Translations under genes and position numbers: made by a program
Notes under the pieces: model-generated
Databases searched by the model: none
What the model saw: the letters and a program-made list of their open reading frames with translations, nothing else
What the model was told of the DNA's origin: nothing
Shown: piece by piece, positions 1 through 64,000 of the stretch
Numbering within the stretch: position 1 is the first letter of the stretch
Layout: each line of letters starts with the position of its first letter
Source of the DNA: an uncultured Methanomicrobiales archaeon
GTDB taxonomy: Archaea > Halobacteriota > Methanomicrobia > Methanomicrobiales > Methanospirillaceae
Direction: 5' to 3'
NCBI GenBank assembly: GCA_949320185.1
Contig: CASGHK010000033.1
Span: 1 to 64,000 of the forward strand
DNA: 64,000 bases

Positions 1-21
1 GATACGGCATGGTGATACCCC

Positions 22-495
22 ATGGCAGAACAGGTCGAGGTACTGGTACCCGGCGGGAAGGCGACAGCAGGCCCGCCGATCGGCCCCGCACTCGGCCCCC
101 TCGGAATCAACGTAAAGCAGGTCGTCGACGACATCAACAAGCAGACCGCTGACTTCAACGGGATGCAGGTGCCGGTGACGATCACGGTCGATGACAAGAA
201 GAACGTCACGATCGAAGTCGGGATTCCACCGACGACCGCCCTCGTCAAGAAAGAGGCGGGCGTCGAGAAGGGGTCGGCGGAGCCGAACTCCAACTATGTT
301 GGAGATCTGCCGATGGAGGCCGCCGTTCGAATCGCTCGCATGAAGCTCAACGACATGCTGTCGTACGAGCTCAAGACCGCGGTCAAAGAGGTGATCGGGA
401 CCTGTGTCTCGGTCGGCGTGACCGTGGAAGGCCGGAAGCCCAAAGAGGTCCTGGCCGCCATCGATGCGGGTGAGTTCGACGCGGCGTTCTCCTGA
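22..495 (+). CDS. rpl11: Ribosomal protein L11 (uL11)
   Basis: Large-subunit ribosomal protein L11, which with its 23S rRNA site forms the base of the GTPase stalk where translation factors dock. The 157-residue product has the conserved proline-rich N-terminal segment [13 protein letters not shown] (about residues 18-30) and a C-terminal rRNA-binding domain (about 75-145), and its length is normal for archaea. A GGTGAT ribosome-binding site ends 5 bases before the ATG. It opens the plus-strand run L11-L1-L10-L12, the usual archaeal stalk order. Whatever lies upstream is outside the window, so whether L11 is first in its transcript cannot be seen. Confidence 0.97.
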
Positions 496-544
496 GACTG
501 GCAGCCCATAGGAGATCGCAAGGTCGAAAGACTATGGAGCGATT

Positions 545-1189
545 ATGGTAGAGAGACAGAAGATCCTGGAAGCCGTCAGAACGGCAATCGAGAGCGCGCC
601 AGAGCGCAAGTTCTCTGAGTCCGTGGACCTCACGGTCAACCTCAAGAATATCGACATGGCGCAGCCGAAGAACCGTATTGACGAGACGATCCTCCTTCCA
701 AATGGGACGGGACGGACGGTCGGGATCGCAGTGCTCGGCAAGGGCGAGATCACGACGCAGGCAAAAGAGGCCGGCGTTGACCTGATCATCGGCCCGGAGG
801 AGATCGAGCGGCTCGGGGGGGAACCCCGCGAGGCCCGCAAGATGGCGAACCAGTATCGGTTCTTCCTCGCTGAGACGGCGGTCATGCCGCTCGTCGGTCG
901 CTGGCTCGGTGTCCGGCTCGGCCCCCGTGGCAAGATGCCGATGCCGATCCCTCAGGGGACGGATATCCGTCCGATCGTCGAACGTCTGCGGGGCTCGGTC
1001 AAGATCCGCACGAAGGACAAGAAGGTCTTTCATGCGAACGTCGGCACCACCACGATGACGCCCGAACAGCTCTCCGAGAACATCGATGCAGTCCTCAAGC
1101 GTGTCGAGTCCGTGCTCGAGCAGGGCGCCCTCAACGTCCGCTCGATCTACGTGAAGACCACGATGGGACCTGCCGTGAAGGTGGAGTAA
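545..1189 (+). CDS. rpl1: Ribosomal protein L1 (uL1)
   Basis: Large-subunit protein L1 of the mobile stalk near the E site. The 214-residue protein begins MVERQKILEAV and contains the central signature region GPRGKMPMPIPQGTD, typical of archaeal L1. GGAG at 536-539 sits 5 bases before the ATG, so the start is firm. The gene follows L11 after 49 bases, and its TAA is directly abutted by the ATG of L10 with no spacer, so the two are very likely translated together. In Methanococcus the homologous L1 represses its own L1-L10-L12 message by binding early in the L1 reading frame; the same control is possible here but is not demonstrated by the sequence alone. Confidence 0.97.
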   Translation: MVERQKILEAVRTAIESAPERKFSESVDLTVNLKNIDMAQPKNRIDETILLPNGTGRTVGIAVLGKGEITTQAKEAGVDLIIGPEEIERLGGEPREARKMANQYRFFLAETAVMPLVGRWLGVRLGPRGKMPMPIPQGTDIRPIVERLRGSVKIRTKDKKVFHANVGTTTMTPEQLSENIDAVLKRVESVLEQGALNVRSIYVKTTMGPAVKVE

Positions 1190-2044
1190 ATGGCGCTGTA
1201 CACGCACCACCTGCCCGCCTGGAAGCGGCGCGAGGTCGAGGAGATCAAGGAGACGACCGGCGGGTACTCGCTCGTCGGGCTCGTCGACATGTACGGGATC
1301 CCGGCCGCACAGCTCCAGCAGATCCGCCGAAACCTCCGCGGCATCGCCGTGATCCGGATGGCCCGGAACACCCTGATGCACCACTCGTTCGAGGAGCTCG
1401 GCGGGGACTTTGAACAGGTTCGAAAGTACATCAACGGCAACTCTGCCCTGATCTACTCGAACGAGAACCCGTTCCGCCTGTTCAAACTGCTCGAGCAGAA
1501 CAAGACCAAGATGGCCGCCAAGGCCGGACAGGCCGCACCTGAGGACATCATCGTCCCGAAGGGCCCGACCTCGTTCAAGCCCGGCCCCATCGTCGGTGAG
1601 CTCCAGCAGGCGGGCATCCCGGCCGCCATCGAGGGCGGCAAGGTCCGCATCAAGGAGACCAAGACCGTCGTCAAGAAGGGCGGGATCATCAACGCCAAGC
1701 AGGCGGATGTACTCGCCAAGCTCGGGGTCAAGCCGATGGACGTGGGCCTGGTGCTCCAGGTCGCGTTCTACCAGGGCTCGGCGTTCGAGCCGGACGTGCT
1801 CAACATTGATGAGCAGGCGATCCTGGACCAGATCGGTGTGGCAGCCGCACAGGCGTTCAACCTGTCGGTCAATGCTGCGATCCCGACTGCGGAGACGATC
1901 GGTGCGATCCTGACCAAGGCGGAGCGCGAGGCACGTAGCCTCGGCGTCGAGGCCCCGGTCTATGCGAAGGAGATTGTCGGTGCGATCATCGGCAAGGCGT
2001 ACAGAGAGACAACGGCGGTCCAGACTGCCGTCGGAGAATACTAA
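1190..2044 (+). CDS. rpl10: Ribosomal protein L10 (uL10, P0-type), without acidic tail
   Basis: Stalk base protein that binds 23S rRNA next to L11 and carries L12 dimers. The N-terminal rRNA-binding domain (about 1-105) and the archaeal insertion domain (about 110-185) are present. The C-terminal spine has two visible amphipathic helices (about residues 222-250 and 255-280). The protein then stops at 284 residues with AVQTAVGEY. Archaeal L10 is usually 310-340 residues and ends in the same acidic, GLGALFG-type tail as L12; that tail is absent here. The ATG abuts the L1 stop. The frame ends cleanly with TAA 15 bases before the L12 ATG, so the short form looks natural and not broken. Confidence 0.95.
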   Translation: MALYTHHLPAWKRREVEEIKETTGGYSLVGLVDMYGIPAAQLQQIRRNLRGIAVIRMARNTLMHHSFEELGGDFEQVRKYINGNSALIYSNENPFRLFKLLEQNKTKMAAKAGQAAPEDIIVPKGPTSFKPGPIVGELQQAGIPAAIEGGKVRIKETKTVVKKGGIINAKQADVLAKLGVKPMDVGLVLQVAFYQGSAFEPDVLNIDEQAILDQIGVAAAQAFNLSVNAAIPTAETIGAILTKAEREARSLGVEAPVYAKEIVGAIIGKAYRETTAVQTAVGEY

Positions 2045-2059
2045 ACGAGGTTGATTGAG

Positions 2060-2374
2060 ATGGAATATATCTATGCAGCGCTCCTGCTCTTCAAGGCAGG
2101 CAAGGATGTCAGTGAAGAGAACGTGAAGGCCGTGCTCTCGGCCGCTGGTATCGCCGTGAACGATGCCCGGGCAAAGGCGCTCGTCGCCTCGCTCGAGGGC
2201 GTCGACATCAACGAGGCCATTGAGAAGGCCGCTGCGGCACCTGTCGCAGTCGCCGCCGCCCCCGCCGCCGCGGGTGCCGCCCCCGCCGCAGCTGCAGTGG
2301 AGGAGGAGCCCGAGGAGGACAAGAAGGAAGAGGAAGAGAGCGGCATGGCAGGGCTCGGCGCCCTGTTCGGCTGA
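2060..2374 (+). CDS. rpl12: Ribosomal protein L12 (P1-type)
   Basis: Acidic stalk protein that recruits translational GTPases. The 104-residue product starts [10 protein letters not shown], the invariant archaeal L12 start. I therefore use the ATG at 2060 and not the in-frame TTG at 2051. GAGG at 2047-2050 is a suitably spaced ribosome-binding site. The N-terminal dimerisation domain (about 1-55) is followed by an Ala/Pro hinge, an acidic stretch rich in Glu, and the factor-binding tail ending [10 protein letters not shown]. It closes the ribosomal operon; a T-run follows. Confidence 0.97.
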
Positions 2375-2704
2375 ACTCATCCCATTTTTCCCTATTCGAT
2401 CCCGGTATTACGCGTCTCTTCTTTCGTTCCCGTCCTTTCGTTGCTATCACGCCCCGGTGCTCACGAGCCTTCCCGGTGTCGACGTGTGCATCACCGTCTC
2501 CCTACTCGCACTCCTGCTACCGTCCCCGGCGATCTCCTCGACGACCATCCCGGCATCGGCGTCTCGCTCGCTCTTTCCCGGTGAGCCGTCTCTTTGCACC
2601 TTCCGTTGCGCTCTCACGAGGATTATCTGGCCGTTTCCGCCGGCTGCTGCTTTGACCATCCTGTTTGAAATACCTTTTCGGGCAACAGATCAACGAGGTT
2701 TTTC
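2375..2704. other. Intergenic region between rpl12 and the MFS gene
   Basis: 330 bases without a supportable gene. It holds the T-run terminator near its left end. Near its right end is GAGG at 2696-2699, a ribosome-binding site for the MFS gene. An AT-richer stretch around 2663-2675 (TTTGAAATACC) could be its promoter. Short frames across this region on both strands have no recognisable product. Confidence 0.5.
2385..2389 (+). terminator. T-run terminator after rpl12
   Basis: Five T residues in CATTTTTCC, 10 bases after the L12 stop, match the simple T-rich terminators of archaea and mark the probable end of the stalk operon. Confidence 0.45.
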
Positions 2705-4150
2705 ATGGCCGATGCCGCATCGCCGTCGAGAATGAGCCGGCCCGAGCTCCTGCTCGTGCTCGTGATCTCGCTGGGCTCCTTCATGGCGGGACTGGACGCC
2801 ACGATCGTGAACATCGCGCTCCCGAGCATCGCCGCCAATTTCCAGGCGCCGACGGTGCTCGCTGCGTGGGTGCTGAACGCCTACCTCGTCGTGATGGTCA
2901 GTCTCCTGCTCTTCGCCGCGCGGCTGGGCGACATCCGCGGGTATCGATCGGTCTTCCTCGCCGGGTTCCTGGTCTTCACGCTCGGGTCGCTCCTCTGCGG
3001 CACGGCCAGGTCGATAGAGTACCTGGTCATCTTCCGGATGGTCCAGGCAGTCGGAGGTGCGGTCATCTCCGCGCTCGGCTCCGTGATGGTCAGTCGCTAC
3101 CTCGGTGCCGGGGTGCGGGGTTCTGCACTCGGCCTGGTCGCCATGTTCGCGATGCTCGGCGTCGCGCTCGGCCCCGTCATCGGTGGGTACCTGGTCACTG
3201 CCTTCTCCTGGCACGCGATCTTCCTCGTGAACCTGCCGGTCGGTATCGTCGGGATCCTGCTCGGGGCGGCGTGCATCCCGGGGGGCGCTCCGGCGACGCC
3301 TGGGGGGCGGATGGACCTTCTGGGCGCCGTCCTCGCCTTTGTCACCCTCGGGTCCCTGGTCCTCGGATTGAACGCCCTCCAGGGCGGACGCGACCTATCA
3401 GGGGCCGTGTTCCTGCTGGTATCGTTCCTCGCCCTTGTCCTCTTCACCGGGTGGGAGCGGCGTGCGACCTCTCCGCTGCTGGACCTCTCCCTCTTCCTGG
3501 ACCGTTCCTTCTCGGTCCAGAACCTGGCCGTCCTGGCCCTGCAGGGGGGAGTCTCGGGCGTGATGCTCCTGATGCCCTTTTACCTCGAGGTGGTCCAGCG
3601 CCTCTCCACCGGCACAGCGGGTGCCCTTCTCCTCGCGCTGCCGGTCGGCAATATCCTCACCGCCCCGATTGCCGGGAGGCTCTCCGACACCCTGGGGTCG
3701 AGGCGCCCGATCCTCGCCGGTCTCCTGGTGACGGTCATTGGGCTCGTCCTGCTCTCCACTCTCGCCCCGGCGAGCCCGATCGCGGAGGTTGTCCTCTTTC
3801 TCTTCCTCGTCGGGGCGGGATCAGGGATGGCCTTCGCCCCGCTCAACAGCGCGGTGATGGGGGACACCCCGGAAGACGCCCGGGGCTCCACGTCCGGCCT
3901 GCTCAGGACGATGGCCAACCTCGGGTCAACGCTCGGTGTCTCACTCAGCATGCTGATCGCGACGGCGGCGTTCGGGCCGAAGATCGCGCAGGTGGCGGCG
4001 CACACCCTCCCCCCCGCTGAGTTGATGGGGGCCTTCCACCTGGTCTTCCTCTGCTGCGCTGCGGCGCTTCTCGCCGTGCTGGTCCTGGTCAGGATCGCCG
4101 CCCGCGACGTGGTCCCGGACCCGTCGCAGGTCTGTGAACCGTTCGTCTGA
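2705..4150 (+). CDS. MFS drug-efflux transporter, DHA2 (EmrB/QacA) family
   Basis: Proton-coupled multidrug exporter in the cytoplasmic membrane. The 481-residue protein has the length and hydrophobic pattern of the 14-helix DHA2 group. The family signature LDATIVNIALP lies in the first helix (about 29-39) and motif A, RLGDIRGYRS, in the first cytoplasmic loop (about 73-82). The ATG has GAGG a few bases upstream. It converges on a MarR-family gene whose promoter carries a palindromic operator, a common pairing in which MarR controls a drug exporter. No matching palindrome is obvious directly upstream of the transporter, so regulation by this MarR protein is inference. The substrate is unknown. 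Confidence 0.92.
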   Translation: MADAASPSRMSRPELLLVLVISLGSFMAGLDATIVNIALPSIAANFQAPTVLAAWVLNAYLVVMVSLLLFAARLGDIRGYRSVFLAGFLVFTLGSLLCGTARSIEYLVIFRMVQAVGGAVISALGSVMVSRYLGAGVRGSALGLVAMFAMLGVALGPVIGGYLVTAFSWHAIFLVNLPVGIVGILLGAACIPGGAPATPGGRMDLLGAVLAFVTLGSLVLGLNALQGGRDLSGAVFLLVSFLALVLFTGWERRATSPLLDLSLFLDRSFSVQNLAVLALQGGVSGVMLLMPFYLEVVQRLSTGTAGALLLALPVGNILTAPIAGRLSDTLGSRRPILAGLLVTVIGLVLLSTLAPASPIAEVVLFLFLVGAGSGMAFAPLNSAVMGDTPEDARGSTSGLLRTMANLGSTLGVSLSMLIATAAFGPKIAQVAAHTLPPAELMGAFHLVFLCCAAALLAVLVLVRIAARDVVPDPSQVCEPFV

Positions 4151-4156
4151 ACCGGT

Positions 4157-4179
4157 CCCCGCGGGGTGAGGAGAAAAAA
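4157..4179 (-). terminator. Terminator between MFS and marR genes
   Basis: A CCCCGCGGGG palindrome at 4157-4166 and an A6 run at 4174-4179 (T6 on the minus strand) lie between the two convergent genes. Read on the minus strand the T6 run follows the marR stop, so it most likely ends the marR transcript. The GC palindrome could serve the MFS message. Confidence 0.4.
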
Positions 4180-4196
4180 TGGTCCGGGTACGAGCC

Positions 4197-4763
4197 CTAC
4201 CTGGGCTCGTCAGGGTCGCGGCGCCGGAAGCGGTGCACCGGGCGACGGGGCACGAGGCCCAGCTCTCCGGCGCCCCTGCACTCCAGGCAATCTCCGATCC
4301 GCACCATCTGCTCGACGAACGCGGTCGGATCGGACCCGGCAGGGAGGCATTCGAGCAACCGCTCCATCATGAGGTGGAGCACCCGTTCATGTTCAGCCAG
4401 GAGCTCTACGCCGTATTCGGTGAGTCTCAGGCCGTACGACCGGTGATCGCGACGGCTGATCGTGCGCTCCACGACTGAGCGCTTTTCGAGCCGATCGATC
4501 ACGCTCGTGAGCGTGCTGTTCGGGAGCTCCAGGCTGTCGCGAACCTCCTTCAGGATCAGGTCGGGCTTCCGGTAGACCATTCGCAAAACATGCAAATCGA
4601 GGTTCGTATACCCATCGAGCGCGGTCGACCAGGCCCAGAGCCGGTCGCTCCTAACTCCGATCACGATCTTGAGAAACGCCTGGGCGAGCCTCGTCGCCTC
4701 GTCTGGGCCTGCGCGCTCGTCCTGTCTATCGGTGCCGGTCATCTCCTGCCGTACATCCTCCAC
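4197..4763 (-). CDS. MarR-family transcriptional regulator
   Basis: Winged helix-turn-helix regulator of 188 residues. The DNA-binding part (about 55-120) contains LPNSTLTSVIDRLEKRSVV followed by the wing ERTISRRDHRSYGLRLT, which is the standard MarR recognition helix and wing. The C-terminal arm has a charged tail rich in Arg and two Cys (CLEC). I keep a GTG start at 4763; an internal ATG at 4742 is an alternative. A perfect palindrome overlaps the predicted promoter 31-47 bases upstream, so autoregulation is likely. It converges on the MFS exporter, its probable target by analogy with other MarR/exporter pairs. Confidence 0.85.
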   Translation of the reverse strand: MEDVRQEMTGTDRQDERAGPDEATRLAQAFLKIVIGVRSDRLWAWSTALDGYTNLDLHVLRMVYRKPDLILKEVRDSLELPNSTLTSVIDRLEKRSVVERTISRRDHRSYGLRLTEYGVELLAEHERVLHLMMERLLECLPAGSDPTAFVEQMVRIGDCLECRGAGELGLVPRRPVHRFRRRDPDEPR

Positions 4764-4793
4764 ATACCATGTTCGCGCGCTTCCTGTTTATGT

Positions 4794-4810
4794 ATTACGA
4801 ATTTCGTAAT
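4794..4810. promoter_or_regulatory. Palindromic operator in the marR promoter
   Basis: ATTACGAA-T-TTCGTAAT is a perfect inverted repeat with 8-base arms around one central base. It overlaps or directly precedes an AT-rich TATA-like stretch on the minus strand (about 4786-4796), placed so that transcription would begin close to the marR start. Size and symmetry fit a MarR dimer site; blocking TBP/TFB binding would give autorepression. Confidence 0.65.
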
Positions 4811-4876
4811 TTCTAGGGTTCGAACAACAGCCTGACGCCCCTGCATGTATCACCGCTCTCCGGGCAGGTCATTGAT

Positions 4877-5941
4877 TCACAGGAGCTCCTTTCCCAGGAG
4901 GACGAGCCCGAGTCCGAGCATCACCGCGCCCGAGACGCCGAGCACGATCCTGCGCCGTTCCTCTCGCCAGGAGTCGATGCGCCCCGGTCCCATGCCTGCC
5001 GCGAACGCCCCGACGATCAGGACCAGCGGGGCGACGAAGCAGAGGTTGTAGAGTACCAGGAGGGGAAACGCTGCCGACAGGGAGCCTCCGGCGAGGAGCC
5101 CGAGTACCCCGAGATAGACACCTCCGGTACAGGGGAGCTCGACGAGCCCGAGAGCGATACCGAGAAGAAACGCCGCCACCGGCCCCGCCGTCTGCAGGGA
5201 GGCTATCCACCGGCTCGCGGCCCTTCGCCCAGCGTCGGGAATCGCGAATCGGAACGGCCCGTCGGGAAGAACGACGGAGAGGAGCACCACGATCCCGAGA
5301 AGAAGGGCCACGACGCCAGCTCCGATCCGGAAGGCGGACGCGATGCCGGTGATGCCCACCAGGGTTACGATCCCCAAGCCGGCGCCGAGGTAACAGAGAA
5401 AGAGGCCGGCCGTATACGCGCCTCCGAGGATGACCGCCCGGCGGCGCGTCCCCGTCATCGAGAGGGTCCCGAGAAGGAGGGCGAGGACGGCGAACGCGCA
5501 GGGATTGATCCCATCCACCAGCCCCGCCGTCGCCACGATGGCGGGGGTGAGCGGCGAGAGCCCGGCGCTCGTCGACGAGGCGCTCAAGGTCGTCGGGACG
5601 GCGACCGGGTCCGCGAGGAAGGCGCGGATCCGTTCGAGGCCCGAGACGGCATGGCCGCCGGCGAAGAGGACCGGGACCCCCGCCCGGGCCCCGTATAGCT
5701 CGACGAGCGCGTTGAACCGAGCGGTGGTGGCGGGATCGGAGGATAACTCGAGGAGGTCGATCGGCTGCTCGGGATGAGCTGCCTGGTAGGCCTGGACGAG
5801 AGGGAGAGCACGGTCGCAGTCCCCGCACCCCGGACGGTAGGCAAAGGTCCAGTTGTCAGCGCTCTCCGCACTGGCCGACGCGACGCCTCCCAGGAGGACG
5901 AGGGCGATGCACAGGAGCCTGAGGACCGAACCAGGATGCAT
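4877..5941 (-). CDS. Thioredoxin-fold/CcdA-type membrane protein (DsbD-like electron conduit)
   Basis: Predicted membrane thiol-disulfide conduit of 354 residues. A signal peptide (about 1-26) leads a thioredoxin-like domain with the CXXC pair C39-G-D-C42. A six-helix CcdA/DsbD transmembrane domain follows (about 132-354), with its two conserved Cys in INPCAF (C148) and ELPCTGG (C271). Such proteins carry reducing equivalents across the membrane to an extracytoplasmic thioredoxin domain; here both parts are fused. It begins 29 bases after the stop of the RACo-like gene on the same strand, so it is probably the last gene of the CODH/ACS transcript. A role in that pathway is inferred from position only. 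Confidence 0.82.
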   Translation of the reverse strand: MHPGSVLRLLCIALVLLGGVASASAESADNWTFAYRPGCGDCDRALPLVQAYQAAHPEQPIDLLELSSDPATTARFNALVELYGARAGVPVLFAGGHAVSGLERIRAFLADPVAVPTTLSASSTSAGLSPLTPAIVATAGLVDGINPCAFAVLALLLGTLSMTGTRRRAVILGGAYTAGLFLCYLGAGLGIVTLVGITGIASAFRIGAGVVALLLGIVVLLSVVLPDGPFRFAIPDAGRRAASRWIASLQTAGPVAAFLLGIALGLVELPCTGGVYLGVLGLLAGGSLSAAFPLLVLYNLCFVAPLVLIVGAFAAGMGPGRIDSWREERRRIVLGVSGAVMLGLGLVLLGKELL

Positions 5942-5970
5942 GAGCGATCACTCGTCGTCGGGAGAGCACA

Positions 5971-7791
5971 TCACTCCATCGGATTCGAACGGTCCGGGAG
6001 GTGGAGCGCGGCCATGTAGGCGTCTATGAACGCCGGGTCGACCAGGAGGTCGATGTAGACGGTGGACGCGGCGCAGGCGGTAGCCTCGCGGCGGCGCGAG
6101 CGCGAGAGGAGCACGGTGTAGGCCCCCGAGAGCGAGCCGTTCCCGATCGCGTGGACTGCTGCGTTCGGGAACTCGGGAAGGATGCCGAACCCGTGGACGG
6201 ACGCGAGATCTGCGAACGCTCCGAACGCACCGGCAAGGTAGAGGTGCCTGACCTGGTCGGGACGCACCCGGTACCGGTCGAGCAGGACCGTGACCGCCCC
6301 GAAGACCGCCGCCTTGGAGTCCATGAGGTAGGACATGTCCCGTTCCGAGATGGTGATCGCGCGCCCGATCGCGCTCTTTTCCGCTGGGACGAGTACGAAC
6401 TCGAGACCGTCCTCGCCCGCCCGGACACCCGGCGCACCCTCGACGAGGCGACCGGAGAAGTCCAGTATGCGGGCGCGATACATGGCGCAGGCGGCGTCGA
6501 TCAGCCCTGAGCCGCAACAGCCCCGGGGCCGTCCTCCCCCGATCACGTCGTACTCGACCGCTCCCGATAACGGTTCGATCCGCACCCGTTCGATCGCGCC
6601 GGCCATTGCCCGCATACCAGAGGAGATCCCGCCCCCCTCGAAGGCGGGCCCGGAGGCGCACGAGGTACAGGCCCGCCATTCCCGGCACCCCAGGACGATC
6701 TCCCCGTTCGTGCCGAGGTCCACCAGGAGGGAGAGCTCGTCCGAGGAGCAGGTGCCGGCCGTCAGCATGTCGCCGACCACGTCACCGCCGACGAACCGGC
6801 TGATCGCCGGCAGGCACCGGACCGGTGTTGTGGGCCGGAGCGGGAGGCCGAGCTCCCCGGCATCGAACCCGATCACTCCGCGGTCGATCGGGGCATCGAC
6901 CAGCTCGAGCGGCGACGGGTCCCGTCCGGCGGCGAGCCAGGTCATGACGGTGTTGCCCGCGATAACCACCTCGGCGATCCGGTCCGGCGAGATGCCGGCC
7001 TCGTCCGCCGCCGCGCGGATCACGTACGAGATCGAGTCCGCCGCCGCGGCGCGCAGTGTCTGACGCCCTGCCGCGGTACGGCCGAAGGCGCACCGCGTCA
7101 GCAGCTCTTCGCCCCAGGTAATCTGGCGGTTGAGGGCGGCCCCGGTTCCGACCACGCGGCCCGACCCGAGGTCGATGATAACACCGGCGACGGTCGTGGT
7201 GCCGAGGTCGATCGCGAGCCCGAAGTACGGCCTCGGCTCCCGGTCGATCCAGAGGACGCGGGTCGTGTCCTCCTCCTCGTGGACGACCGCGAGGCAGCCG
7301 TTCCCCTCGTCGCGGAGGAGGGAGATGAGGTGGGGTTCGATCCGGGGCCGGACCCCCCGGTACCCGGCGAGCCGCACGGAGGCGCCGATCGAGAACGGGT
7401 CGGCCTCCACCGTGACCGGGTACGACCGGACGGCCGGATCGATCATCCCCTCTTCGACCAGGTCAGGGAGGAGGATTTTCGGGGCGAGGATGCGGCTCTC
7501 GACCGGGATTGTCAACTCGGCGTCCCCCACCAGGCGCGACCGGCAGGCGAGGACGTATCCCTGGGCACGTTCGGCGGCCGAGAGCCCGTGACGGCCGGCA
7601 AGAGGCGCCTCCTCGATCGCGGAGAGCGGGCTCACGATCACCCGGCACTTGCCGCACTCCCCTGCGCCGCCGCAGATCGACTCGATCTCGACCCCGCCCT
7701 TTCGGACGAGGTCGAGGAGCCGGTCTCCGGGTTCGGCGTCCACCATCCGATCGGATGGGCGGATCAGGAGACGAAGGGGGGCGGGTGTCAT
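5971..7791 (-). CDS. RACo-like corrinoid activation protein (2Fe-2S ferredoxin plus ASKHA domain, DUF4445)
   Basis: Probable ATP-dependent reductive activator of a corrinoid protein. The 606-residue product has an N-terminal plant-type [2Fe-2S] domain with C40, C46, C49 and C83 (CX5CX2C...C). A middle linker precedes an ASKHA actin-like ATPase, with the phosphate loop DLGTTT at 195-200 and later glycine-rich motifs VDLGTNGE and CGSGLID. This matches RACo, which returns the inactive Co(II) corrinoid/FeS protein of the acetyl-CoA pathway to Co(I). I start at the ATG at 7791, 8 bases after the cdhE stop, because the longer frame runs back through cdhE. Its place right after the corrinoid subunit genes cdhD/cdhE supports that target. 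Methanogen RamA activators have 4Fe-4S ferredoxin domains, unlike this one. Confidence 0.85.
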   Translation of the reverse strand: MTPAPLRLLIRPSDRMVDAEPGDRLLDLVRKGGVEIESICGGAGECGKCRVIVSPLSAIEEAPLAGRHGLSAAERAQGYVLACRSRLVGDAELTIPVESRILAPKILLPDLVEEGMIDPAVRSYPVTVEADPFSIGASVRLAGYRGVRPRIEPHLISLLRDEGNGCLAVVHEEEDTTRVLWIDREPRPYFGLAIDLGTTTVAGVIIDLGSGRVVGTGAALNRQITWGEELLTRCAFGRTAAGRQTLRAAAADSISYVIRAAADEAGISPDRIAEVVIAGNTVMTWLAAGRDPSPLELVDAPIDRGVIGFDAGELGLPLRPTTPVRCLPAISRFVGGDVVGDMLTAGTCSSDELSLLVDLGTNGEIVLGCREWRACTSCASGPAFEGGGISSGMRAMAGAIERVRIEPLSGAVEYDVIGGGRPRGCCGSGLIDAACAMYRARILDFSGRLVEGAPGVRAGEDGLEFVLVPAEKSAIGRAITISERDMSYLMDSKAAVFGAVTVLLDRYRVRPDQVRHLYLAGAFGAFADLASVHGFGILPEFPNAAVHAIGNGSLSGAYTVLLSRSRRREATACAASTVYIDLLVDPAFIDAYMAALHLPDRSNPME

Positions 7792-7799
7792 GGGCCAGT

Positions 7800-9221
7800 T
7801 CAGGCCGGCCCCGGGGGCCAGCGCTCCTTCAGGTACGGACCGAGGCCCGAGGAGTCCTTGGGGCCGACGAGGACTCTCCACCCGGTCGCCTCGGCCGCCT
7901 CTCCGGAGAGTCGTGCCGCGAGCCCGGGGATCACCAGGACCCGGTGGTCCACGCGGTCGGCGATACCCGATGAGGCCATCGCCTCGGCGATGCCGGCTGC
8001 AGAGAAGTACCGGCCGGCGACCGCGCTCTCGACCGAGAGGCCGCCGGTGTCGGCGACCACGAGGTAGCACGATAGGTTCGCCGATTTGATGTCCGACTCG
8101 ACCGTGAAGTACGTCAACGCGTAGTTCGCCGTGATCAGGACTGGAGCGTTCCTGTCAGGGGAACCGAACTCCCGGAGGCCCGCCTCGACTGCCACCGGCT
8201 TTCTCGGGTCCGTGTAGAGGTTGAACCGCCAGAACAGGGTGGGCAGGAGTGACCATCCGGCGGTCCCCTGGAGCACCAGCAGGTCTGCGTACCGCGATAG
8301 GAGGGCCGAGGCGGTGATCGCCTCGTCGAAGGCGCACCGGATCGGGTCCATCTCTTCTCCTGCGAACGCCGCGATCGGGGCGCCGAGGAGTGGGAACCCG
8401 AGCAGGTCGTCTTCACCCCGGATCGCCGCGTGGCGGCAGCGGGCGAAGTTCCGGAGCGTCCGGGCGAGGCCCGCGCCCGGAAAAGTGCCCGGGTCCAGCA
8501 CCAGGTCCTCGATCCCCCAGGCGAGGAACGTTCTGACGAGCGACCGGAGGCCGGAGAGGTCGTCCGGGGCCGAGACCACCAGCGGGCAGCCGAACTCGAG
8601 TGCGAGACCTCCCATCTCCTGCCAGTTCGTCCGGTCGGCCGCGTGGATCAGGGGCCGTCTGTCGGAAGCCGACACGAGACCGGACCGGAGAACTGCCGGG
8701 TCCGGGGAGCAGAGGATGAGGGGGAGTCCGCATGCCTGCTGCACCGCCTCGACGGCTGCCTGGAACCGGGCCGGGTCGCCGGTCGTGGACCGCACCGCGA
8801 TCGCGTCGATCCCGAGGTCGCGGCCGATGTAGTTGTACGAAAAACTGTCCGCAGCCCGTACGCGGGCCTGGAGGACGTCCAGCGGGGCCGAGTCGTCGAC
8901 CGCGATCGCGCAGGCGGTCGGGTTGTGATAGGTGAACTCGTGCCGCTGGACCACGTACTTGCCCCCAATGGTACACTCCCGGTCGCCGGTCCCGATCAGG
9001 ACGGCGCGCACCGGTGGGGCCAGGAGCGCCTCGAGGGCCGCCAGCGCCTCGGCGTACTCGGGGTGGGCGAGCGGAGGGCAGGACTCGAGCGCCAGCTCGC
9101 GGTTGACGAGCCGGGTCGCAAAGGCCATGCAGTTCGGCTCGCCGCACTCGGCACAGTTCGTCCGGGGGAGGAGCCGGTAGACCTCGATCGGGCTCGTCTC
9201 GGTGATGGACCGTTTTGCCAT
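7800..9221 (-). CDS. cdhE: CODH/ACS gamma subunit, large corrinoid/Fe-S subunit
   Basis: With CdhD this forms the corrinoid iron-sulfur protein that carries the methyl group from tetrahydromethanopterin to acetyl-CoA synthase. The 473-residue protein has the N-terminal [4Fe-4S] domain with C23, C26, C31 and C48 (CAECGEPNC...C). A TIM-barrel follows (about 90-320) and then a C-terminal cobamide-binding Rossmann domain. The ATG shares one base with the TGA of cdhD (TGATG), and the next gene is the putative reactivator. The [4Fe-4S] cluster is the electron entry point for reducing cobalt, which fits a RACo partner downstream. Confidence 0.95.
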   Translation of the reverse strand: MAKRSITETSPIEVYRLLPRTNCAECGEPNCMAFATRLVNRELALESCPPLAHPEYAEALAALEALLAPPVRAVLIGTGDRECTIGGKYVVQRHEFTYHNPTACAIAVDDSAPLDVLQARVRAADSFSYNYIGRDLGIDAIAVRSTTGDPARFQAAVEAVQQACGLPLILCSPDPAVLRSGLVSASDRRPLIHAADRTNWQEMGGLALEFGCPLVVSAPDDLSGLRSLVRTFLAWGIEDLVLDPGTFPGAGLARTLRNFARCRHAAIRGEDDLLGFPLLGAPIAAFAGEEMDPIRCAFDEAITASALLSRYADLLVLQGTAGWSLLPTLFWRFNLYTDPRKPVAVEAGLREFGSPDRNAPVLITANYALTYFTVESDIKSANLSCYLVVADTGGLSVESAVAGRYFSAAGIAEAMASSGIADRVDHRVLVIPGLAARLSGEAAEATGWRVLVGPKDSSGLGPYLKERWPPGPA

Positions 9222-10450
9222 CAGGCATCACCCCCCAGCGGAGAGGTCACCCAGTCGTTGGCGTGCCCCTCGGCAACCTCCTCGAGCGGCCAGGCGCAGA
9301 GGGCGTTGATCATCCGCCGGAGGGCGCCGATCGCGGCGGGGTGGGACATCATGAAGATGTCGACACCGGCGAGCAGCAGGGAGAGGGCGGTCTCCGCCTC
9401 CCAGAGTGGCCCACGGAGTTCTGGCCCCCCATAGGTCGGCGGCATCGGCATCCAGGCCTCCCGCGCGGCCCAGGCGTTTGTCGAGCCCGAGATCGTCGGG
9501 TGCTGCAGCTCGGCGTCTCCCATAAGGGCTGCGTGCCGGGCACGCTCGTGGATCGAGAACGAGTACTCGAGTCCGTAGCCGAGCGCGACGGTCGTGAGGT
9601 CCATCACGATCTGCTCGGGCGGGAGGTACTCGTAGAGCCGGCGGTTCAGCTCCTTCGCATCGTTCAGCTCGAGGCCGGTGAACGCAAGGAGGTTGTGGCC
9701 GTGCTCCGCCGCCGCCCGTGCGACGGTTTCGAGGGTCTTCGCGGTCGCCATGTCGAGCGTAACGGAGTTCAGAAGGAGCCGTTCTCCGGAGGCCATCGCA
9801 GCGACCTCCTTGAAGACGTCTGCGTCCTTCCGGGGATCCCCGCACCCGCCGACGATCAGGGGGACGTCCACAGCCTGGAGCACGGCCTCGACCGTGGCGG
9901 CGGCTTCGCGCGGGCTCGCGTTCCGGATCAGCGGGTCGGTCGAGAGGAGGTGGACCGTGACAGCCCGGGCGCCGAACCGGTTGACGTTCAGCCTGGCCCA
10001 CTCCGCCGGGTCGTCGCGGACCTCCTCGAAAGGAGCTCGGAGGGCCTTCGGCATCGGCACACGGGTGTCGAAGACGTCCATCGAGATGACCGGCAGGTTC
10101 ACCACAGGTCGGTCGAAGAGGGAGAACGCGGGAGCATCGGCGCCACCGATGGTGAGTGAACGTCCGCGCGATCCGCCGTCGAGGCGGGTTGCGCCGAGCA
10201 CGACCTCGCGGATGCGGCCCGGGTAGGTGGTCCGCGATGGAACGTACTCTGCGGGCAGCAGCTGGTCCGGCCGTTCGGGTACGGGTGAGGGAGGGGTTCC
10301 TCCGTTTACCGGGGCAAATGCCCCGAGGGGCAGACGGAGCTCGAGCTCGTCGAGTTCAAGGGAGAACCCCTCGAGCTCGATCCGGCCGGCGGAACGGAGG
10401 AGGGCGAGCAGTTCTGGGCCGAGGGCCCCGACCAGGTCCCTGCCGTTCAT
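9221..10450 (-). CDS. cdhD: CODH/ACS delta subunit, small corrinoid/Fe-S subunit
   Basis: Small subunit of the corrinoid iron-sulfur protein, 409 residues with a TIM-barrel fold. Recognisable CdhD segments include VVNLPVISMDVFDTR (about 116-130), LLNSVTLDMATAKT and ELNDAKELNRRL. Its ATG overlaps the cdhC stop as ATGA, and its own TGA overlaps the cdhE ATG. This tight coupling suits a 1:1 CdhD-CdhE complex. The subunit lacks an Fe-S Cys cluster, as expected. Confidence 0.95.
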   Translation of the reverse strand: MNGRDLVGALGPELLALLRSAGRIELEGFSLELDELELRLPLGAFAPVNGGTPPSPVPERPDQLLPAEYVPSRTTYPGRIREVVLGATRLDGGSRGRSLTIGGADAPAFSLFDRPVVNLPVISMDVFDTRVPMPKALRAPFEEVRDDPAEWARLNVNRFGARAVTVHLLSTDPLIRNASPREAAATVEAVLQAVDVPLIVGGCGDPRKDADVFKEVAAMASGERLLLNSVTLDMATAKTLETVARAAAEHGHNLLAFTGLELNDAKELNRRLYEYLPPEQIVMDLTTVALGYGLEYSFSIHERARHAALMGDAELQHPTISGSTNAWAAREAWMPMPPTYGGPELRGPLWEAETALSLLLAGVDIFMMSHPAAIGALRRMINALCAWPLEEVAEGHANDWVTSPLGGDA

Positions 10451-11811
10451 GTCCCCCTCCCCTTCGACCCGTCCTCTTCCCGGAGCACGATCACCCGGTC
10501 GGCGTAGATGCGGGCGTTCTTCAGGATCACCCGGTATCCGCCGACTTCCAACGGGAGGCTACCGACCGTCGCCAGGGGTCGACCCGCAGGCTTCTCCTCC
10601 GCCCACCGGCCGACCACCGGGTGGTCGTGCTCCTCCAGGAACGTCCGGAGCTGATCGATCGTCGTCGCCTCTTTCTCGGTCGCGATTCGATCGCGGACTC
10701 CCTCCGGCAGGAACGGGGCGAGCCGGTCCAGGATCTCGGCGGGCACCCAGACCACACGGTCCCATCCCCCGTCGGCCTGGAGGAACTTGCGCGACTTCAG
10801 GTATTCGAGCGATACGCCGTGAAACCCATCCACCTGCCGGCCCCCGGCGGTCGAGTCCGCCATGGTCGAGAAGGCGAGCCCGTTCACGGTCGTATCGCGA
10901 TACCCGCGGTGGACGATCCCGAAGCCCTCGACCTCAGGGATGTAAAAGGCGATCCCCTCGAAGCAGCCGCAGGAGGTGTGCGGGTGCCCGAACGCCGAAT
11001 AGAGCCAGATCCGGTCGATCTCGCCCATCGAACGCTCCTTTGCGCTGGCGTTGACCCCCTCGAACTCGCCGTTCGTCGGGTCGATGCAGGCACCTTTATC
11101 GAGGGCGAAGATCGGCCCCTTCGGGTCCATTCGGGCGGCGGCCCGCCCATCGAACCAGGAGATCGCCCCGCAGTTCGCATACCGTTCGGGCGTGATCACG
11201 CAGATGTGGCGGGGGGCGAACGACTGGCAGAGGGCGCACCCATAGAAGGTGTCGACCTCCTCGTCCGAGAGACCCCGGGCGCGGGCATCGCGGGCCTCGA
11301 ACCGCGCCATCGCCTCGGGCAGGCGAGCCTCGACCTGCCCGGGGTCCGTGAAGAAGGTGACCTGCATTGCCTCGATGATCGGCAGCTCGCTCCTGAAGAG
11401 GGAGAGGAGGACGCGCCCCAGGTAGTCGAGCGAGTCGAATCCAGCGGCATAGGCCTTCTTCGAGAGGCGGATCCAGATATCGTACCGCTGGTTAAGGTGC
11501 ATCAGCCCCTCGACGTAGTTGGTGTACTCGTGGATCCGCCGTTCGATGATCCCCTCGAAGTCCTCCTCCAGAGCGGGGCCGGCGACGTCGATCAGGATGC
11601 CCAGGGGGTGCCGAGCCCCCTCGGGGAGGTCGCGGATGTCCGGCCCGATCACCTGGATTTTGCCGTGCTCGACCGCCTCTGGAGGGTGGACACGGACGAG
11701 CTCCCACTTCGCCCCGGCACTCGGCCCGCCGAACTCGAGGCGCATCTCCTGCTTGCGGATCCGCTCCCCCTCGTATGCGAGCCCGACGTCGACCGGGACA
11801 CCTTCGATCAT
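10447..11811 (-). CDS. cdhC: Acetyl-CoA synthase, CODH/ACS beta subunit
   Basis: Joins CO, the corrinoid-bound methyl group and CoA to acetyl-CoA at the Ni-Ni-[4Fe-4S] A-cluster. I start at ATG 11811 (MIEGVPVDVGLAYEGERIRK) because the longer frame only continues back through cdhB, and this start makes an ATGA overlap with the cdhB stop. The 454-residue product keeps all six A-cluster cysteines: C192, C195, C204 and C214 for the cubane and C281/C283 (SCGCFE) for the distal nickel. Their spacing (3, 9, 10, then 67 and 2) equals that of the bacterial enzyme. Length fits archaeal CdhC, which lacks the bacterial N-terminal CODH-binding domain. Confidence 0.96.
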   Translation of the reverse strand: MIEGVPVDVGLAYEGERIRKQEMRLEFGGPSAGAKWELVRVHPPEAVEHGKIQVIGPDIRDLPEGARHPLGILIDVAGPALEEDFEGIIERRIHEYTNYVEGLMHLNQRYDIWIRLSKKAYAAGFDSLDYLGRVLLSLFRSELPIIEAMQVTFFTDPGQVEARLPEAMARFEARDARARGLSDEEVDTFYGCALCQSFAPRHICVITPERYANCGAISWFDGRAAARMDPKGPIFALDKGACIDPTNGEFEGVNASAKERSMGEIDRIWLYSAFGHPHTSCGCFEGIAFYIPEVEGFGIVHRGYRDTTVNGLAFSTMADSTAGGRQVDGFHGVSLEYLKSRKFLQADGGWDRVVWVPAEILDRLAPFLPEGVRDRIATEKEATTIDQLRTFLEEHDHPVVGRWAEEKPAGRPLATVGSLPLEVGGYRVILKNARIYADRVIVLREEDGSKGRGT

Positions 11812-12353
11812 GCTCCCCCCTCTTCGAGCGCGAAGGCTTCGGTGACCAGTGACCGCCAGTCGGTCCAGGAGAGGTTCGGGAGAGAGAACGAAGCATGGGG
11901 CTCGTAAGCCGGCGAGAGCGAGACCGTCACCAGGGATGCGGCCCCGTGCCGGAGGCCCGAGAGGAGGGTCCACTCGAGCGCGTAACTGAGCCCGGCGATG
12001 AATATAACGTCGTGCGGCCCGGCGCGGTCGATGCCGGCCCATTGAGGGTCGGCGAGTCGTTGGCCCAGGTTCATCGCGGAGATGCACCGGGCGGGCTCGA
12101 CGCCCCGTGCGCGGAGGGCAGGGCCGGTGTCGCCGGTGGCGGCTACCGGGACCGAATCCTTCTGAGCCCAGCGGGCGAGCAGGTCGATCACGTACTCCCG
12201 GTCGCTCCCGACGACGAGCGCCCGGTGCCCGACGACGAGGAGGGGTCGTTTCGCCCTTTTGACGAGGGCAGCCAGGACTGCCGGCTTCTCGATAACGGTC
12301 GCCGTTCGTGTCCCGCCCAGCATCGCAGGCTGACCGGGCGTGATCCGGCTCAT
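11808..12353 (-). CDS. cdhB: CODH/ACS epsilon subunit
   Basis: Small subunit that binds CdhA in the archaeal alpha2-epsilon2 CO dehydrogenase component. The 181-residue protein has the family core PLLVVGHRALVVG (about 38-50) and the Rossmann-like pattern DVIFIAGLSYALEWTLL. It lies in its invariant place between cdhA and cdhC with ATGA overlaps at both ends. No cofactor residues are expected; the family is thought to help electron transfer or FAD binding, which the sequence cannot settle. Confidence 0.93.
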   Translation of the reverse strand: MSRITPGQPAMLGGTRTATVIEKPAVLAALVKRAKRPLLVVGHRALVVGSDREYVIDLLARWAQKDSVPVAATGDTGPALRARGVEPARCISAMNLGQRLADPQWAGIDRAGPHDVIFIAGLSYALEWTLLSGLRHGAASLVTVSLSPAYEPHASFSLPNLSWTDWRSLVTEAFALEEGGA

Positions 12354-14662
12354 CGCAACGCCTCCTCGGGGAGGAGCGTCGGGTCGGGGATCGCCCTCTC
12401 GACCCAGCCCCGTGCCTCGAGCACCTTCAGGAGCTCTTCCTTCTGCATCAGGGGCAGGTCAGCCTTCGTCCGGACGAACCTGTGAAGGTCGTCAGGCATT
12501 CGACCGTAACAGCGGTCGTAGAGGTCGATATAATGCGACAGTTTGATCGAGCGCCCCCGACTCGTATCGTTCGGCCGCATGGCGAGCTTGGCGATGATCG
12601 CCATCGCCTCTTCCTTTGTCTCGGCGGCGATAAAGAGGTGTTCGGGGACCGGGCCGACATAGACCTCCTCGCCGCTTCGCCGGTCGCGTACCATCCAGTC
12701 CTCGTCGACGTCTGACCTCCCGAGCAGCATACGGCGGTACTTCGCGCCGTGCGGCCCGACCACGACGGGTATCCCGAGCCGCCAGAAACCCGCTGCGATC
12801 GCGGCGGCTTTCTGGGACATCGCACCCCAGGCGACACCGACAGCGCCGACCCGGTTGTAGACGTAGTCGGCGACCTCCGCGTAGTTGCCCGACAGGCTCC
12901 TCTTCGCGAAGATCGAGGCGATCTTGATCGCTGCCCCCGAGATGTGGGAGTTCGCGACGCAGGAGCCGACGTTCACCACGCCTCCCGCTTCGAATCGGCC
13001 CGAGAACCGTTCGTAGGGGGTGAGCCCCTCCTCGTCCCGGTGCATCGCGACGGCCATCGCCGAACAGCCCGAGGTGCAGACCACGAACCGCCGCTTCGCG
13101 AACTCTGTCACCATCTCTGCGACCTCAGATCCACCCTCAAGGTAGTTTGCGCAGCCGACGAACGCGACCACTCCGGGGATCTCTCCGAGGACGATCGGGC
13201 CGCCAATCTCCCGGATCTCGATGTCCTGGACCGGACCTCGCCCGGTCCGGATCGCGAATCGTTCGCACTCGTCGCACGACGCCACCATGAGCCGGTGGAC
13301 CTCGATCCCCTGCGGGCAGGCGTCCTCGCACCTCCCGCACCCGACGCACGACCGGAGCATCCTGGCAAGCACCGACGTATCGCCGGACCGTGCCGCCTGC
13401 ATGCCGCCGACGAGGTCCTTCTCTGATGGACAGGCGCCTTTGCAGGCCCCGCACGCCCCGCAGGCGGCGGCCAGGGCGATGACGTCGGCCACTGGGGGCA
13501 CCGCCCTTTCCGGGCGGCGCCGCACTGCGACACGGACAGCGACCTCGCCTACCTTCTCGGGATCGAGGATGAGGACACCGGGGACTCTCCCGGAGACCAG
13601 GTCCTCGATCAGAGCATCGGAAAGCTCATCTGTCCGGTCGGCCAGGCCCAGGCAGTTCTTCTCCGAGGTTGCGATCACCGGGATACCGAGCCGAGCCGCC
13701 TCATCCAGGAGGTCGGTCCGGACGCACTGTTCGTCCACGACGACCAGGTCCGGGATGCCCGATCGGATGTACCGGAGCTGCCAGGAGATCGGACCGATGA
13801 TCTTTGCCGAGGGCGACCGGCGGGTCATGTCGATCGCGGTGCAGCAGATCCCGGTCACCTCGACGGTCCCCTCGAGACCATGGTCCGCCAGGTAGTCCAA
13901 AATCGCTGCCGCCGGCGGGACGTTGTGCCCGATCACCAGGATGACCGGCCGTTCGGTATCGACGGTACCGAGGCCCAGCGGTACCAGCAGGGCCCCCTGG
14001 TCGGCCTTCGGGAAGTCGAACGCGGAGATCTGGGCCACGTCTGCCACCTCCATGGATACATGGTCGATCATGCCGGCGTGAAGCACCTTGGACTCGAAGT
14101 CGATGGGGTCGCCCTCCTGGCCCGTATGCGTCGCGGCGAGGAGGTCGATGAGCTGGGCGTTGCAGTAGTCCAGGATGGTCTCGAGGTCGGCAAGGGTCTC
14201 GGGGCGCTCTCCGCAGACGAGCTCCACGTGGGGCATGTGGAGGTCGACCTGGAGGCCTCCCGGATCGAGCGGGAAGGTCCGGCCGTTTCGCTCGACCAGG
14301 TACTCGACCAGTTCCCTCGCATGACTGGTGTGGGTTGCAGCTCCGATGCAGGCGGCGAGGAGCACGACCCGCGACTGCTGAGCGGCGAGCGTGATCCCAC
14401 AGGCCCCCCGTTTCCCCCCGGAGAGGTCGCACTTGCCGTACGTGCAGAGGCAGCAGAGGTCGCAGAGCGGCATGTAGAACGGGCGGTAGCGGCCGAGCAG
14501 GCGCCGGTCCCAATCTCGCAGAGCCGTCATCGATGGATATGGGGTCGGGCCGGCCGGCTCCTCCCATGTCCCGGACCCGATGCGGCCGATCCCGACGCGC
14601 AGATCCCTCACCCGGCCGAGGGGTGAGGCGATCTCTCCGATACGAATGTCGATTCCCTTCAT
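12350..14662 (-). CDS. cdhA: CO dehydrogenase, CODH/ACS alpha subunit
   Basis: Nickel-iron CO dehydrogenase of 770 residues that interconverts CO and CO2 and supplies CO to CdhC. Near the N-terminus are the cysteines for the B and D clusters: C67, C70, C71, C73, C78 and C88. Archaeal alpha subunits carry an extra ferredoxin-like insert; it is present as two CX2CX2CX3C sets, C401-C411 and C439-C449. The catalytic C-cluster region follows (for example GCSAMAVAMH and VGSCVANSH). The ATG is 92 bases from cooC1, and an AT-rich element in that gap could give cdhA its own promoter. In hydrogenotrophic methanogens the enzyme is anabolic. Confidence 0.96.
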   Translation of the reverse strand: MKGIDIRIGEIASPLGRVRDLRVGIGRIGSGTWEEPAGPTPYPSMTALRDWDRRLLGRYRPFYMPLCDLCCLCTYGKCDLSGGKRGACGITLAAQQSRVVLLAACIGAATHTSHARELVEYLVERNGRTFPLDPGGLQVDLHMPHVELVCGERPETLADLETILDYCNAQLIDLLAATHTGQEGDPIDFESKVLHAGMIDHVSMEVADVAQISAFDFPKADQGALLVPLGLGTVDTERPVILVIGHNVPPAAAILDYLADHGLEGTVEVTGICCTAIDMTRRSPSAKIIGPISWQLRYIRSGIPDLVVVDEQCVRTDLLDEAARLGIPVIATSEKNCLGLADRTDELSDALIEDLVSGRVPGVLILDPEKVGEVAVRVAVRRRPERAVPPVADVIALAAACGACGACKGACPSEKDLVGGMQAARSGDTSVLARMLRSCVGCGRCEDACPQGIEVHRLMVASCDECERFAIRTGRGPVQDIEIREIGGPIVLGEIPGVVAFVGCANYLEGGSEVAEMVTEFAKRRFVVCTSGCSAMAVAMHRDEEGLTPYERFSGRFEAGGVVNVGSCVANSHISGAAIKIASIFAKRSLSGNYAEVADYVYNRVGAVGVAWGAMSQKAAAIAAGFWRLGIPVVVGPHGAKYRRMLLGRSDVDEDWMVRDRRSGEEVYVGPVPEHLFIAAETKEEAMAIIAKLAMRPNDTSRGRSIKLSHYIDLYDRCYGRMPDDLHRFVRTKADLPLMQKEELLKVLEARGWVERAIPDPTLLPEEALR

Positions 14663-14734
14663 AGCAGCAGTCCGGTCTTCCTGGCGTGTACGCCCGGGCT
14701 ATACTGGCGCTCCACCGATCCTACGGAGGGCAGG

Positions 14735-14744
14735 ATATTAAAAT
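14735..14744 (-). promoter_or_regulatory. Possible TATA element upstream of cdhA
   Basis: ATTTTAATAT on the minus strand lies in the 92-base gap between cooC1 and cdhA, about 75-80 bases before the cdhA ATG. It is the only AT-rich stretch in this gap and would start a transcript with a leader of about 50 bases. This is pattern-based only. Confidence 0.35.
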
Positions 14745-14754
14745 GTATGGCGAT

Positions 14755-15519
14755 TCACGAGAGCAGCCCGGCCCGTTCGAGAAGCCTGCCGATCGAGGCG
14801 AGGCCCGCGTTATCGGCGGGAAGTTCGAAGATCGAGCGGCCGTCCAGTGTGAACTCAGCGACGAGCGGATCGTTCTCGATCCTCCCGATGTACGGGAGCC
14901 CCGTGGCGATCGCTCGCTCCTCCATCGTGGGATCGACCTGGAACCCTCCCGCCACGACGAACCGCGAGTACCGGACGTTCGACTCGTCCGCGACGCGTTT
15001 CGCTCGCGCCACGTGGTCGAACGACTTCTTCGACGCCCCGACGAGGTCGATCACCAGGTCCACCTCGTCCGCAACCCGTCGGTTCAGGTGCTCGAGCCCG
15101 GCGGGAGAGTCTATAAGGAGGTAGGTGTAGGGACGGGCGAACCGGCCGAGCGCTCGCTTCAGGGCCGCATCGGGGAGGCAGTAGCAGCCTTCCACCCACT
15201 TGGTGCCGAGTGCGATCAGGTCGAAACTCTCCCCTTCGAACACCCCTTCCTCCCAGATCCGCCCCTCGATCCGCTCCGAGGGTGCCACCCCCGTCGTCGT
15301 CCCTGTCCCGGAGATAAAGGTCTCCTCCAGGAGCTCGGCGATCGTCCTCACCCCCGCGCCGGTGAGGTCGGCCCCGACCATCTCGGCGAGAGACTGGTCG
15401 GGGTCCGCGTCGACCAGCAGCACCGGGCCCTTGCCGTGATCGCAGAGCCAGCGGGCGGCGAGCGCGACCGTCGTCGTCTTCCCCGTCCCGCCCCGACCGA
15501 CGAGCACGACCCGGATCAT
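14755..15519 (-). CDS. cooC: CooC-type nickel insertion ATPase (first paralogue, next to cdhA)
   Basis: MinD/CooC-family P-loop ATPase that matures the nickel site of CO dehydrogenase. The 254-residue protein has the deviant Walker A at 8-16, VLVDADPDQS as the Walker A' region, and the metal-binding CxC pair C112-Y-C114, which occupies the same residue numbers as in bacterial CooC1. One oddity: the P-loop reads GRGGTGKTT, with Arg where CooC/MinD proteins have the signature lysine (GKGG). Its ATG overlaps the stop of the second cooC as ATGA. It directly precedes cdhA, so its client is presumably CdhA. Confidence 0.9.
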   Translation of the reverse strand: MIRVVLVGRGGTGKTTTVALAARWLCDHGKGPVLLVDADPDQSLAEMVGADLTGAGVRTIAELLEETFISGTGTTTGVAPSERIEGRIWEEGVFEGESFDLIALGTKWVEGCYCLPDAALKRALGRFARPYTYLLIDSPAGLEHLNRRVADEVDLVIDLVGASKKSFDHVARAKRVADESNVRYSRFVVAGGFQVDPTMEERAIATGLPYIGRIENDPLVAEFTLDGRSIFELPADNAGLASIGRLLERAGLLS

Positions 15520-16292
15520 GCTTCCGCCTCCTGGAGGATCCGGTCGAGGAGGGCTTCGACGCGTGTTGCCGTCGGTCCATCAGCCGGTACCGCCTTCCCC
15601 TCGCGGCCGGCGAGGGCGATGGCAGGATCCTCGAGAAGCAGGGCGACGAGCGGGATGCCCAACCGCCTGGCACACGCATTCGCTGCCACCTCACCCCCCT
15701 CCGGGTCGACTCTGCTCCCGACGAGTGCGATCCGGGGAATTCCCAGCTCTTTCGCCAGAGACATGATCCGGCCGGCGACCCTGCAGGCGGCGGCCGATCC
15801 GTCCACGAGCACCAAGAGCAGGTCCACACCCGCCGCCGTCCCCCTCCCCAGGTGCTCGAGGCCGGCCTCGAGGTCGAGGACCACCGCCTGCCGCTCGCCC
15901 ACGACGAGCCGCCGGAGCAGTGCCCTGACGACGGCGGCGGACGGGCAGGTGCAGCCCCCGCCCGCTGCTCGTACCGTCCCCATCACGATCAGGTCCGGCC
16001 CTGCCGGTGTCGGCACGGCCCGGGAACGGACCAGATCGTCGACCGGGAACGAGAGGTTGTAGACACCGGCATACCCGGTCGCCGTCTTTGCGGCGACGAG
16101 CTCCTCGTCCTCGCCGATCGGGACGATCGCATCGACCGCAGTCGGCTCGAGCCCGAGCGCCGGCCCGAGGTTCGGGGCCGGGTCCGCGTCGATCGCGAGG
16201 GTGGCGTACCCGCGCCGCGCCAGCGCACCAGCGAGCGAGGCGGCGAGTGTCGTCTTACCGACCCCTCCCTTACCCGAGACAGCCAGTTTCAT
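15516..16292 (-). CDS. cooC: CooC-type nickel insertion ATPase (second paralogue, first gene of the cdh unit)
   Basis: A second CooC-like ATPase, 258 residues from the ATG at 16292 (MKLAVSGKGGVGKTT), which places GGAG at a 7-base spacing; an ATG one codon earlier is equally open. The P-loop is canonical, including the signature lysine, and a CxC pair C114-T-C116 lies at the nickel-binding position. It is only loosely similar to its neighbour, so the two are old paralogues, not a fresh duplication. It is the first gene of the minus-strand cdh unit and diverges from the radical SAM gene across a 94-base promoter region. Two CooC proteins could serve CdhA and CdhC separately; that is inference. 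Confidence 0.9.
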   Translation of the reverse strand: MKLAVSGKGGVGKTTLAASLAGALARRGYATLAIDADPAPNLGPALGLEPTAVDAIVPIGEDEELVAAKTATGYAGVYNLSFPVDDLVRSRAVPTPAGPDLIVMGTVRAAGGGCTCPSAAVVRALLRRLVVGERQAVVLDLEAGLEHLGRGTAAGVDLLLVLVDGSAAACRVAGRIMSLAKELGIPRIALVGSRVDPEGGEVAANACARRLGIPLVALLLEDPAIALAGREGKAVPADGPTATRVEALLDRILQEAEA

Positions 16293-16386
16293 CATCCCTC
16301 TCCTGCCTGACAGGTGGAGAGTCGGAAGGATTAAGCTACCGTTACCGGGCAGACGGTTTATCCCTGAAAAGGATGACAGGTCGTAC

Positions 16387-17310
16387 ATGTCGCTCCCGGG
16401 ATACCGGCGGATGCCCCGTGCCGCCCTCCTCGCCCGCGTGGAAGAGGGCCGACGGCTCCTCGAGTCCTGCTGTCTCTGTATCCGGCGGTGTGGGGTAAAC
16501 CGGATCGATGGTGAACGGGGGTGGTGCAGGGCCGGAGCTGACCTTCGCATCTCTGGATTCGGCCCTCACTTCGGCGAGGAGCGCCCGCTCGTCGGACGGC
16601 GCGGCTCTGGCACGGTCTTCTTCTCCCACTGTACTATGGGCTGCGTCTTCTGCCAGAACTACGAGACCTCGCTTCTCGGGCAGGGCGAGGACCTGACCCC
16701 GACCGGCCTCGCCGCGATCATGCTCCGCCTGCAGGCGGCTGGCTGCCACAATATCAACCTGGTCACGCCCACCCACTTCGTTCCCCAGATCCTTGACACC
16801 GTTGCATGCGCCGTCAGGGAGGGGCTCGTCCTTCCCCTCGTCTACAACACCGGCACGAACGAGACGCCCGAGGTTCTGCGCCTGCTCGACGGCGTCGTGG
16901 ACATCTATCTCCCGGACGCCAAGTACGCGGACGACCGGGTGGCGTCCTCTCTCTCCTCCCTGCCGGGGTACGTCGAGGCGATGAAGGCGAACCTCGTGGA
17001 GATGCAGCGCCAGGTGGGGGACCTTGCCTGCGTGGACGGGATCGCGGTGCGAGGCCTGGTCATCCGGCATCTGGTGCTACCCGATGGGCTCTCGGGCGGG
17101 TGCGAACTGGTCCGGTTCATCGCCGACGATGTCTCGCAGGACGCGTATGTCAACATCATGGACCAGTACCGGGTGGCGAGGCGCTACTCGCCTGAAGAGC
17201 GCGTGCGAAGCCCCTGGATCGAGCGGACCCTCCGGCCCGTCACGCCGTCCGAGGTCAACCGGGTGGTCGCCTGCGCGAGGGAGGCGGGCCTGCACCGGTT
17301 CGCCGACTGA
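16387..17310 (+). CDS. PflX-like radical SAM protein (COG1313)
   Basis: Radical SAM protein of 307 residues, starting at ATG 16387 (MSLPGYRRMP) because the longer frame overlaps cooC. The radical SAM cluster motif is C82-X3-C86-X2-C89 (HCTMGCVFC). An additional N-terminal Cys set, C28, C29, C31, C35 and C47, could bind a second metal or cluster. The motif TPTHFVPQ and the overall order match the PflX group, distant relatives of pyruvate formate-lyase activating enzyme with unknown substrate. It diverges from the cdh unit; I see no evidence linking its function to CODH. Confidence 0.85.
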   Translation: MSLPGYRRMPRAALLARVEEGRRLLESCCLCIRRCGVNRIDGERGWCRAGADLRISGFGPHFGEERPLVGRRGSGTVFFSHCTMGCVFCQNYETSLLGQGEDLTPTGLAAIMLRLQAAGCHNINLVTPTHFVPQILDTVACAVREGLVLPLVYNTGTNETPEVLRLLDGVVDIYLPDAKYADDRVASSLSSLPGYVEAMKANLVEMQRQVGDLACVDGIAVRGLVIRHLVLPDGLSGGCELVRFIADDVSQDAYVNIMDQYRVARRYSPEERVRSPWIERTLRPVTPSEVNRVVACAREAGLHRFAD

Positions 17311-17365
17311 ACGACGTGATGGGACCGTCAGGGCGGTCTCACGGTCCAGGGAGAATGAGCAGTGT

Positions 17366-18646
17366 TCAGGCGTCCTCTTTCGCCGCCTCTCCGCTTTGGG
17401 CGAACCGGCGGCCAAATTCGTTCCCCAGGATGAGGGCCGTTGTAACCGAGATCACGAGGAGAACGATCGTCTCCTGGTCTGCGGCGCCCACCACCACGAC
17501 CAGGAGGATCGCCGTGAGCGGCGCCCCGAGGGCCACCGAGATCGATGCCGCCTGGATGCAGAGGACGAAGAGTACGACCGGTATGTCGGGGAAGACGAGG
17601 TTGAGGGCGAGCCCGACCAGGGTTGCGGCGAAGAGGAGCGGGAAGAGCGGCCCGCCGATGTACCCGCCTTTGAAGGAGACCCCCAGGAGGAGGACCTTCA
17701 GGACGGCCATCAGGAGCAGCATCGCGACGCCGATCTGAGCGGGGTTGGAGATGATCTCGTGGATCTGCGCCTCTCCCGAGAAGAGGAGGTCCGGGACGAG
17801 GGTCCCGATCGCCGCGACGACCACACCTGCTGCGAGAGCGCGCAGCACGACCTGTTCCCCAAACAGCCGGTCCATCATCATCCCGACAGCACGGAGACTG
17901 GCGCCGGTCCCGATGGCGACAAGGGCCCCGATCACCCCGCACGCGACGGCAGCAGGGACGAAGGCCGGGTGGAGCTCTCCGAGCGGGGAGAACGACATGG
18001 AGTTGGCAAACGGTGTAAGACCGAGGAGACGGAAGATGACGTAGCCGACGGCCCCGGCGAGCAGGTTCCAGACCAGGAACTCCACCCCGTTCCTGCGGGC
18101 TCCTCCCGGTTGCAGCTCGGTGGCGAGGACCCCCGTGAAGAGGACGCTGCCGATGATCCCGTTGAAGGACGAGGCGAGTGCCGCGAGGTCGAAACCGGGG
18201 CCGGCGTTCTCGGGCACCCGGAGCCGATGGCGCAGGAATGCTGAGATCTGGCCGACCAGCATCGCGAGAGCCCCCTCGGGCCCGATCGACGCCCCGGAGA
18301 GGAGGGAGCAGAGAGACGAGAGGAGCGTCCCGGGGAAGAGGCGGTAGTCGGCCTCGCCGCCGCCCCCACGCACCGATTCGACGAACCCCCCGCCGGTCAC
18401 GGAAGGGGCTCCGAGGTACCGCCGGGAGAAGCCGACCGCCACGGAGAAGAGGAGCACCAGCAGGGGCACCGCCCAGGGGTGGGCGACACCTGGCCCGCCC
18501 CCGGTCCAGACCTGCCGGTCGAGCCAGGTGTACAGCACCATGAACCCTGTGGAGAAGAGAATCGCGAGGACCGCGACCCCCAGGACGCCAGCCAGTGACC
18601 GCAGGACTCCCCATCCTGGGGCCGTTTCCTCCTCGTACCCGGACAT
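17366..18646 (-). CDS. ClC-family chloride channel or proton/chloride antiporter
   Basis: Multi-pass membrane protein of 426 residues from ATG 18646 (MSGYEEETAPGWG), which has AGGAAGG just upstream. ClC signatures are GASIGPEGALAM (about residues 118-129), holding the gating Glu, and FKGGYIGGPLFP near the end, matching the GGIFAP-type anion motif. The family moves Cl- passively or in exchange for H+. Presence of the gating Glu allows either mode. It is convergent with the radical SAM gene and has its own T-rich upstream stretch (about 18688-18700), which could be both the trpF terminator and part of its promoter. Confidence 0.88.
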   Translation of the reverse strand: MSGYEEETAPGWGVLRSLAGVLGVAVLAILFSTGFMVLYTWLDRQVWTGGGPGVAHPWAVPLLVLLFSVAVGFSRRYLGAPSVTGGGFVESVRGGGGEADYRLFPGTLLSSLCSLLSGASIGPEGALAMLVGQISAFLRHRLRVPENAGPGFDLAALASSFNGIIGSVLFTGVLATELQPGGARRNGVEFLVWNLLAGAVGYVIFRLLGLTPFANSMSFSPLGELHPAFVPAAVACGVIGALVAIGTGASLRAVGMMMDRLFGEQVVLRALAAGVVVAAIGTLVPDLLFSGEAQIHEIISNPAQIGVAMLLLMAVLKVLLLGVSFKGGYIGGPLFPLLFAATLVGLALNLVFPDIPVVLFVLCIQAASISVALGAPLTAILLVVVVGAADQETIVLLVISVTTALILGNEFGRRFAQSGEAAKEDA

Positions 18647-18740
18647 CGATGGACCTTCCTGCTCGCTACTATCTTCGGGACCGGAAAAAAATATCGAAGC
18701 GAACGCGAGCGAACGGCTATCGCCCGGGCCGGGTGCCGTC

Positions 18741-19328
18741 TCAGTTCCCGGGCACCTGACCCTTCGCGGCCTCGACGAAGGCCCGCACCCGTGAGTGGTC
18801 TTTTTTACCGGGTTTCGACTCGACCCCCGAGGCGACGTCGACGCCGAATGGTGCAACCTCGCGGATCGCCGTCGCGACGTTCTCAGGTCCGAGGCCGCCG
18901 GCGAGCAGCACCGGGCGCCGCGATGATGCCACCGCCTGCCGGGCATACTCCGGGTCGAACGTCCGCCCGGTCCCATGGGACCCGTCGACGATCACCATGT
19001 CGCAGTCCTCAGGGACAGGAGAGCCGGGCGCGACGACGCGGATCAACAGGATCCCCGCCGGGGGCGGGGGGAGGAGGGTGTGGGAGAGCTGGACCGCGTC
19101 TGGGCATGCACTCAGGCATTCGGTCAGACCCTCGATCGTGGTAGTGTGGCTGACGACCACCTTCAACACCCCGGGTGGGACCTCGGCAAAGACCCGTCGT
19201 GCCTGCTCGACTGTGCAGGAGCGGGGGGATTCCGAGCACATGACGACCCCGATCGCGTCTGCACCGGCCTCCACGGCCGCGCGGGCGTCCTCCGGGCGGG
19301 TGATCCCGCAGATCTTGACGAAGGTCAC
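18741..19328 (-). CDS. trpF: Phosphoribosylanthranilate isomerase
   Basis: Third step of tryptophan synthesis, the Amadori rearrangement of phosphoribosylanthranilate. The 195-residue TIM-barrel begins [11 protein letters not shown], where C7 is the catalytic cysteine, and has [14 protein letters not shown] holding the catalytic aspartate. The start is a GTG that overlaps the TGA of the chemotaxis gene (GTGA), so translation is probably coupled. This is the only trp gene outside the trpEGDCBA cluster 17 kb away, and it has no TRP-box-like sequence in front of it. Confidence 0.94.
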
Positions 19329-20575
19329 CGGGAGTCTCCGCTCCCCCCGGCGAGCTCGTGGATCCTCTCGATCACGGTCGAGAGGCGAAGGATGCGGTCC
19401 TCAGTCTCCCGAACCGCCCTGGTGGCGGCCCGCGCCTCCTCCGCTGTCGATCCGACGATCCGGCCGACCTCGTGGATCGATGCGGCCACCTCCTCGGTCG
19501 TGGCAGCCTGCTCCTCGGCGGCAGCGACCACCTCGGCGGCGGAGCGGGCTACCCCGTTCGCCGCTCTCTCGATCTGCCGGAACGCAGCGAGCGCGTCGGA
19601 GGACTGGGCCGTCCCCCGTCCGACCAGGGTCTGCGCCTCGACCATCGCGGCTGCCGCTGTCCGGGACGAGTTGATCAGCGCGTCGATCATCTCCTCGATC
19701 TGCTCCGCCCCGGTCTTGGACTCCTGTGCGAGCGCCTTCACCTCGGACGCCACCACGGCGAAGCCCCTCCCGGCTTCGCCCGCCCTCGCTGCCTCAATCG
19801 CCGCGTTCAGAGCGAGCAGGTTCGTCTGGGTTGCCAGGTCGCGGATCATCGTCAGGATACGCGAGATGTCGGCCATCCGTCTCTCGACGTCCGTGAGCGA
19901 GGCGTGGACCCGGTTGACCGCCTCCTCAATCGCCGCGTTCCCCTGTGCAACGTTGACGGCCAGGCCGGCACCCTCCTCGGCCGCGCGGCTCGCCTGGCCC
20001 GCCTGCTGCGAGACCGTCTCGATGGCAGCCGTGATCTGTTCGATCGCGTTCGTCAGGTCCTCCATCGCCTTCTGGATCTGCTCGACACCGGTCGCCGAGA
20101 TCTCGGCATTTGACGAAACCTGTGACGAGGCCTCTGCGATCGACTCGGCCTGCGCTCCTATCTCGGCGATCCCGCCGGCCGCCTCCATCACCGCTCTGGC
20201 CAGGTCTGCCGCTCGTTTCCGTTCGTCCTGCTCTTCCGCTGCACCGTCCAGTTCCAGCCAGAGAGTCGGTCGGTCGGCATCAGACCCGGAGAGCCGGACA
20301 GCCCTGACTGGGAGGCGACGTGCCCCGTTCTTCCCGGGCAGGGCGACCTCGCTATCGGCCCGGCCCTGGTTGATGGCTCCGGCAACGACGGTACCGAGCC
20401 CTGAGAGTTCGAGCCTGCTCCCGACCGTTCGATCGGGAGGAAGGCCGAGAAGGCGGAAGAAGGAGTCCGATGCCGCAAGGACGACGAGGTCCCTGTCCAG
20501 GACTGCCTGGGGATAGCGGGATGCGCGGATGCAGGAGACGAACTGATCAGGGCCGATCACGGGTTCAGCTGGCAC
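19325..20575 (-). CDS. Soluble methyl-accepting chemotaxis protein
   Basis: Cytoplasmic chemoreceptor without transmembrane segments or HAMP. A PAS-like N-terminal region (about 1-110) precedes a long helical signalling domain. The hairpin tip includes [18 protein letters not shown] and continues [20 protein letters not shown], which binds CheA/CheW. The start is uncertain: the frame is open back into hypF, but hypF ends at 20602. I use GTG 20575; GTG 20560 is possible. It follows hypF by 26 bases and is overlapped by trpF, so all three are likely co-transcribed. What it senses cannot be told. Confidence 0.85.
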
Positions 20576-20601
20576 ACGGAGATCGTCTGCGGCAATGGAG
20601 A

Positions 20602-22833
20602 TTAAGGTTGATGGCCATCGTTTCGTTCGAGGAGAGCGGCACCGATCACACACTGGCCGAAGCTGATGCAGCCATCCCCGAGCGGGAGCCGCCGGTTCGT
20701 GATGCATTCAAGGCCGAATTTACTGCATTCGTCCCGGATTGTCTCGCGGATCGCCTTGTTGATCGCGACTCCGCCCGAGAGCGCGACCGTTTTGATTCCG
20801 CGTTCACGAGCGGCCTCGACCGCCATCCGCGCGATCCCCCTGGCGAGGTTCGCCTGGAACGATGCCGCAAGGTCGAAGACGGCACCGCTCCCCCCGAGTG
20901 CACGATCGGCCAGCTCGCCCATCAGGGCCCGGGTGGAGAAGACCGATGCTCCCTCTGCACAGAAGAACTCAAGCGGCCAGGCCCCGGGCCGCCCCCGTGC
21001 CGCCGCGGTCTCCAGTTTCATCGCCGGCTCCCCATCGTAGGTCCTCTCCCGGCAGAGCCCGAGGAGGGCCGCCGCCGCGTCGAGCACCCTGCCGGTACTC
21101 GTCGATAGAGGGGTGTTCACCCGCCGGGCGGTCTGCCGGGCGAGTACGTCGCGCTCACGATCGGACCACCCCCGGGCTTCGAGCAGGTCCAGAATGCGGT
21201 CCTCGGGCAGAATCCCGTAGAGCATCCGCTCGGGGAACCGTGTCGCCAGGTCTCCGCCGGGCATCGGGACGGGCTCGAGATGGCCCACGCGGTCGAGGGC
21301 GGGAGCCGCCCCGGCAAAGACCTCGCCTCCCCAGACCGCGCCGTCGTCCCCGTATCCTACCCCGTCGATCGCGATCCCGATGCATGGCTCCCGGGTGACC
21401 GAGGCGATGTGGGCCCGGTGGTGCTGGACCGGGATCGCCGGCACTCCCAGCTCCTTTGCCAGCTCCCGGGCGTACCGGGTCGAGAGGAACTGGGGGTGCA
21501 GGTCGTGGACCACGGCGTCGTACTGGGCGCCGAGCCAGTCGCCGAGTTTTTCGATCGTCTCGACCAGGTAGGCGAGGGTCTCGGGATTCCTGACATTTCC
21601 GACGTGGGGCGAGGTGACCGCGTGCCCATCCCGGTAGATGGTCGCGTTCGACGAGAGTTCCGGACCGACGCCCAGCAGGCAGCAATCCCCGAGTTCGATC
21701 GGGGTCCGCAGGGGTGCATATCCCCTCGAGAGCCGGATCAGGTGACCGTCCCGGACCACCGAGTCGTCGCATCGGTTCACGATCGGCCGGTCGTGCGTGA
21801 GATACGCATCGGCAATTCCGGAGAGGACCTGGACGGCCCGGCCGAAGCCGGTCACCATCGGGTACCCGGGGACGTTCGCCGAGGTCATCACCAGGACGGG
21901 ATGAGCCAGACGGGAGAAGAGGAGGTGGTGGAGCCCCGTGTACGGCAGCATCACCCCGATCGTATGCAGGTTCGAGATCGAGAGATATGCACCCGGGTCC
22001 CGTTTCTCAAGGACCACGATCGGCCGTTCGCGAGAGAGGAGCAATTCTCTCCCCGCCTCGCCGAACAGCGCCGCCGCCTCGACCGTCTCCTGGCGGGCCA
22101 TCACCGCGAGGGGTTGCTCGGGCCGGCCCAACCGGGCCTTGAGCTCGCCTGCCGCCTCCTCGACGCACGCGATGTGGAACCCCCCGACTCCCCGAACAGC
22201 AACGATCGACCCCCGGTCGAGGAGGTCGGCCGCAGCGGATATCGGGTCGTCCGTCAGGACCGGACGCCCATCGGCGTCGTGGAGCGAGACCCTGGGGCCG
22301 CACGTCGGACAGGCGATGGTCTGGGCGTGGTGCCGACGGGAGCCAGGATCGGAGAACTCCTCGGTACACCCGTCGCAGAGCAGGAAGGACTCCATTGAAG
22401 TCCTGGGCCGGTCGTAGGGCAGGTCGCGGATGATGCTGTACCGGGGTCCGCAGTCGACGCACGAGGTCGCCCAGTACCCATGGTACCGGCTCGACCGGCT
22501 CTCGATCTCGTCGAGGCATCGGTCACAGGTCGCAACGTCGGGCGGGATCAGTCCCGTGCGTGCTCCCTCTGTCGAGGGAAGGATGGCAAAGCCGTCTGGG
22601 ACTGGTCCATCCAGGGGACGGACCGCCACGGAATCGATCCGGGCGAGTGGGGGTCCGCGGCGCAGCGACTCGACCAGCTCGTCGATCCGGTCCCCTGCGA
22701 CGCGCACCTCGACCTCTGAACCGAGGTTTTTCACCGTTCCTGAGAGGCCGAACCGGACGGCCTCGGCGTAGACGAACGGCCGAAACCCGACGCCCTGTAC
22801 AACTCCCCGGACCGTGATCAGGGCCTGCTTCAT
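20602..22833 (-). CDS. hypF: Carbamoyltransferase HypF, [NiFe]-hydrogenase maturation
   Basis: Converts carbamoyl phosphate to a carbamoyl-adenylate and passes the group to HypE for the cyanide ligands of [NiFe] hydrogenases. The 743-residue protein starts [20 protein letters not shown], an acylphosphatase domain (about 1-90). Two zinc fingers with exact CX2CX18CX2C spacing follow, CDRC...CVDC and CDGC...CPTC (about 108-185). A YrdC-like domain comes next, then the Kae1-like carbamoyl-transfer domain with HHRAH. I discard an upstream extension that runs through the promoter. Essential for hydrogenases of a hydrogenotrophic methanogen. Confidence 0.95.
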
Positions 22834-22864
22834 GAGCGTGAAACCTTTATCGCCGAATCGCGAC

Positions 22865-22874
22865 AATATATATT
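22865..22874. promoter_or_regulatory. Divergent promoter: palindromic TATA AATATATATT
   Basis: AATATATATT is a perfect palindrome between hypF (minus) and the regulator gene (plus). For hypF it places transcription start about 10 bases before the ATG. For the plus gene a second AT element TTTATC (22846-22851) is better spaced to the GTG at 22885. A single site could couple the two directions. Confidence 0.5.
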
Positions 22875-22884
22875 GGGGTTCTCC

Positions 22885-23397
22885 GTGACAGGGCACATTC
22901 GAATAATCAACGACCCGGTAGAACTGGTCCCTCTTCTCATTACCTTCAATGACGCGAAATATAAACAGATCTACGAGCTCCTGAACCGGGCCTGGTTGAC
23001 CGAGTCGGAACTCGAGGAGGAGACCGGGGATGATTCGGTCGATGACTGCATCACGATCCTCAAGAAGGGGAACCTCGTCGAGGAGCAGTGGCGGATGCCG
23101 GAACCGGGAAAGAAGCCCGAGAAGGAGTTCCGCGCGACCTACTCCAAGTTCCGGGCGAACTTCCAGTGCGGCATGAACGAGCTCTCGGACCTGCTCTACC
23201 TCGCCGTCTCCAACGACGAGACCCTGAGGACGACCGTCGAGGCGATCGAGGCCGAACTCTCAAGCGGGAACGTCTCAATCAACGACCTCGCACGAAAGTT
23301 CAATGTCTCTCCCATCTTTATCCGGGGGATCGCGAAGCGGAGCCAGCGCATGGACGTGAAGGGACAGGGGCTGGTCTTCCTTGACCGGGCTCGCTGA
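22885..23397 (+). CDS. Archaeal winged-helix transcriptional regulator (ArsR-like)
   Basis: Predicted DNA-binding regulator of 170 residues. The N-terminal part (about 15-65) reads as a winged helix: YKQIYELLNRAWLTESELEE, then VDDCITILKKGNLVEEQWRM. A second helical module (about 105-165) contains SINDLARKFNVSPIFIRGI, another helix-turn-helix-like segment. I use GTG 22885 with GGGG just upstream; a TTG at 22873 is inside the TATA region. It overlaps the next regulator by 17 bases. The ligand is unknown. Confidence 0.75.
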   Translation: MTGHIRIINDPVELVPLLITFNDAKYKQIYELLNRAWLTESELEEETGDDSVDDCITILKKGNLVEEQWRMPEPGKKPEKEFRATYSKFRANFQCGMNELSDLLYLAVSNDETLRTTVEAIEAELSSGNVSINDLARKFNVSPIFIRGIAKRSQRMDVKGQGLVFLDRAR

Positions 23398-24190
23398 CGA
23401 CCCCCTCGTAACGATTCTGCGTTCGAAGCGGGAGTCGACCCGTTTCCAGTGCCTGGTCGAGATCGCTGAGCACCAGCCAGCCGTCCGGCAGCTCGAGATC
23501 GCGGAGAGGCTCGGGATCACGCCCCAGGCCGTCTCGGAGTACATCCGGGAACTGGTCGACGACGGCATGGTCGCCTCGCAGGGGAGAGGCCGATACGAGG
23601 TTACGCGTGAGGGGATTGAGTGGGTCCTCACCCACGCCGAGCAGCTCGAGACGTATGCCCGCCACGTGCGGCGCGACCTGATCCAGCAGGTCTCGGTCTG
23701 GGCCGCGATCGCCGCCGAGGACCTGGACGAGGGCGATATCGTCGGAGTCTTCATGCGCGACGGCCTCCTTTTCGCGGGCCGGGAGCCCCGGTCGGCTAAC
23801 GGCGCCGTGGTCCGTACGGCTCGGGCCGGCGACGACATCGGCGTCACCCGCCTCTCGGGTTTGATCGACCACCGCGAGGGGCTCGTCCACGTCGCGAAGG
23901 TCCCGCGAGTCGAGAAGGGCGGTTCTGCCGCCGTCGACCTCGCTGCCCTCAGGTCCCTCGCGTCCGTGGTGCCAGTGGTAGCCGCAGTCGGGATCGAGGC
24001 GCGGGTGGCCCTCCAGAAGGCCGGCCGGCCGGCCGACATGTTCTTCGGCGCCCGCGAAGGCGTGATCGAGGCGGCGTTTCACGGGCTCGACTGCCTCCTC
24101 TGCTGCGTGGACGACGAGTTCACCGAATTCTTGAAGAGGCTCGAGGGTGCAGGCCTGACCTATCGTATCCACGACCTGATGCACCGATGA
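23381..24190 (+). CDS. Predicted transcriptional regulator with ligand-binding C-terminal domain (COG1497-like)
   Basis: 269-residue protein with an N-terminal winged helix (about 12-75): FQCLVEIAEHQPAVRQLEIA, then the recognition segment LGITPQAVSEYIRELVDDG. The C-terminal part (about 100-269) is an alpha/beta domain with DEGDIVGVFMRDGLLFAG and a Cys pair LLCCVDDEF. The pattern fits an archaeal family of predicted regulators of unknown ligand. The TTG start overlaps the previous gene by 17 bases and the stop overlaps the helicase ATG (ATGA), so the three genes are translated as a unit. Confidence 0.78.
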   Translation: MTGLADDPLVTILRSKRESTRFQCLVEIAEHQPAVRQLEIAERLGITPQAVSEYIRELVDDGMVASQGRGRYEVTREGIEWVLTHAEQLETYARHVRRDLIQQVSVWAAIAAEDLDEGDIVGVFMRDGLLFAGREPRSANGAVVRTARAGDDIGVTRLSGLIDHREGLVHVAKVPRVEKGGSAAVDLAALRSLASVVPVVAAVGIEARVALQKAGRPADMFFGAREGVIEAAFHGLDCLLCCVDDEFTEFLKRLEGAGLTYRIHDLMHR

Positions 24191-26190
24191 TCACGATCGT
24201 CTCGCCGATCAGGGGGGCGTTTCGCCTGCTCTTCTTCGACGGCCGGCACGTCACAGCGGTCGGGCAGGTGGAGCTCGCCGAGACCACGAAGGGGATCCGA
24301 CCGAAGGAGTACCGCGTCCGACTCGTGGGCCGACGTCAGTTCAAGAATACGCCGACCAAGGAGCTGGTCAACCTCCTTCGTTCCACGGAGGTGATGCTGA
24401 CGGCGCCGTCACCGGCGTTCGAGGCGTTCCTCGCCGATCTCCAGCTGAAGCCCCGGCCGCTCAACGCGTGCCGGCTCTGCCTCCTCGAGGACCGGGTTAC
24501 CCAGGTACGCGAGAAGGACGGTGTACGGTACGGCAAGGAGACGATCTGTCTCTCCTGTGCCCGGCGCGAGCTCCGCCGAGAGGTGGCCCACTTCGGGAGG
24601 ATGGCCCGGGGGGCTGTGGGCCATCTCGACGAGCTCCTCTACCGGTACCGGGACGTCGACCGCGTTCTCGCCGCGATCCAGCCGGAGACCACGAGGAAAC
24701 GCTCGACTCTGTACGATCGGGTCGAGGCTCATGCAGTGGGAGAGACGCAGGCGCTCGAGGAGCTGCCTCTCCCGCGCCCGTTCGTGGAGGCCTCCGGGGT
24801 CGAACGGCTGATGCCGGTCCAGCAGCTCTCGGTCGAAGCGGGCCTCCTGTACGGCAAGGACCTGCTCGTCGTTGCCGCAACCGCGTCGGGCAAGACCTTC
24901 ATCGGCGAGATGGCCGGGATCAAGAACTACCTGGAGGGGCACGGCCGGATGCTCTTCCTGGTCCCCCTCGTGGCCCTCGCCGTCCAGAAACACCAGCGGT
25001 TCGCGGAGCGGTACGGCGAGTTCGCCCGTGCGTCGCTCCAGGTGGGGAAGGCGCGAATCCGGATCCCGGAGAACCGCGGTCAGCCCCCCTCCGACCCGCG
25101 GGCGGCGCTCGTCGTCGGGACGTACGAGGGGGTGGACCACCAGCTCCGGCTCGGGCGGTTCCCCGAAAAGATCGGGACGGTCGTGATCGACGAGGTTCAG
25201 ATGCTCGAGGATCCCGAGCGGGGCCACCGCCTCGATGGGATGATCGCCCGGCTCAAGCACCTCTTTCCCCAGGCCCAGTTTCTCTACCTATCGGCAACGA
25301 TCGGCTCGCCCAAGGTGCTCGCGAAGAAACTCGGGGCAACCCTCGTCCGATACGAGAACCGCCCGGTGCCCCTCGACCGCCACCTGGTCTTCGTCGAGAA
25401 GAAGGAGAAGATCCCGACGATAAAAAGGCTCGTCGAGGAGGAGTACCGCAAGCGGTCCTCGAAGGGGTTCCACGGTCAGACGATCGTCTTCACGAACTCC
25501 CGGGCGCGCTGCGAGGTGGTGGCCGATAAGCTCGGAAAGCACGCTGCTGCATACCATGCCGGCCTGACCGGACAGGAGCGGCGCGAGGTCGAGGACCGGT
25601 TCCTGAAAGGGAAACTCGCCGCGGTGGTGACGACGGCGGCGCTCGGGGCGGGGGTCGATTTCCCCGCCTCGCAGGTTATATTCGACGCACTCGCGATGGG
25701 CATCTCCTGGCTGACCGTTCAGGAGTTCCAGCAGATGTCCGGGCGCGCGGGCCGTCCAGACTTCCACGACGAGGGCCGGGTGGTGGTCCTGGCCGAACCG
25801 GGGGCGACCTACTCGCGCGACTCGTCGGCGACCGAGGAGGAGGTGGCGGTCCACCTGCTCAAGGGAGAGATGGGCGAGGTGGCGCCGACCTACGACCTCG
25901 AGCAGTCGAGCGAGGAGTTCGCTGCGAACGCGGTGGTCGCGCGCGGGAGTGCCACCGCCATCACCGCGATCGAGGAGCGGATGGTCGGCACGATGGAGCC
26001 TGTGCTCCCCGACCTGGTCGCACAGAGGCTGATCCTGGAGCGCAGCGGCCGACTGGAGCTGACGCCTCTCGCCCGGATAATGGCCGAGAACTTCATCGGC
26101 GTCGAGCGGTTGCTGCGCATCCGTAAGCTCGTGAAGGAGAAGGACGATCCGATCGAGATACTGACCGAGCTCGAGTGCGAAGTCGAGTAA
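24187..26190 (+). CDS. Superfamily 2 DEAD/DEAH-type helicase with N-terminal zinc finger
   Basis: Archaeal SF2 helicase of 667 residues. An N-terminal domain (about 1-180) carries a four-Cys zinc site, CRLC (about 96-99) and CLSC (about 119-122). The helicase core follows: motif I VVAATASGKTF, motif II VVIDEVQMLED, motif III YLSATIG, motif IV TIVFTNSRARC, then AALGAGVDFP and motif VI QMSGRAGRP. The core resembles Ski2/Hel308-like proteins, but the zinc-finger front and short C-terminus set it apart; it probably belongs to an archaea-specific group without known function. It is translationally coupled to two regulators. Confidence 0.85.
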   Translation: MITIVSPIRGAFRLLFFDGRHVTAVGQVELAETTKGIRPKEYRVRLVGRRQFKNTPTKELVNLLRSTEVMLTAPSPAFEAFLADLQLKPRPLNACRLCLLEDRVTQVREKDGVRYGKETICLSCARRELRREVAHFGRMARGAVGHLDELLYRYRDVDRVLAAIQPETTRKRSTLYDRVEAHAVGETQALEELPLPRPFVEASGVERLMPVQQLSVEAGLLYGKDLLVVAATASGKTFIGEMAGIKNYLEGHGRMLFLVPLVALAVQKHQRFAERYGEFARASLQVGKARIRIPENRGQPPSDPRAALVVGTYEGVDHQLRLGRFPEKIGTVVIDEVQMLEDPERGHRLDGMIARLKHLFPQAQFLYLSATIGSPKVLAKKLGATLVRYENRPVPLDRHLVFVEKKEKIPTIKRLVEEEYRKRSSKGFHGQTIVFTNSRARCEVVADKLGKHAAAYHAGLTGQERREVEDRFLKGKLAAVVTTAALGAGVDFPASQVIFDALAMGISWLTVQEFQQMSGRAGRPDFHDEGRVVVLAEPGATYSRDSSATEEEVAVHLLKGEMGEVAPTYDLEQSSEEFAANAVVARGSATAITAIEERMVGTMEPVLPDLVAQRLILERSGRLELTPLARIMAENFIGVERLLRIRKLVKEKDDPIEILTELECEVE

Positions 26191-26240
26191 ATCGCGGTTC
26201 TTCCTCTCCCGTCCCTGTCGGGTCAAAAGATCGCGCCGTC

Positions 26241-26249
26241 GATATAATG
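26241..26249 (+). promoter_or_regulatory. TATA box of the leuCDB unit
   Basis: GATATAATG lies 34-42 bases before the leuC ATG in an otherwise GC-rich gap after the helicase gene. Archaeal spacing predicts a transcript start near 26270 and a leader of about 13 bases. Confidence 0.55.
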
Positions 26250-26282
26250 TGGACTGACCGCCAATCATTCAAGACGGTATCC

Positions 26283-27536
26283 ATGGGATCCACGCTTGTA
26301 GAGAAGGTCTTCTCGGATCGATGCAGGACAGATGTCAGGGCTGGCGAGGTCGTGATGGCCCCGATCGACGCCGCGATGATCCACGACATCACCGGGCCGC
26401 TCGCGATCCGCACCTTCCGTGAGATGGGCGGGGAGCGGGTCTGCGACCCATCGCGGGTCGTCATGCTCTTTGACCACCAGGTGCCGGCCGACTCGATCGC
26501 TGCCGCCGAGATTCAGGCATTCATGCGGGGGTTCGCGCGGGAGCAGGGGATTCGGAACTACGACCTCCGGGAGGGGGTCTGCCACCAGGTCGTGCTCGAG
26601 AAGGGGCATGCCGCGCCGGGCGAGATCGTGATCGGCTCGGACTCCCACACCTGCATGTACGGCGCGGTCGGGGCGTTTGCCACCGGTGTCGGCTCAACCG
26701 ACATGGGGTTTGCGCTCCGGTTCGGTGCCCTCTACTTCCGAGTGCCCGAGACGATCCGGGCGACAGTCGACGGTGCTTTTCCTGCCCGAGTCGGGCCGAA
26801 GGACCTGATACTCTCGATCGTCGGCGACATCGGGGCCGATGGAGCGACCTACCGGGCGGTGGAGTTCGGGGGCGAGGCGGTCTCGGGGATGGCTCTTTCC
26901 GGGCGCATGACCCTCTGCAACATGGCAATCGAGATGGGCGCCAAGGTCGGGATTGTACCGCCGGACGAGCAAACCTGGGCGTACCTGAAGGGCCGCCGGC
27001 CCGGTATCACCCCGTTCGAGCTCGCCTCAGACCCCGACGCGACCTTCGCGGAGACTCGGCGCTACGATGCAGCTTCCCTCGAACCGCAGGTTGCCGTGCC
27101 GCACAACGTCGACCACGTGGTCCCGGTCTCGAAGGTCATCGGGACGCACGTCGACCAGGTCTTCATCGGGTCGTGCACGAACGGCCGGTTCGAGGATCTT
27201 GCCGAGGCGGCCGAGGTCCTCGGGGACCGGGAGTTCTCGAAGGACGTGCGGGTGATCGTGATCCCGGCATCGCGCGAGGAGTACCTCAAGGCCCTCCGCG
27301 CTGGGCTGATCGAGCGGTTCGTCGAGGCGGGCGCGCTCGTCGAGGCGCCCTGCTGCGGGCCCTGCATGGGTGGGGCCTTCGGCCTGATCGCACCTGGCGA
27401 GGTCTCGCTCTCGACCTCGAACCGAAATTTCAGAGGCCGGCAGGGCTCGACCGAGGGGCTGGTCTACCTCTCCTCGGCGGCGACGGCGGCGGCGACGGCG
27501 ATGGCGGGCACGATCGCGGACCCGCGGGAGGTTTGA
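26283..27536 (+). CDS. leuC: 3-isopropylmalate dehydratase (or homoaconitase) large subunit
   Basis: Iron-sulfur hydro-lyase of 417 residues in the aconitase superfamily. It isomerises 2- to 3-isopropylmalate in leucine synthesis; a methanogen paralogue does the same to homocitrate homologues for coenzyme B. The [4Fe-4S] ligands are visible in GSCTNGR and CCGPCMGG, and the active-site segment in GSDSHTCMYGAVG. I start at MGSTLVEKVF (ATG 26283), since the longer frame crosses the promoter. The gene is followed after 2 bases by the small subunit and then the dehydrogenase, so the three pathway steps are contiguous. Leucine versus coenzyme B role is undecided. Confidence 0.9.
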   Translation: MGSTLVEKVFSDRCRTDVRAGEVVMAPIDAAMIHDITGPLAIRTFREMGGERVCDPSRVVMLFDHQVPADSIAAAEIQAFMRGFAREQGIRNYDLREGVCHQVVLEKGHAAPGEIVIGSDSHTCMYGAVGAFATGVGSTDMGFALRFGALYFRVPETIRATVDGAFPARVGPKDLILSIVGDIGADGATYRAVEFGGEAVSGMALSGRMTLCNMAIEMGAKVGIVPPDEQTWAYLKGRRPGITPFELASDPDATFAETRRYDAASLEPQVAVPHNVDHVVPVSKVIGTHVDQVFIGSCTNGRFEDLAEAAEVLGDREFSKDVRVIVIPASREEYLKALRAGLIERFVEAGALVEAPCCGPCMGGAFGLIAPGEVSLSTSNRNFRGRQGSTEGLVYLSSAATAAATAMAGTIADPREV

Positions 27537-27538
27537 CG

Positions 27539-28090
27539 ATGACACACCAGCTGGAGAAAGAGAGTATCAGGACCGTGACGCTGCAGGCGTTTCCCCGGGT
27601 CTGGAAGTTCGGTGATGATATCGATACAGATGCGATCATTCCCGGGCGGTTCCTGACGATCAACGACCCCGCCGAGCTCGCGAAGCACGCCTTCGAGGGG
27701 ACACGGGGCGAGTTCGCGCAGTCCGTGCTCCCCGGCGACGTCGTGGTCGGGGGACGGAACTTCGGCATGGGGTCGTCGCGCGAGCACGCGCCGCTCGCGC
27801 TCAAGGGGGCCGGCATCCGGTTCGTCGTCGCCGAGTCCTTCGCCCGGATCTTCTACCGGAACGCGGTGAACGTGGGCCTCCTCCCGCTCACCACCCGGTC
27901 CACGGCCGACTTCAAGGACGGCGCGGAGGTCTCGGTCGACCTCGCCGCACAGACGGTGACGATCGACGGGCGTCCATACCCGGTCGAACCGGTTCCCGCC
28001 TTCCTCCAGCGGATCGCGGACGCCGGCGGGCTCGTCGAATATGCCAGGACGATCACGGAGGTGGACCTGTGCAGCACCGGATCGCAGTGA
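27539..28090 (+). CDS. leuD: 3-isopropylmalate dehydratase (or homoaconitase) small subunit
   Basis: Swivelling small subunit that completes the active site of the large subunit. The 183-residue protein has the family core [20 protein letters not shown] (about 22-41) and [19 protein letters not shown] (about 65-83). The substrate-specificity loop after IIPGRF reads LTIND, whereas characterised archaeal enzymes have a YL-type motif there. The N-terminus is about 15 residues longer than usual; a GTG at 27575 would give the common length. It overlaps leuB by 22 bases. Confidence 0.9.
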
Positions 28091-29193
28091 TCGGCGGGGA
28101 CGGCATCGGCCCCGAGATTGTGCGCGAGGGCTGCCGCGTCCTGGACGCCGCGGGCGAGCGGTTCGGCTTCGACCTGGAGTTCACGGAGTTCGAGATCGGC
28201 GCGGACCGTTACCTCGAGACGGGCGTCCTCCTAACCGAGGACGACCTCTCCGACCTAGGGAAGTACCGGGCGATCTACTTCGGAGCGATCGGGGACGACC
28301 GCGTCCGCCCCGGTATCCTCGAGAAGGGGATCCTCCTCGCGCTCCGGTTCCACTTCGACCAGTACGTGAACCTCCGGCCGATCAAGCTCCTCTCGGGGGT
28401 CTCGACGCCACTCGCGGAGAAGGGGCCGGCCGATATCGACTTCGTCGTCGTCCGGGAGAATACCGAGGACTTCTATGTCGGTATCGGGGGGCGCCGGACG
28501 AAGGGCCGGGGGCACGACGAGCTCGAGGTGCTGCGCTCGCTCTACTCGGTAAAGTTCGGGCTCGATATCGAGTCCGACGCCGAGGAGCTCGCCTATCAGA
28601 TAGGTGTCGTCACCCGCGAGGGCTCCCGCCGAGTGATGGAGTACGCGTTCGACCTCGCAGAACGGCGAGAGAAGAAGGTCTCGTCGGTCGACAAGGCGAA
28701 CGTCCTCTCCGACGTATACGGGCTCTGGCGAGACGTCTTCTCCGAGGTGGCTGCGGCACATCCGTCGGTGACAACCGACTTCTCGTTCGTCGATGCGATC
28801 ACCATGTGGTTCGTCAAGAACCCCGAGTGGTTCGACGTCGTCGTGACTCCCAACATGTTCGGCGACATCATCACCGACCTTGGAGCGATGATTCAGGGCG
28901 GGCTCGGACTCGCGCCCGGCGGCAACATCAACCCCAGGGGGACCTCGATGTTCGAGCCGATTCACGGCTCGGCCCCCAAGTACCGGGGCCAGAACGTCGC
29001 GAACCCGATCGCAACCATCTGGGCGGGTGCGCTCCTTCTCGACTCGCTCGGCGAGCACGAGGCGGCATCCGCGGTGGTCGGTGCGATCGAGCGGTCGATC
29101 GCCGACGGCGTCGTGACACGTGACATGGGCGGATCGGCCTCCACCTCGGATGTGGGTGACCACATCGTCCGGCTGCTCGGGGGACGGGGCTAA
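28069..29193 (+). CDS. leuB: 3-isopropylmalate dehydrogenase (or homoisocitrate dehydrogenase)
   Basis: NAD(P)-dependent beta-decarboxylating dehydrogenase of 374 residues, begun by GTG inside the end of leuD. GGAGGTGG ending 5 bases before the GTG is a near-perfect Shine-Dalgarno and fixes this start. Family marks are [12 protein letters not shown] at the N-terminus, the substrate-binding [20 protein letters not shown], and [13 protein letters not shown] with its metal-binding aspartates. Sequence alone does not separate LeuB from the coenzyme B enzyme AksF, which share this fold and neighbours in methanogens. Confidence 0.9.
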
Positions 29194-29199
29194 CCTCAA

Positions 29200-30636
29200 A
29201 TGTCTGATATGGTCCGCTGGATCACCGAGCATTTCAACGAGGTACCCCCAACACCGGCGCTCGTGATCGATGCGACCAAGCACATGCGCAAGAACGAGCG
29301 TAAGCAGCTCTTCTCTGAGGACCTCCCCTCCATGAAGACGGCGGAGGGGCGGTGGTTCGAGGGGGTGGTCTACGAACGGATGCTCAAACTCGTCCAGAGG
29401 ACCGATCTCATCGGCGGGATCGCCCGAAAAGGCGCCGATGCGCCCCCGGTCGGCCAGAACGCCGCCCTCGGTCAGAACGGGCTCTTCTATTCCAACATCG
29501 GCGACATCAAGATCCGGGGCAACGGGCAGGACCTTGCAGAGTTCGACCTCCTGCTCAAAGACCGGGAGGGCAACATCGCGTTTGCCGAGATCGTCACCTC
29601 CCCGACGGACATGAAAGAGTTCGAGGCGGAGATCCGGTTCAAAAAACGGCTGATCGGTTTCATCTACGGCCAGGCACAGGTCCCGTTTCTCCTTTACTCC
29701 TCCGTCGACGTCTCGCACCATCCGATCGTGAAACGGATCATGAAGGAGCCCGACAACGGGCTGATCGTGACCGGTCCCTGTGAAGAGCTGAAGCGGCTGA
29801 TCGAGGGGCACGCGGTCCGGCACCACACGCGCAAGTCCCCGAAGAACCCGAAGTTCTTCCGGGCCGATGAGATCGAGGCTCGTCGCCCGTTCGACTTCAA
29901 GGCCCTGCACGAGGAGCGGCGGCAGCGGCTGCTCCAGATGATCGCGGCGAAGGCGAAAAAGGAAGACTTCGCCGAGCCCGACGACCTGCCTCCCATCGTC
30001 CGAAAGATCCTCTGCGGCGGGCTCTTTCCATCCGCCGCGCGTGCGCTCTGCGGGAGTTACCCGCTCACGGTCCGCGGAAAGCCGATTCCCTGCGCCGAGG
30101 TCCCGAAGCGGTTCTCGAAGGTCGTGCTCGCAGTCAACCTCCCGGATGGGGAACCCATCATCTACCTGCGTTCGCGGCACCGGAAGGAATACCTCAAGAT
30201 GATCCGCGACAAGCAGGGGGGGTTCAAGTTCGAATCGGCCCGGACTCCGCACATGGCGGGGTTCTTTCTCTGGCTCGAGACTCTCTCGCCGACCCTCGGA
30301 TCGCAGATCGCTCACGAGATCCTGATGACCTTCGTCGGCCCGGGCAGGAACTCCGCTCCCTTCGTCCCGGTCAACTCTCAACAGGGACAGAAGCGTGAGA
30401 ACAACTCGGGGCACGGGACGGAGAAGAAGACGAACCGGGTATCGCGCCGGCGGTCGAGAACACAGAAGGCCCCTGGGGATGGGCAGGAGGTGCCTGCCGC
30501 AGCAGCCGAAGCCCCGTCCGCCACTGCGCCCGCTCCGAAATCCGCTTCCCGCCGCCGTCGCCGGCGCCGCCCCGCGCAGCATAAGGCTGAGCGTCCCCTG
30601 ACGGCGGACCCGGGGACCAGCACCTCTCCCCAGTAA
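29200..30636 (+). CDS. Unrecognised protein with nuclease-like pattern and basic tail
   Basis: 478-residue protein I do not recognise. The N-terminal part contains GRWFEGVVYERM (about 50-61), EFDLLL (D116) and AFAEIVTS (E130), in the order and spacing of the helix-Glu, Asp and Glu of PD-(D/E)xK nucleases. The usual Lys two residues after the last Glu is Val132; K148 and K149 on the next helix could substitute. The middle (about 230-395) is a second globular region with CGGLFPSAARALCGS. The last 80 residues are low complexity and very basic (RRRSR, then seven consecutive Arg near 547 of the frame's basic end), typical of nucleic-acid binding. It starts 6 bases after leuB. Nuclease activity is a hypothesis. 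Confidence 0.7.
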   Translation: MSDMVRWITEHFNEVPPTPALVIDATKHMRKNERKQLFSEDLPSMKTAEGRWFEGVVYERMLKLVQRTDLIGGIARKGADAPPVGQNAALGQNGLFYSNIGDIKIRGNGQDLAEFDLLLKDREGNIAFAEIVTSPTDMKEFEAEIRFKKRLIGFIYGQAQVPFLLYSSVDVSHHPIVKRIMKEPDNGLIVTGPCEELKRLIEGHAVRHHTRKSPKNPKFFRADEIEARRPFDFKALHEERRQRLLQMIAAKAKKEDFAEPDDLPPIVRKILCGGLFPSAARALCGSYPLTVRGKPIPCAEVPKRFSKVVLAVNLPDGEPIIYLRSRHRKEYLKMIRDKQGGFKFESARTPHMAGFFLWLETLSPTLGSQIAHEILMTFVGPGRNSAPFVPVNSQQGQKRENNSGHGTEKKTNRVSRRRSRTQKAPGDGQEVPAAAAEAPSATAPAPKSASRRRRRRRPAQHKAERPLTADPGTSTSPQ

Positions 30637-30651
30637 TCCCCCTGGCCAGGT

Positions 30652-32202
30652 TCAGGAGCGGAGGACCAAGAGCCCCGCCAGGTTGACCAGTACCCAGCCG
30701 CCGGCGAGCGCGAGGACGACCAGCATCCCCATGCCTCCGAGCGCCCGCGGCAGGACGAGCGGGTAGGCGACAAGGACCAGGAGGGTGATCCCCATCCAGA
30801 GGGCCGCTCCCCCGTAGAACAGGAGCGACCTTCCATCCTCGTCACCCGGGCCGCCGGTGGTCGTCGGAATCCCTCCCGCTCTCAGTGCAGGTGCCAGGTC
30901 TGCGGAAGGCGCCGTGACGTCCGCATTCTCGGCTCCACGTTCATCCAGTAGCCGGCGGGCCTCGTCGAGGGACCCCTGGGCAGCGCGGTTTTCCGGGTCG
31001 AATTCAAGGGCTCGCTCCAGGTCCGCGATCATCGACCGCGCCTCTCGGTGCCTCTCATCCAGATCACCCGGTGCTTCGTTCTCTCTCCCCGGTCCTGACA
31101 GTCTCTCACCGGCCCGGCGGACGAGAGCCGTACTCAGCAGGGTCCTGATCCCCGGGTCCTCCACCAGGGGATCGACCCGTTCCATCAATTCGATCGCGGC
31201 CCCGTTCTCACCCCGCCTCTGGAGCGATGCAGCCTCTTCGGTAACGATCGTGGTGATCTTCGACCTCAACGGGCCGACGAGCTCGGTCATCCGAAGTGCG
31301 CGGTCCCAGTGTCGGGCTGCGTCCTCGAACCGCCCTCCCCGGAGGGCCTGCTCCGCTCCCCTGGTGAGGGCGACCTCCTCGAGGCCTCTGACCGCGGGCT
31401 CTTCCCGTTCGGCCGGCCCGAGTCGCTCGAGCGCAAGGAGTGCCGCCTCGTACCGTTCCTCCTGCACGAGTCGCTGTATCCAGGCATGACGGTCGAAAAG
31501 GGGCAGGAGTTCTGGCCGTTGTGGTGCGATCGCCTCTTGGACCTTCTCGAGCATCCCGACCTCGGCGAGGAGCAGTGGCCCGGCGACGATTGCGGCAGGA
31601 GAGAGCCCGCGCCCCGACAGGATCCTCAGGGCGGGGAGCCCCTGTGCCGCTTCGAGTTCGGCTCGGAAAAGGGCGAGGTGTCCTTCGAACCGTGCCGCCG
31701 CCGGCTGGTCGCCCCTCTCGTGGAGGCGGGTGGCGATCGTCTCGAGTTCGAGAGATAGGCGATCTGAGAGGGCGGTGGCGAGTCCGCCGTCCCGAACCTC
31801 TTCGATCCGGCCCGCGAGCACGCCCCACTCGATCCAGAAGGCCTCGGAGGCACAGAGGGCGGCAAATCTTCGGAGAGCACCGGTCCACAGGCGGTCGGTG
31901 CTATCGGGTGGAGACGGGAGCTGCGCCTCGTTTCTTCCAGATCCCCTGGCCTCCCAGTAGAGGAGAAGTGCGAGCGAGTGTGTCGCTCCCGGGTTGGGGA
32001 ACGATCGCTGTTCGCGTGCCCGCCAGAGGTCTCCAACTCGTCTCCTGGTGGCGGTCTCGCCCAGGGTCTCGATGGAGTCGGTGAACCCGAGGTCCTCGAG
32101 GTACCGGTCCTGGTACCGGAAGAGGTCGTCGAGGACGTGTGTGGCCGGGTCCGCGGTGGATTCAACCGCTCCCGGCACCGATGAGAGTGGATCTGCTTTC
32201 AT
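30652..32202 (-). CDS. Helical-repeat (TPR-like) protein with C-terminal membrane anchor
   Basis: 516-residue protein of unknown function. The first 150 residues hold a Trp/Phe-rich helical block (LALLLYWEARG, FAALCASEAFWIEWG). Helix-turn-helix repeats of TPR type follow (about 150-420), for example RYEAALLALERLG and RFEDAARHWDRALRM. Two hydrophobic helices close the protein (about 460-480 and 488-512), with no signal peptide, so the repeats face the cytoplasm. Its ATG overlaps the stop of the sensor kinase upstream (ATGA), suggesting the two act together. It converges on the previous plus-strand gene 15 bases away. Confidence 0.7.
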   Translation of the reverse strand: MKADPLSSVPGAVESTADPATHVLDDLFRYQDRYLEDLGFTDSIETLGETATRRRVGDLWRAREQRSFPNPGATHSLALLLYWEARGSGRNEAQLPSPPDSTDRLWTGALRRFAALCASEAFWIEWGVLAGRIEEVRDGGLATALSDRLSLELETIATRLHERGDQPAAARFEGHLALFRAELEAAQGLPALRILSGRGLSPAAIVAGPLLLAEVGMLEKVQEAIAPQRPELLPLFDRHAWIQRLVQEERYEAALLALERLGPAEREEPAVRGLEEVALTRGAEQALRGGRFEDAARHWDRALRMTELVGPLRSKITTIVTEEAASLQRRGENGAAIELMERVDPLVEDPGIRTLLSTALVRRAGERLSGPGRENEAPGDLDERHREARSMIADLERALEFDPENRAAQGSLDEARRLLDERGAENADVTAPSADLAPALRAGGIPTTTGGPGDEDGRSLLFYGGAALWMGITLLVLVAYPLVLPRALGGMGMLVVLALAGGWVLVNLAGLLVLRS

Positions 32203-34499
32203 GACTGTTCTCCTGATTCGCCTGCCGAGAAGCGATAGCCTCCCTTCGGAAAGACGATCTCGAACCGGGCACCGAGGCCGAAGGTGCCGTTCTCCCGGAG
32301 GGCAATCCCGGTTATCCCGAGGACCTCCCTGGCGAGGAAGAGCGACCGTCCCTGACCAGGACGACGACAGAAGACCTCCTCCTTTCTTCCGTCGGGGATG
32401 CCCGGTCCGTTGTCCTGCACGAAGACGACGAGTCCTTCGTCTATCTCGTGCCAGCCGACCTCAAACCGGCAGGCACCATCGGCATGCCGGACCACGTTCT
32501 CGACCAGAGCGCCGAGAACCTTTTCGAGGAGTGGATCGGCGAAGACCTCGACCCCCTCGAGGGTCCCGGCCCGTTCGAGCTGTCCGAGGTCGAGGTGCGA
32601 GATGGCGTAGAGGAAGACTTCGTTCAGCGGCTGCCAGCGGGCCGGGCTGGCTCCGAGGCCCTGGATATCCCGGGAGAACTCTATCGTGCGAGCGATCTGG
32701 GCGGCCATCGCGTTCACCCGTTCGACCAGGTCGAGCACCTCCTGATTGTTCTCTGCCTGCAGTTCCAGGAGACCGAGATATCCCCGCAGGGTGAAGACCT
32801 GGTTCTGGAGCTCGTTGTGCGAGAGCTCGGACAGGAGCGTGAGCTGGGCCTTGGCCCGCGAGAGCGCCTGCTCGGTCCGCTGCTGCTCGGTCACATCCCG
32901 CCCGACCGACTGGTACTCGACGATGCGGCCCATGTCGTCGAAGATCGCACGATCGGACCACCGCTGCCACCGGGTTCGGCCACTCCCGTCCAGGGTCCGA
33001 TGGAGGATCGTCCCGACAGGGTGTTGTGGTGTCAGGGAGGCGAGGTGTGTCGAGAGCCTCCCCTCGTCTTCTGGAGGGAGCCTGGGCCTGAACCTCCGTC
33101 CGATCACTTCCGGGCGGTCAAGGCCGAAATAGCGGCAGTATGCCTCGTTGACAAAGACGTGGGTGCCGTCGGGCAGGAACCGGGAGATCAGCTCGGTCTG
33201 ATCTTCGACCACGTTCCGGTAGCGCTCCTCGCTCTCTCGCAGGGCTGTCCGCGACTGTTCGAGCTCGTCGAGCGCCTGGCGGGTCTCCCGATCAGCCCGG
33301 ACCAGGTCCGCGTTCACCGAGAGGAGGCGTTCCTCCGCCACCGTTCGGTGACGGACATCCCGGTAGAGCAGGGCGATGATCGCGATCAGCCCGGCAAAGA
33401 TTATGGCGGCGGGGACGAGCACCTTGCCGAACTGCTCATGAAGGGGGACCGGCCGGTTCAGCAGCAGGCTCCCCGCGGGGAGGGCCTGTACGAATGCCCC
33501 GTACCGGACGAGTTCCTGGTGGTCGAACGTCCAGACAAGAGGCGGGTCCTGGTCGATTGGGATCCTGCGGTCCCCCTGCACCAGCCGGACGGCCAGTGCG
33601 CCCGCTTCCCTCCCGTGGAGCCTCCCGTCGAGGATATGCCCGCCGACGACACCGTCGCCCGCGAGTGCCCCGACCAGGCTGTAGACTGGTATCGGCCCCC
33701 GTCTCGAGTCCAGGACCAGGCGCAGGCTCTCCTCCGAGCTGAGGACTCTCCCCGCACTGTCGCGGTTGAACTCGCCCAGGACGATCAGGCTGTCGGAAGG
33801 TAGGGCGGCGACTGCGGACGCGAGCTCGCCCGTCGAGAGGTTCCGGGTGACCTCCAGGACGACTTCGCCGGCCAGACGGCTGGAGGCGGACTCGAGGCTC
33901 AGGCGGTTCTGGAAATTCTCCTCGGTATCGTCGAGAATGACCATCACCCGCCCCCGGTTTGGATGGAGCTGGAGAGCGACAGCAAGAGTACTCAGGATGT
34001 CGTTCGTTTCGGTCACTCCCGTGACGTCGAAGCGAGAGCCCACGTTCTCGATTCCGGCGTCCAGTCCGCAGAAGGCGACGGGGGCGTCATCGAAGAGCTC
34101 GGCCCGGTGATCGAGCGCGAAGTCGATCGCCGGGTCGTCGGTTGCGACCACGACATCGAACGTCACGTTCTCGTACTTTTCGGCGTAGTACGCCCTCAGG
34201 ATCTCCTCCTGCCGATCACCCGGGTGCCGCTTCCAATCCATGTATTCGATGAACGGGTCGCAGTCCGGCCATCGTTCTCGAAGCGTCTCGAGGATACCTG
34301 AGGACTCCTCATCGGTCCAGCCAAAACCGGGGTGATACGAATGGAGCACGAGCACGCTGGGCGTTCCGTTCACGGCGGACGCTGCCGGAGAGAGACCGCC
34401 AAATAGGAGAAGGGTGAGGGCGAACACGACTGCGGAGTGCACGATTCTCCGGGGAGGGACGTAACATCCTGGACCCGGTCTCCCGTGCACCACGAGCAT
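32199..34499 (-). CDS. Sensor histidine kinase with ABC substrate-binding sensory domain and PAS
   Basis: Membrane sensor kinase of 766 residues. An N-terminal signal or anchor segment (about 20-42) precedes an extracytoplasmic domain (about 47-335) that looks like the ABC transporter substrate-binding fold (VLVLHSYHPGFGWTD, then VVVATDDPAIDFAL). A transmembrane helix (about 359-379), coiled linker, PAS domain (about 423-545) and kinase domain follow. The phosphoacceptor region LLSELSHNELQNQV has the H-N-E-L-Q pattern common in methanogen kinases. ATPase motifs are ENVVRHA and DNGPGIP. No response regulator is adjacent; the coupled partner is the TPR-like membrane protein. Confidence 0.88.
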   Translation of the reverse strand: MLVVHGRPGPGCYVPPRRIVHSAVVFALTLLLFGGLSPAASAVNGTPSVLVLHSYHPGFGWTDEESSGILETLRERWPDCDPFIEYMDWKRHPGDRQEEILRAYYAEKYENVTFDVVVATDDPAIDFALDHRAELFDDAPVAFCGLDAGIENVGSRFDVTGVTETNDILSTLAVALQLHPNRGRVMVILDDTEENFQNRLSLESASSRLAGEVVLEVTRNLSTGELASAVAALPSDSLIVLGEFNRDSAGRVLSSEESLRLVLDSRRGPIPVYSLVGALAGDGVVGGHILDGRLHGREAGALAVRLVQGDRRIPIDQDPPLVWTFDHQELVRYGAFVQALPAGSLLLNRPVPLHEQFGKVLVPAAIIFAGLIAIIALLYRDVRHRTVAEERLLSVNADLVRADRETRQALDELEQSRTALRESEERYRNVVEDQTELISRFLPDGTHVFVNEAYCRYFGLDRPEVIGRRFRPRLPPEDEGRLSTHLASLTPQHPVGTILHRTLDGSGRTRWQRWSDRAIFDDMGRIVEYQSVGRDVTEQQRTEQALSRAKAQLTLLSELSHNELQNQVFTLRGYLGLLELQAENNQEVLDLVERVNAMAAQIARTIEFSRDIQGLGASPARWQPLNEVFLYAISHLDLGQLERAGTLEGVEVFADPLLEKVLGALVENVVRHADGACRFEVGWHEIDEGLVVFVQDNGPGIPDGRKEEVFCRRPGQGRSLFLAREVLGITGIALRENGTFGLGARFEIVFPKGGYRFSAGESGEQS

Positions 34500-34578
34500 T
34501 GATAGGAGATCGGTACTGGGTCTTTATCAAACCCACGGAACTCCTGACCATATCTTTCAACCGGGGAGACGGAGTAGT

Positions 34579-35028
34579 ATGCCTGTGTCTGCGCAGATCC
34601 TGCTGGTCCCGGTGGTCCCCCTCCCCCCACGTGCCCTCATCGAGGCAACTGCCGATCGTCTCACCGCCGTCCTCTTTCGCGAGGTGGCTATCGTCGACCC
34701 GATGGTGCCCCCTTCGTCTGCGGGTGTGGTGGATGGTCTGATCGACCCGGGACCCGTCCACACCGCCCTCGGTGCATCCTGGGGATGTGGTTGCCGCACC
34801 CGCCTGGTGGGAGTGACAGCTGCCCGGCTCCTGGGCGACTCGAAGGTCACAAGGGATGGCTGCACCGCCACGCTCCTGGTGCACCTCGAGGAGGGTGAGA
34901 TCGGAGAGGTCGTGCGTGCCGTCGGTCGGACCCTGGGGCTCGATGCCTGTCGCGATCAGGAGTGTGCAATGCACCCGGGAACGGATGCCCGGGTTCTCTG
35001 CCCTGGGTGTCGATCCCGGATATGGTGA
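34579..35028 (+). CDS. Archaemetzincin-like protein lacking the catalytic residues
   Basis: 149-residue protein resembling archaemetzincin (AmzA): the N-terminal ILLVPVVPLPPRALIEA (about 7-23) and the C-terminal arrangement match. Functional enzymes have HExxHxxGxxHC. Here the aligned stretch is V112-R-A-V-G-R-T-L-G-L-D-A-C124, so the three zinc His are R113, R117 and A123 and the catalytic Glu is A114. The second, structural zinc site of the family is kept: C124, C129, C141 and C144 with the CAMHPG motif. The protein is also shorter than usual (about 170-190). It cannot be a metzincin protease; a zinc-stabilised binding or regulatory role is possible. The ORF is intact. Confidence 0.72.
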   Translation: MPVSAQILLVPVVPLPPRALIEATADRLTAVLFREVAIVDPMVPPSSAGVVDGLIDPGPVHTALGASWGCGCRTRLVGVTAARLLGDSKVTRDGCTATLLVHLEEGEIGEVVRAVGRTLGLDACRDQECAMHPGTDARVLCPGCRSRIW

Positions 35029-35077
35029 TGCCCTGCGCGCCGTCGCCTTTTTCTCTCTTTCCGTCCTGGAGTGAGCG

Positions 35078-35584
35078 ATGAGTGCCGATGCCGCGACGGG
35101 CCGGGCTCGTCGATTCCTGATCCGCGAACGCTTCTTCGACCTCGGCGAGGATTACTCGATTCAGGACGAGGAGGGCCGGCCGGTCTACGTTGTCGACGGC
35201 CGTGTACTTGCCCTCAGAAAGACCTTCCTGCTCCGGGACCTCTCCGGTCGGGTGTGTGCACGGATCCGTGCGCCTCTGGTCTCCCTTCGTGAGACGATGG
35301 TGATCGAGCGGGAGGGCCTGCCGAGGGCGACCGTACGAAGGGCCCTGTTCACCCTTCTCCGTCCCCGGTACCACGTCGAGAGCTCCGATGGCGACCTCGA
35401 GGTGATTGGCGACATAATCGGGCGAGAGTATACGATCCAGCGGAGAGGGATGGAAGCAGCACGGGTCTCTCGACGCCTCTTCTCGATCCGGGAGACGTAC
35501 GGAGTGGAGGTGGCGCCAGGCGAGGATCCACTGATTCTGCTCTCGATCGCCGTTGCTCTCCAGGCCTTCCGTCCGGGGGAGTAG
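35078..35584 (+). CDS. LURP-one-related (LOR/tubby-like fold) protein
   Basis: 168-residue protein with the alternating beta-strand pattern of the LURP-one-related family: FLIRERFFDLGEDYSIQDEE, VVDGRVLALRKTFLLRD, then matching strands SSDGDLEVIGDIIGREYTIQ. The fold resembles tubby and scramblase domains, which bind membranes or lipids in eukaryotes; prokaryotic roles are unknown. GGAG sits 6 bases before the ATG. It follows the archaemetzincin-like gene after 49 bases and may share its transcript. Confidence 0.78.
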   Translation: MSADAATGRARRFLIRERFFDLGEDYSIQDEEGRPVYVVDGRVLALRKTFLLRDLSGRVCARIRAPLVSLRETMVIEREGLPRATVRRALFTLLRPRYHVESSDGDLEVIGDIIGREYTIQRRGMEAARVSRRLFSIRETYGVEVAPGEDPLILLSIAVALQAFRPGE

Positions 35585-35596
35585 CCGCTGGCGCGG

Positions 35597-36232
35597 TCAC
35601 TCGATTAGGACGAGACCGACCGAGGTGATGTCGGGACGGAGGATCCGTCCATACTCGAGGTCCCGCACCGGGATCGTCGTCATCTCCCATCCGACCTTGC
35701 GAGCGGTGGCGAAGACGTCCATCCCGGCCGCTTCCATGGATGGGCGGACGCGGTCCATCTCACGGCAGCACCGACGAAGCGACTCGTCGACAGACCCTGC
35801 CTGCTCTTCGGCGACGCACTCCTCGCAGAAGGCGCACGGGTAGCCACCGAATCCGAACGCCTTGTAATATCCGTCGTAGAATGCGGTCTTCTCGACCCGG
35901 TGGACCGTGGTGTTCACCCAGAGGATCAGGTCCCGGTAGAACATGTGGAAGTCGTCGGGGATCTCGTCCGGGCCGAAAGCGGGGCGACCCGGCACCCCGT
36001 CGAACCGGAGGAGCAGCCCGGTCTCGTACTCGGCCAGCATCGCGCGCGTCTCCGCCGGCGACGGTGCGTACGGCGGGCAGGAGAGGTGCTTGGCATACCC
36101 CTTACATCCGTACCGGCACTTGAACCGGACCCAGTCGCCGACAACGACCTCCCGTGCGCTGATCGGTGCAGCGCGCGCTCCCGCCTCTTCGGCGAGTTCG
36201 GTCAGCACCCGGACCTCATCCTCGCAGTTCAT
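35597..36232 (-). CDS. DUF2284 cysteine-rich metal-binding protein
   Basis: 211-residue protein with two Cys clusters: C39, C43 and C52 (CRYGCKGYAKHLSCPPYAP) and C133, C136, C139 (YPCAFCEEC). This is the DUF2284 pattern, a family found in methanogens and other anaerobes and predicted to bind an iron-sulfur cluster or another metal. Its biochemical role is unknown. An AT-rich element ATTAATAG on the minus strand about 35-45 bases upstream of the ATG is the probable promoter. Its 3' end lies 12 bases from the end of the convergent LOR gene. Confidence 0.85.
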   Translation of the reverse strand: MNCEDEVRVLTELAEEAGARAAPISAREVVVGDWVRFKCRYGCKGYAKHLSCPPYAPSPAETRAMLAEYETGLLLRFDGVPGRPAFGPDEIPDDFHMFYRDLILWVNTTVHRVEKTAFYDGYYKAFGFGGYPCAFCEECVAEEQAGSVDESLRRCCREMDRVRPSMEAAGMDVFATARKVGWEMTTIPVRDLEYGRILRPDITSVGLVLIE

Positions 36233-36428
36233 TATCCTTCCCGAACGAGATGGAGAACCCCGTACACTATTAATTCTTGTCCTTTCGAGGTCTCGTGGGA
36301 CAGGGTGTTCCTCGCCGCAACTGTTCGCATCTTTTATCCGGTCTTCCCGTCCTTCTCACCCGCTCGGCAGGAGTTCGCCGGAGCAGGGACCCGGTAGGTT
36401 CTATTCCTGCCGGGGGTACACCTGATCG

Positions 36429-36878
36429 ATGCACTGGACCGTCCGCCCATTCAGGGACGACGATTTCTCCGGAGTCTGGGCGATGGAACGGGGTGCGATT
36501 GAAAAGGGATACCCGTCCGCCGTCGTGGTCAGGCAGGCGGCGGAGCTTCACCCGGAGACCTTTCTCGTCGCGGCGGACACCGTCGGGCCCGCCGGGTACG
36601 TTATCGCCGCTCTGGCGTCTGATCCATCTGTGGGATGGGTCCTGAGACTCAGGGTTCGCGAGGACTGTCGTCGGTCGGGCTGCGGACGGGCCCTGCTCGG
36701 AGCGGCTCTCGAACGTCTTCGGGCCAGCGGCGTCGCACGGGTGCGGCTCACCGTCGCGCCCGGGAACGTGCCGGCGCTCTCGCTCTACCGGGAGATGGGT
36801 TTTACCGAGGAGTGCCGGCTCCCCGACTACTTCGGCCCCGGCGAGGACCGGCTCCTGCTCACATGTCCCACCCCCTGA
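36429..36878 (+). CDS. GNAT-family N-acetyltransferase (RimI-like)
   Basis: Acetyl-CoA-dependent acetyltransferase of 149 residues. The acetyl-CoA loop is LRVREDCRRSGCGRALL (motif RxxGxG, about 75-91), followed by RLTVAPGNVPALSLYREMGF, which closely matches RimI-type N-terminal or peptide acetyltransferases. Substrate is unknown. The last 52 bases overlap, tail to tail, the 3' end of trpA on the other strand, so the C-termini of both proteins are encoded by the same DNA. TTTTATCC about 90 bases upstream may be its promoter. Confidence 0.85.
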   Translation: MHWTVRPFRDDDFSGVWAMERGAIEKGYPSAVVVRQAAELHPETFLVAADTVGPAGYVIAALASDPSVGWVLRLRVREDCRRSGCGRALLGAALERLRASGVARVRLTVAPGNVPALSLYREMGFTEECRLPDYFGPGEDRLLLTCPTP

Positions 36879-37684
36879 GGTACAGCAGGACATCCCTCCA
36901 GGGCACCCCGTATCTCCCGGACTCGCGCGCCGAGGGCAGCGAGCAGTGCCTCTTCGTCGGTGGCATTGGCCTCGATGATCGAGACGAGCGCAGACCCGAC
37001 TATCACGCCGTCGGCTCCGAGGTCGGCCACCGCCCGGGCCTGTGCCGGCGTGGCGACCCCGAAACCGACCGTGATCGGCAGGTCCGTGACCTCACGGAGT
37101 CGTTTTAGGAGTGGCCCCACCGTTCCGGGGACATGGTCCCGCACCCCTGTCACACCCATCGTCGAGACCGCGTAGACGAACCCCCCGGCCTCTTTTCCGA
37201 TCCGGGCGAGCCGGCGGTCAGCGGTCGAGGGTGCGGCCATCAGGACGCGGTCGATCCCCGCATCACGGCAGGCGACCCCGAGAGCCTCCCCGTGTTCTAC
37301 CGGGAGGTCGACGCAGAGTATGCCGTCAACCCCAACCTCCGCCGCATCGCGGCAGAAGGCCTCGACTCCGTAACGGTAGAGATTGTTGTAATAACAAAGG
37401 AGGACGATCGGGACGGCGGTCTCGCAACGGACCTGCCGGACGAGGTCGAGGAGTCTTCCTGGGGTCATGCCTGCCTGGAGTGCACGGTTGTCCGCGCGTT
37501 CGATCACCGGGCCGTCACCCGTGGGATCGGAGAAGGGCATGCCGAGTTCGAGGACGTCGGCGCCCGCTCTGGCCAGTGTCGAGGCGATCCGTGTCGAGGT
37601 GTCAGGAGTGGGGTCGCCGGCGACGACGAACGTCACCAGCAGAGGTCGTGTCCGTGCCCGGAAGACCTCCAGGAGCCGGCTCAA
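36827..37684 (-). CDS. trpA: Tryptophan synthase alpha subunit
   Basis: Cleaves indole-3-glycerol phosphate to indole. The 285-residue TIM-barrel has [18 protein letters not shown] with the catalytic Asp, and the catalytic Glu position near residue 46. The start is a TTG that overlaps the trpB stop as TTGA, so translation is coupled to trpB; the encoded start LSRLLEVF lines up with other TrpA proteins. The C-terminus extends about 15-20 residues beyond the barrel and is the part overlapping the GNAT gene. Last gene of trpEGDCBA. Confidence 0.94.
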
Positions 37685-38859
37685 ACCACCACACCCCGCT
37701 GCCGCGCCAGGTCGTGCATATCCTTGTCGCCACGGCCCGAGATGGTGATCACCATGATCTCGTCGGGGGTGAGGCTTCCGGCGCAGTGCCGGGCCCCGGC
37801 GATCGCGTGGGCCGACTCGAGCGCGGGGATGATCCCCTCCCGGCGCGCCAGATACCCGAGGGCATCGACCGCCTCGGTGTCAGTGACGGCGGTGCACGCA
37901 ATCCTCCCCTGTTCCTGGAGGTCCGCGAGCTCGGGGCCGACGCCGGGATAATCGAGTCCGGCAGCGATGGAGTGGGTCTCGGCGACCTGGCCCTCCGGGT
38001 CCTGGAGCAGGTAGGAGAGTGTCCCGTGGAGCACGCCGGGAGAGCCGCAGCAGAGGGTTGCCCCGTGACAGCCGGTCGAGACCCCCTCTCCGCCCGCCTC
38101 CACGCCGAGCATCCGGATGCCGGGGTCGGCGAGGGACGGAGCGAAGGTCCCGATGGCGTTCGACCCTCCACCAATGCAGGCCACCAGGAGGTCCGGCAGA
38201 CGCCCTGCGGCCGCGAGGCACTGGGCTCGGAGCTCGGTCCCGATCACCGCCTGGAAGTCCCGGACCATGGTGGGGTACGGGTGAGGCCCCGCCGCGGTCC
38301 CGAGCAGGTAGTGCGTTGACTCCGACGAGGCGGTCCAGTCGCGGAGAGCCGCATTGACCGCATCTTTCAGGGTACGGGTGCCGGACTCCACTGCGTGGAC
38401 CCTGGCACCGAGCAGCTCCATGCGGAAGACGTTGAGCCGCTGGCGCTCGATGTCAGCCGCTCCCATGTAGATTTCGACCGGGAGACCGAGCGCCGCCCCC
38501 ACGATCGCTGTCGCGACCCCGTGCTGGCCGGCCCCTGTCTCGGCGATCAGCCGTGTCCTACCCATGTACCGGGCGAGCAGGGCCTGACCGAGCGTGTTGT
38601 TCAGCTTGTGGGCCCCGCCGTGGAGCAGGTCCTCACGCTTGAGGTAGACCCGGCATCCCAGGTCCTCGGAGATCCGGGGCGCGAAGGTGAGCGGCGTGGG
38701 ACGCCCGGCAAACTCGGCGAGATACCGGTCGAGTTCGTTCTGCGCGGTCTGGTCCTTTCGAAACCGTTCGTACCCGGTCTCGAGCTCGATCACCGCCTCC
38801 ATCAGCGCCTCGGGGAGGTACTGGCCCCCGAAGGCACCGAATCGTCCGTCTGGGGTCAT
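37681..38859 (-). CDS. trpB: Tryptophan synthase beta subunit
   Basis: PLP enzyme of 392 residues that joins indole and serine. The PLP lysine lies in [12 protein letters not shown] (about 82-93), the catalytic Glu in AETGAGQHG, and the phosphate-binding loop in GGGSNAIG. This is a TrpB1-type protein, the form that pairs with TrpA, not the stand-alone TrpB2. The ATG overlaps the trpC stop (ATGA). Confidence 0.96.
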
Positions 38860-39611
38860 GCGGAACAGAGCTCCCGCAGGGCGCCTGCCGGAGAGGGAGA
38901 CCGCATCAGAGCTGTTCCGATCAGTACCGCGTCGCAGTCGGGGGCGAGACGGCGGAGATCGGCGGGGATGTTTACACCACTCATCGAGATTACCGTCCGG
39001 CCCTCTGCCCGGAGTCGCGGGCCCAGCCTGGACGTGGTGGCGAGTTCGATCTTCAGGGTCTCGAGGTCACGGTTGTTCACCCCGATCAACGCTGCACCGG
39101 TTCCGAGCGCCTGCTCGACCTCACGCTCAGTGCGGACCTCCACGAGCGGTTCGAGACCGAGTGCATGGGAGCGATCGACGAACTCCCCGATCCGGTCCCC
39201 GAGGACCCGGACGATCAGGAGGACCGCATCGGCTCCGAGCGCACGCGTCTCGGCCAGCTGCCGTTTGTCGACGATGAAGTCTTTTCGGAGGACCGGGACG
39301 GAGACCTCAGCTCGGACCTCGCCGAACCGATCGGGGGCGCCGCGGAAGAACATGGGCTCAGTCACGAGCGATAGCGCGCAGGCTCCGGCACCGGCCAGTT
39401 CGCGGGCGAGGGAACCATGGTCGAGGACGTCCCGGATCAGGCCCTGTGTGGGCGACGCCGGCTTGATCTCAGCGATCACCGCAGTGGGATCGGGACAGTT
39501 CCGGATCGCAGCTTCGAGCGAGCGAACCGGGTCGGCGCCCGCAAGGTCGGTGTCTGTCGGGAGGGTCGCGCTCCGCAACCGGGCGGCCCGAATCACGTCG
39601 TCGAGAAACAT
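38856..39611 (-). CDS. trpC: Indole-3-glycerol-phosphate synthase
   Basis: Ring closure of CdRP to indoleglycerol phosphate. The 251-residue TIM-barrel has [11 protein letters not shown] with the catalytic Lys, VLRKDFIVD, and [11 protein letters not shown]. It is not fused to trpF, which is encoded elsewhere in the window. It starts within the last 19 bases of trpD. Confidence 0.95.
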
Positions 39612-40624
39612 GGTACACCTCCAGTTGCACGGACCAGCCGTTCGAGCCGGTCGAGGGCCGCCCCTCGTTCAACAGCGCGTTCGGCGGCTGATAGCCCCCC
39701 GGCGAGGTCACGGGCCCGTCCTCCGAGGAGGATCGCTGCAGCCGCGTTGAGCAGCACGATCTCACGTGCCGGTCCCCCGGCTCCTTCGAGTACCTCCACG
39801 ACCATTCCTGCGTTCTCGACTGGCCCTCCACCCCGGAGCGCTGATGCCGGCACCCGGGAGAGACCGAGTTCCTCAGGCGCGATCGTGAAGGTCTCGATCG
39901 CTCCCCGGTTGAGCTCGGCGACCTGGCTCTCCCCGGTCGTGGTCAACTCGTCCAGCCCTGACCCGTGGACGACCCAGGCCCGCTCCCTGCCGAGGGTAAC
40001 GAGCGCCCCGGCGACGGGAAGGACGAGCGCGGGGTCGTATACCCCGAGGAGCTGGGCGTCGGCCTGCGCCGGGTTGAGGAGCGGCCCGAGGACGTTGAAG
40101 ACGGTCCGGATGCCGATCTCCCTCCGGACGGCAGCCGCGTACCGCATGGCCGGGTGGTGGGCCGGGGCATGGAGATAGACGATCCCCGCCTCCGCCATAA
40201 CCCGCGCCTCGTCTCCGGGCGTCAGGGGGAGCCGCACGCCGAGCGCTTCGAGGACGTCGGCAGAGCCGCAACCAGATGAGACGGCCCTGTTTCCGTGCTT
40301 CGCGACACTGACTCCAGCGCCGGCTGCCACCAGCGCGGCGGCGGTCGAGATATTGAGGCTCATGGAGCCGTCCCCGCCAGTTCCGCAGGTGTCGACGAGT
40401 GGGCCGCACGAGGGAAGCCGGACTGTGCGGGCGACCTCCCCCATCGCTCGCGCGAAGGCGGCGATCTCCGACGCGGTCTCGCCCCGGGTGCGGAGGGCGG
40501 CGAGAAGCCCGCCGAGCTGACCGTCCGTCACCTCTCCGTGCATCACGCTCCGCATCGCCCCCGCCGCCAGTGCGGGTGAGAGTTCCCGGCCTCCGACAGC
40601 TGCCGCTATCGCGTCCCGGATCAT
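39593..40624 (-). CDS. trpD: Anthranilate phosphoribosyltransferase
   Basis: Transfers phosphoribose from PRPP to anthranilate. The 343-residue protein has the PRPP-binding signature VDTCGTGGDGSMSLNIST (about 79-96), KHGNRAVSSGCGSADVLEALG and the NVLGPLLNP motif. ATG 40624 overlaps the trpG stop (ATGA). It is separate from trpG, unlike the fused bacterial forms. Confidence 0.95.
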   Translation of the reverse strand: MIRDAIAAAVGGRELSPALAAGAMRSVMHGEVTDGQLGGLLAALRTRGETASEIAAFARAMGEVARTVRLPSCGPLVDTCGTGGDGSMSLNISTAAALVAAGAGVSVAKHGNRAVSSGCGSADVLEALGVRLPLTPGDEARVMAEAGIVYLHAPAHHPAMRYAAAVRREIGIRTVFNVLGPLLNPAQADAQLLGVYDPALVLPVAGALVTLGRERAWVVHGSGLDELTTTGESQVAELNRGAIETFTIAPEELGLSRVPASALRGGGPVENAGMVVEVLEGAGGPAREIVLLNAAAAILLGGRARDLAGGLSAAERAVERGAALDRLERLVRATGGVPCFSTT

Positions 40625-41202
40625 GATGCCGCCCCTCCCGTGTCGAGAAACCGCCTGATCAGGGCATCCCCGTCCCGGGTGAGGTACGACTCGGGGTGGA
40701 ACTGGACCCCCTCTATCGGGAATACCCGGTGGCGCACTCCCATGACGGTCCCGTCCTCGACCGCCCGGGCCGTGACGAGGAGCTCCGGAGGGAGGGACGC
40801 CTCGTCCGCGACGAGTGAATGGTACCGGATGGCCGTGATCGGCGATCGGAGACCGGTGTAGATCCCCCGTCCATCATGGACGATGGTCGCTTCCTTCCCG
40901 TGGACCACCAGCGGCGCCCTCTCGATCTTCCCTCCGAAGGCGGCACAGATCGCCTGGTGACCGAGGCAGACCCCGAGGGTGGGGACCCGACAGGAGAGCC
41001 CTTCGAGCACCGCTCGAAAGAGGGGGACCGATGACGGCCCGCCGGGCCCGGGGGAGAGGAGGATCCGGTCGCAGGGAACGGATGCGACATGGTCGAGGGA
41101 CGCGTCGGCGGTGACCACTGTCACACGGGCCCCGAGCCGCCCGAGCTGCTGGGAGAGGTTGTGGGTGAACGAGTCGAACGCGTCGATGACGAGAACCCTC
41201 AT
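40621..41202 (-). CDS. trpG: Anthranilate synthase component II (glutamine amidotransferase)
   Basis: Supplies ammonia from glutamine to TrpE. The 193-residue class I amidotransferase has the nucleophile Cys in LGVCLGHQAIC (about residue 79) and the His-Glu of the triad in VQFHPESYLT. ATG overlaps the trpE stop (ATGA). Being inside the trp unit favours anthranilate over p-aminobenzoate synthesis. Confidence 0.95.
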   Translation of the reverse strand: MRVLVIDAFDSFTHNLSQQLGRLGARVTVVTADASLDHVASVPCDRILLSPGPGGPSSVPLFRAVLEGLSCRVPTLGVCLGHQAICAAFGGKIERAPLVVHGKEATIVHDGRGIYTGLRSPITAIRYHSLVADEASLPPELLVTARAVEDGTVMGVRHRVFPIEGVQFHPESYLTRDGDALIRRFLDTGGAAS

Positions 41203-42704
41203 CCCATACCTCCCGTTCCGGCAGCGAGCGCCCGCAGGATCCCGGACGCCTTCGCCTCGGTCTCGGCGAACTCGAGTGACGGCACCGAGTCCGCGACGAC
41301 GCCGGCACCGACCTGGACCGAGGCGGTCCCCTCGCGGATGACCGCGGTCCGGATCGCGATCGCGAGATCCATCGGGCCGCGCAGGTCGAGGTGTCCGATC
41401 GCCCCGGCGTAGACCCCGCGCGGCTCGGGTTCCAGGGCTTCGATTAGCTCCATCGCGCGGAGGCGCGGCGCCCCAGAGACGGTGCCGGCAGGAAAGACGG
41501 CGGCGAGGACACCGACCTGGTCCTGGCCGCTCCCGAGGGCTCCGGAGACAGTCGAGACCAGGTGCTGGACAGTCGAGAACCGCTCGACGTCCATAAACCG
41601 CTCCACCGTTACGGTCCCCGTCTCGCAGATCCTCCCGAGGTCGCTCCGGGCGAGGTCGACGAGCATCAGGTGCTCCGCGCGCTCCTTCGGATCGGCAAGG
41701 AGTTCGGCAGCAAGTCGGTCGTCCGCTGACCGGTCGGCACCGCGCGGACGGGTGCCGGCGATCGGCACGGTCATGACGCGGCGCCCCTCAACCTGGATGA
41801 GCATCTCAGGGCTCGAACCGACGATCGCCCGGTCATCCTCCTCGATAAGGTAGAGGTACGGTCCCGGCGTCCCGGAACGGAGCGCCCTGTAGACGGCGAG
41901 CGGGTCACCCGTGAAGGGGAGGTCGATGCGCCGGGAGACCACGACCTGGAGGCAGTCACCCGCATGGACGTACCCGACCGCGCTCGCAACCGCGTCCTCG
42001 AACCTGGCTCTATCGGATTGAGTTTCAGTTCGAACGAGGTCATCTGGAGGATCCGGCGGTGCCGCCTCCCCCGGTCCAACCGTCTCGATGGCGGCCTGGA
42101 GGCGCGACAGGCGCCGGTCGATCTCGACGGACACGGTATCGGGGTCGTCCCCGGGATGCACGAGCGGAGCGGTAACGATGTTGCAGGTCCTGGCTACATG
42201 GTCGATAACGAGCCGGTCTTCGGCCAGGTGCAGCCTGGCGAGCGGACCGTCGGGGGTGCGGCGCGGACCGACCGGCGTGCCCCGATGGAGGGCGGTCGCG
42301 AACTCGTAGGCAAACGAACCGACGAACCCGACGGCATAGCGAGGGACCGGGACGTCCGCCACCCTGAACCGGGGAAGGAGCGCGCGCAGAGTGTGGGCAC
42401 CTCCTGCTCCTTTTACTCCATCGGCGAGTTCAATCAGTTTCCTGTCGCCGGTAATCTTGAGACCTTCCTCGTGAACGTCAATCGTGAGTGACGGGTCGGC
42501 CCCCAGGCAGGAGAACCGGGCCTGGCTGCCCGGCCCCTCGACCGACTCCAGGAGGAAACCGGTCCTGCCCCGGAGAGCCTCGTAGAAGCGCACGGGGGAC
42601 CGCCCACCGAGCGGCTCGGTCCAATAGGAGGGGACGAAACAGGGCCGGTCGATCTCCCGAATGAGAGAGCGAAGCCGTTCGGCCTCGTTCATGACACGGG
42701 GCAT
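41199..42704 (-). CDS. trpE: Anthranilate synthase component I
   Basis: Converts chorismate to anthranilate; 501 residues. Chorismate-binding motifs are PIAGTRPRG, LMLVDLARSDLGRICETG and PAGTVSGAPRLRAMELI. The N-terminal part contains LLESVEG, the segment that carries the tryptophan feedback site in this family. First gene of trpEGDCBA. ATG 42704 has AGGGGA upstream; ATG 42692 is an in-frame alternative. A cluster of GTAC-core boxes covers the promoter, so the unit is probably repressed by tryptophan. Confidence 0.95.
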   Translation of the reverse strand: MPRVMNEAERLRSLIREIDRPCFVPSYWTEPLGGRSPVRFYEALRGRTGFLLESVEGPGSQARFSCLGADPSLTIDVHEEGLKITGDRKLIELADGVKGAGGAHTLRALLPRFRVADVPVPRYAVGFVGSFAYEFATALHRGTPVGPRRTPDGPLARLHLAEDRLVIDHVARTCNIVTAPLVHPGDDPDTVSVEIDRRLSRLQAAIETVGPGEAAPPDPPDDLVRTETQSDRARFEDAVASAVGYVHAGDCLQVVVSRRIDLPFTGDPLAVYRALRSGTPGPYLYLIEEDDRAIVGSSPEMLIQVEGRRVMTVPIAGTRPRGADRSADDRLAAELLADPKERAEHLMLVDLARSDLGRICETGTVTVERFMDVERFSTVQHLVSTVSGALGSGQDQVGVLAAVFPAGTVSGAPRLRAMELIEALEPEPRGVYAGAIGHLDLRGPMDLAIAIRTAVIREGTASVQVGAGVVADSVPSLEFAETEAKASGILRALAAGTGGMG

Positions 42705-42741
42705 GGTGCGTCCCCTGTCCTTAGAAGATTGTGTCCATCAA

Positions 42742-42795
42742 TGTACAACATCGTACATTTGATAGACGATGTACGTATTTATTCATTGTTGTACA
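42742..42795. promoter_or_regulatory. TRP-box-like operator array in front of trpE
   Basis: Four GTAC-core hexamers occur within 54 bases: TGTACA 42742-42747, CGTACA 42752-42757, TGTACG 42770-42775 and TGTACA 42790-42795. Centre-to-centre distances are 10, 18 and 20 bases, close to whole helical turns. The first two form the inverted repeat ATGTAC-N6-GTACAT. TGTACA is the TRP-box consensus bound by the tryptophan repressor TrpY of Methanothermobacter in the same position. Here the boxes flank the TATA box and cover the predicted transcript start. Confidence 0.7.
42776..42783 (-). promoter_or_regulatory. TATA box of trpEGDCBA
   Basis: AATAAATA on the minus strand, between two of the GTAC-core boxes and 72-79 bases before the trpE ATG. 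It predicts a transcript start near 42752, inside the inverted repeat. Confidence 0.6.
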
Positions 42796-42801
42796 AAAAA
42801 A
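42795..42801 (-). terminator. T7 run after the HTH-PAS gene
   Basis: Seven T on the minus strand, 8 bases after the TAA of the upstream HTH-PAS gene, preceded by an AT-rich stretch. It would end that transcript just before the trp promoter and abuts the outermost TRP-box-like hexamer. Confidence 0.5.
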
Positions 42802-42808
42802 TTCAATT

Positions 42809-44104
42809 TTAAAAAGAGATCTCGGGCGGGTCGAGGATTACCCCAACCAGCACCGGCATGCCATCGCTGCCTGTTCTCAGGGCCATCTTCCGGACCAAGA
42901 CGCGGCGGGAGCCGTCTCGAGATCCAAGTGTCGTGCAGTAGAGCGACTCGCCCGTCCTGTCGAAGACGTCCTCGTCCGTTGCGACGAAAGCGGCCAGGTA
43001 CTCGGGCCGGACAAGGTCGTTAACTCTCTGTCCGGGGATCTCACCCTGCTCCTTCTCGAACATCTCGGCGAACGCGCGGTTGCACCCGACAAAGACGCTG
43101 TCCCGGCCGATCGCGTAGAGCGGGTGCGGGAACTCGTTCATGAAGTAGCGGACGAAGAGCGCCTGTTTCTGTAGCTCCTCCTCGGCGATGCGCGCCTCCG
43201 TCTCGTCGGTCAGCACGATATATTTATTGAGTCGCCCCTCGCTCGTGACGACGGTGAAACGGGCACGAAGGTATCGATCTGTCCCGTCCTTGCGACGCGC
43301 CCAGAAACGAAACTCGTCCGGCACCTCCCCCGTCCTGAGGTGCCGATCGAAGAGCTGGGAGACACGTCTGCTCTCCCCGGGAGCGATGAACGCCAGCGGG
43401 GGGAGTGCACCGAGCTCCTCCTTCGTGTACCCCAGGATCTCGGTCGCGCGCCGGTTCATGAAGACGAACTCGGCGTCCCTCGCGATCAGGATCCCGTCCT
43501 GGACGTTCTCGGCAAGACCTCGAAAGAGGGCCTCCGACTCGGTAAGAGCGATCTCCGCCCGACGGTGCTCAGTGATGTCCCCAAGGATCACCACCGTGCC
43601 CTGCTCACCCTGTTCGAAGACCATCGGGACGACGCGGCACCAGTACCAGCGCTCATCCTCACCCTCCAGGTGGATCTCGTCGTGAGCGGCTCCGCCATCC
43701 ACCGCCGCCTGGTCAAGGTGCCCGATGAGGTCCACGATCCGGGGATCGGGCGCGGGAAGGTGCTTGAGCCGCTGCCCGAGCATACGTTCGCGCGAAAGGC
43801 CGATCAGCTCGATGGCTGCATCGTTCGCCTCGGTCACCCGCCGCTCCTCGTCGAGGACCAGGATCGGCTCCGTGGTGATCGAGAGCATCGACGCGAGGGG
43901 GAGACGCTTGGCGAGCGTAAAGACCTTCGCCATGCCGAACGAGCGCATCTCCACCTGGCCCGAGGCCCGAAGGACATCAAGGTACCGACCGACCGAATGC
44001 TTGTTCTTTTCGAGCACCCGGGCGATCTCCGTTACGGACATCCCCTGTCGGTGCTCGCGGAGGATCTCCCTGATCCGTGCAAGCTCACCCTCGATCCTGG
44101 CCAT
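42809..44104 (-). CDS. HTH-PAS sensor protein without kinase domain
   Basis: 431-residue protein combining an N-terminal winged helix (about 1-65: MSVTEIARVLEKNKHSVGRY, then the wing VEMRSFGMAKVFTLAKR) with three PAS domains (about 72-185, 188-305 and 312-431). No histidine kinase or other output follows, so it is probably a one-component regulator whose PAS domains sense redox, gas or a ligand. The architecture and the wing sequence are shared with another gene at 54641-56434. ATG 44104 has a TATA box 24-35 bases upstream, which implies a nearly leaderless message. Confidence 0.82.
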   Translation of the reverse strand: MARIEGELARIREILREHRQGMSVTEIARVLEKNKHSVGRYLDVLRASGQVEMRSFGMAKVFTLAKRLPLASMLSITTEPILVLDEERRVTEANDAAIELIGLSRERMLGQRLKHLPAPDPRIVDLIGHLDQAAVDGGAAHDEIHLEGEDERWYWCRVVPMVFEQGEQGTVVILGDITEHRRAEIALTESEALFRGLAENVQDGILIARDAEFVFMNRRATEILGYTKEELGALPPLAFIAPGESRRVSQLFDRHLRTGEVPDEFRFWARRKDGTDRYLRARFTVVTSEGRLNKYIVLTDETEARIAEEELQKQALFVRYFMNEFPHPLYAIGRDSVFVGCNRAFAEMFEKEQGEIPGQRVNDLVRPEYLAAFVATDEDVFDRTGESLYCTTLGSRDGSRRVLVRKMALRTGSDGMPVLVGVILDPPEISF

Positions 44105-44127
44105 CCCTTAAGGTGGTGCACTCGAAC

Positions 44128-44139
44128 TATATTTATTTC
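44128..44139 (-). promoter_or_regulatory. TATA box of the HTH-PAS gene
   Basis: AAATAAATATAG on the minus strand, 24-35 bases before the ATG at 44104; predicts transcription from about 5 bases before the start codon. Confidence 0.6.
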
Positions 44140-44208
44140 TATCCCTCATTTGTATCCTTTATGGGAGCCCTACTGGGTGTCCATCAAGTGTAACCTATAC
44201 TCAAAATG

Positions 44209-44220
44209 TTTAAATAATAT
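44209..44220 (+). promoter_or_regulatory. TATA box of the COG1361/RND unit
   Basis: TTTAAATAATAT, 39-50 bases before the ATG at 44259. The transcript would begin near 44240 and include GGAG at 44247-44250 as ribosome-binding site. Confidence 0.6.
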
Positions 44221-44258
44221 CGAGTATTTTCTATACAGGCATACGCGGAGCAATCGTC

Positions 44259-45569
44259 ATGCAGATTCGAGAACCCTTCAACAACCTGATCAGACTCCTG
44301 GCCATCGGCCTTGTGCTGGTCTGCCTGATCGCCTCCCCGGCATCCGCCGGGGCGAAGATGACCTCCGGTGGCCCGGTGCTCTCCGCCTCGGTTGCCGGCT
44401 CCAGCGAGGTGGCTGCCGGTCAGACCGTACCGGTGACCGTGATCGTGCAGAACAGCGGTCTCATCGACTCCAAGGTGGTCGGATCGACGATCGTGGACCG
44501 GACTGACCTGCCGAACACGGCAAAGTCGGTGACCGTCGGTCTCGGCGGCGCCTCGGGCATCACGGTCGAGACGGACCCGCAGATGGTCGGGGATATCCTT
44601 GGCGGTGCTGCTGCGAAGGCGACGTTCAACGTGCGGATCCCCGCGACGATCGCTTCGGGCACCTACACTCTGCCGCTCTCCGCAACCTACACCTACCTCT
44701 CCTCCGCCGAGCAGATAGGCGGTGACTCGATCACGTACTCCTACCGCGACGTCCATGCGACGATCCCGGTGACAGTCGTGGTCAAGCCCGAGGTCGTTGT
44801 ACTTGTCAAGAACGTGACGGCCGAAGCGCTGAACGTCGGTACCGAGGGATACCTGAACCTGACGATCACCAACACCGGTGCCGAGCACGGTAGGGACGCG
44901 GTCGTAAAGATCGTCCGCAACGGCCAGTCGCCGATCACCCCGGTCGACAGCTCGGTCTACCTCGGCGACTTCGAGCCCGGTGAGACCGTCCAGGTCCGGT
45001 ACAAGGTCGCTATCTCGTCCGAGGCCGCTGCCCAGTCGTACCCCGTCGACCTGGTCGTCGCCTACAACGACGCCGACGGTCTCAACCGGACGAGCCGCCT
45101 CCAGACCCTCGGTGTCCCGGTCGGCGGCAAGATCGCCTTCTCCGTCGTCTCCGAGGCCCCGTCGATCAAGGCCGGCGGCAAGACGGTCCTCGAGGTCGTC
45201 TACCGGAACGCTGGCGCCGCCGGTGTCAGGGCCGCTCAGGCTCGCCTCTCCGCGGTCGACCCCTTCACCTGCTCCGATGACACCGCCTATCTCGGTGACA
45301 TGGGCCCTGGCGAGGAGAAGACTGCACGTTTCGAGGTCTCCACCGCCGCCTCCGCCACCGTCAAGGACTACGCCCTCGACTCAGAGATCCGGTACCGGGA
45401 CGCGCTCGACAACTCCCAGATCTCCGACACTATGAAGGTCCCCATCACCGTCACCGCGTCCGGAGGCATAGCTGACCTGCTCACCTCCCCGCTCGTGCTT
45501 GCGATCATCGCTGTCCTGGTGATCGGTGGTGGATACCTCGTCTACCGCCGCCAGAAGGGTTCCGCCTAG
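44259..45569 (+). CDS. COG1361-type extracellular Ig-fold protein with C-terminal anchor
   Basis: Surface protein of 436 residues. A signal peptide (about 1-30, ending ASPASAG) is followed by three beta-sandwich repeats of CARDB/COG1361 type (about 38-170, 175-280 and 285-390), each with a TVPVTVIVQNSG- or NLTITNTG-like strand. A single C-terminal helix (about 405-428) and a basic end YRRQKGSA anchor it. It is followed after 56 bases by an RND-type exporter with a strong ribosome-binding site. In archaea such pairs suggest the Ig protein is an extracellular partner of the exporter; this is inference from linkage. Confidence 0.82.
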   Translation: MQIREPFNNLIRLLAIGLVLVCLIASPASAGAKMTSGGPVLSASVAGSSEVAAGQTVPVTVIVQNSGLIDSKVVGSTIVDRTDLPNTAKSVTVGLGGASGITVETDPQMVGDILGGAAAKATFNVRIPATIASGTYTLPLSATYTYLSSAEQIGGDSITYSYRDVHATIPVTVVVKPEVVVLVKNVTAEALNVGTEGYLNLTITNTGAEHGRDAVVKIVRNGQSPITPVDSSVYLGDFEPGETVQVRYKVAISSEAAAQSYPVDLVVAYNDADGLNRTSRLQTLGVPVGGKIAFSVVSEAPSIKAGGKTVLEVVYRNAGAAGVRAAQARLSAVDPFTCSDDTAYLGDMGPGEEKTARFEVSTAASATVKDYALDSEIRYRDALDNSQISDTMKVPITVTASGGIADLLTSPLVLAIIAVLVIGGGYLVYRRQKGSA

Positions 45570-45625
45570 AGTGAACGTCCGGCCGGCCCTCGTTGCCGGC
45601 CAACGTTCTCGCCACAGGAGGTCTC

Positions 45626-47869
45626 ATGAGATTTCCATTCACGCTCCTTGCCCGACTGGTGAACGGCCACCCGAGGGTAGTGGCAGGTCTCCTCGTCGCC
45701 GTACTCCTCGTCTCGCTCTACGGGACGACCCTGATCTCCATGGAGACCGGTACGGCCGGCTATCTCGACAAGAACACCCCGTTCGGGCAGAACTACGATA
45801 CGTACACCTCAACCTTCAGTTCCGACGTCCTCATCCTGCTCGTCGAGACCGACGACTCGACCGGCGTGCCCCAGCTCCAGTTCCTGGATAAAATATCGCA
45901 GGACGTGCGTTCGCAGGCGAACATCCGGTCCGTCTCGTCGATCGCAGACCTGATCAAGCAGGCGAACCGTGGGACGATCCCGACCTCTGCCGCCGAGGTG
46001 ATTGCGATCAAGGGTGCGATCCCCGCGAGCATGCTCGAGCGGTACGTTCCGTCCAACACCTTCACGATGGTCCTGGTTACCCTTGACACCGGGTTGTCGA
46101 AGGAGCAGGCGACATCCGTGCTGCACAACGTCCAGTCGCTCGTGGCGAACACCGAGGTGCCTCCGGGGACGACCGTCTCGGTGACCGGGTCTACCGCCTT
46201 CTCAGAGCAGATGGGCAACGAGATGGGGACCTCGACCGGCACCCTGATCGGGGTGGCGATGGTCCTCATGATCATCGTGATGGGCCTCCTCTTCGGGTAC
46301 GTCAATCACCGCTTCCTCCCGGTCCTGATCGTCGCGATGGGCCTGATCATCACCTTTGGGGTGATGGGCCTCGCCGGGATCAAGATCACGATGGCCGCGA
46401 TCGGCGCATTCCCGATCCTGATCGGGCTCGGGATCGACTACGCGATCCAGTTCCAGTCGCGCCTTGAGGAGGAGTCGCGGAAGGGCTCGCTCGTTGACGC
46501 GGTGCGGGAGACGATGGAGAACACGGGCCCCGCCGTCTTCTACGCGATGTTCGCTACTGCGATGGGCTTTGCCGCCCTCTTCCTCTCCCCACTCCCGATG
46601 ATCCACGGCTTCGCGCTCGTCTCGATCATCGGGATCGCGACCTGTTACGTGGTCTCACTGATCGGTATTCCGGTCTTCGCCCGGATCATCAACTATACCC
46701 CGAAAGGCGTGCACCAGGAGGTCCACGAGGCGACCGGTTTCGACCGGTTCCTCGGCACCTTCTCGGTCCGGATTGCTAAGAACCCGCTCCCCCTGCTGGC
46801 CGTCGTCGGCGTCGTTGCCCTCGTCGGAGTCGCGCTCGACCCGCACATCCCGATCTCCACGGACGAAGATACCTTTGTCCCCCAGGACATGCCGGCGCTC
46901 GTCCTGATGGAGAAGGCGACCAGGACGATGGGCTCGACCGAATCCCTCCCGATCCTCGTCCGCGGCGACGCGGTCGACAGCCTGGATTCGCTTACCTGGA
47001 TGCTGGAGTTCGAGGAGTACGCCCTCGAGCACCATTCGTCCCTCCTGACGGGGGCGACCAGCATCGCCGACCTCGTGGTCCAGCATAACGGCGGGAGACT
47101 GCCGTCAACGGAGGCCGAGCTCCGTGGCGTCCTCGCCGCCATCCCTGCGACCACGAAGGCCCAGTACCTCTCGGGCCACGGGACGGCGCAGATCTCGTTC
47201 ACCTCGACCGAGATGAGCGTCCCCGCCCAGGCGGACCTCAAGGCACAGCTCGAGGACGAGCTCGTCTTCATCGCACCTCCGGCAGGGATTACCGCACAGC
47301 CCACGGGATCGTTCGCGCTCTTCACCAAGCTGATCAGCGATATTGCTGACAACAAGGACCGGATGACCGTCCTCGGGTTCATCCTGGTCCTGGCGGTTCT
47401 CCTCGGTGTCTATCGCAAGATTGACGCGGCGACACCTTTGATCCCCATCGTCGCCGTGGTTGGCTGGAATGCGGTCGCGATGACCGTGCTCGGGATCGAC
47501 TACACTCCCCTCACAGCCACCCTCGGGTCGATGACGATCGGGGTCGCCGCCGAGTACACGATCCTGGTCCTCGAGCGGTTCCTCGAGGAGCGGGAGAGGA
47601 CGCCCGATGTCTATGCCGCGATCGAGCATTCGGTCCAGAAGATCGGGCGCGCAATCACGGTCTCCGGCCTTGCGACGGCCTTCGGGTTCTCGGCCCTCTG
47701 TGTCTCGACCTTCCCGATGATCTCCAACTTCGGCATCACGACCGTGATCGCGGTCCTCTTCAGTCTGATCGGAGCCATCGTGGTGATGCCGGCGGCCCTT
47801 GTCGTGGTCGACCGGGTCCAGTCCTGGGTCGACCGGCGCCGTTCGACCGGCGCCGCGACAGCGGCCTGA
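45626..47869 (+). CDS. RND-superfamily exporter (MMPL/HAE3 type)
   Basis: Membrane exporter of 747 residues from ATG 45626, fixed by AGGAGGT ending 3 bases before it. Two similar halves each have a first helix, an extracytoplasmic domain and five more helices, the 12-helix RND plan. Conserved segments are GLGIDYAIQFQSRLEEE in half one and GVAAEYTILVLERFLEERE in half two, which carry the acidic residues of the proton path. Family members move lipids, hopanoids or other hydrophobic molecules. The substrate here is unknown; the preceding gene encodes a probable surface partner. Confidence 0.9.
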   Translation: MRFPFTLLARLVNGHPRVVAGLLVAVLLVSLYGTTLISMETGTAGYLDKNTPFGQNYDTYTSTFSSDVLILLVETDDSTGVPQLQFLDKISQDVRSQANIRSVSSIADLIKQANRGTIPTSAAEVIAIKGAIPASMLERYVPSNTFTMVLVTLDTGLSKEQATSVLHNVQSLVANTEVPPGTTVSVTGSTAFSEQMGNEMGTSTGTLIGVAMVLMIIVMGLLFGYVNHRFLPVLIVAMGLIITFGVMGLAGIKITMAAIGAFPILIGLGIDYAIQFQSRLEEESRKGSLVDAVRETMENTGPAVFYAMFATAMGFAALFLSPLPMIHGFALVSIIGIATCYVVSLIGIPVFARIINYTPKGVHQEVHEATGFDRFLGTFSVRIAKNPLPLLAVVGVVALVGVALDPHIPISTDEDTFVPQDMPALVLMEKATRTMGSTESLPILVRGDAVDSLDSLTWMLEFEEYALEHHSSLLTGATSIADLVVQHNGGRLPSTEAELRGVLAAIPATTKAQYLSGHGTAQISFTSTEMSVPAQADLKAQLEDELVFIAPPAGITAQPTGSFALFTKLISDIADNKDRMTVLGFILVLAVLLGVYRKIDAATPLIPIVAVVGWNAVAMTVLGIDYTPLTATLGSMTIGVAAEYTILVLERFLEERERTPDVYAAIEHSVQKIGRAITVSGLATAFGFSALCVSTFPMISNFGITTVIAVLFSLIGAIVVMPAALVVVDRVQSWVDRRRSTGAATAA

Positions 47870-47915
47870 TCCTCGAACCCTCTCTCTTTTTCGCCCACCC
47901 CGTCGTATTCTCATC

Positions 47916-48848
47916 ATGACCGCTGCCATCGCAGTGGACGGGCTCGCCCGGGCCTTCGGCCCCGTACAGGCGGTGGACGGCGTCTCCTTTCAGGTCGAAC
48001 CGGGCGAGGTCTTCGGCCTGCTCGGCCCGAACGGCGCCGGCAAGACGACCCTGATCCGGCTCCTGGCGGGGGTGCTCCTCCCCACTGCCGGGTCGGCACG
48101 GGTCCTCGGGCTCGACCCAACAAGAGAGGGCCCCGCCGTCCGTCAGCGGTGTGGTGTCCTGACCGAGATGCCGGCTGTCTACGAACGGCTCTCGGCACGC
48201 CAGAACCTCTGGTTCGCCGCTGAGGTCTTCGACGTCCCCGTGCCCGAGGTGACGCGCCGCGTCGATCACCTCCTCGGCGAATTCGGCCTCGGGGAGCGGG
48301 CAGACGAGCCGGTCGGCGGTTTCTCGAAGGGGATGAAGCAGCGGCTCGCAATCGCCCGGGCCCTCGTCCACAACCCCGAGGTCCTCTTCCTGGACGAGCC
48401 CACGGCGGGGCTCGACCCCGTCGCATCCCGGCAGGTCCACGATCTCGTCGACACGATCCGAGAAGAAGGACGGACAGTGGTCCTCTGCACCCACCGCCTG
48501 GTCGAGGCGGAAGCGCTCTGCGACCGGGTCGGCGTCCTCTCCAGGGGGCGGCTTGCCGCCCTCGGGACCGTGCGGGAGCTCGGAGAACGTCTCCTTGCCG
48601 CCTCCCCGGTCACGCTCACATTTCTCGAACCCCCCGGTGAGGCGGTCGTCCGTGCCATCGCTGGAGTTCGCGGTGTCTCGATCGAAGGCGTCCTGGGACG
48701 TTCCATTGAGATCGCCGCTCCCGAGGACGAGTCGATCGCCGGGGCGATACAGGTCGCTGTCGCCACAGGGGGCCGCCTCATCGCCGCCGGGCGACGGGAG
48801 CATACCCTCGAGGAGGTCTACTTCGCCCTCCAGGGGGATGTCACATGA
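47916..48848 (+). CDS. ABC transporter ATPase
   Basis: ATPase subunit of 310 residues, started at ATG 47916 (MTAAIAVDGLARAFG) since the longer frame runs back into the RND gene. Walker A is GLLGPNGAGKTTLI, the signature is FSKGMKQRLAIARAL (the usual LSGGQ replaced by FSKGM), Walker B is VLFLDEPTAGLD, followed by the switch His. The last 80 residues form an extra domain found in exporters of the ABC-2 class. Its stop overlaps the permease ATG (ATGA). Confidence 0.93.
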   Translation: MTAAIAVDGLARAFGPVQAVDGVSFQVEPGEVFGLLGPNGAGKTTLIRLLAGVLLPTAGSARVLGLDPTREGPAVRQRCGVLTEMPAVYERLSARQNLWFAAEVFDVPVPEVTRRVDHLLGEFGLGERADEPVGGFSKGMKQRLAIARALVHNPEVLFLDEPTAGLDPVASRQVHDLVDTIREEGRTVVLCTHRLVEAEALCDRVGVLSRGRLAALGTVRELGERLLAASPVTLTFLEPPGEAVVRAIAGVRGVSIEGVLGRSIEIAAPEDESIAGAIQVAVATGGRLIAAGRREHTLEEVYFALQGDVT

Positions 48849-49651
48849 ACTGGCGCACGGTTCGCGCCATCGCGAAAAAGGACCTCCTCGAGGTCCGCCA
48901 GAACCGGATCGCGATCTGGTCGATCCTCGGCGTCTCCGCCCTGTTCTCGGTCGGGATTCCTCTCCTTATCGGCCTGCTCCCGTTCGATACCGGGCCGTCA
49001 GGGGGCGACCTTGGTCCTTTGGAGGCGCTCACCGCCCTCATGCCGGCGGCGCATCAGGACCTTCCGATCGGCGCTCGGATTGTGGTGCTGATGCTCGGGT
49101 ACTTCCTCGCACCGCTCTTTCTGATGATCCCGTTGATGGTCACCGCTATCGTCGGGGCCGAGTCGTTCGTCGGGGAACGGGAGCGCCGGACGCTCGAGGG
49201 GCTGCTCTACATCCCGGCGGACGACCTCGATCTCTACGCGGGCAAGGTCGTCGCGGGAGCGGTCCCGGCCATCCTCGCCACCGCCCTGAACTTCTCCGCG
49301 TACGCGGTCGTCGTGAACCTGGTCTCGGCCCCGCTCGTCGGGGGTTTCTGGTTCCCAACCCCGACAGCCCTCGTCCTCGCTGCCTGGATCGGTCCGGCGA
49401 TCGCCCTGCTCGGTGTCTCGGGCTCGGTACTGGTCTCAACGCGGGTCGAGACGTTCCTGGAGGCGAACCAGCTAACCGGTATGCTCTCCATGCTGATCGT
49501 CGCGATGGTGGTCGGACAGGGGACAGGCCTCCTGGTCCTCTCGCTCCCGGTGCTGCTGCTGTTCGGGATCGTGATCTACGCAGTCGACATCGTCCTGGTC
49601 CGACTCGGGGCCGCCCTCTTCTCGAGGGACCGCCTCATGGCACGGGCTTGA
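48845..49651 (+). CDS. ABC-2 type transporter permease
   Basis: 268-residue membrane subunit with six predicted helices and the segment FVGERERRTLEGLLYIPAD between helices two and three, typical of ABC-2 permeases (ABC-2 motif E-R-x-x-x-T-L-E-x-L). It pairs with the ATPase immediately upstream. The substrate is not evident. Its last 17 bases overlap the 3' end of the convergent UspA gene. Confidence 0.9.
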   Translation: MNWRTVRAIAKKDLLEVRQNRIAIWSILGVSALFSVGIPLLIGLLPFDTGPSGGDLGPLEALTALMPAAHQDLPIGARIVVLMLGYFLAPLFLMIPLMVTAIVGAESFVGERERRTLEGLLYIPADDLDLYAGKVVAGAVPAILATALNFSAYAVVVNLVSAPLVGGFWFPTPTALVLAAWIGPAIALLGVSGSVLVSTRVETFLEANQLTGMLSMLIVAMVVGQGTGLLVLSLPVLLLFGIVIYAVDIVLVRLGAALFSRDRLMARA

Positions 49652-50096
49652 CGATCAGGGTCGAGACCGGGCTGTTCTCGATCACGTACTCCGAAACCGA
49701 GCCGACGAGCAGACGGCGGACCAGGCTTTTCTCCCGAGAACCAAGGACGATCAGGTCGGCGCTCACCTCTTCGGCAAGGCGAACGATCTCCTCACCGGGC
49801 GACCCCTCCGGCGTGTGGACCTTGATCCCGGTGCCGTGCATCTCGGCGTGCTCCTGCATCCGGCGGGCGACCGACTCAGCATCGTCGTCGTCCTCCTCTT
49901 CGACCGGACCATCGGGCCCGATGACGGTCCCCTCGTCTTCGTCATCGCTCTTCAGAAGATTGGCAAATACTCCGCCGTGGATTGCGTGGACCACGTGGAC
50001 CTCGCTATCGAACCGCTTGGAGATTGCAATCGCCGCCTCGAGCACCTCTTCGGCGAGCTCAGTCTCGTCGACGGCCGCAAGGATCCGTTTGAACAA
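49635..50096 (-). CDS. UspA-family universal stress protein with acidic insertion
   Basis: 153-residue UspA protein. The start is TTG 50096, giving FKRILAAVDETE, the usual N-terminus; GAGGTG lies 8 bases upstream, and a TATA box further up excludes longer starts. The family C-terminal loop reads GSREKSLVRRLLVGSVS, where the ATP-binding consensus G-x-x-G has Glu as its fourth residue, so nucleotide binding may be altered. A very acidic loop (about 50-73, with EEEDDDD) sits between the two halves, longer than in typical UspA proteins. Confidence 0.88.
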   Translation of the reverse strand: MFKRILAAVDETELAEEVLEAAIAISKRFDSEVHVVHAIHGGVFANLLKSDDEDEGTVIGPDGPVEEEDDDDAESVARRMQEHAEMHGTGIKVHTPEGSPGEEIVRLAEEVSADLIVLGSREKSLVRRLLVGSVSEYVIENSPVSTLIVKPVP

Positions 50097-50152
50097 TGGG
50101 ATGGCACCTCGAAAGTCGGGGTAGGTTACTGTTATCACGATAGGGCGATTCA

Positions 50153-50160
50153 GGTATAAG
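50153..50160 (-). promoter_or_regulatory. TATA box of the uspA gene
   Basis: CTTATACC on the minus strand, about 60 bases before the TTG start. It gives a leader of about 35 bases that contains the GAGGTG ribosome-binding site. Confidence 0.5.
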
Positions 50161-50229
50161 AACGTGAGTCGGGTCTCGACCGGCCCCCAGAGAAGAGATG
50201 GGCTCAAGAGAAGGGCTCGTCTCACCCGT

Positions 50230-50280
50230 ATGAGAATGACCTTGAATGAAGATAAAAATCCATTCGGTTGGGTTTCCTGT
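50230..50280 (+). repeat. Degenerate direct repeat, left copy
   Basis: Shares the exact 12-mer ATGAGAATGACC with 51372-51383 and ends in a similar segment (TTGGGTTTCCTGT here, TTGGCTTCGCCTGT there). The weaker match also extends about 15 bases upstream. The two copies flank the methyltransferase gene in the same orientation. Confidence 0.4.
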
Positions 50281-50481
50281 GTAATGGCAGTTCTGTATCC
50301 GTTCTGCCGTCACTTTTATCCTTCAACGAACAGGGCACTTATCCGACACCACCTCTCCGAGAGAGCCCTTCAAGAGCCACAGTATTGGATAATCTAACGG
50401 ACTCAGACGTCGATGAGCTGCCGGGGGCTGCAGAACAGCTTCGGTTGTTGAAGCTCCACCGATGAGCCCGCCGTCTTCACA

Positions 50482-51228
50482 TCACCGCGCCATCAGCGCG
50501 AACACGCCCCATCCAAGGAATTCCCGCGTGTACGTGGCATAGCGTTTTGGTTCCCGGGTGAGGGCGGCTCTGACTTCCTCCTTGAAGTCATCGTCGGGAT
50601 TCGCTTCGAGCCATCGGCGCATGGTGAGCCACTTTGCCGCCTCGTACCTGTCCCAGCTATCCTGGTCCGCCAGAACCATCTCCACGACATCATAGTCGAG
50701 GTCGTCGAAAAATGCGAGAAGGTCTGGAAGCATGAGAAAGTCGGAGATAGACCCGGCATCGCATTCCCTGGCGACGTCTTCCGTCGGTGGCAACTGCCGC
50801 CAGTAGGGCTCGCCGATCAGGGTGATTCCTCCGGTGTCGAGACTCTTCGCCAGAAGCTCGATGGTGCCGCCGACTCCTCCACCGATCCACGTGGCACCGA
50901 GGCAGGCTGCCACACCGACCTTTTTGTCGGCGACGTAGCCGACAGCGTCCCCATGGACGAACGTGACTCGATTGGCGACTCCGAGTTCTTCAGCACGGCG
51001 TCTCGCTTGCTCGGTGAACAACGGACTCATGTCGACGCCGACGCCGGCGATTCCGTAATCGCGTGCAAAGGTGCAGAGCATCTCGCCCGAACCACTCCCG
51101 AGGTCGAGCACACGAGTCCCCGGTTCCAGGCGCAACGCTGCGCCGAGAGTATCGAGCTTTTCCGGGGTGAACGGGTTATGGATACGGTGAGCACTTTCGG
51201 TTATGGTGAAGATACGTGGAATGTCCAA
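50482..51228 (-). CDS. Class I SAM-dependent methyltransferase
   Basis: 248-residue methyltransferase with motif I VLDLGSGSGEML (about 40-51), the acidic post-I residue in VGVDMSPL, and motif II region VTFVHGDAVGY. The C-terminal half is Trp-rich (GEPYWRQLP, DSWDRYEAAKWL), suggesting a small-molecule substrate. The start is TTG 51228 with GGAG 8 bases upstream. GC and codon choice look lower than in neighbours, and it sits alone between two lower-GC gaps flanked by a degenerate direct repeat, so acquisition by transfer is possible. Confidence 0.85.
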   Translation of the reverse strand: MDIPRIFTITESAHRIHNPFTPEKLDTLGAALRLEPGTRVLDLGSGSGEMLCTFARDYGIAGVGVDMSPLFTEQARRRAEELGVANRVTFVHGDAVGYVADKKVGVAACLGATWIGGGVGGTIELLAKSLDTGGITLIGEPYWRQLPPTEDVARECDAGSISDFLMLPDLLAFFDDLDYDVVEMVLADQDSWDRYEAAKWLTMRRWLEANPDDDFKEEVRAALTREPKRYATYTREFLGWGVFALMAR

Positions 51229-51290
51229 TTCAGCAACTCCTCTTCAAATGTGCGTTCATTACGGATAGGGTATCGTGGCGGATCAGCCAC

Positions 51291-51313
51291 CATCCTCCAA
51301 TTACTGGAGGATG
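51291..51313. promoter_or_regulatory. Perfect 9-bp inverted repeat upstream of the methyltransferase
   Basis: CATCCTCCA-ATTAC-TGGAGGATG, arms of 9 bases and a 5-base loop, 63-85 bases upstream of the methyltransferase start. No T-run follows in either direction, so it is not an obvious terminator. It could be an operator or an RNA hairpin that hides a GGAGG. Confidence 0.45.
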
Positions 51314-51371
51314 CGCGTGAGTTAAACATTATCACTGTCCTTTCGGCTCTGGATACGCTCCTTTCGACCAC

Positions 51372-51420
51372 ATGAGAATGACCATGGCTCGAAAGAACCA
51401 CCTTCATTGGCTTCGCCTGT
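51372..51420 (+). repeat. Degenerate direct repeat, right copy
   Basis: Partner of the copy at 50230-50280: identical ATGAGAATGACC, then partial similarity over about 37 bases. Spacing between copies is 1,142 bases. Confidence 0.4.
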
Positions 51421-51582
51421 CCCGGCATTCCTTCTCTTTCAAAGCCGCAGAGACTCCACTGCCTCCTGGAATCGCGGCAACCGCCTCAATCGCCGTACCA
51501 TCGATACCTGTCGTTGGAGCTACGAACGGTGACGAAGAGTACCTACTTCACGTCGAACGGCAATAGCTTAGTGTCGACTCCG

Positions 51583-54500
51583 ATGATACGGGTACTCCTT
51601 GTGGACGATGAGCCGGCCCTGACCGATATCACGAGACTCTACCTCGTCCGGGCTGGAGATTTCATTGTCGATTCGGTCTCATCGGGCCCGGAAGCCCTCG
51701 AACGGTGCGAGAAGACCCGGTATGATGCGATCGTCTCGGACTACGAGATGCCCGAGATGAACGGGATCGCCCTCCTGATCGCCCTTCGGAGGAGGGGTGA
51801 TACCACATCGTTCATCATCTTCACCGGGCGAGGGCGCGAAGAGATCGCGATCCAGGCCCTCAACAACGGTGCAGACTTTTATCTCCAGAAGGGAGGAGAC
51901 CCCCGGGTCCAGTTCACCGAGCTCGGCAACATGATCGAGCAATCGGTCCATCGCAAGAGGATGGAGCAGAAGGTCCTCCTGAACGAACGCCGTCTTGCCG
52001 CTCTCCTCTCTCTCAACCAGATGCGCGGAGCCCCGATCCGTGAGATGAACGACTTTGCCCTCAGGTCGGCGGTCGACCTGACAGGCTCAACGGTCGGGTT
52101 CTTCGCGTCCGTAACGGACGATCGCACCCGGCTCCTCGTCCACTCCTGGCAGGAACCGGGACGCGACGGCTCCGACATGGTACCGCTGGAGACCGAGATC
52201 GCTCTCGACGGCTCCGGAATCCTTGGGTCGTCGGTCCGTGCGGGTGAACCCATCGTCCTGAACGAATCTTCCGGAGTACTGCCCGGTATCTCCCGGCACG
52301 AGATCCACCGCTACCTCGAGGTGCCGGTCATGGACGGCGGCTTGTGCGTCGCGGTCGCCGGTCTGGCGAACCGGACCCTCCCCTACACGGAGGTCGATGC
52401 CCGCCAGGCGACCCTTCTCTTCGAGGGCCTCTGGCAACTCCTCCAGCGCGAACGGGCCGAGCAGGCCCTCCGCGTGAGCGAGGAACGGTACCGGGCGGTG
52501 GTGGAGGGCCAGAGTGAACTGATCTGCCGTTCGCTCCCCGACGGGACCCATGTCTTCGCCAACGACGCCTTCTGCCGTTATTTTGGGGTCTCGCTTGACC
52601 AGGTCGTGGGCCACTGTTTTTCCCCGAGTATCCCGGCAGCTGATCTGGCCCGGCTCGATGCCCTCTTTGAAGGCCTGACGGTGGAGCATCCGACGGAGAC
52701 CATCGAGCACCGGGTCGTGATGAAGTCCGGCGAGATACGCTGGCTGCACTGGTCACACATGGCGTTCTTCGATCCCGAGGGACGGGAGTTCGAGTATCAG
52801 TCGGTCGGGCGGGATGTGACTGAGAGAAAGCGGTTCGAGGCGGCGCTCTCCGAGTCGGAGCACCGGTTCAAGGTGCTTGCCGAACGCTCTCCCGTGGGGA
52901 TCTACCTCGCGGTCAATGACCGCCTGGTCTATGTCAATCCCCGGTTTGCGGAGATCTTCGACTGCCCGCCCGACGAGCTCGTCGGACTCTCGTTCGTTGA
53001 CCTGGTGACCCGGGCCGACCGTCCAGCCGTCGGACCGTTCCTGCACGTCCTGGTGACAGGAGAGATGGAGACCGCCCACGCAGAGTTCAGTAGCCGGACG
53101 CGGACCGGGCGGCCGATCGTGGTGGAGGTCCACGGCACCCGGACCATGATCGACGGCGATGTACGGATCATCGGGACCGCGCTCGACATCACGGACCGGA
53201 AGGAGATGGAGCGGGCTCTGCTCGAGCAGGTGAACTACGTACATGCCCTGATGGACACGATCTCGGCTCCGGTCTTCTTCAGGGACACGGACGGGCTCTA
53301 CCTGGACTGCAACCGCGCCTTCGAGGACCTGGTCGGCCTGCCGAAAGAGCTGATCAAGGGAAAGAGGATCCACGACCTCTTCCCGAAGGAGCTGGCGGAT
53401 GTCTACCAGGAGAAGGATGCCCTGATCATCACGAAGCCGCACCTGCAGCAGTACGAGTTCGCCATCACGGACGCCGCTGGCGAGATGCACGAGGTGCTCT
53501 TCTCAAAGACCGCGAAGCTTCGAGCGGACGGATCCGTGGCAGGTGTGGTCGGGGTGGTCCTTGATATATCCGAGCGGAAACGCATGGAGACCGAGCTCTC
53601 GGAGCAGGTCGCGTACGCCCGCGCCCTCATGGATACGATCCCGGTACCCGTCTTCTACCGCGACTGCGCCGGTGTCTTCCGCGACTGCAACCGCGCCTTC
53701 GAGGCGCTGATCGATCGTCCCCGGGACGCGATCATCGGCAGGACGGTCCACGACATCTTCTCCCCCGCGTTCGCCGACTTCTACCAGGGACGGGATCACG
53801 AGCTGATCGCCGACCCCGGAATCCAGCAGTACGAGGCTCCTGTGCCGGATGCTCATGGTGTCGTGTACGACGCCCTCATCTCCAAGACGACCCTTCTCTC
53901 CGCCACGGGCACCGTCGGGGGCATCGTCGGCGTGATCGTGGACATCAGCGATCGGAAACAGACCGAGGAGGCCCTTTCGCTCGCCAACCGAAAGCTGAAC
54001 CTTCTCTCGAGCATCACGAGGCACGACGTCCTGAATACGCTCACTGCCCAGATCGGGCTGATCGACTCCCTCAGGGAGACGGACGACCCGACCGAGGTGC
54101 CGGGACTCCTTGCCCGCATACAGGGGACAGCGGATGTGATCCAGCAGCAGATCGCATTCACCAAGGACTACCAGGAGATCGGTGTTCACTCTCCGTCCTG
54201 GCAGAACGTACGGGAAGCGATCGAGCGGGGTGTCCCATCGGGGGATGCGCTCGCTCCTTTGATCGGCCCGGAGCTCGGTGAGGTCGAGGTCTTCGCCGAC
54301 CCCCTGCTGGAACGCGTCTTCTTCAACCTGGTGGAGAACTCCCGGCGGCACGGATGTTCCAGCCGGATCCGGATCCGCGGTCTCCCCCGGGAGCAGGGGT
54401 TTGCTATCATCTGTGACGACGACGGCGAAGGGATCCCGGTCGAGATGAAGGACCTGATCTTCGAGCAGGGATACGGGAGAAACACGGGGTACGGTCTCTT

Positions 54501-54654
54501 CCTCGCCCGCGAGATCCTCTCGATCACCGGCCTCTCGATCCGTGAGGACGGGAAACCGGGGGAGGGGGCCCGGTTCGAGATCGCGATACCGAGGGGAGCT
54601 TTTCGACGTGTGATCCCCGGATCTGAGCTTCTATCTGAGATCATTCCTGATTGA
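51583..54654 (+). CDS. Hybrid sensor: receiver-GAF-PAS(4)-histidine kinase
   Basis: Cytoplasmic signalling protein of 1,023 residues from ATG 51583 (MIRVLLVDDEPALTDI). Order: receiver domain (about 1-120, phosphorylatable D53 in IVSDYEMPEMNG, K in YLQKGG), GAF-like domain (about 135-290), four PAS domains (about 300-420, 425-540, 550-665 and 675-790), then the kinase (about 795-1005). PAS 3 and 4 are a tandem duplication (ALMDTISAPVFFRD against ALMDTIPVPVFYRD). The phosphoacceptor segment is LLSSITRHDVLNTLTAQ and the ATPase has ENSRRHG and DDDGEGIP. There is no membrane segment. Signal and target are unknown. It overlaps the convergent HTH-PAS gene by 14 bases. Confidence 0.88.
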   Translation: MIRVLLVDDEPALTDITRLYLVRAGDFIVDSVSSGPEALERCEKTRYDAIVSDYEMPEMNGIALLIALRRRGDTTSFIIFTGRGREEIAIQALNNGADFYLQKGGDPRVQFTELGNMIEQSVHRKRMEQKVLLNERRLAALLSLNQMRGAPIREMNDFALRSAVDLTGSTVGFFASVTDDRTRLLVHSWQEPGRDGSDMVPLETEIALDGSGILGSSVRAGEPIVLNESSGVLPGISRHEIHRYLEVPVMDGGLCVAVAGLANRTLPYTEVDARQATLLFEGLWQLLQRERAEQALRVSEERYRAVVEGQSELICRSLPDGTHVFANDAFCRYFGVSLDQVVGHCFSPSIPAADLARLDALFEGLTVEHPTETIEHRVVMKSGEIRWLHWSHMAFFDPEGREFEYQSVGRDVTERKRFEAALSESEHRFKVLAERSPVGIYLAVNDRLVYVNPRFAEIFDCPPDELVGLSFVDLVTRADRPAVGPFLHVLVTGEMETAHAEFSSRTRTGRPIVVEVHGTRTMIDGDVRIIGTALDITDRKEMERALLEQVNYVHALMDTISAPVFFRDTDGLYLDCNRAFEDLVGLPKELIKGKRIHDLFPKELADVYQEKDALIITKPHLQQYEFAITDAAGEMHEVLFSKTAKLRADGSVAGVVGVVLDISERKRMETELSEQVAYARALMDTIPVPVFYRDCAGVFRDCNRAFEALIDRPRDAIIGRTVHDIFSPAFADFYQGRDHELIADPGIQQYEAPVPDAHGVVYDALISKTTLLSATGTVGGIVGVIVDISDRKQTEEALSLANRKLNLLSSITRHDVLNTLTAQIGLIDSLRETDDPTEVPGLLARIQGTADVIQQQIAFTKDYQEIGVHSPSWQNVREAIERGVPSGDALAPLIGPELGEVEVFADPLLERVFFNLVENSRRHGCSSRIRIRGLPREQGFAIICDDDGEGIPVEMKDLIFEQGYGRNTGYGLFLAREILSITGLSIREDGKPGEGARFEIAIPRGAFRRVIPGSELLSEIIPD

Positions 54655-56434
54655 CCGGTGTATCCTCCTGCTCCCGGGCACGTCGGATCGTGCTGTCGCG
54701 CGAGAGCGCCTTTCGGTACGCCTCCTCTGCCCTCTTCCAATCCGTGATGTCGCGAAGGGTCTGAATCGCCCCGATCAGGGTTCCGTCATGATCGGCGAGG
54801 AGCGAGGCCTTTCCCCAGAGATACCCGCCTCGACCTCCGTGGAGGGAGGGAACCCAGGTCTCGAAATACAGGACCTCCCCAAAACGCCTGACACCCTGGT
54901 ATGCCCGTGCCAGCTCCTCGGAGGAGAGGTCGATCAGGTCCACGAGGACCGGGAAGGAGCCGCCGAACACAGTAAAGGCACGCCTGTAGTCACGGCTCCC
55001 CATCACCTCTTCCCGGTTGATGCCGGTCATCTTCTCCATGGAACGGTTCCACGCGATCACGTGCCGCTCGCGGTTCACGATGAAGGTCGCGTCCGGCATA
55101 AACTCGATCGTCTCCTGGAGATTCTCGTGGCTTCTTTTCAGCGCCTCTTCGGTCTGCCGTCGTTCGGTCACGTCCACGATCGAAAGGAGAACACAGAGGA
55201 AGGCCCCCGAACCGTCCAGGACGGTCGATGCGGAGATCTGGGCGGTGAACGGGCGTCCATCGCGGCGGAGGCACCGAACCTCCCCTGCCCATCGCCCGTC
55301 CCGCTCCAGGGCATTCTTGATCTCAGAGAAGACCTGGGCGGTCGGCAGGTCCCCGTGCGCGAGACGAAAGTACTCCCTTCCCACGATCTCTGATGGCGCA
55401 CTGTATCCAAAGATGGTGGCGAAGGACCGGTTTGCGTACTCGACCCGCTCGTCCGCCCCGACGATCGCCATCCCGTCGATCGAGGCGGCGATCGCCGCCT
55501 CCTTCACGAGGAGTTCGCGCTGACGCTCGTGGGCCTCGGTCACGTCCCTCATGACCGACTGGTACTCGACGATCTCGCCATTGGGGCCCCGGAGCGCACG
55601 ATGTGTTCCCTCAACCCACCGCTCCTCTCCCTGGACGTTCCTTACCTGGAGCACGGACTGGGTGATCTGATTCTTTCGCGGTGTATCAGGTTCTTTTCCA
55701 TCGGCGCCCGGCAGGATCTCCCGGAAGACCGGGTCAACCTGGCCACCGATCTCCTCGCCCCCGAAGAACCGGATCCAGGCGCGGTTGGCAAAGGTGATCG
55801 TGCCGTCGGGCCGATGCCGGGCGATCATCTCGGTCTGGTCCTCGACCACCGCACGGTACCGCTCCTCGCTGTCCGCAAGCTGCCGTTCGTACTCCCGTTC
55901 GGCCGTGACGTCCTCGAAGATCAGGGTGGTACCATTGCCGCCGTCTTCGAAGACGGTCGGGATCAGGGAGAGGCGGCACTGGACGGTTCTGCCGTCATGT
56001 TCGAAGGCGATCTCCCGCCTCTCGGCCTCCGCGTTGTCCCCAGGATTGAAGGGCGCGAGTCCCCTGAGCGGCACGACGTCGGTCCGGTCAAGGGTCTCTC
56101 CAAGGAGGTCCTCGCGGGTGACCTTCCAGAACCGGAGGAGGCGGTCGTTCGCCTGGATGATCCGTCCGGTGTCATCGACGACCAGGATCTGTTCCTGGGC
56201 GAATTGAAGCAGGCCCGAGAGCGAGACGCGCTGCGAGGCAGAGTAGACCTTGGCCATGCCGATCTGCCGGACCTCGACCTGACCGGTGAAGAGGAGGATC
56301 TCAAGGTACTTGGCAGCCGAGTTGCGGTTCACCTTCAACCGCTGGGCGATCTCGGTGATGATCAGCCCCTTCGGGTGCGTCTTCAGGAGCGTCCGGATCT
56401 TGCGTACGACTGCCCGGTCCTCGTCCAGGCCCAT
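54641..56434 (-). CDS. HTH-PAS sensor protein without kinase domain (second)
   Basis: 597-residue protein: N-terminal winged helix (about 1-70: LIITEIAQRLKVNRNSAAKY, then VEVRQIGMAKVYSASQR) followed by four PAS domains (about 75-190, 195-310, 318-440 and 448-575). It ends without a kinase or other output, like the protein at 42809-44104, whose wing has the same core GMAKV(F/Y). The pair are clear paralogues. Probably a one-component regulator. AT-rich TATA region 19-36 bases upstream suggests a leaderless transcript. Confidence 0.82.
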   Translation of the reverse strand: MGLDEDRAVVRKIRTLLKTHPKGLIITEIAQRLKVNRNSAAKYLEILLFTGQVEVRQIGMAKVYSASQRVSLSGLLQFAQEQILVVDDTGRIIQANDRLLRFWKVTREDLLGETLDRTDVVPLRGLAPFNPGDNAEAERREIAFEHDGRTVQCRLSLIPTVFEDGGNGTTLIFEDVTAEREYERQLADSEERYRAVVEDQTEMIARHRPDGTITFANRAWIRFFGGEEIGGQVDPVFREILPGADGKEPDTPRKNQITQSVLQVRNVQGEERWVEGTHRALRGPNGEIVEYQSVMRDVTEAHERQRELLVKEAAIAASIDGMAIVGADERVEYANRSFATIFGYSAPSEIVGREYFRLAHGDLPTAQVFSEIKNALERDGRWAGEVRCLRRDGRPFTAQISASTVLDGSGAFLCVLLSIVDVTERRQTEEALKRSHENLQETIEFMPDATFIVNRERHVIAWNRSMEKMTGINREEVMGSRDYRRAFTVFGGSFPVLVDLIDLSSEELARAYQGVRRFGEVLYFETWVPSLHGGRGGYLWGKASLLADHDGTLIGAIQTLRDITDWKRAEEAYRKALSRDSTIRRAREQEDTPVNQE

Positions 56435-56452
56435 GCGGATAGCTGTGCTTCG

Positions 56453-56470
56453 ATATATTAATAATTATAC
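56453..56470 (-). promoter_or_regulatory. TATA region of the second HTH-PAS gene
   Basis: GTATAATTATTAATATAT on the minus strand, 19-36 bases before the ATG at 56434. Transcription is expected at or within a few bases of the start codon. Confidence 0.55.
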
Positions 56471-56571
56471 TCTCTTTCCGGTCGCAGTCGCCGTCAATAC
56501 CGTATCAGAAGGTTTTTTTACTCTGACAGGCTCTTCTGGATCGGGTTCGTTCTTCCGTCTTGGGGATCATC

Positions 56572-59277
56572 GTGACACTCTCGCTTCGCTCCCGTCCTTT
56601 CTCCCAGACACTCTTCATCGTCATAGTGCTCCTGATAGTCGGCATTGTCTGCGGGATCACGGTGGTGGACTATCGGATCGCTGAGAAGAACCTCCGGGAT
56701 CATCAGCATCTCCTCGAGGAGCAGACCGAGATCGACCTGAACAACTCGATTCACCTGATTGACTCGGGGCTCAAGCTCTTCGATGACACGATGAACGTCG
56801 AGATGGAGAAGGGTCTCAACCTCCTCCTCGATGAGTACCACGACGCCGGTGGGGATCCGTCCCTGATGGACCTCGATCGGATCAAGCGGGAGAGCTTCTC
56901 GGGAAGGATGGATCTCTACGTCATCAACGCTTCGAACGTCATCCAGTACACCACCTATACGCCCGACCTGGACCTCGATTTCGGGCAGGACCCGGAGTTC
57001 GCTGCGTACCTGGACCGCATCCGGAACACCAGCGGTTTCTATCCCGATCGCGTCGTCCGGGAGCCCGACTCAGGACTGCTGCGGAAGTACGCCTACACGC
57101 CGACACCGGACCACCGGTACATCCTGGAACTCGGGATGACCGGGGAGAGTTTCAAAGAGGAGCGGCAGCGGCTCAAGTATACAGAGACGATCAGGGACAT
57201 CAAGTCCCTGAACCCGTACGTCGACGACGTGCGACTCTTCACACTCCAGAAAGACCTGGTGGGGAACCGGAGTTTCGTTCCCGATGCCGAGCTCGCGGCC
57301 CGCCTGGACCAGGCGATCAGGACGCGCTCGGGGTTCGAGCTGGTGGACGAGGCGTCCGGCAGGAAGGTCCGGTACCGGTACATTAACCTGTACGACGAGC
57401 GGTATGGTTCCGACATCTCGATGATCGTGGAGCTCGCCTACACCACTCGCCCGCTCACCGATGCTCTCTCGACCCTCGTCTGGTACCACGCTCTCGTCGC
57501 CCTCGGGGCGCTCGGTATCGGTCTTGTCGCCGCCGGGCTCGTCTCCGGACGGCTGACCGGCCCGATCCGGAGCCTGGTCGACGATGTCGATGCGATCGCG
57601 CAGGGTGACCTCGACCACGCGATCTCACCAACCCCGTCGAAGGAGTTCTCGGTCCTCACCTCGTCGATCAACACGATGGTCGGCCGGCTCAAGGGGACGA
57701 TCGAGCAGCTACAGCACCACGAGGCGAGCCTCTCCGAGAGCGAGGACCGGTACCGCCGGACCCTGGCGCTGGTCTCCGACTACGCCTTCTGCATGGATCT
57801 CGGCCCGGACGGGACCTGGAACTCGGTCTGGACTGCTGGAAACCCCCTGCCGATCTGCGGCCGGACGTTCGAGGAGCTCGATCGTCTGGGCGGTCTATAC
57901 GCAATCGTTCACGAGGACGACCGAGGCACGGTGGAGCAGCACACCGAAGCGGCGCTCGCCAACCGGCCGCATGAGAGCGAGTTCCGCATCTACGACCGGG
58001 AGGGAACCACCCACTGGGTCAGCCACAGGACCATGCCGGTCCGCGACCCCCTGGATGGCCGGGTGACCGGCTACTACGCCGCCGGCCAGGACATCACGGC
58101 CCGAAAGAGGAATGAGGCCGCCCTGCGCGAGAGCGAGGAGAAGTACCGGCAACTTGTCGAGGATGCGAACTCGATCATCCTCCGTCTCGGGCCTGACGGG
58201 CGGATCTGGTACATGAACGAGTACGCGGAGCAGTTCTTCGGGTACGGGCCGGGCGAGATCCTGGGCATGGACGCGATCGGTACGATCGTGCCCGAGGTGG
58301 ACAGCCGGGGCGAGCGAACGGGGGACCTCGTCCATGAGATCTGCCGGGACGTGACCGGGCATGTCATCAACCTGAACGAGAACATTCGGCGGGACGGTTC
58401 GCGGGCATTCATCTCCTGGACCAACCGGCAGATCGTGGGAGAGGATGGGACGCCGCTCGGCGTCCTCTGCGTAGGCAACGACATCACCCGTTTGCGCGAG
58501 GCGGAAGAGGAGAACAGTCGGCTCTACGCCGAACTCGAAGAGCGGGTGCGACAGCGGACCGAGGACCTTCGCCAGGCGATCAACGAGCTCGAGTCGTTCA
58601 CCTACACGGTCTCCCACGACCTCAGGTCACCGCTCCGCGCGATCGACGGGTACACCTACATCCTGCTTCACGAGCACCAGGAGAACCTCTCTGAGCCGGC
58701 GAAGCGGTACCTGGACCTGATCAGCACGAACGCACGGCGGATGGCCCGCCTGATCGACGACCTCCTCAACTTTGCACGGACCGGTCGAGGAGCCCTGAAC
58801 CTGCAGGACCTGGACCCGTCCGTGGTGGTTCGGGAGGTGATCAACGATCTCGCCGGCGAGCAGCACGACCGCCAGGTGGAGATCACGATCGGTGATCTTC
58901 CCCGGTGCCGGGCTGACCCTGCGCTCCTCAAGCAGGTCTACTCGAACCTGGTCGCAAACGCGCTGAAGTTCACCCGGGGACGAGAGGTCGCCCGGATCGA
59001 GATCGGGTCCTACGAGGACCGGGGAGAGACCGTGTATTTTGTCCGGGACAACGGGGTCGGGTTCGACGCACAGTACGCGCCCACCCTCTTCAAGGTCTTC
59101 TCGCGCCTGCATAGCGCCCATGAGTACGAGGGGACCGGCGTCGGGCTCGCGATCGTGCAGCGGATCATCGAACGGCACGATGGTCGAGTCTGGGTGGAGT
59201 CGACACCCGACCAGGGGGCAACCTTTTTCTTTACTCTGGGTCAGGAGGGGAGTAATGGAACCACATCCATGGGATAA
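56572..59277 (+). CDS. Membrane histidine kinase with Cache-like sensor, HAMP and two PAS domains
   Basis: 901-residue sensor kinase. Order: transmembrane helix (about 12-32), extracytoplasmic dCache-like domain (about 35-300), second helix (about 303-325), HAMP (about 325-385), two PAS domains (about 390-515 and 520-650), coiled linker, HisKA with FTYTVSHDLRSPLRAIDGY (about 680-698) and HATPase with NLVANALKFT and DNGVGFD. Unlike the other kinases here it has a classical HisKA, close to bacterial types. I use GTG 56572 with GGGG upstream; TTG 56560 is possible. The next gene, a response regulator, overlaps its end by 23 bases and is its likely partner. Confidence 0.88.
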   Translation: MTLSLRSRPFSQTLFIVIVLLIVGIVCGITVVDYRIAEKNLRDHQHLLEEQTEIDLNNSIHLIDSGLKLFDDTMNVEMEKGLNLLLDEYHDAGGDPSLMDLDRIKRESFSGRMDLYVINASNVIQYTTYTPDLDLDFGQDPEFAAYLDRIRNTSGFYPDRVVREPDSGLLRKYAYTPTPDHRYILELGMTGESFKEERQRLKYTETIRDIKSLNPYVDDVRLFTLQKDLVGNRSFVPDAELAARLDQAIRTRSGFELVDEASGRKVRYRYINLYDERYGSDISMIVELAYTTRPLTDALSTLVWYHALVALGALGIGLVAAGLVSGRLTGPIRSLVDDVDAIAQGDLDHAISPTPSKEFSVLTSSINTMVGRLKGTIEQLQHHEASLSESEDRYRRTLALVSDYAFCMDLGPDGTWNSVWTAGNPLPICGRTFEELDRLGGLYAIVHEDDRGTVEQHTEAALANRPHESEFRIYDREGTTHWVSHRTMPVRDPLDGRVTGYYAAGQDITARKRNEAALRESEEKYRQLVEDANSIILRLGPDGRIWYMNEYAEQFFGYGPGEILGMDAIGTIVPEVDSRGERTGDLVHEICRDVTGHVINLNENIRRDGSRAFISWTNRQIVGEDGTPLGVLCVGNDITRLREAEEENSRLYAELEERVRQRTEDLRQAINELESFTYTVSHDLRSPLRAIDGYTYILLHEHQENLSEPAKRYLDLISTNARRMARLIDDLLNFARTGRGALNLQDLDPSVVVREVINDLAGEQHDRQVEITIGDLPRCRADPALLKQVYSNLVANALKFTRGREVARIEIGSYEDRGETVYFVRDNGVGFDAQYAPTLFKVFSRLHSAHEYEGTGVGLAIVQRIIERHDGRVWVESTPDQGATFFFTLGQEGSNGTTSMG

Positions 59278-59692
59278 GGACATCCTGCTTATCGAGGATA
59301 ACCCGCACGACGTGGAGCTGATCCTCCATGTCTTCGAATGGTCGAACATGCGCGACCACGTCCGGGTCGCGTGGGACGGGCAAGAGGCGATCGACGCCCT
59401 CTTTACCGAGGGGGTCCGGCCCCGGGTGATCCTGCTCGACCTGAAACTCCCAAAGGTAAATGGGCTCGAGATCCTCCGCCGCATCAAAGAGGACGATGCA
59501 CTCCGGAAGACCCCGGTGGTGGTCTTCTCTTCGTCGGCAGAGGAACGGGATATGGCGATGAGTTACGGGCTGGGAGTGAACAGTTACATCGTCAAGCCGG
59601 TCGAGTTCGACCGCTTTGCCGAGGTGATCCGGGAGATCGGGTGCTACTGGCAGATGATCAACCGGCGGCCCGAAGATCAGGCGCCCAGGTGA
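59255..59692 (+). CDS. Single-domain response regulator
   Basis: 145-residue receiver without output domain. Acidic pocket LLIEDNPHD, phosphorylation site D62 in VILLDLKLPKVNG, switch residues in VVVFSSSAEERD and the Lys of SYIVKPVEF. It resembles the Rcp1/CheY-like group that pairs with phytochrome-type kinases (the usual LNLPxxxG-like loop is present as LKLPKVNG). AGGAGG ends 6 bases before ATG 59255, which lies inside the kinase gene, so the pair is translationally coupled. Confidence 0.92.
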   Translation: MEPHPWDKDILLIEDNPHDVELILHVFEWSNMRDHVRVAWDGQEAIDALFTEGVRPRVILLDLKLPKVNGLEILRRIKEDDALRKTPVVVFSSSAEERDMAMSYGLGVNSYIVKPVEFDRFAEVIREIGCYWQMINRRPEDQAPR

Positions 59693-59745
59693 CGCTGGGG
59701 GGTGCCGGAAGGTGAACTGGGAACACCGTCCTCCCGGGTCCCCCA

Positions 59746-60180
59746 TCACCCCCGCATGGTATCGATCCAGGTTCCCATCCAGTCTGAGAGCGGGAGACGC
59801 GAGAGTCCATTCGGCGTGACCCATCGGTAGGCATCGTGCTCTGCAGAGAGGGTGACCTCTCCGGCAACCTCGGTGACCGAAAGGACCATGTGGACGATTC
59901 GTCTACTGGAGATCTCCTGGGCTCCCGCTCCCAGGAGCCGGCCCGGCACGACGTCGAGCCCGGTCTCCTCCTGCACCTCGCGCACCAGCGCACGGGCAGT
60001 CCCTTCACCCGGGTTGAGCCGGCCCCCCGGGAGTTCCCAGCGCCCGGGATTCAGAACGCTCGTCTCCGGGCGGTGGAGGAGCAGGAGCCTTCCGCGACGG
60101 TCGGTGATCGCGGCGTGCGCCGCCAGTTCGAGCGGTCCCCCGGCGTCGAGGTGCATGATGGGATCTGGGCGCGTCTTCAC
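59746..60180 (-). CDS. Nudix hydrolase
   Basis: 144-residue Nudix protein. The Nudix box GX5EX7REUXEEXGU is complete at about 52-74 (GGRLNPGEG...REVQEETGL), so Mg-dependent cleavage of a nucleoside diphosphate derivative is expected; the substrate cannot be told. The start is GTG 60180; ATG 60156 would shorten it by eight residues. Promoter-like TTTTTTTATCC lies about 40 bases upstream on the minus strand. Confidence 0.88.
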   Translation of the reverse strand: MKTRPDPIMHLDAGGPLELAAHAAITDRRGRLLLLHRPETSVLNPGRWELPGGRLNPGEGTARALVREVQEETGLDVVPGRLLGAGAQEISSRRIVHMVLSVTEVAGEVTLSAEHDAYRWVTPNGLSRLPLSDWMGTWIDTMRG

Positions 60181-60219
60181 TTAATGCCCCCGCTCCCCGG
60201 GGTGAGCCGGGTACCGGAT

Positions 60220-60226
60220 AAAAAAA
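60220..60226 (-). terminator. T7 terminator after the aspS-metE unit
   Basis: Seven T on the minus strand, 14 bases after the metE stop. The same stretch continues as TATCC and may also serve as the TATA element for the Nudix gene. Confidence 0.5.
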
Positions 60227-60239
60227 GGTGATTGGCCGG

Positions 60240-61136
60240 TCAGAGTTCAGCCCGAACCGCACGTACGGCCTCGACCATGTTCGCGAGTTTGGCGAAGGCA
60301 GCCTCGCGCGATCGCATCCGCATGCCGCAGTCGGGGTCGACCAGGAGGCGCCCGGCACCGAGGAGTTCGACCCCGCGTTCGATGCGGGTGCGGACCGTCT
60401 CCACCGTCTCTACCTCGTCGGACGAGGAGACGATCACCCCCAGCCCAATCCGCTTCTCCTTCAGCTCCCGTGGCGCCAGGAGGTCGAGGTTCGATGGATG
60501 GCCGGCAAACTCCAGGTCCAGGATCTGTACCGGATACCCCAGCAGCGCATCGATGGTCCCGTCGATCGGTCCGCAGGCATGGAGGGCGACTGGCACCGAA
60601 AGGTTCGACACCACCATCCCGAGCGCCTCGCCGGCGTGCCCGAGGTCGGCCATACCGGTCGAGAGGATCGGCTCGTCCACCTGGAGCATGCAAACGCCCG
60701 CCTCGACCAGCCCCCGGGCCTCGCCGGCCAGGATGCGTGCAAGGTCGAACGCGAGGTCCGCCCGGTCACGGTAGACGGGGGTGTCGATATGGAGCGCGTG
60801 GGCGAGCGTCGTCGGCCCGGTCAGGATCCCCTTGACGAACGGCGCCTTGGAGAGGGCGAAGCGAGTGTCGTCCACCGTGATCGGACGGTCGGGCGGTTCG
60901 ATCCGCCCGATGACACGTCCGTCGCGGACCCCGGGCAACCGGTTCGCGAAGGCGGCGATCATGTCCGCCCGGACCTGCCCGTCCGAGATGATCTCGACCC
61001 CGGCCCGGAGCTGGTCGTCAACGGCGGTCTCGAGAGCCGTCCGGTGCCGGTCGAGGAGTGACCAGAGGCCCCGTCCCTCGACCGGCGGGTACGAGCCGAC
61101 CACGGTCGTCGGGAGCAGGACCGGCGGGAGGGTCAT
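60240..61136 (-). CDS. metE: Archaeal methionine synthase (MetE core type)
   Basis: Zinc-dependent transfer of a methyl group to homocysteine. The 298-residue protein corresponds to the C-terminal catalytic barrel of MetE, the form found in methanogens, where a corrinoid protein and not methyltetrahydrofolate polyglutamate is the proposed methyl donor. Zinc ligands are in ALHACGP (His and Cys) and DPDCGM (Cys); TTVVGSYP and DEPILSTG are family motifs. Start ATG 61136 overlaps the aspS stop (ATGA), so the longer frame is rejected. Confidence 0.9.
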   Translation of the reverse strand: MTLPPVLLPTTVVGSYPPVEGRGLWSLLDRHRTALETAVDDQLRAGVEIISDGQVRADMIAAFANRLPGVRDGRVIGRIEPPDRPITVDDTRFALSKAPFVKGILTGPTTLAHALHIDTPVYRDRADLAFDLARILAGEARGLVEAGVCMLQVDEPILSTGMADLGHAGEALGMVVSNLSVPVALHACGPIDGTIDALLGYPVQILDLEFAGHPSNLDLLAPRELKEKRIGLGVIVSSSDEVETVETVRTRIERGVELLGAGRLLVDPDCGMRMRSREAAFAKLANMVEAVRAVRAEL

Positions 61137-62425
61137 GGCACGAGCCGGTGCCGGTCCCTGGGGAAGAGGACTGCCTCTCGGACGTTCGACAGGTCGAGCA
61201 TGGTCATCACGAGCCGCTCGACCCCCAGTCCCCACCCGGCGTGGGGCGGCATCCCGTAACGGAACGGCTGGAGGTAGAACTCGAACGAGTCTGGCGAGAG
61301 ACCTCTCGCGGCGATCTGCTGAACCAGCCGGTCGTGTTGGTGGACCCGCTGGGCCCCCGAAGAGAGCTCCATACGGGGGTGCATCAGGTCGAAGGCCTTG
61401 CAGATGGACGGGTCGTCCTCGTACGGCATCGCGTAGTACGGCCGGATCGAGCTTGGCCAGTCGACGACGAAATAGTGCTCGCCCATCGTCTCCCCGATTG
61501 TGCGCTCGGCGGCGGGGGAGAGGTCGTCGCCGTAGGCGATCGACTCTTCGATCCCCGCAGCGGCTATCTCGATCGCCTCGGCATACGGGAGGCGGGCGAA
61601 CGGTCCCTTCGGGACGATGCAGGGCTCGAATCCGCCCCGCTCGAGTGCATCACCGCACGTCGCCGCTACGTGCTCGTAGACCGAGACCACGAGCTGCTCC
61701 AGGAGGTCCATGACATCCAGGTGGTCAGCGAGCGCGACCTCGACGTCGATCGAGGTCGCCTCGTTGAGGTGGCGTGTGGTGTTGTGCTCCTCGGCCCGGA
61801 AGATTGGCCCGATCTCGAAGACCTTCTCGAACCCGGCCCCGATCATCATCTGCTTGTAGAGCTGCGGCGACTGGTTCAGGAACGCCTCCTTCTCGAAGTA
61901 GGCGATCGGGAAGAGCTCGGTCCCGCCCTCGGTCGCGGCCGCCACGATCTTCGGAGTCGTGATCTGGATGAAGTCGTGCTTGTGCAGGAACCGGGCGGTC
62001 TCGTGGAGGACAGCCGAACGGACCTGAAAGACGGCGGCTACGCGGGGTCGGCGGGCGTCGAGGAACCGGGCATCCAGGCGGGTATCGAGTTCGGCCGGCA
62101 CCTTCTCGGAGACGTCGAGCGGGAGCGGTGTCTCGGCTCGGGAGAGGACCTCGAACGCGGTCGGGACGAGCTCGCGTCCACCCGGTGCCTTCTCGGTCGC
62201 CTTCACCTCGCCCGTCACCATCACGACCGATTCTCGCGAGACTGCTCGGACGGCCTCGGCGACCTCGGGGGCGACCTTCTTCTTTGGTACCGTGACCTGG
62301 AGGATTCCGGTCCGGTCGCGCAGGAGGACGAACGTGAGCCCGCCCAGGTCCCGGACCTCGTGGACGAACCCCACGCACTTTGCGTGCCCGGTCTCGGGCG
62401 TGACCTTCTCAATCGGCGTCCGCAT
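61133..62425 (-). CDS. aspS: Aspartyl-tRNA synthetase (archaeal type)
   Basis: Class IIb synthetase of 430 residues from ATG 62425 ([14 protein letters not shown]). N-terminal OB-fold anticodon domain (about 1-105) and catalytic core with motif 2 [17 protein letters not shown] and motif 3 [14 protein letters not shown]. Size and lack of the bacterial insertion domain are archaeal. Whether it also charges tRNA-Asn cannot be settled here. It is translated together with metE through an ATGA overlap, an unusual but tight pairing. Confidence 0.95.
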
Positions 62426-62644
62426 GGAAAAACCTGAGATCAATGGGGTGCGGGAGATAATTGGCTTTGTGTTCGGCCGGATTGGAGAGGCAGGTGCCGC
62501 CTCGTTCGATCATCTGTGGTCTCGTTCTTCCTGCCATCATCCAGGTCCTCACGCTTGAGTTCAGAGTCCTTCATGGCGTGTATACCGAAGGGGTGATTCA
62601 GGGGTTGTATTGGCATACCATAGAAAGTTCAACAAAAATTTAAT

Positions 62645-62656
62645 AACTATATTTAT
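62645..62656 (+). promoter_or_regulatory. TATA box of the PKD-protein gene
   Basis: AACTATATTTAT, 29-40 bases before ATG 62685, in the most AT-rich stretch of the window. The message would have a leader of only a few bases. An inverted repeat GTTAG-N7-CTAAC (62663-62679) covers the predicted transcript start. The rest of the 62426-62644 gap shows nothing I can name. Confidence 0.6.
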
Positions 62657-62684
62657 CACCTAGTTAGAATATTGCTAACATACC

Positions 62685-63407
62685 ATGAACAAAATAATAC
62701 TCACTCTCTTTGCTCTTTTCATCGGCCTCGTGGCCGTCGGCGTGGCGAGCGCCGAGACCGTTGTCCAGTCCACACCTGTGATCGGCGAGTCATCCGGGAT
62801 CGGGATCGTCGGGGCCCAGGCGCCAGTCGCAAACGCGCAGTCGACAGCGCTCACCAACGCGATCGGCTCACCGATGACCCAGGCGACCGTCAACCAGTGG
62901 TTTTCGATCGGCGGATGGTACTGGTATAACGTCAACAACGGCGTCCGCACACCCGATGCATATCAGTATGTCACCCTCCAGCACTCGCGGAACGGGGGCT
63001 CCTGGTCGACGATCGGGAGCGGGTACACCAACTCGAACGGCTACATCGGCTGGTCGGTCAAAGAGCCCACCGCCGGTACGTACCGCTACCGCTCGGTGAA
63101 CACGGGGTACTACTCGAGCATCAAGACGTACATCGTCTACCCACCCGGCAGCTCCACGGTTTGGGCTTCATTCTACGCGTCGCCCACCGTCGGCACCAGG
63201 TCGACGAACTTCAAGTTCATCGGCTCCGCGGGAGGCTCCACTCCGACGAGCTACTACTGGACCTTTGGAGACGGCAAGAGCGCGTACGGCAAGACCGTGT
63301 ACCACAAATATACCTCAACCGGGTACAAGACCGTCAAGCTGACCGTAAAGTTCACGAACGGGTGGTCCGCCTGGATGCAGCGGGCCAGTTACATCAGGGT
63401 CAAGTAA
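62685..63407 (+). CDS. Secreted PKD-domain protein
   Basis: 240-residue exported protein with a signal peptide (about 1-23, ending GVASAE). A Ser/Thr/Gly/Tyr-rich Ig-like domain (about 70-155: YVTLQHSRNGGSWSTIGSGY) is followed by a PKD domain (about 160-240) with SYYWTFGDGKS and YHKYTSTGYKTVKLTV. There is no membrane anchor. PKD proteins in methanogens are surface or secreted and often adhesive. It is a single gene with a strong AT-rich promoter and a T6 run behind it, suggesting high expression. Confidence 0.82.
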   Translation: MNKIILTLFALFIGLVAVGVASAETVVQSTPVIGESSGIGIVGAQAPVANAQSTALTNAIGSPMTQATVNQWFSIGGWYWYNVNNGVRTPDAYQYVTLQHSRNGGSWSTIGSGYTNSNGYIGWSVKEPTAGTYRYRSVNTGYYSSIKTYIVYPPGSSTVWASFYASPTVGTRSTNFKFIGSAGGSTPTSYYWTFGDGKSAYGKTVYHKYTSTGYKTVKLTVKFTNGWSAWMQRASYIRVK

Positions 63408-63411
63408 CCCC

Positions 63412-63417
63412 TTTTTT
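63412..63417 (+). terminator. T6 terminator after the PKD gene
   Basis: Six T, 4 bases after the stop codon, the typical archaeal terminator form. Confidence 0.55.
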
Positions 63418-63582
63418 CCCTATAACCCGTGCTTCCCGGGCTCTCCTGTCTGCCAATCTCGGTGCCGATCCCCATAGTATGCACTCCTCCAGAATGCATT
63501 CCCGGCACCGGTTCCTCTTTCTCGCTCGCCTGGTGTCCTTGAGGGGTGGTGACGTACCTGCTGCGAGGCGGGAAGGTGCGCC

Positions 63583-64000
63583 TCACCGCCGGCGGTAGCG
63601 CTGGAAGAGGAACCAGGTTCCACCGGCGATCGCCACCAGCATGAGCACACCGAGAAGCGGCACGAGGGACTGTTCGTGGACGATCACGCGGTATTCGTCG
63701 GTCTTCTCGGCCTGGTCGGCGACCACCCGGACGCTGAACCGGTACTCACTCGCCGGTATCGAAGGAGGCGGGACCACCCGTGCTCGGATCTCGGCGATGC
63801 CTCCAGGTGGGATCGACCCGATTCCCTGGGGAGTGAGAACGCCCGACCAGCCCTGGGGTGCGCTGAGAGTGGCGTTCAGGTTCGTCAGCGCGCCGGCGGT
63901 GCCGCCGTTTCGGATCGAGATGTTGAACTCGAGTGCTTCACCGCGGGTGACGTCATACATGTACCGCTCGGCGGTGACCCGCATCTCTGCGGCTTCCTGC
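63583..64000 (-). CDS. NEW3/COG1470-type membrane protein, 5' end outside window
   Basis: C-terminal part of a surface protein; the frame is open through the right edge of the window, so the real start lies beyond 64000. The visible 139 residues contain one beta-sandwich of the NPCBM-associated NEW3 type (GEALEFNISIRNGGTAGALT, then WSGVLTP) and a closing transmembrane helix PLLGVLMLVAIAGGTWFLF with a basic end QRYRRR. The layout resembles the COG1361 protein at 44.3 kb. Such genes are often linked to ABC-2 transporters, but none lies downstream here. Confidence 0.75.
   Translation of the reverse strand, partial: QEAAEMRVTAERYMYDVTRGEALEFNISIRNGGTAGALTNLNATLSAPQGWSGVLTPQGIGSIPPGGIAEIRARVVPPPSIPASEYRFSVRVVADQAEKTDEYRVIVHEQSLVPLLGVLMLVAIAGGTWFLFQRYRRR

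Follow-up and report, generated by a model that had tools for sequence, protein, structure and literature searches.

Does the cluster of GTAC-core hexamers in the tryptophan promoter of an uncultured Methanomicrobiales archaeon serve a TrpY-type repressor, a regulator so far known from one distant methanogen? In Methanothermobacter thermautotrophicus, TrpY represses the trp genes from TRP boxes, whereas a Thermococcus homologue has no such role in trp control and other branches of the family are left unexamined (PMC6737238). By its title, as cited in PMC3729527, the study of Karr et al. (2008) concerned TrpY regulation of trpB2. The locus lies within a 64,000-nt stretch of a single contig (the window), and its host belongs to a different class- or phylum-level lineage from M. 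thermautotrophicus. To our knowledge, very few amino acid repressor-operator systems have been worked out in archaea, and no function has been assigned to the other TrpY branches. The hexamer TGTACA, which we take to be the TRP box consensus of Methanothermobacter TrpY, recurs in the promoter described here, and the four hexamers very probably form the operator of a TrpY-type repressor acting on trpEGDCBA.

Layout of the trp promoter

The operon runs in the order trpE-G-D-C-B-A on the minus strand, from 42704 to 36827, as assigned with NCBIfam models. Its first gene, trpE (41199–42704), codes for anthranilate synthase component I (TIGR01820, TrpE-arch, and TIGR00564, trpE_most; E ~1e-126). It is followed on the same strand by trpG (40621–41202; TIGR00566), trpD (39593–40624; TIGR01245), trpC (38856–39611; NCBIfam TrpC models, E 9e-70), a trpB of the TrpB1 type (37681–38859; TIGR00263) and trpA (36827–37684; TIGR00262), with the matches of trpG, trpD, trpB and trpA all above cut-off. 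The trpF gene lies apart (18741–19328, minus strand), where it overlaps the end of a chemoreceptor-like gene. This arrangement differs from the trpY-trpEGCFBAD locus of M. thermautotrophicus.

Between the trpE start (42704) and a PAS-domain gene lies a gap of 104 bp (42705–42808, no strand assigned), AT-rich at 36% GC versus 66% in the window, that holds the promoter and the operator array. An earlier note on this DNA had reported four GTAC-core hexamers here, spaced by 10, 18 and 20 bp around the TATA box and over the predicted start site, and they are present exactly as claimed (given in plus-strand letters, with no strand assigned to the sites). Site 1 (TGTACA, 42790–42795) is centred 13 bp upstream (−13) of the centre of the TATA-like element AATAAATA (42776–42783, minus strand), on its BRE side. 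Site 2 (TGTACG/CGTACA, 42770–42775) abuts this element at +7, site 3 (CGTACA/TGTACG, 42752–42757) is centred at +25 and site 4 (TGTACA, 42742–42747) follows at +35, 10 bp from site 3. The TATA-like element is part of a 14-mer match and aligns with the TATAAATA that adjoins the box in relatives. Transcription would start about 25 bp downstream of it, near site 3; the boxes flank the TATA element, and their overlap with the start site rests on this inferred start.

The gap contains four GTAC against 0.35 expected; only 3 of 20,000 base shuffles and none of 2,000 dinucleotide shuffles contained as many. With four GTAC in 48 bp, the trp promoter is also the tightest such cluster of the window, equalled in one of 200 dinucleotide-shuffled windows. 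Another dense cluster, four GTAC in 52 bp, lies at 63076–63131. Because of this second cluster, GTAC clustering by itself is only moderately strong evidence for a trp operator. Conservation, rather than clustering, appears decisive for the reality of the trp boxes.

Conservation and predicted targets of the boxes

The trpE gene was located in 100 of the 108 genomes of the family, and 90 upstream regions were analysed. The earlier note's proposal hinged on related species keeping the boxes upstream of trpE, and they do: TGTACA occurs within 200 bp upstream of the gene in 66 of the 90 genomes, against 5.05 expected (maximum of 13 in 300 shuffles), a count that yields no probability because the genomes are related, and with which the genus-level picture agrees. 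The hexamer is present in 10 of 15 genera, and none of the five genomes from the window's own genus lacks it. Among palindromic hexamers upstream of trpE it is by far the commonest (66), followed by TATATA (31). About a quarter of the family genomes have no exact TGTACA at this position.

The boxes also keep their distance from the TATA element. Offsets of GTAC from the TATA centre in the family promoters are most often +7 (n = 39), followed by +17 (11) and +27 (8) and rarely −13, with the range from +13 to +17 also occupied, and most sites lie about whole helical turns from one another. Site 2 occupies the best-conserved of these positions and matches the pattern WATAWATANGTACA, which combines the TATA element with the box at +7. 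The −13 offset of site 1 recurs in a relative (L052). Furthermore, relatives carry at +17 and +27 the same 10-bp pair, TGTACNnnnnTGTACA, as sites 3 and 4, the window's last two boxes being displaced by 2 bp relative to the relatives' +27 position.

Scanned over the 108 family genomes, WATAWATANGTACA gives 62 matches, 41 of them upstream of trpE, and the reversed pattern gives about 25. The exact 14-mer TATAAATATGTACA is more specific to trp, with 38 of its 41 matches in these genomes at trpE, two before trpB2 and one near a contig end. In the window's own genome (G000), where the reversed control gives none, WATAWATANGTACA matches exactly twice, at the trp operon and at trpB2 (L377; C29:55715–57073), identified by TIGR01415. 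TGTACA abuts the TATA element at +7 in the trpB2 promoter as well, and trpB2 is thus the predicted second target of the box system in this genome. The earlier note had proposed a genome-wide scan near trpF and other aromatic genes; the unbiased pattern search gave a second site, at trpB2, and trpF (18741–19328) has no TRP box. Nowhere else in the genome's AT-rich non-coding DNA do two GTAC lie 10 bp from each other, as they do in sites 3 and 4. The remaining 10-bp pairs were rejected as further operators, being inside long, GC-rich open frames; of three places on C47, C50 and C52, some were inspected.

Several other families of the phylum also have GTACA-type boxes immediately ahead of their first trp gene (L328, L330, L331, L333, L334, L338, L339 and L342), about half of the promoters inspected carrying them in a plain count. 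In L342, for example, the TATA element stands between two TGTACA 20 bp apart, as in the window. The trpY-trpE regions of Methanobacteriaceae carry TGTACA...AGTACT arrays spaced by 20 or 30 bp and, in one genome, by 18 and 20 bp, so that the longer spacings of the window have counterparts there. As in M. thermautotrophicus, the TGTACA boxes overlap the trp promoter, the genome encodes a full-length protein of the TrpY family and trpB2 is, at the sequence level, a second target; unlike in that species, there are four boxes with a 10-bp pair, and the box abutting the TATA element is the core site. That trp and trpB2 are paired here too, in a second major lineage, suggests a tryptophan regulon of old archaeal origin. 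One old TrpY regulon is the simplest reading of these comparisons, and this switch for tryptophan seems to be both ancient and common among archaea.

The TrpY protein and competing readings

Homologues were searched with an alignment of true trpY genes from Methanobacteriaceae, where trpY and trpE diverge from a shared spacer that contains TGTACA. The search returned one TrpY homologue each in 90 of the 108 family genomes, representing 16 of 17 genera; they are usually full length, and three are weak or partial. The earlier note had seen no trpY beside the operon, had placed the repressor elsewhere and had made its proposal depend on a homologue in the genome. Such a candidate exists on another contig (C49:8039–8536; 166 aa). 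It is the sole TrpY-family protein of the genome, is full length and matches NCBIfam NF053754 ('TrpY family transcription regulator', TrpY_fam) with 208.1 bits (cut-off 180); its identity to the Methanobacteriaceae TrpY is about 32%. Residues D54, R55, R124, D130 and P131 are invariant in an alignment of 45 TrpY sequences and P148 is nearly so. G149 is not fully conserved and is moved by one (LPPG) in the C49 protein; mutation of this residue has reportedly been linked to trp repression.

An AlphaFold2 model of this protein (mean pLDDT 93) predicts an N-terminal winged helix-turn-helix and a C-terminal ACT-like domain, and the C-terminal part matches amino acid-binding ACT domains in the PDB. 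The model thus depicts a helix-turn-helix protein with a putative amino acid-binding (ACT) domain. Its Pfam matches fall below cut-off, and the Pfam ACT model likewise misses TrpY at cut-off. Proteins that do carry PF01842 (ilvN-like, a hom-linked ACT protein and others) were considered and rejected as TrpY. An initial guess that equated TrpY with AF1403 (1Y7P) found no support in the sequence.

The trpY promoter of this genome has no GTAC and no box, which led us to reject autoregulation of trpY through the boxes here. In M. thermautotrophicus, by contrast, trpY is divergent from trpE and autoregulated, traits that belong to the Methanothermobacter locus and do not define the family. Like the C49 protein, TkTrpY (TK1227) of Thermococcus kodakarensis is not a divergent neighbour of trp; unlike the promoter described here, with its conserved TRP boxes, the trp promoter of T. 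kodakarensis is not bound by its own TrpY (PMC6737238). TrpY is encoded in 288 of the 296 genomes of the phylum, some of which have no detectable trpE, and further roles besides tryptophan synthesis are therefore probable. The separation of TrpY from a trp neighbour in this genome and its retention elsewhere in the phylum where trpE is not detected make a wider role directly testable.

The boxes lie against or on either side of the TATA element and over the expected start, a position that supports a mechanism blocking TBP and TFB. The C49 TrpY would bind the TGTACA-like boxes that flank the trpEGDCBA TATA element and cover the operon's start site, together with the box next to the TATA element at trpB2. 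When tryptophan is plentiful, Trp-bound TrpY would most likely occupy several boxes cooperatively, about whole helical turns apart, and hide the TATA element and the start site from TBP/TFB and RNA polymerase. Both trp and trpB2 would then be repressed and tryptophan synthesis shut down. The data themselves establish the boxes with their conservation and phasing, the shared pair of targets and a regulator with its predicted fold; from these we infer the binding of TrpY to the boxes, the co-repressor role of tryptophan and repression rather than activation. The principle of a tryptophan-dependent repressor is shared with the bacterial TrpR operator, although TrpR differs from the TrpY system in both protein fold and operator.

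Several observations weigh against assigning the boxes to TrpY: the modest identity (~32%) to the Methanobacteriaceae proteins, the variable G149, a trpY that is neither adjacent to trp nor controlled by a box, the quarter of family genomes without an exact TGTACA at trpE, and the retention of TrpY without detectable trpE, which shows that it is not tied to trp alone. Furthermore, the Thermococcus homologue does not bind its trp promoter despite 42% identity to the M. thermautotrophicus TrpY (PMC6737238). Taken with the near-universal presence of TrpY in the phylum, some of these same observations (the genomes without trpE, the boxless trpY gene and the Thermococcus result) would suit a real trp operator bound by an unrelated regulator that came to recognise TGTACA by convergence, with TrpY regulating something else. 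We consider this unlikely, for the hexamer, its overlap with the TATA element and the pair of targets, trp operon and trpB2, known from Methanothermobacter would all have to recur by chance, and no other candidate regulator adjoins the operon within its immediate neighbourhood. The earlier note had left room for convergent use of the site; this is improbable because neither the protein family nor the pair of targets differs. Its alternative, that TrpY-type control reaches this group, is supported by four independent results: the box conservation across the family, the TrpY-family protein encoded elsewhere in the genome, the box at trpB2 and the matching box architecture in the trpY-trpE regions of Methanobacteriaceae.

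Still less probable is a TrpY that binds the boxes but, when tryptophan runs short, chiefly activates or regulates in both directions. Lrp-like regulators with ACT/RAM domains often act as both activators and repressors. Archaeal regulators of aromatic amino acid operons can activate as well, as does Tar (TK0271), which governs the aro, trp and tyr-phe genes of Thermococcales; unlike the system described here, Tar belongs to another protein family and recognises TGGACA-N8-TGTCCA (PMC6737238). Boxes that lie against the TATA element and over the expected start are nonetheless placed to block TBP/TFB rather than to recruit them. The view that GTAC clusters merely by chance in this AT-rich promoter could draw on the second cluster at 63076 and on the one shuffled window in 200 that is equally tight. 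The fixed TATA spacing, the trp-specific 14-mer and, above all, the family-wide conservation refute it, leaving this explanation scarcely credible.

Leader elements of trpE outside the window's genus

Across most of the order, GGTGATGCCNNTGGA[C/A]TGG stands ahead of trpE; the window's genus lacks this element. A trpE-specific 19-mer, GGTGATGCCNNTGGAMTGG, is present as a single copy in each of 70 genomes out of 119 (e.g., L013, L014, L034 and L113) and lies at trpE wherever coordinates could be compared, with no match to the reversed control. Its out-of-frame coding sequence, MP[V/L/M][D/E]W, contains a single Trp codon and shows wobble variation at Pro. The MPV[D/E]W mini-ORF overlaps what is probably the start of trpE; that codon is ATG or CTG and never GTG or TTG, in counts that lean towards the related pattern by which the sites were picked. 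Many trpE genes of the family (e.g., L014, L019 and L025) lack an in-frame ATG, GTG or TTG around the N-terminus, and a conserved CTG is probably their start.

Tryptophan-sensing translational control by the 19-mer leader is possible. For the MPV[D/E]W leader, frameshifting by −1 was considered and set aside, as no convincing slippery site was found. More speculatively, control in the order might be two-layered, the TrpY operator in the DNA being joined by a trpE RNA element, GGTG-ATGCCNNTGGA[C/A]TGG, that would make trpE translation dependent on charged Trp-tRNA through the mini-ORF; the window's genus would then have lost the RNA layer and multiplied its boxes, a scheme we hold to be doubtful. 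The trpE starts of Methanobacteriaceae (L220–L224 and L343–L346) show a different overlapping, out-of-frame mini-ORF, M..SE[C/Y]FW, with a good SD and an ATG, where a +1 slip into trpE might occur at TTT TGG under Trp shortage.
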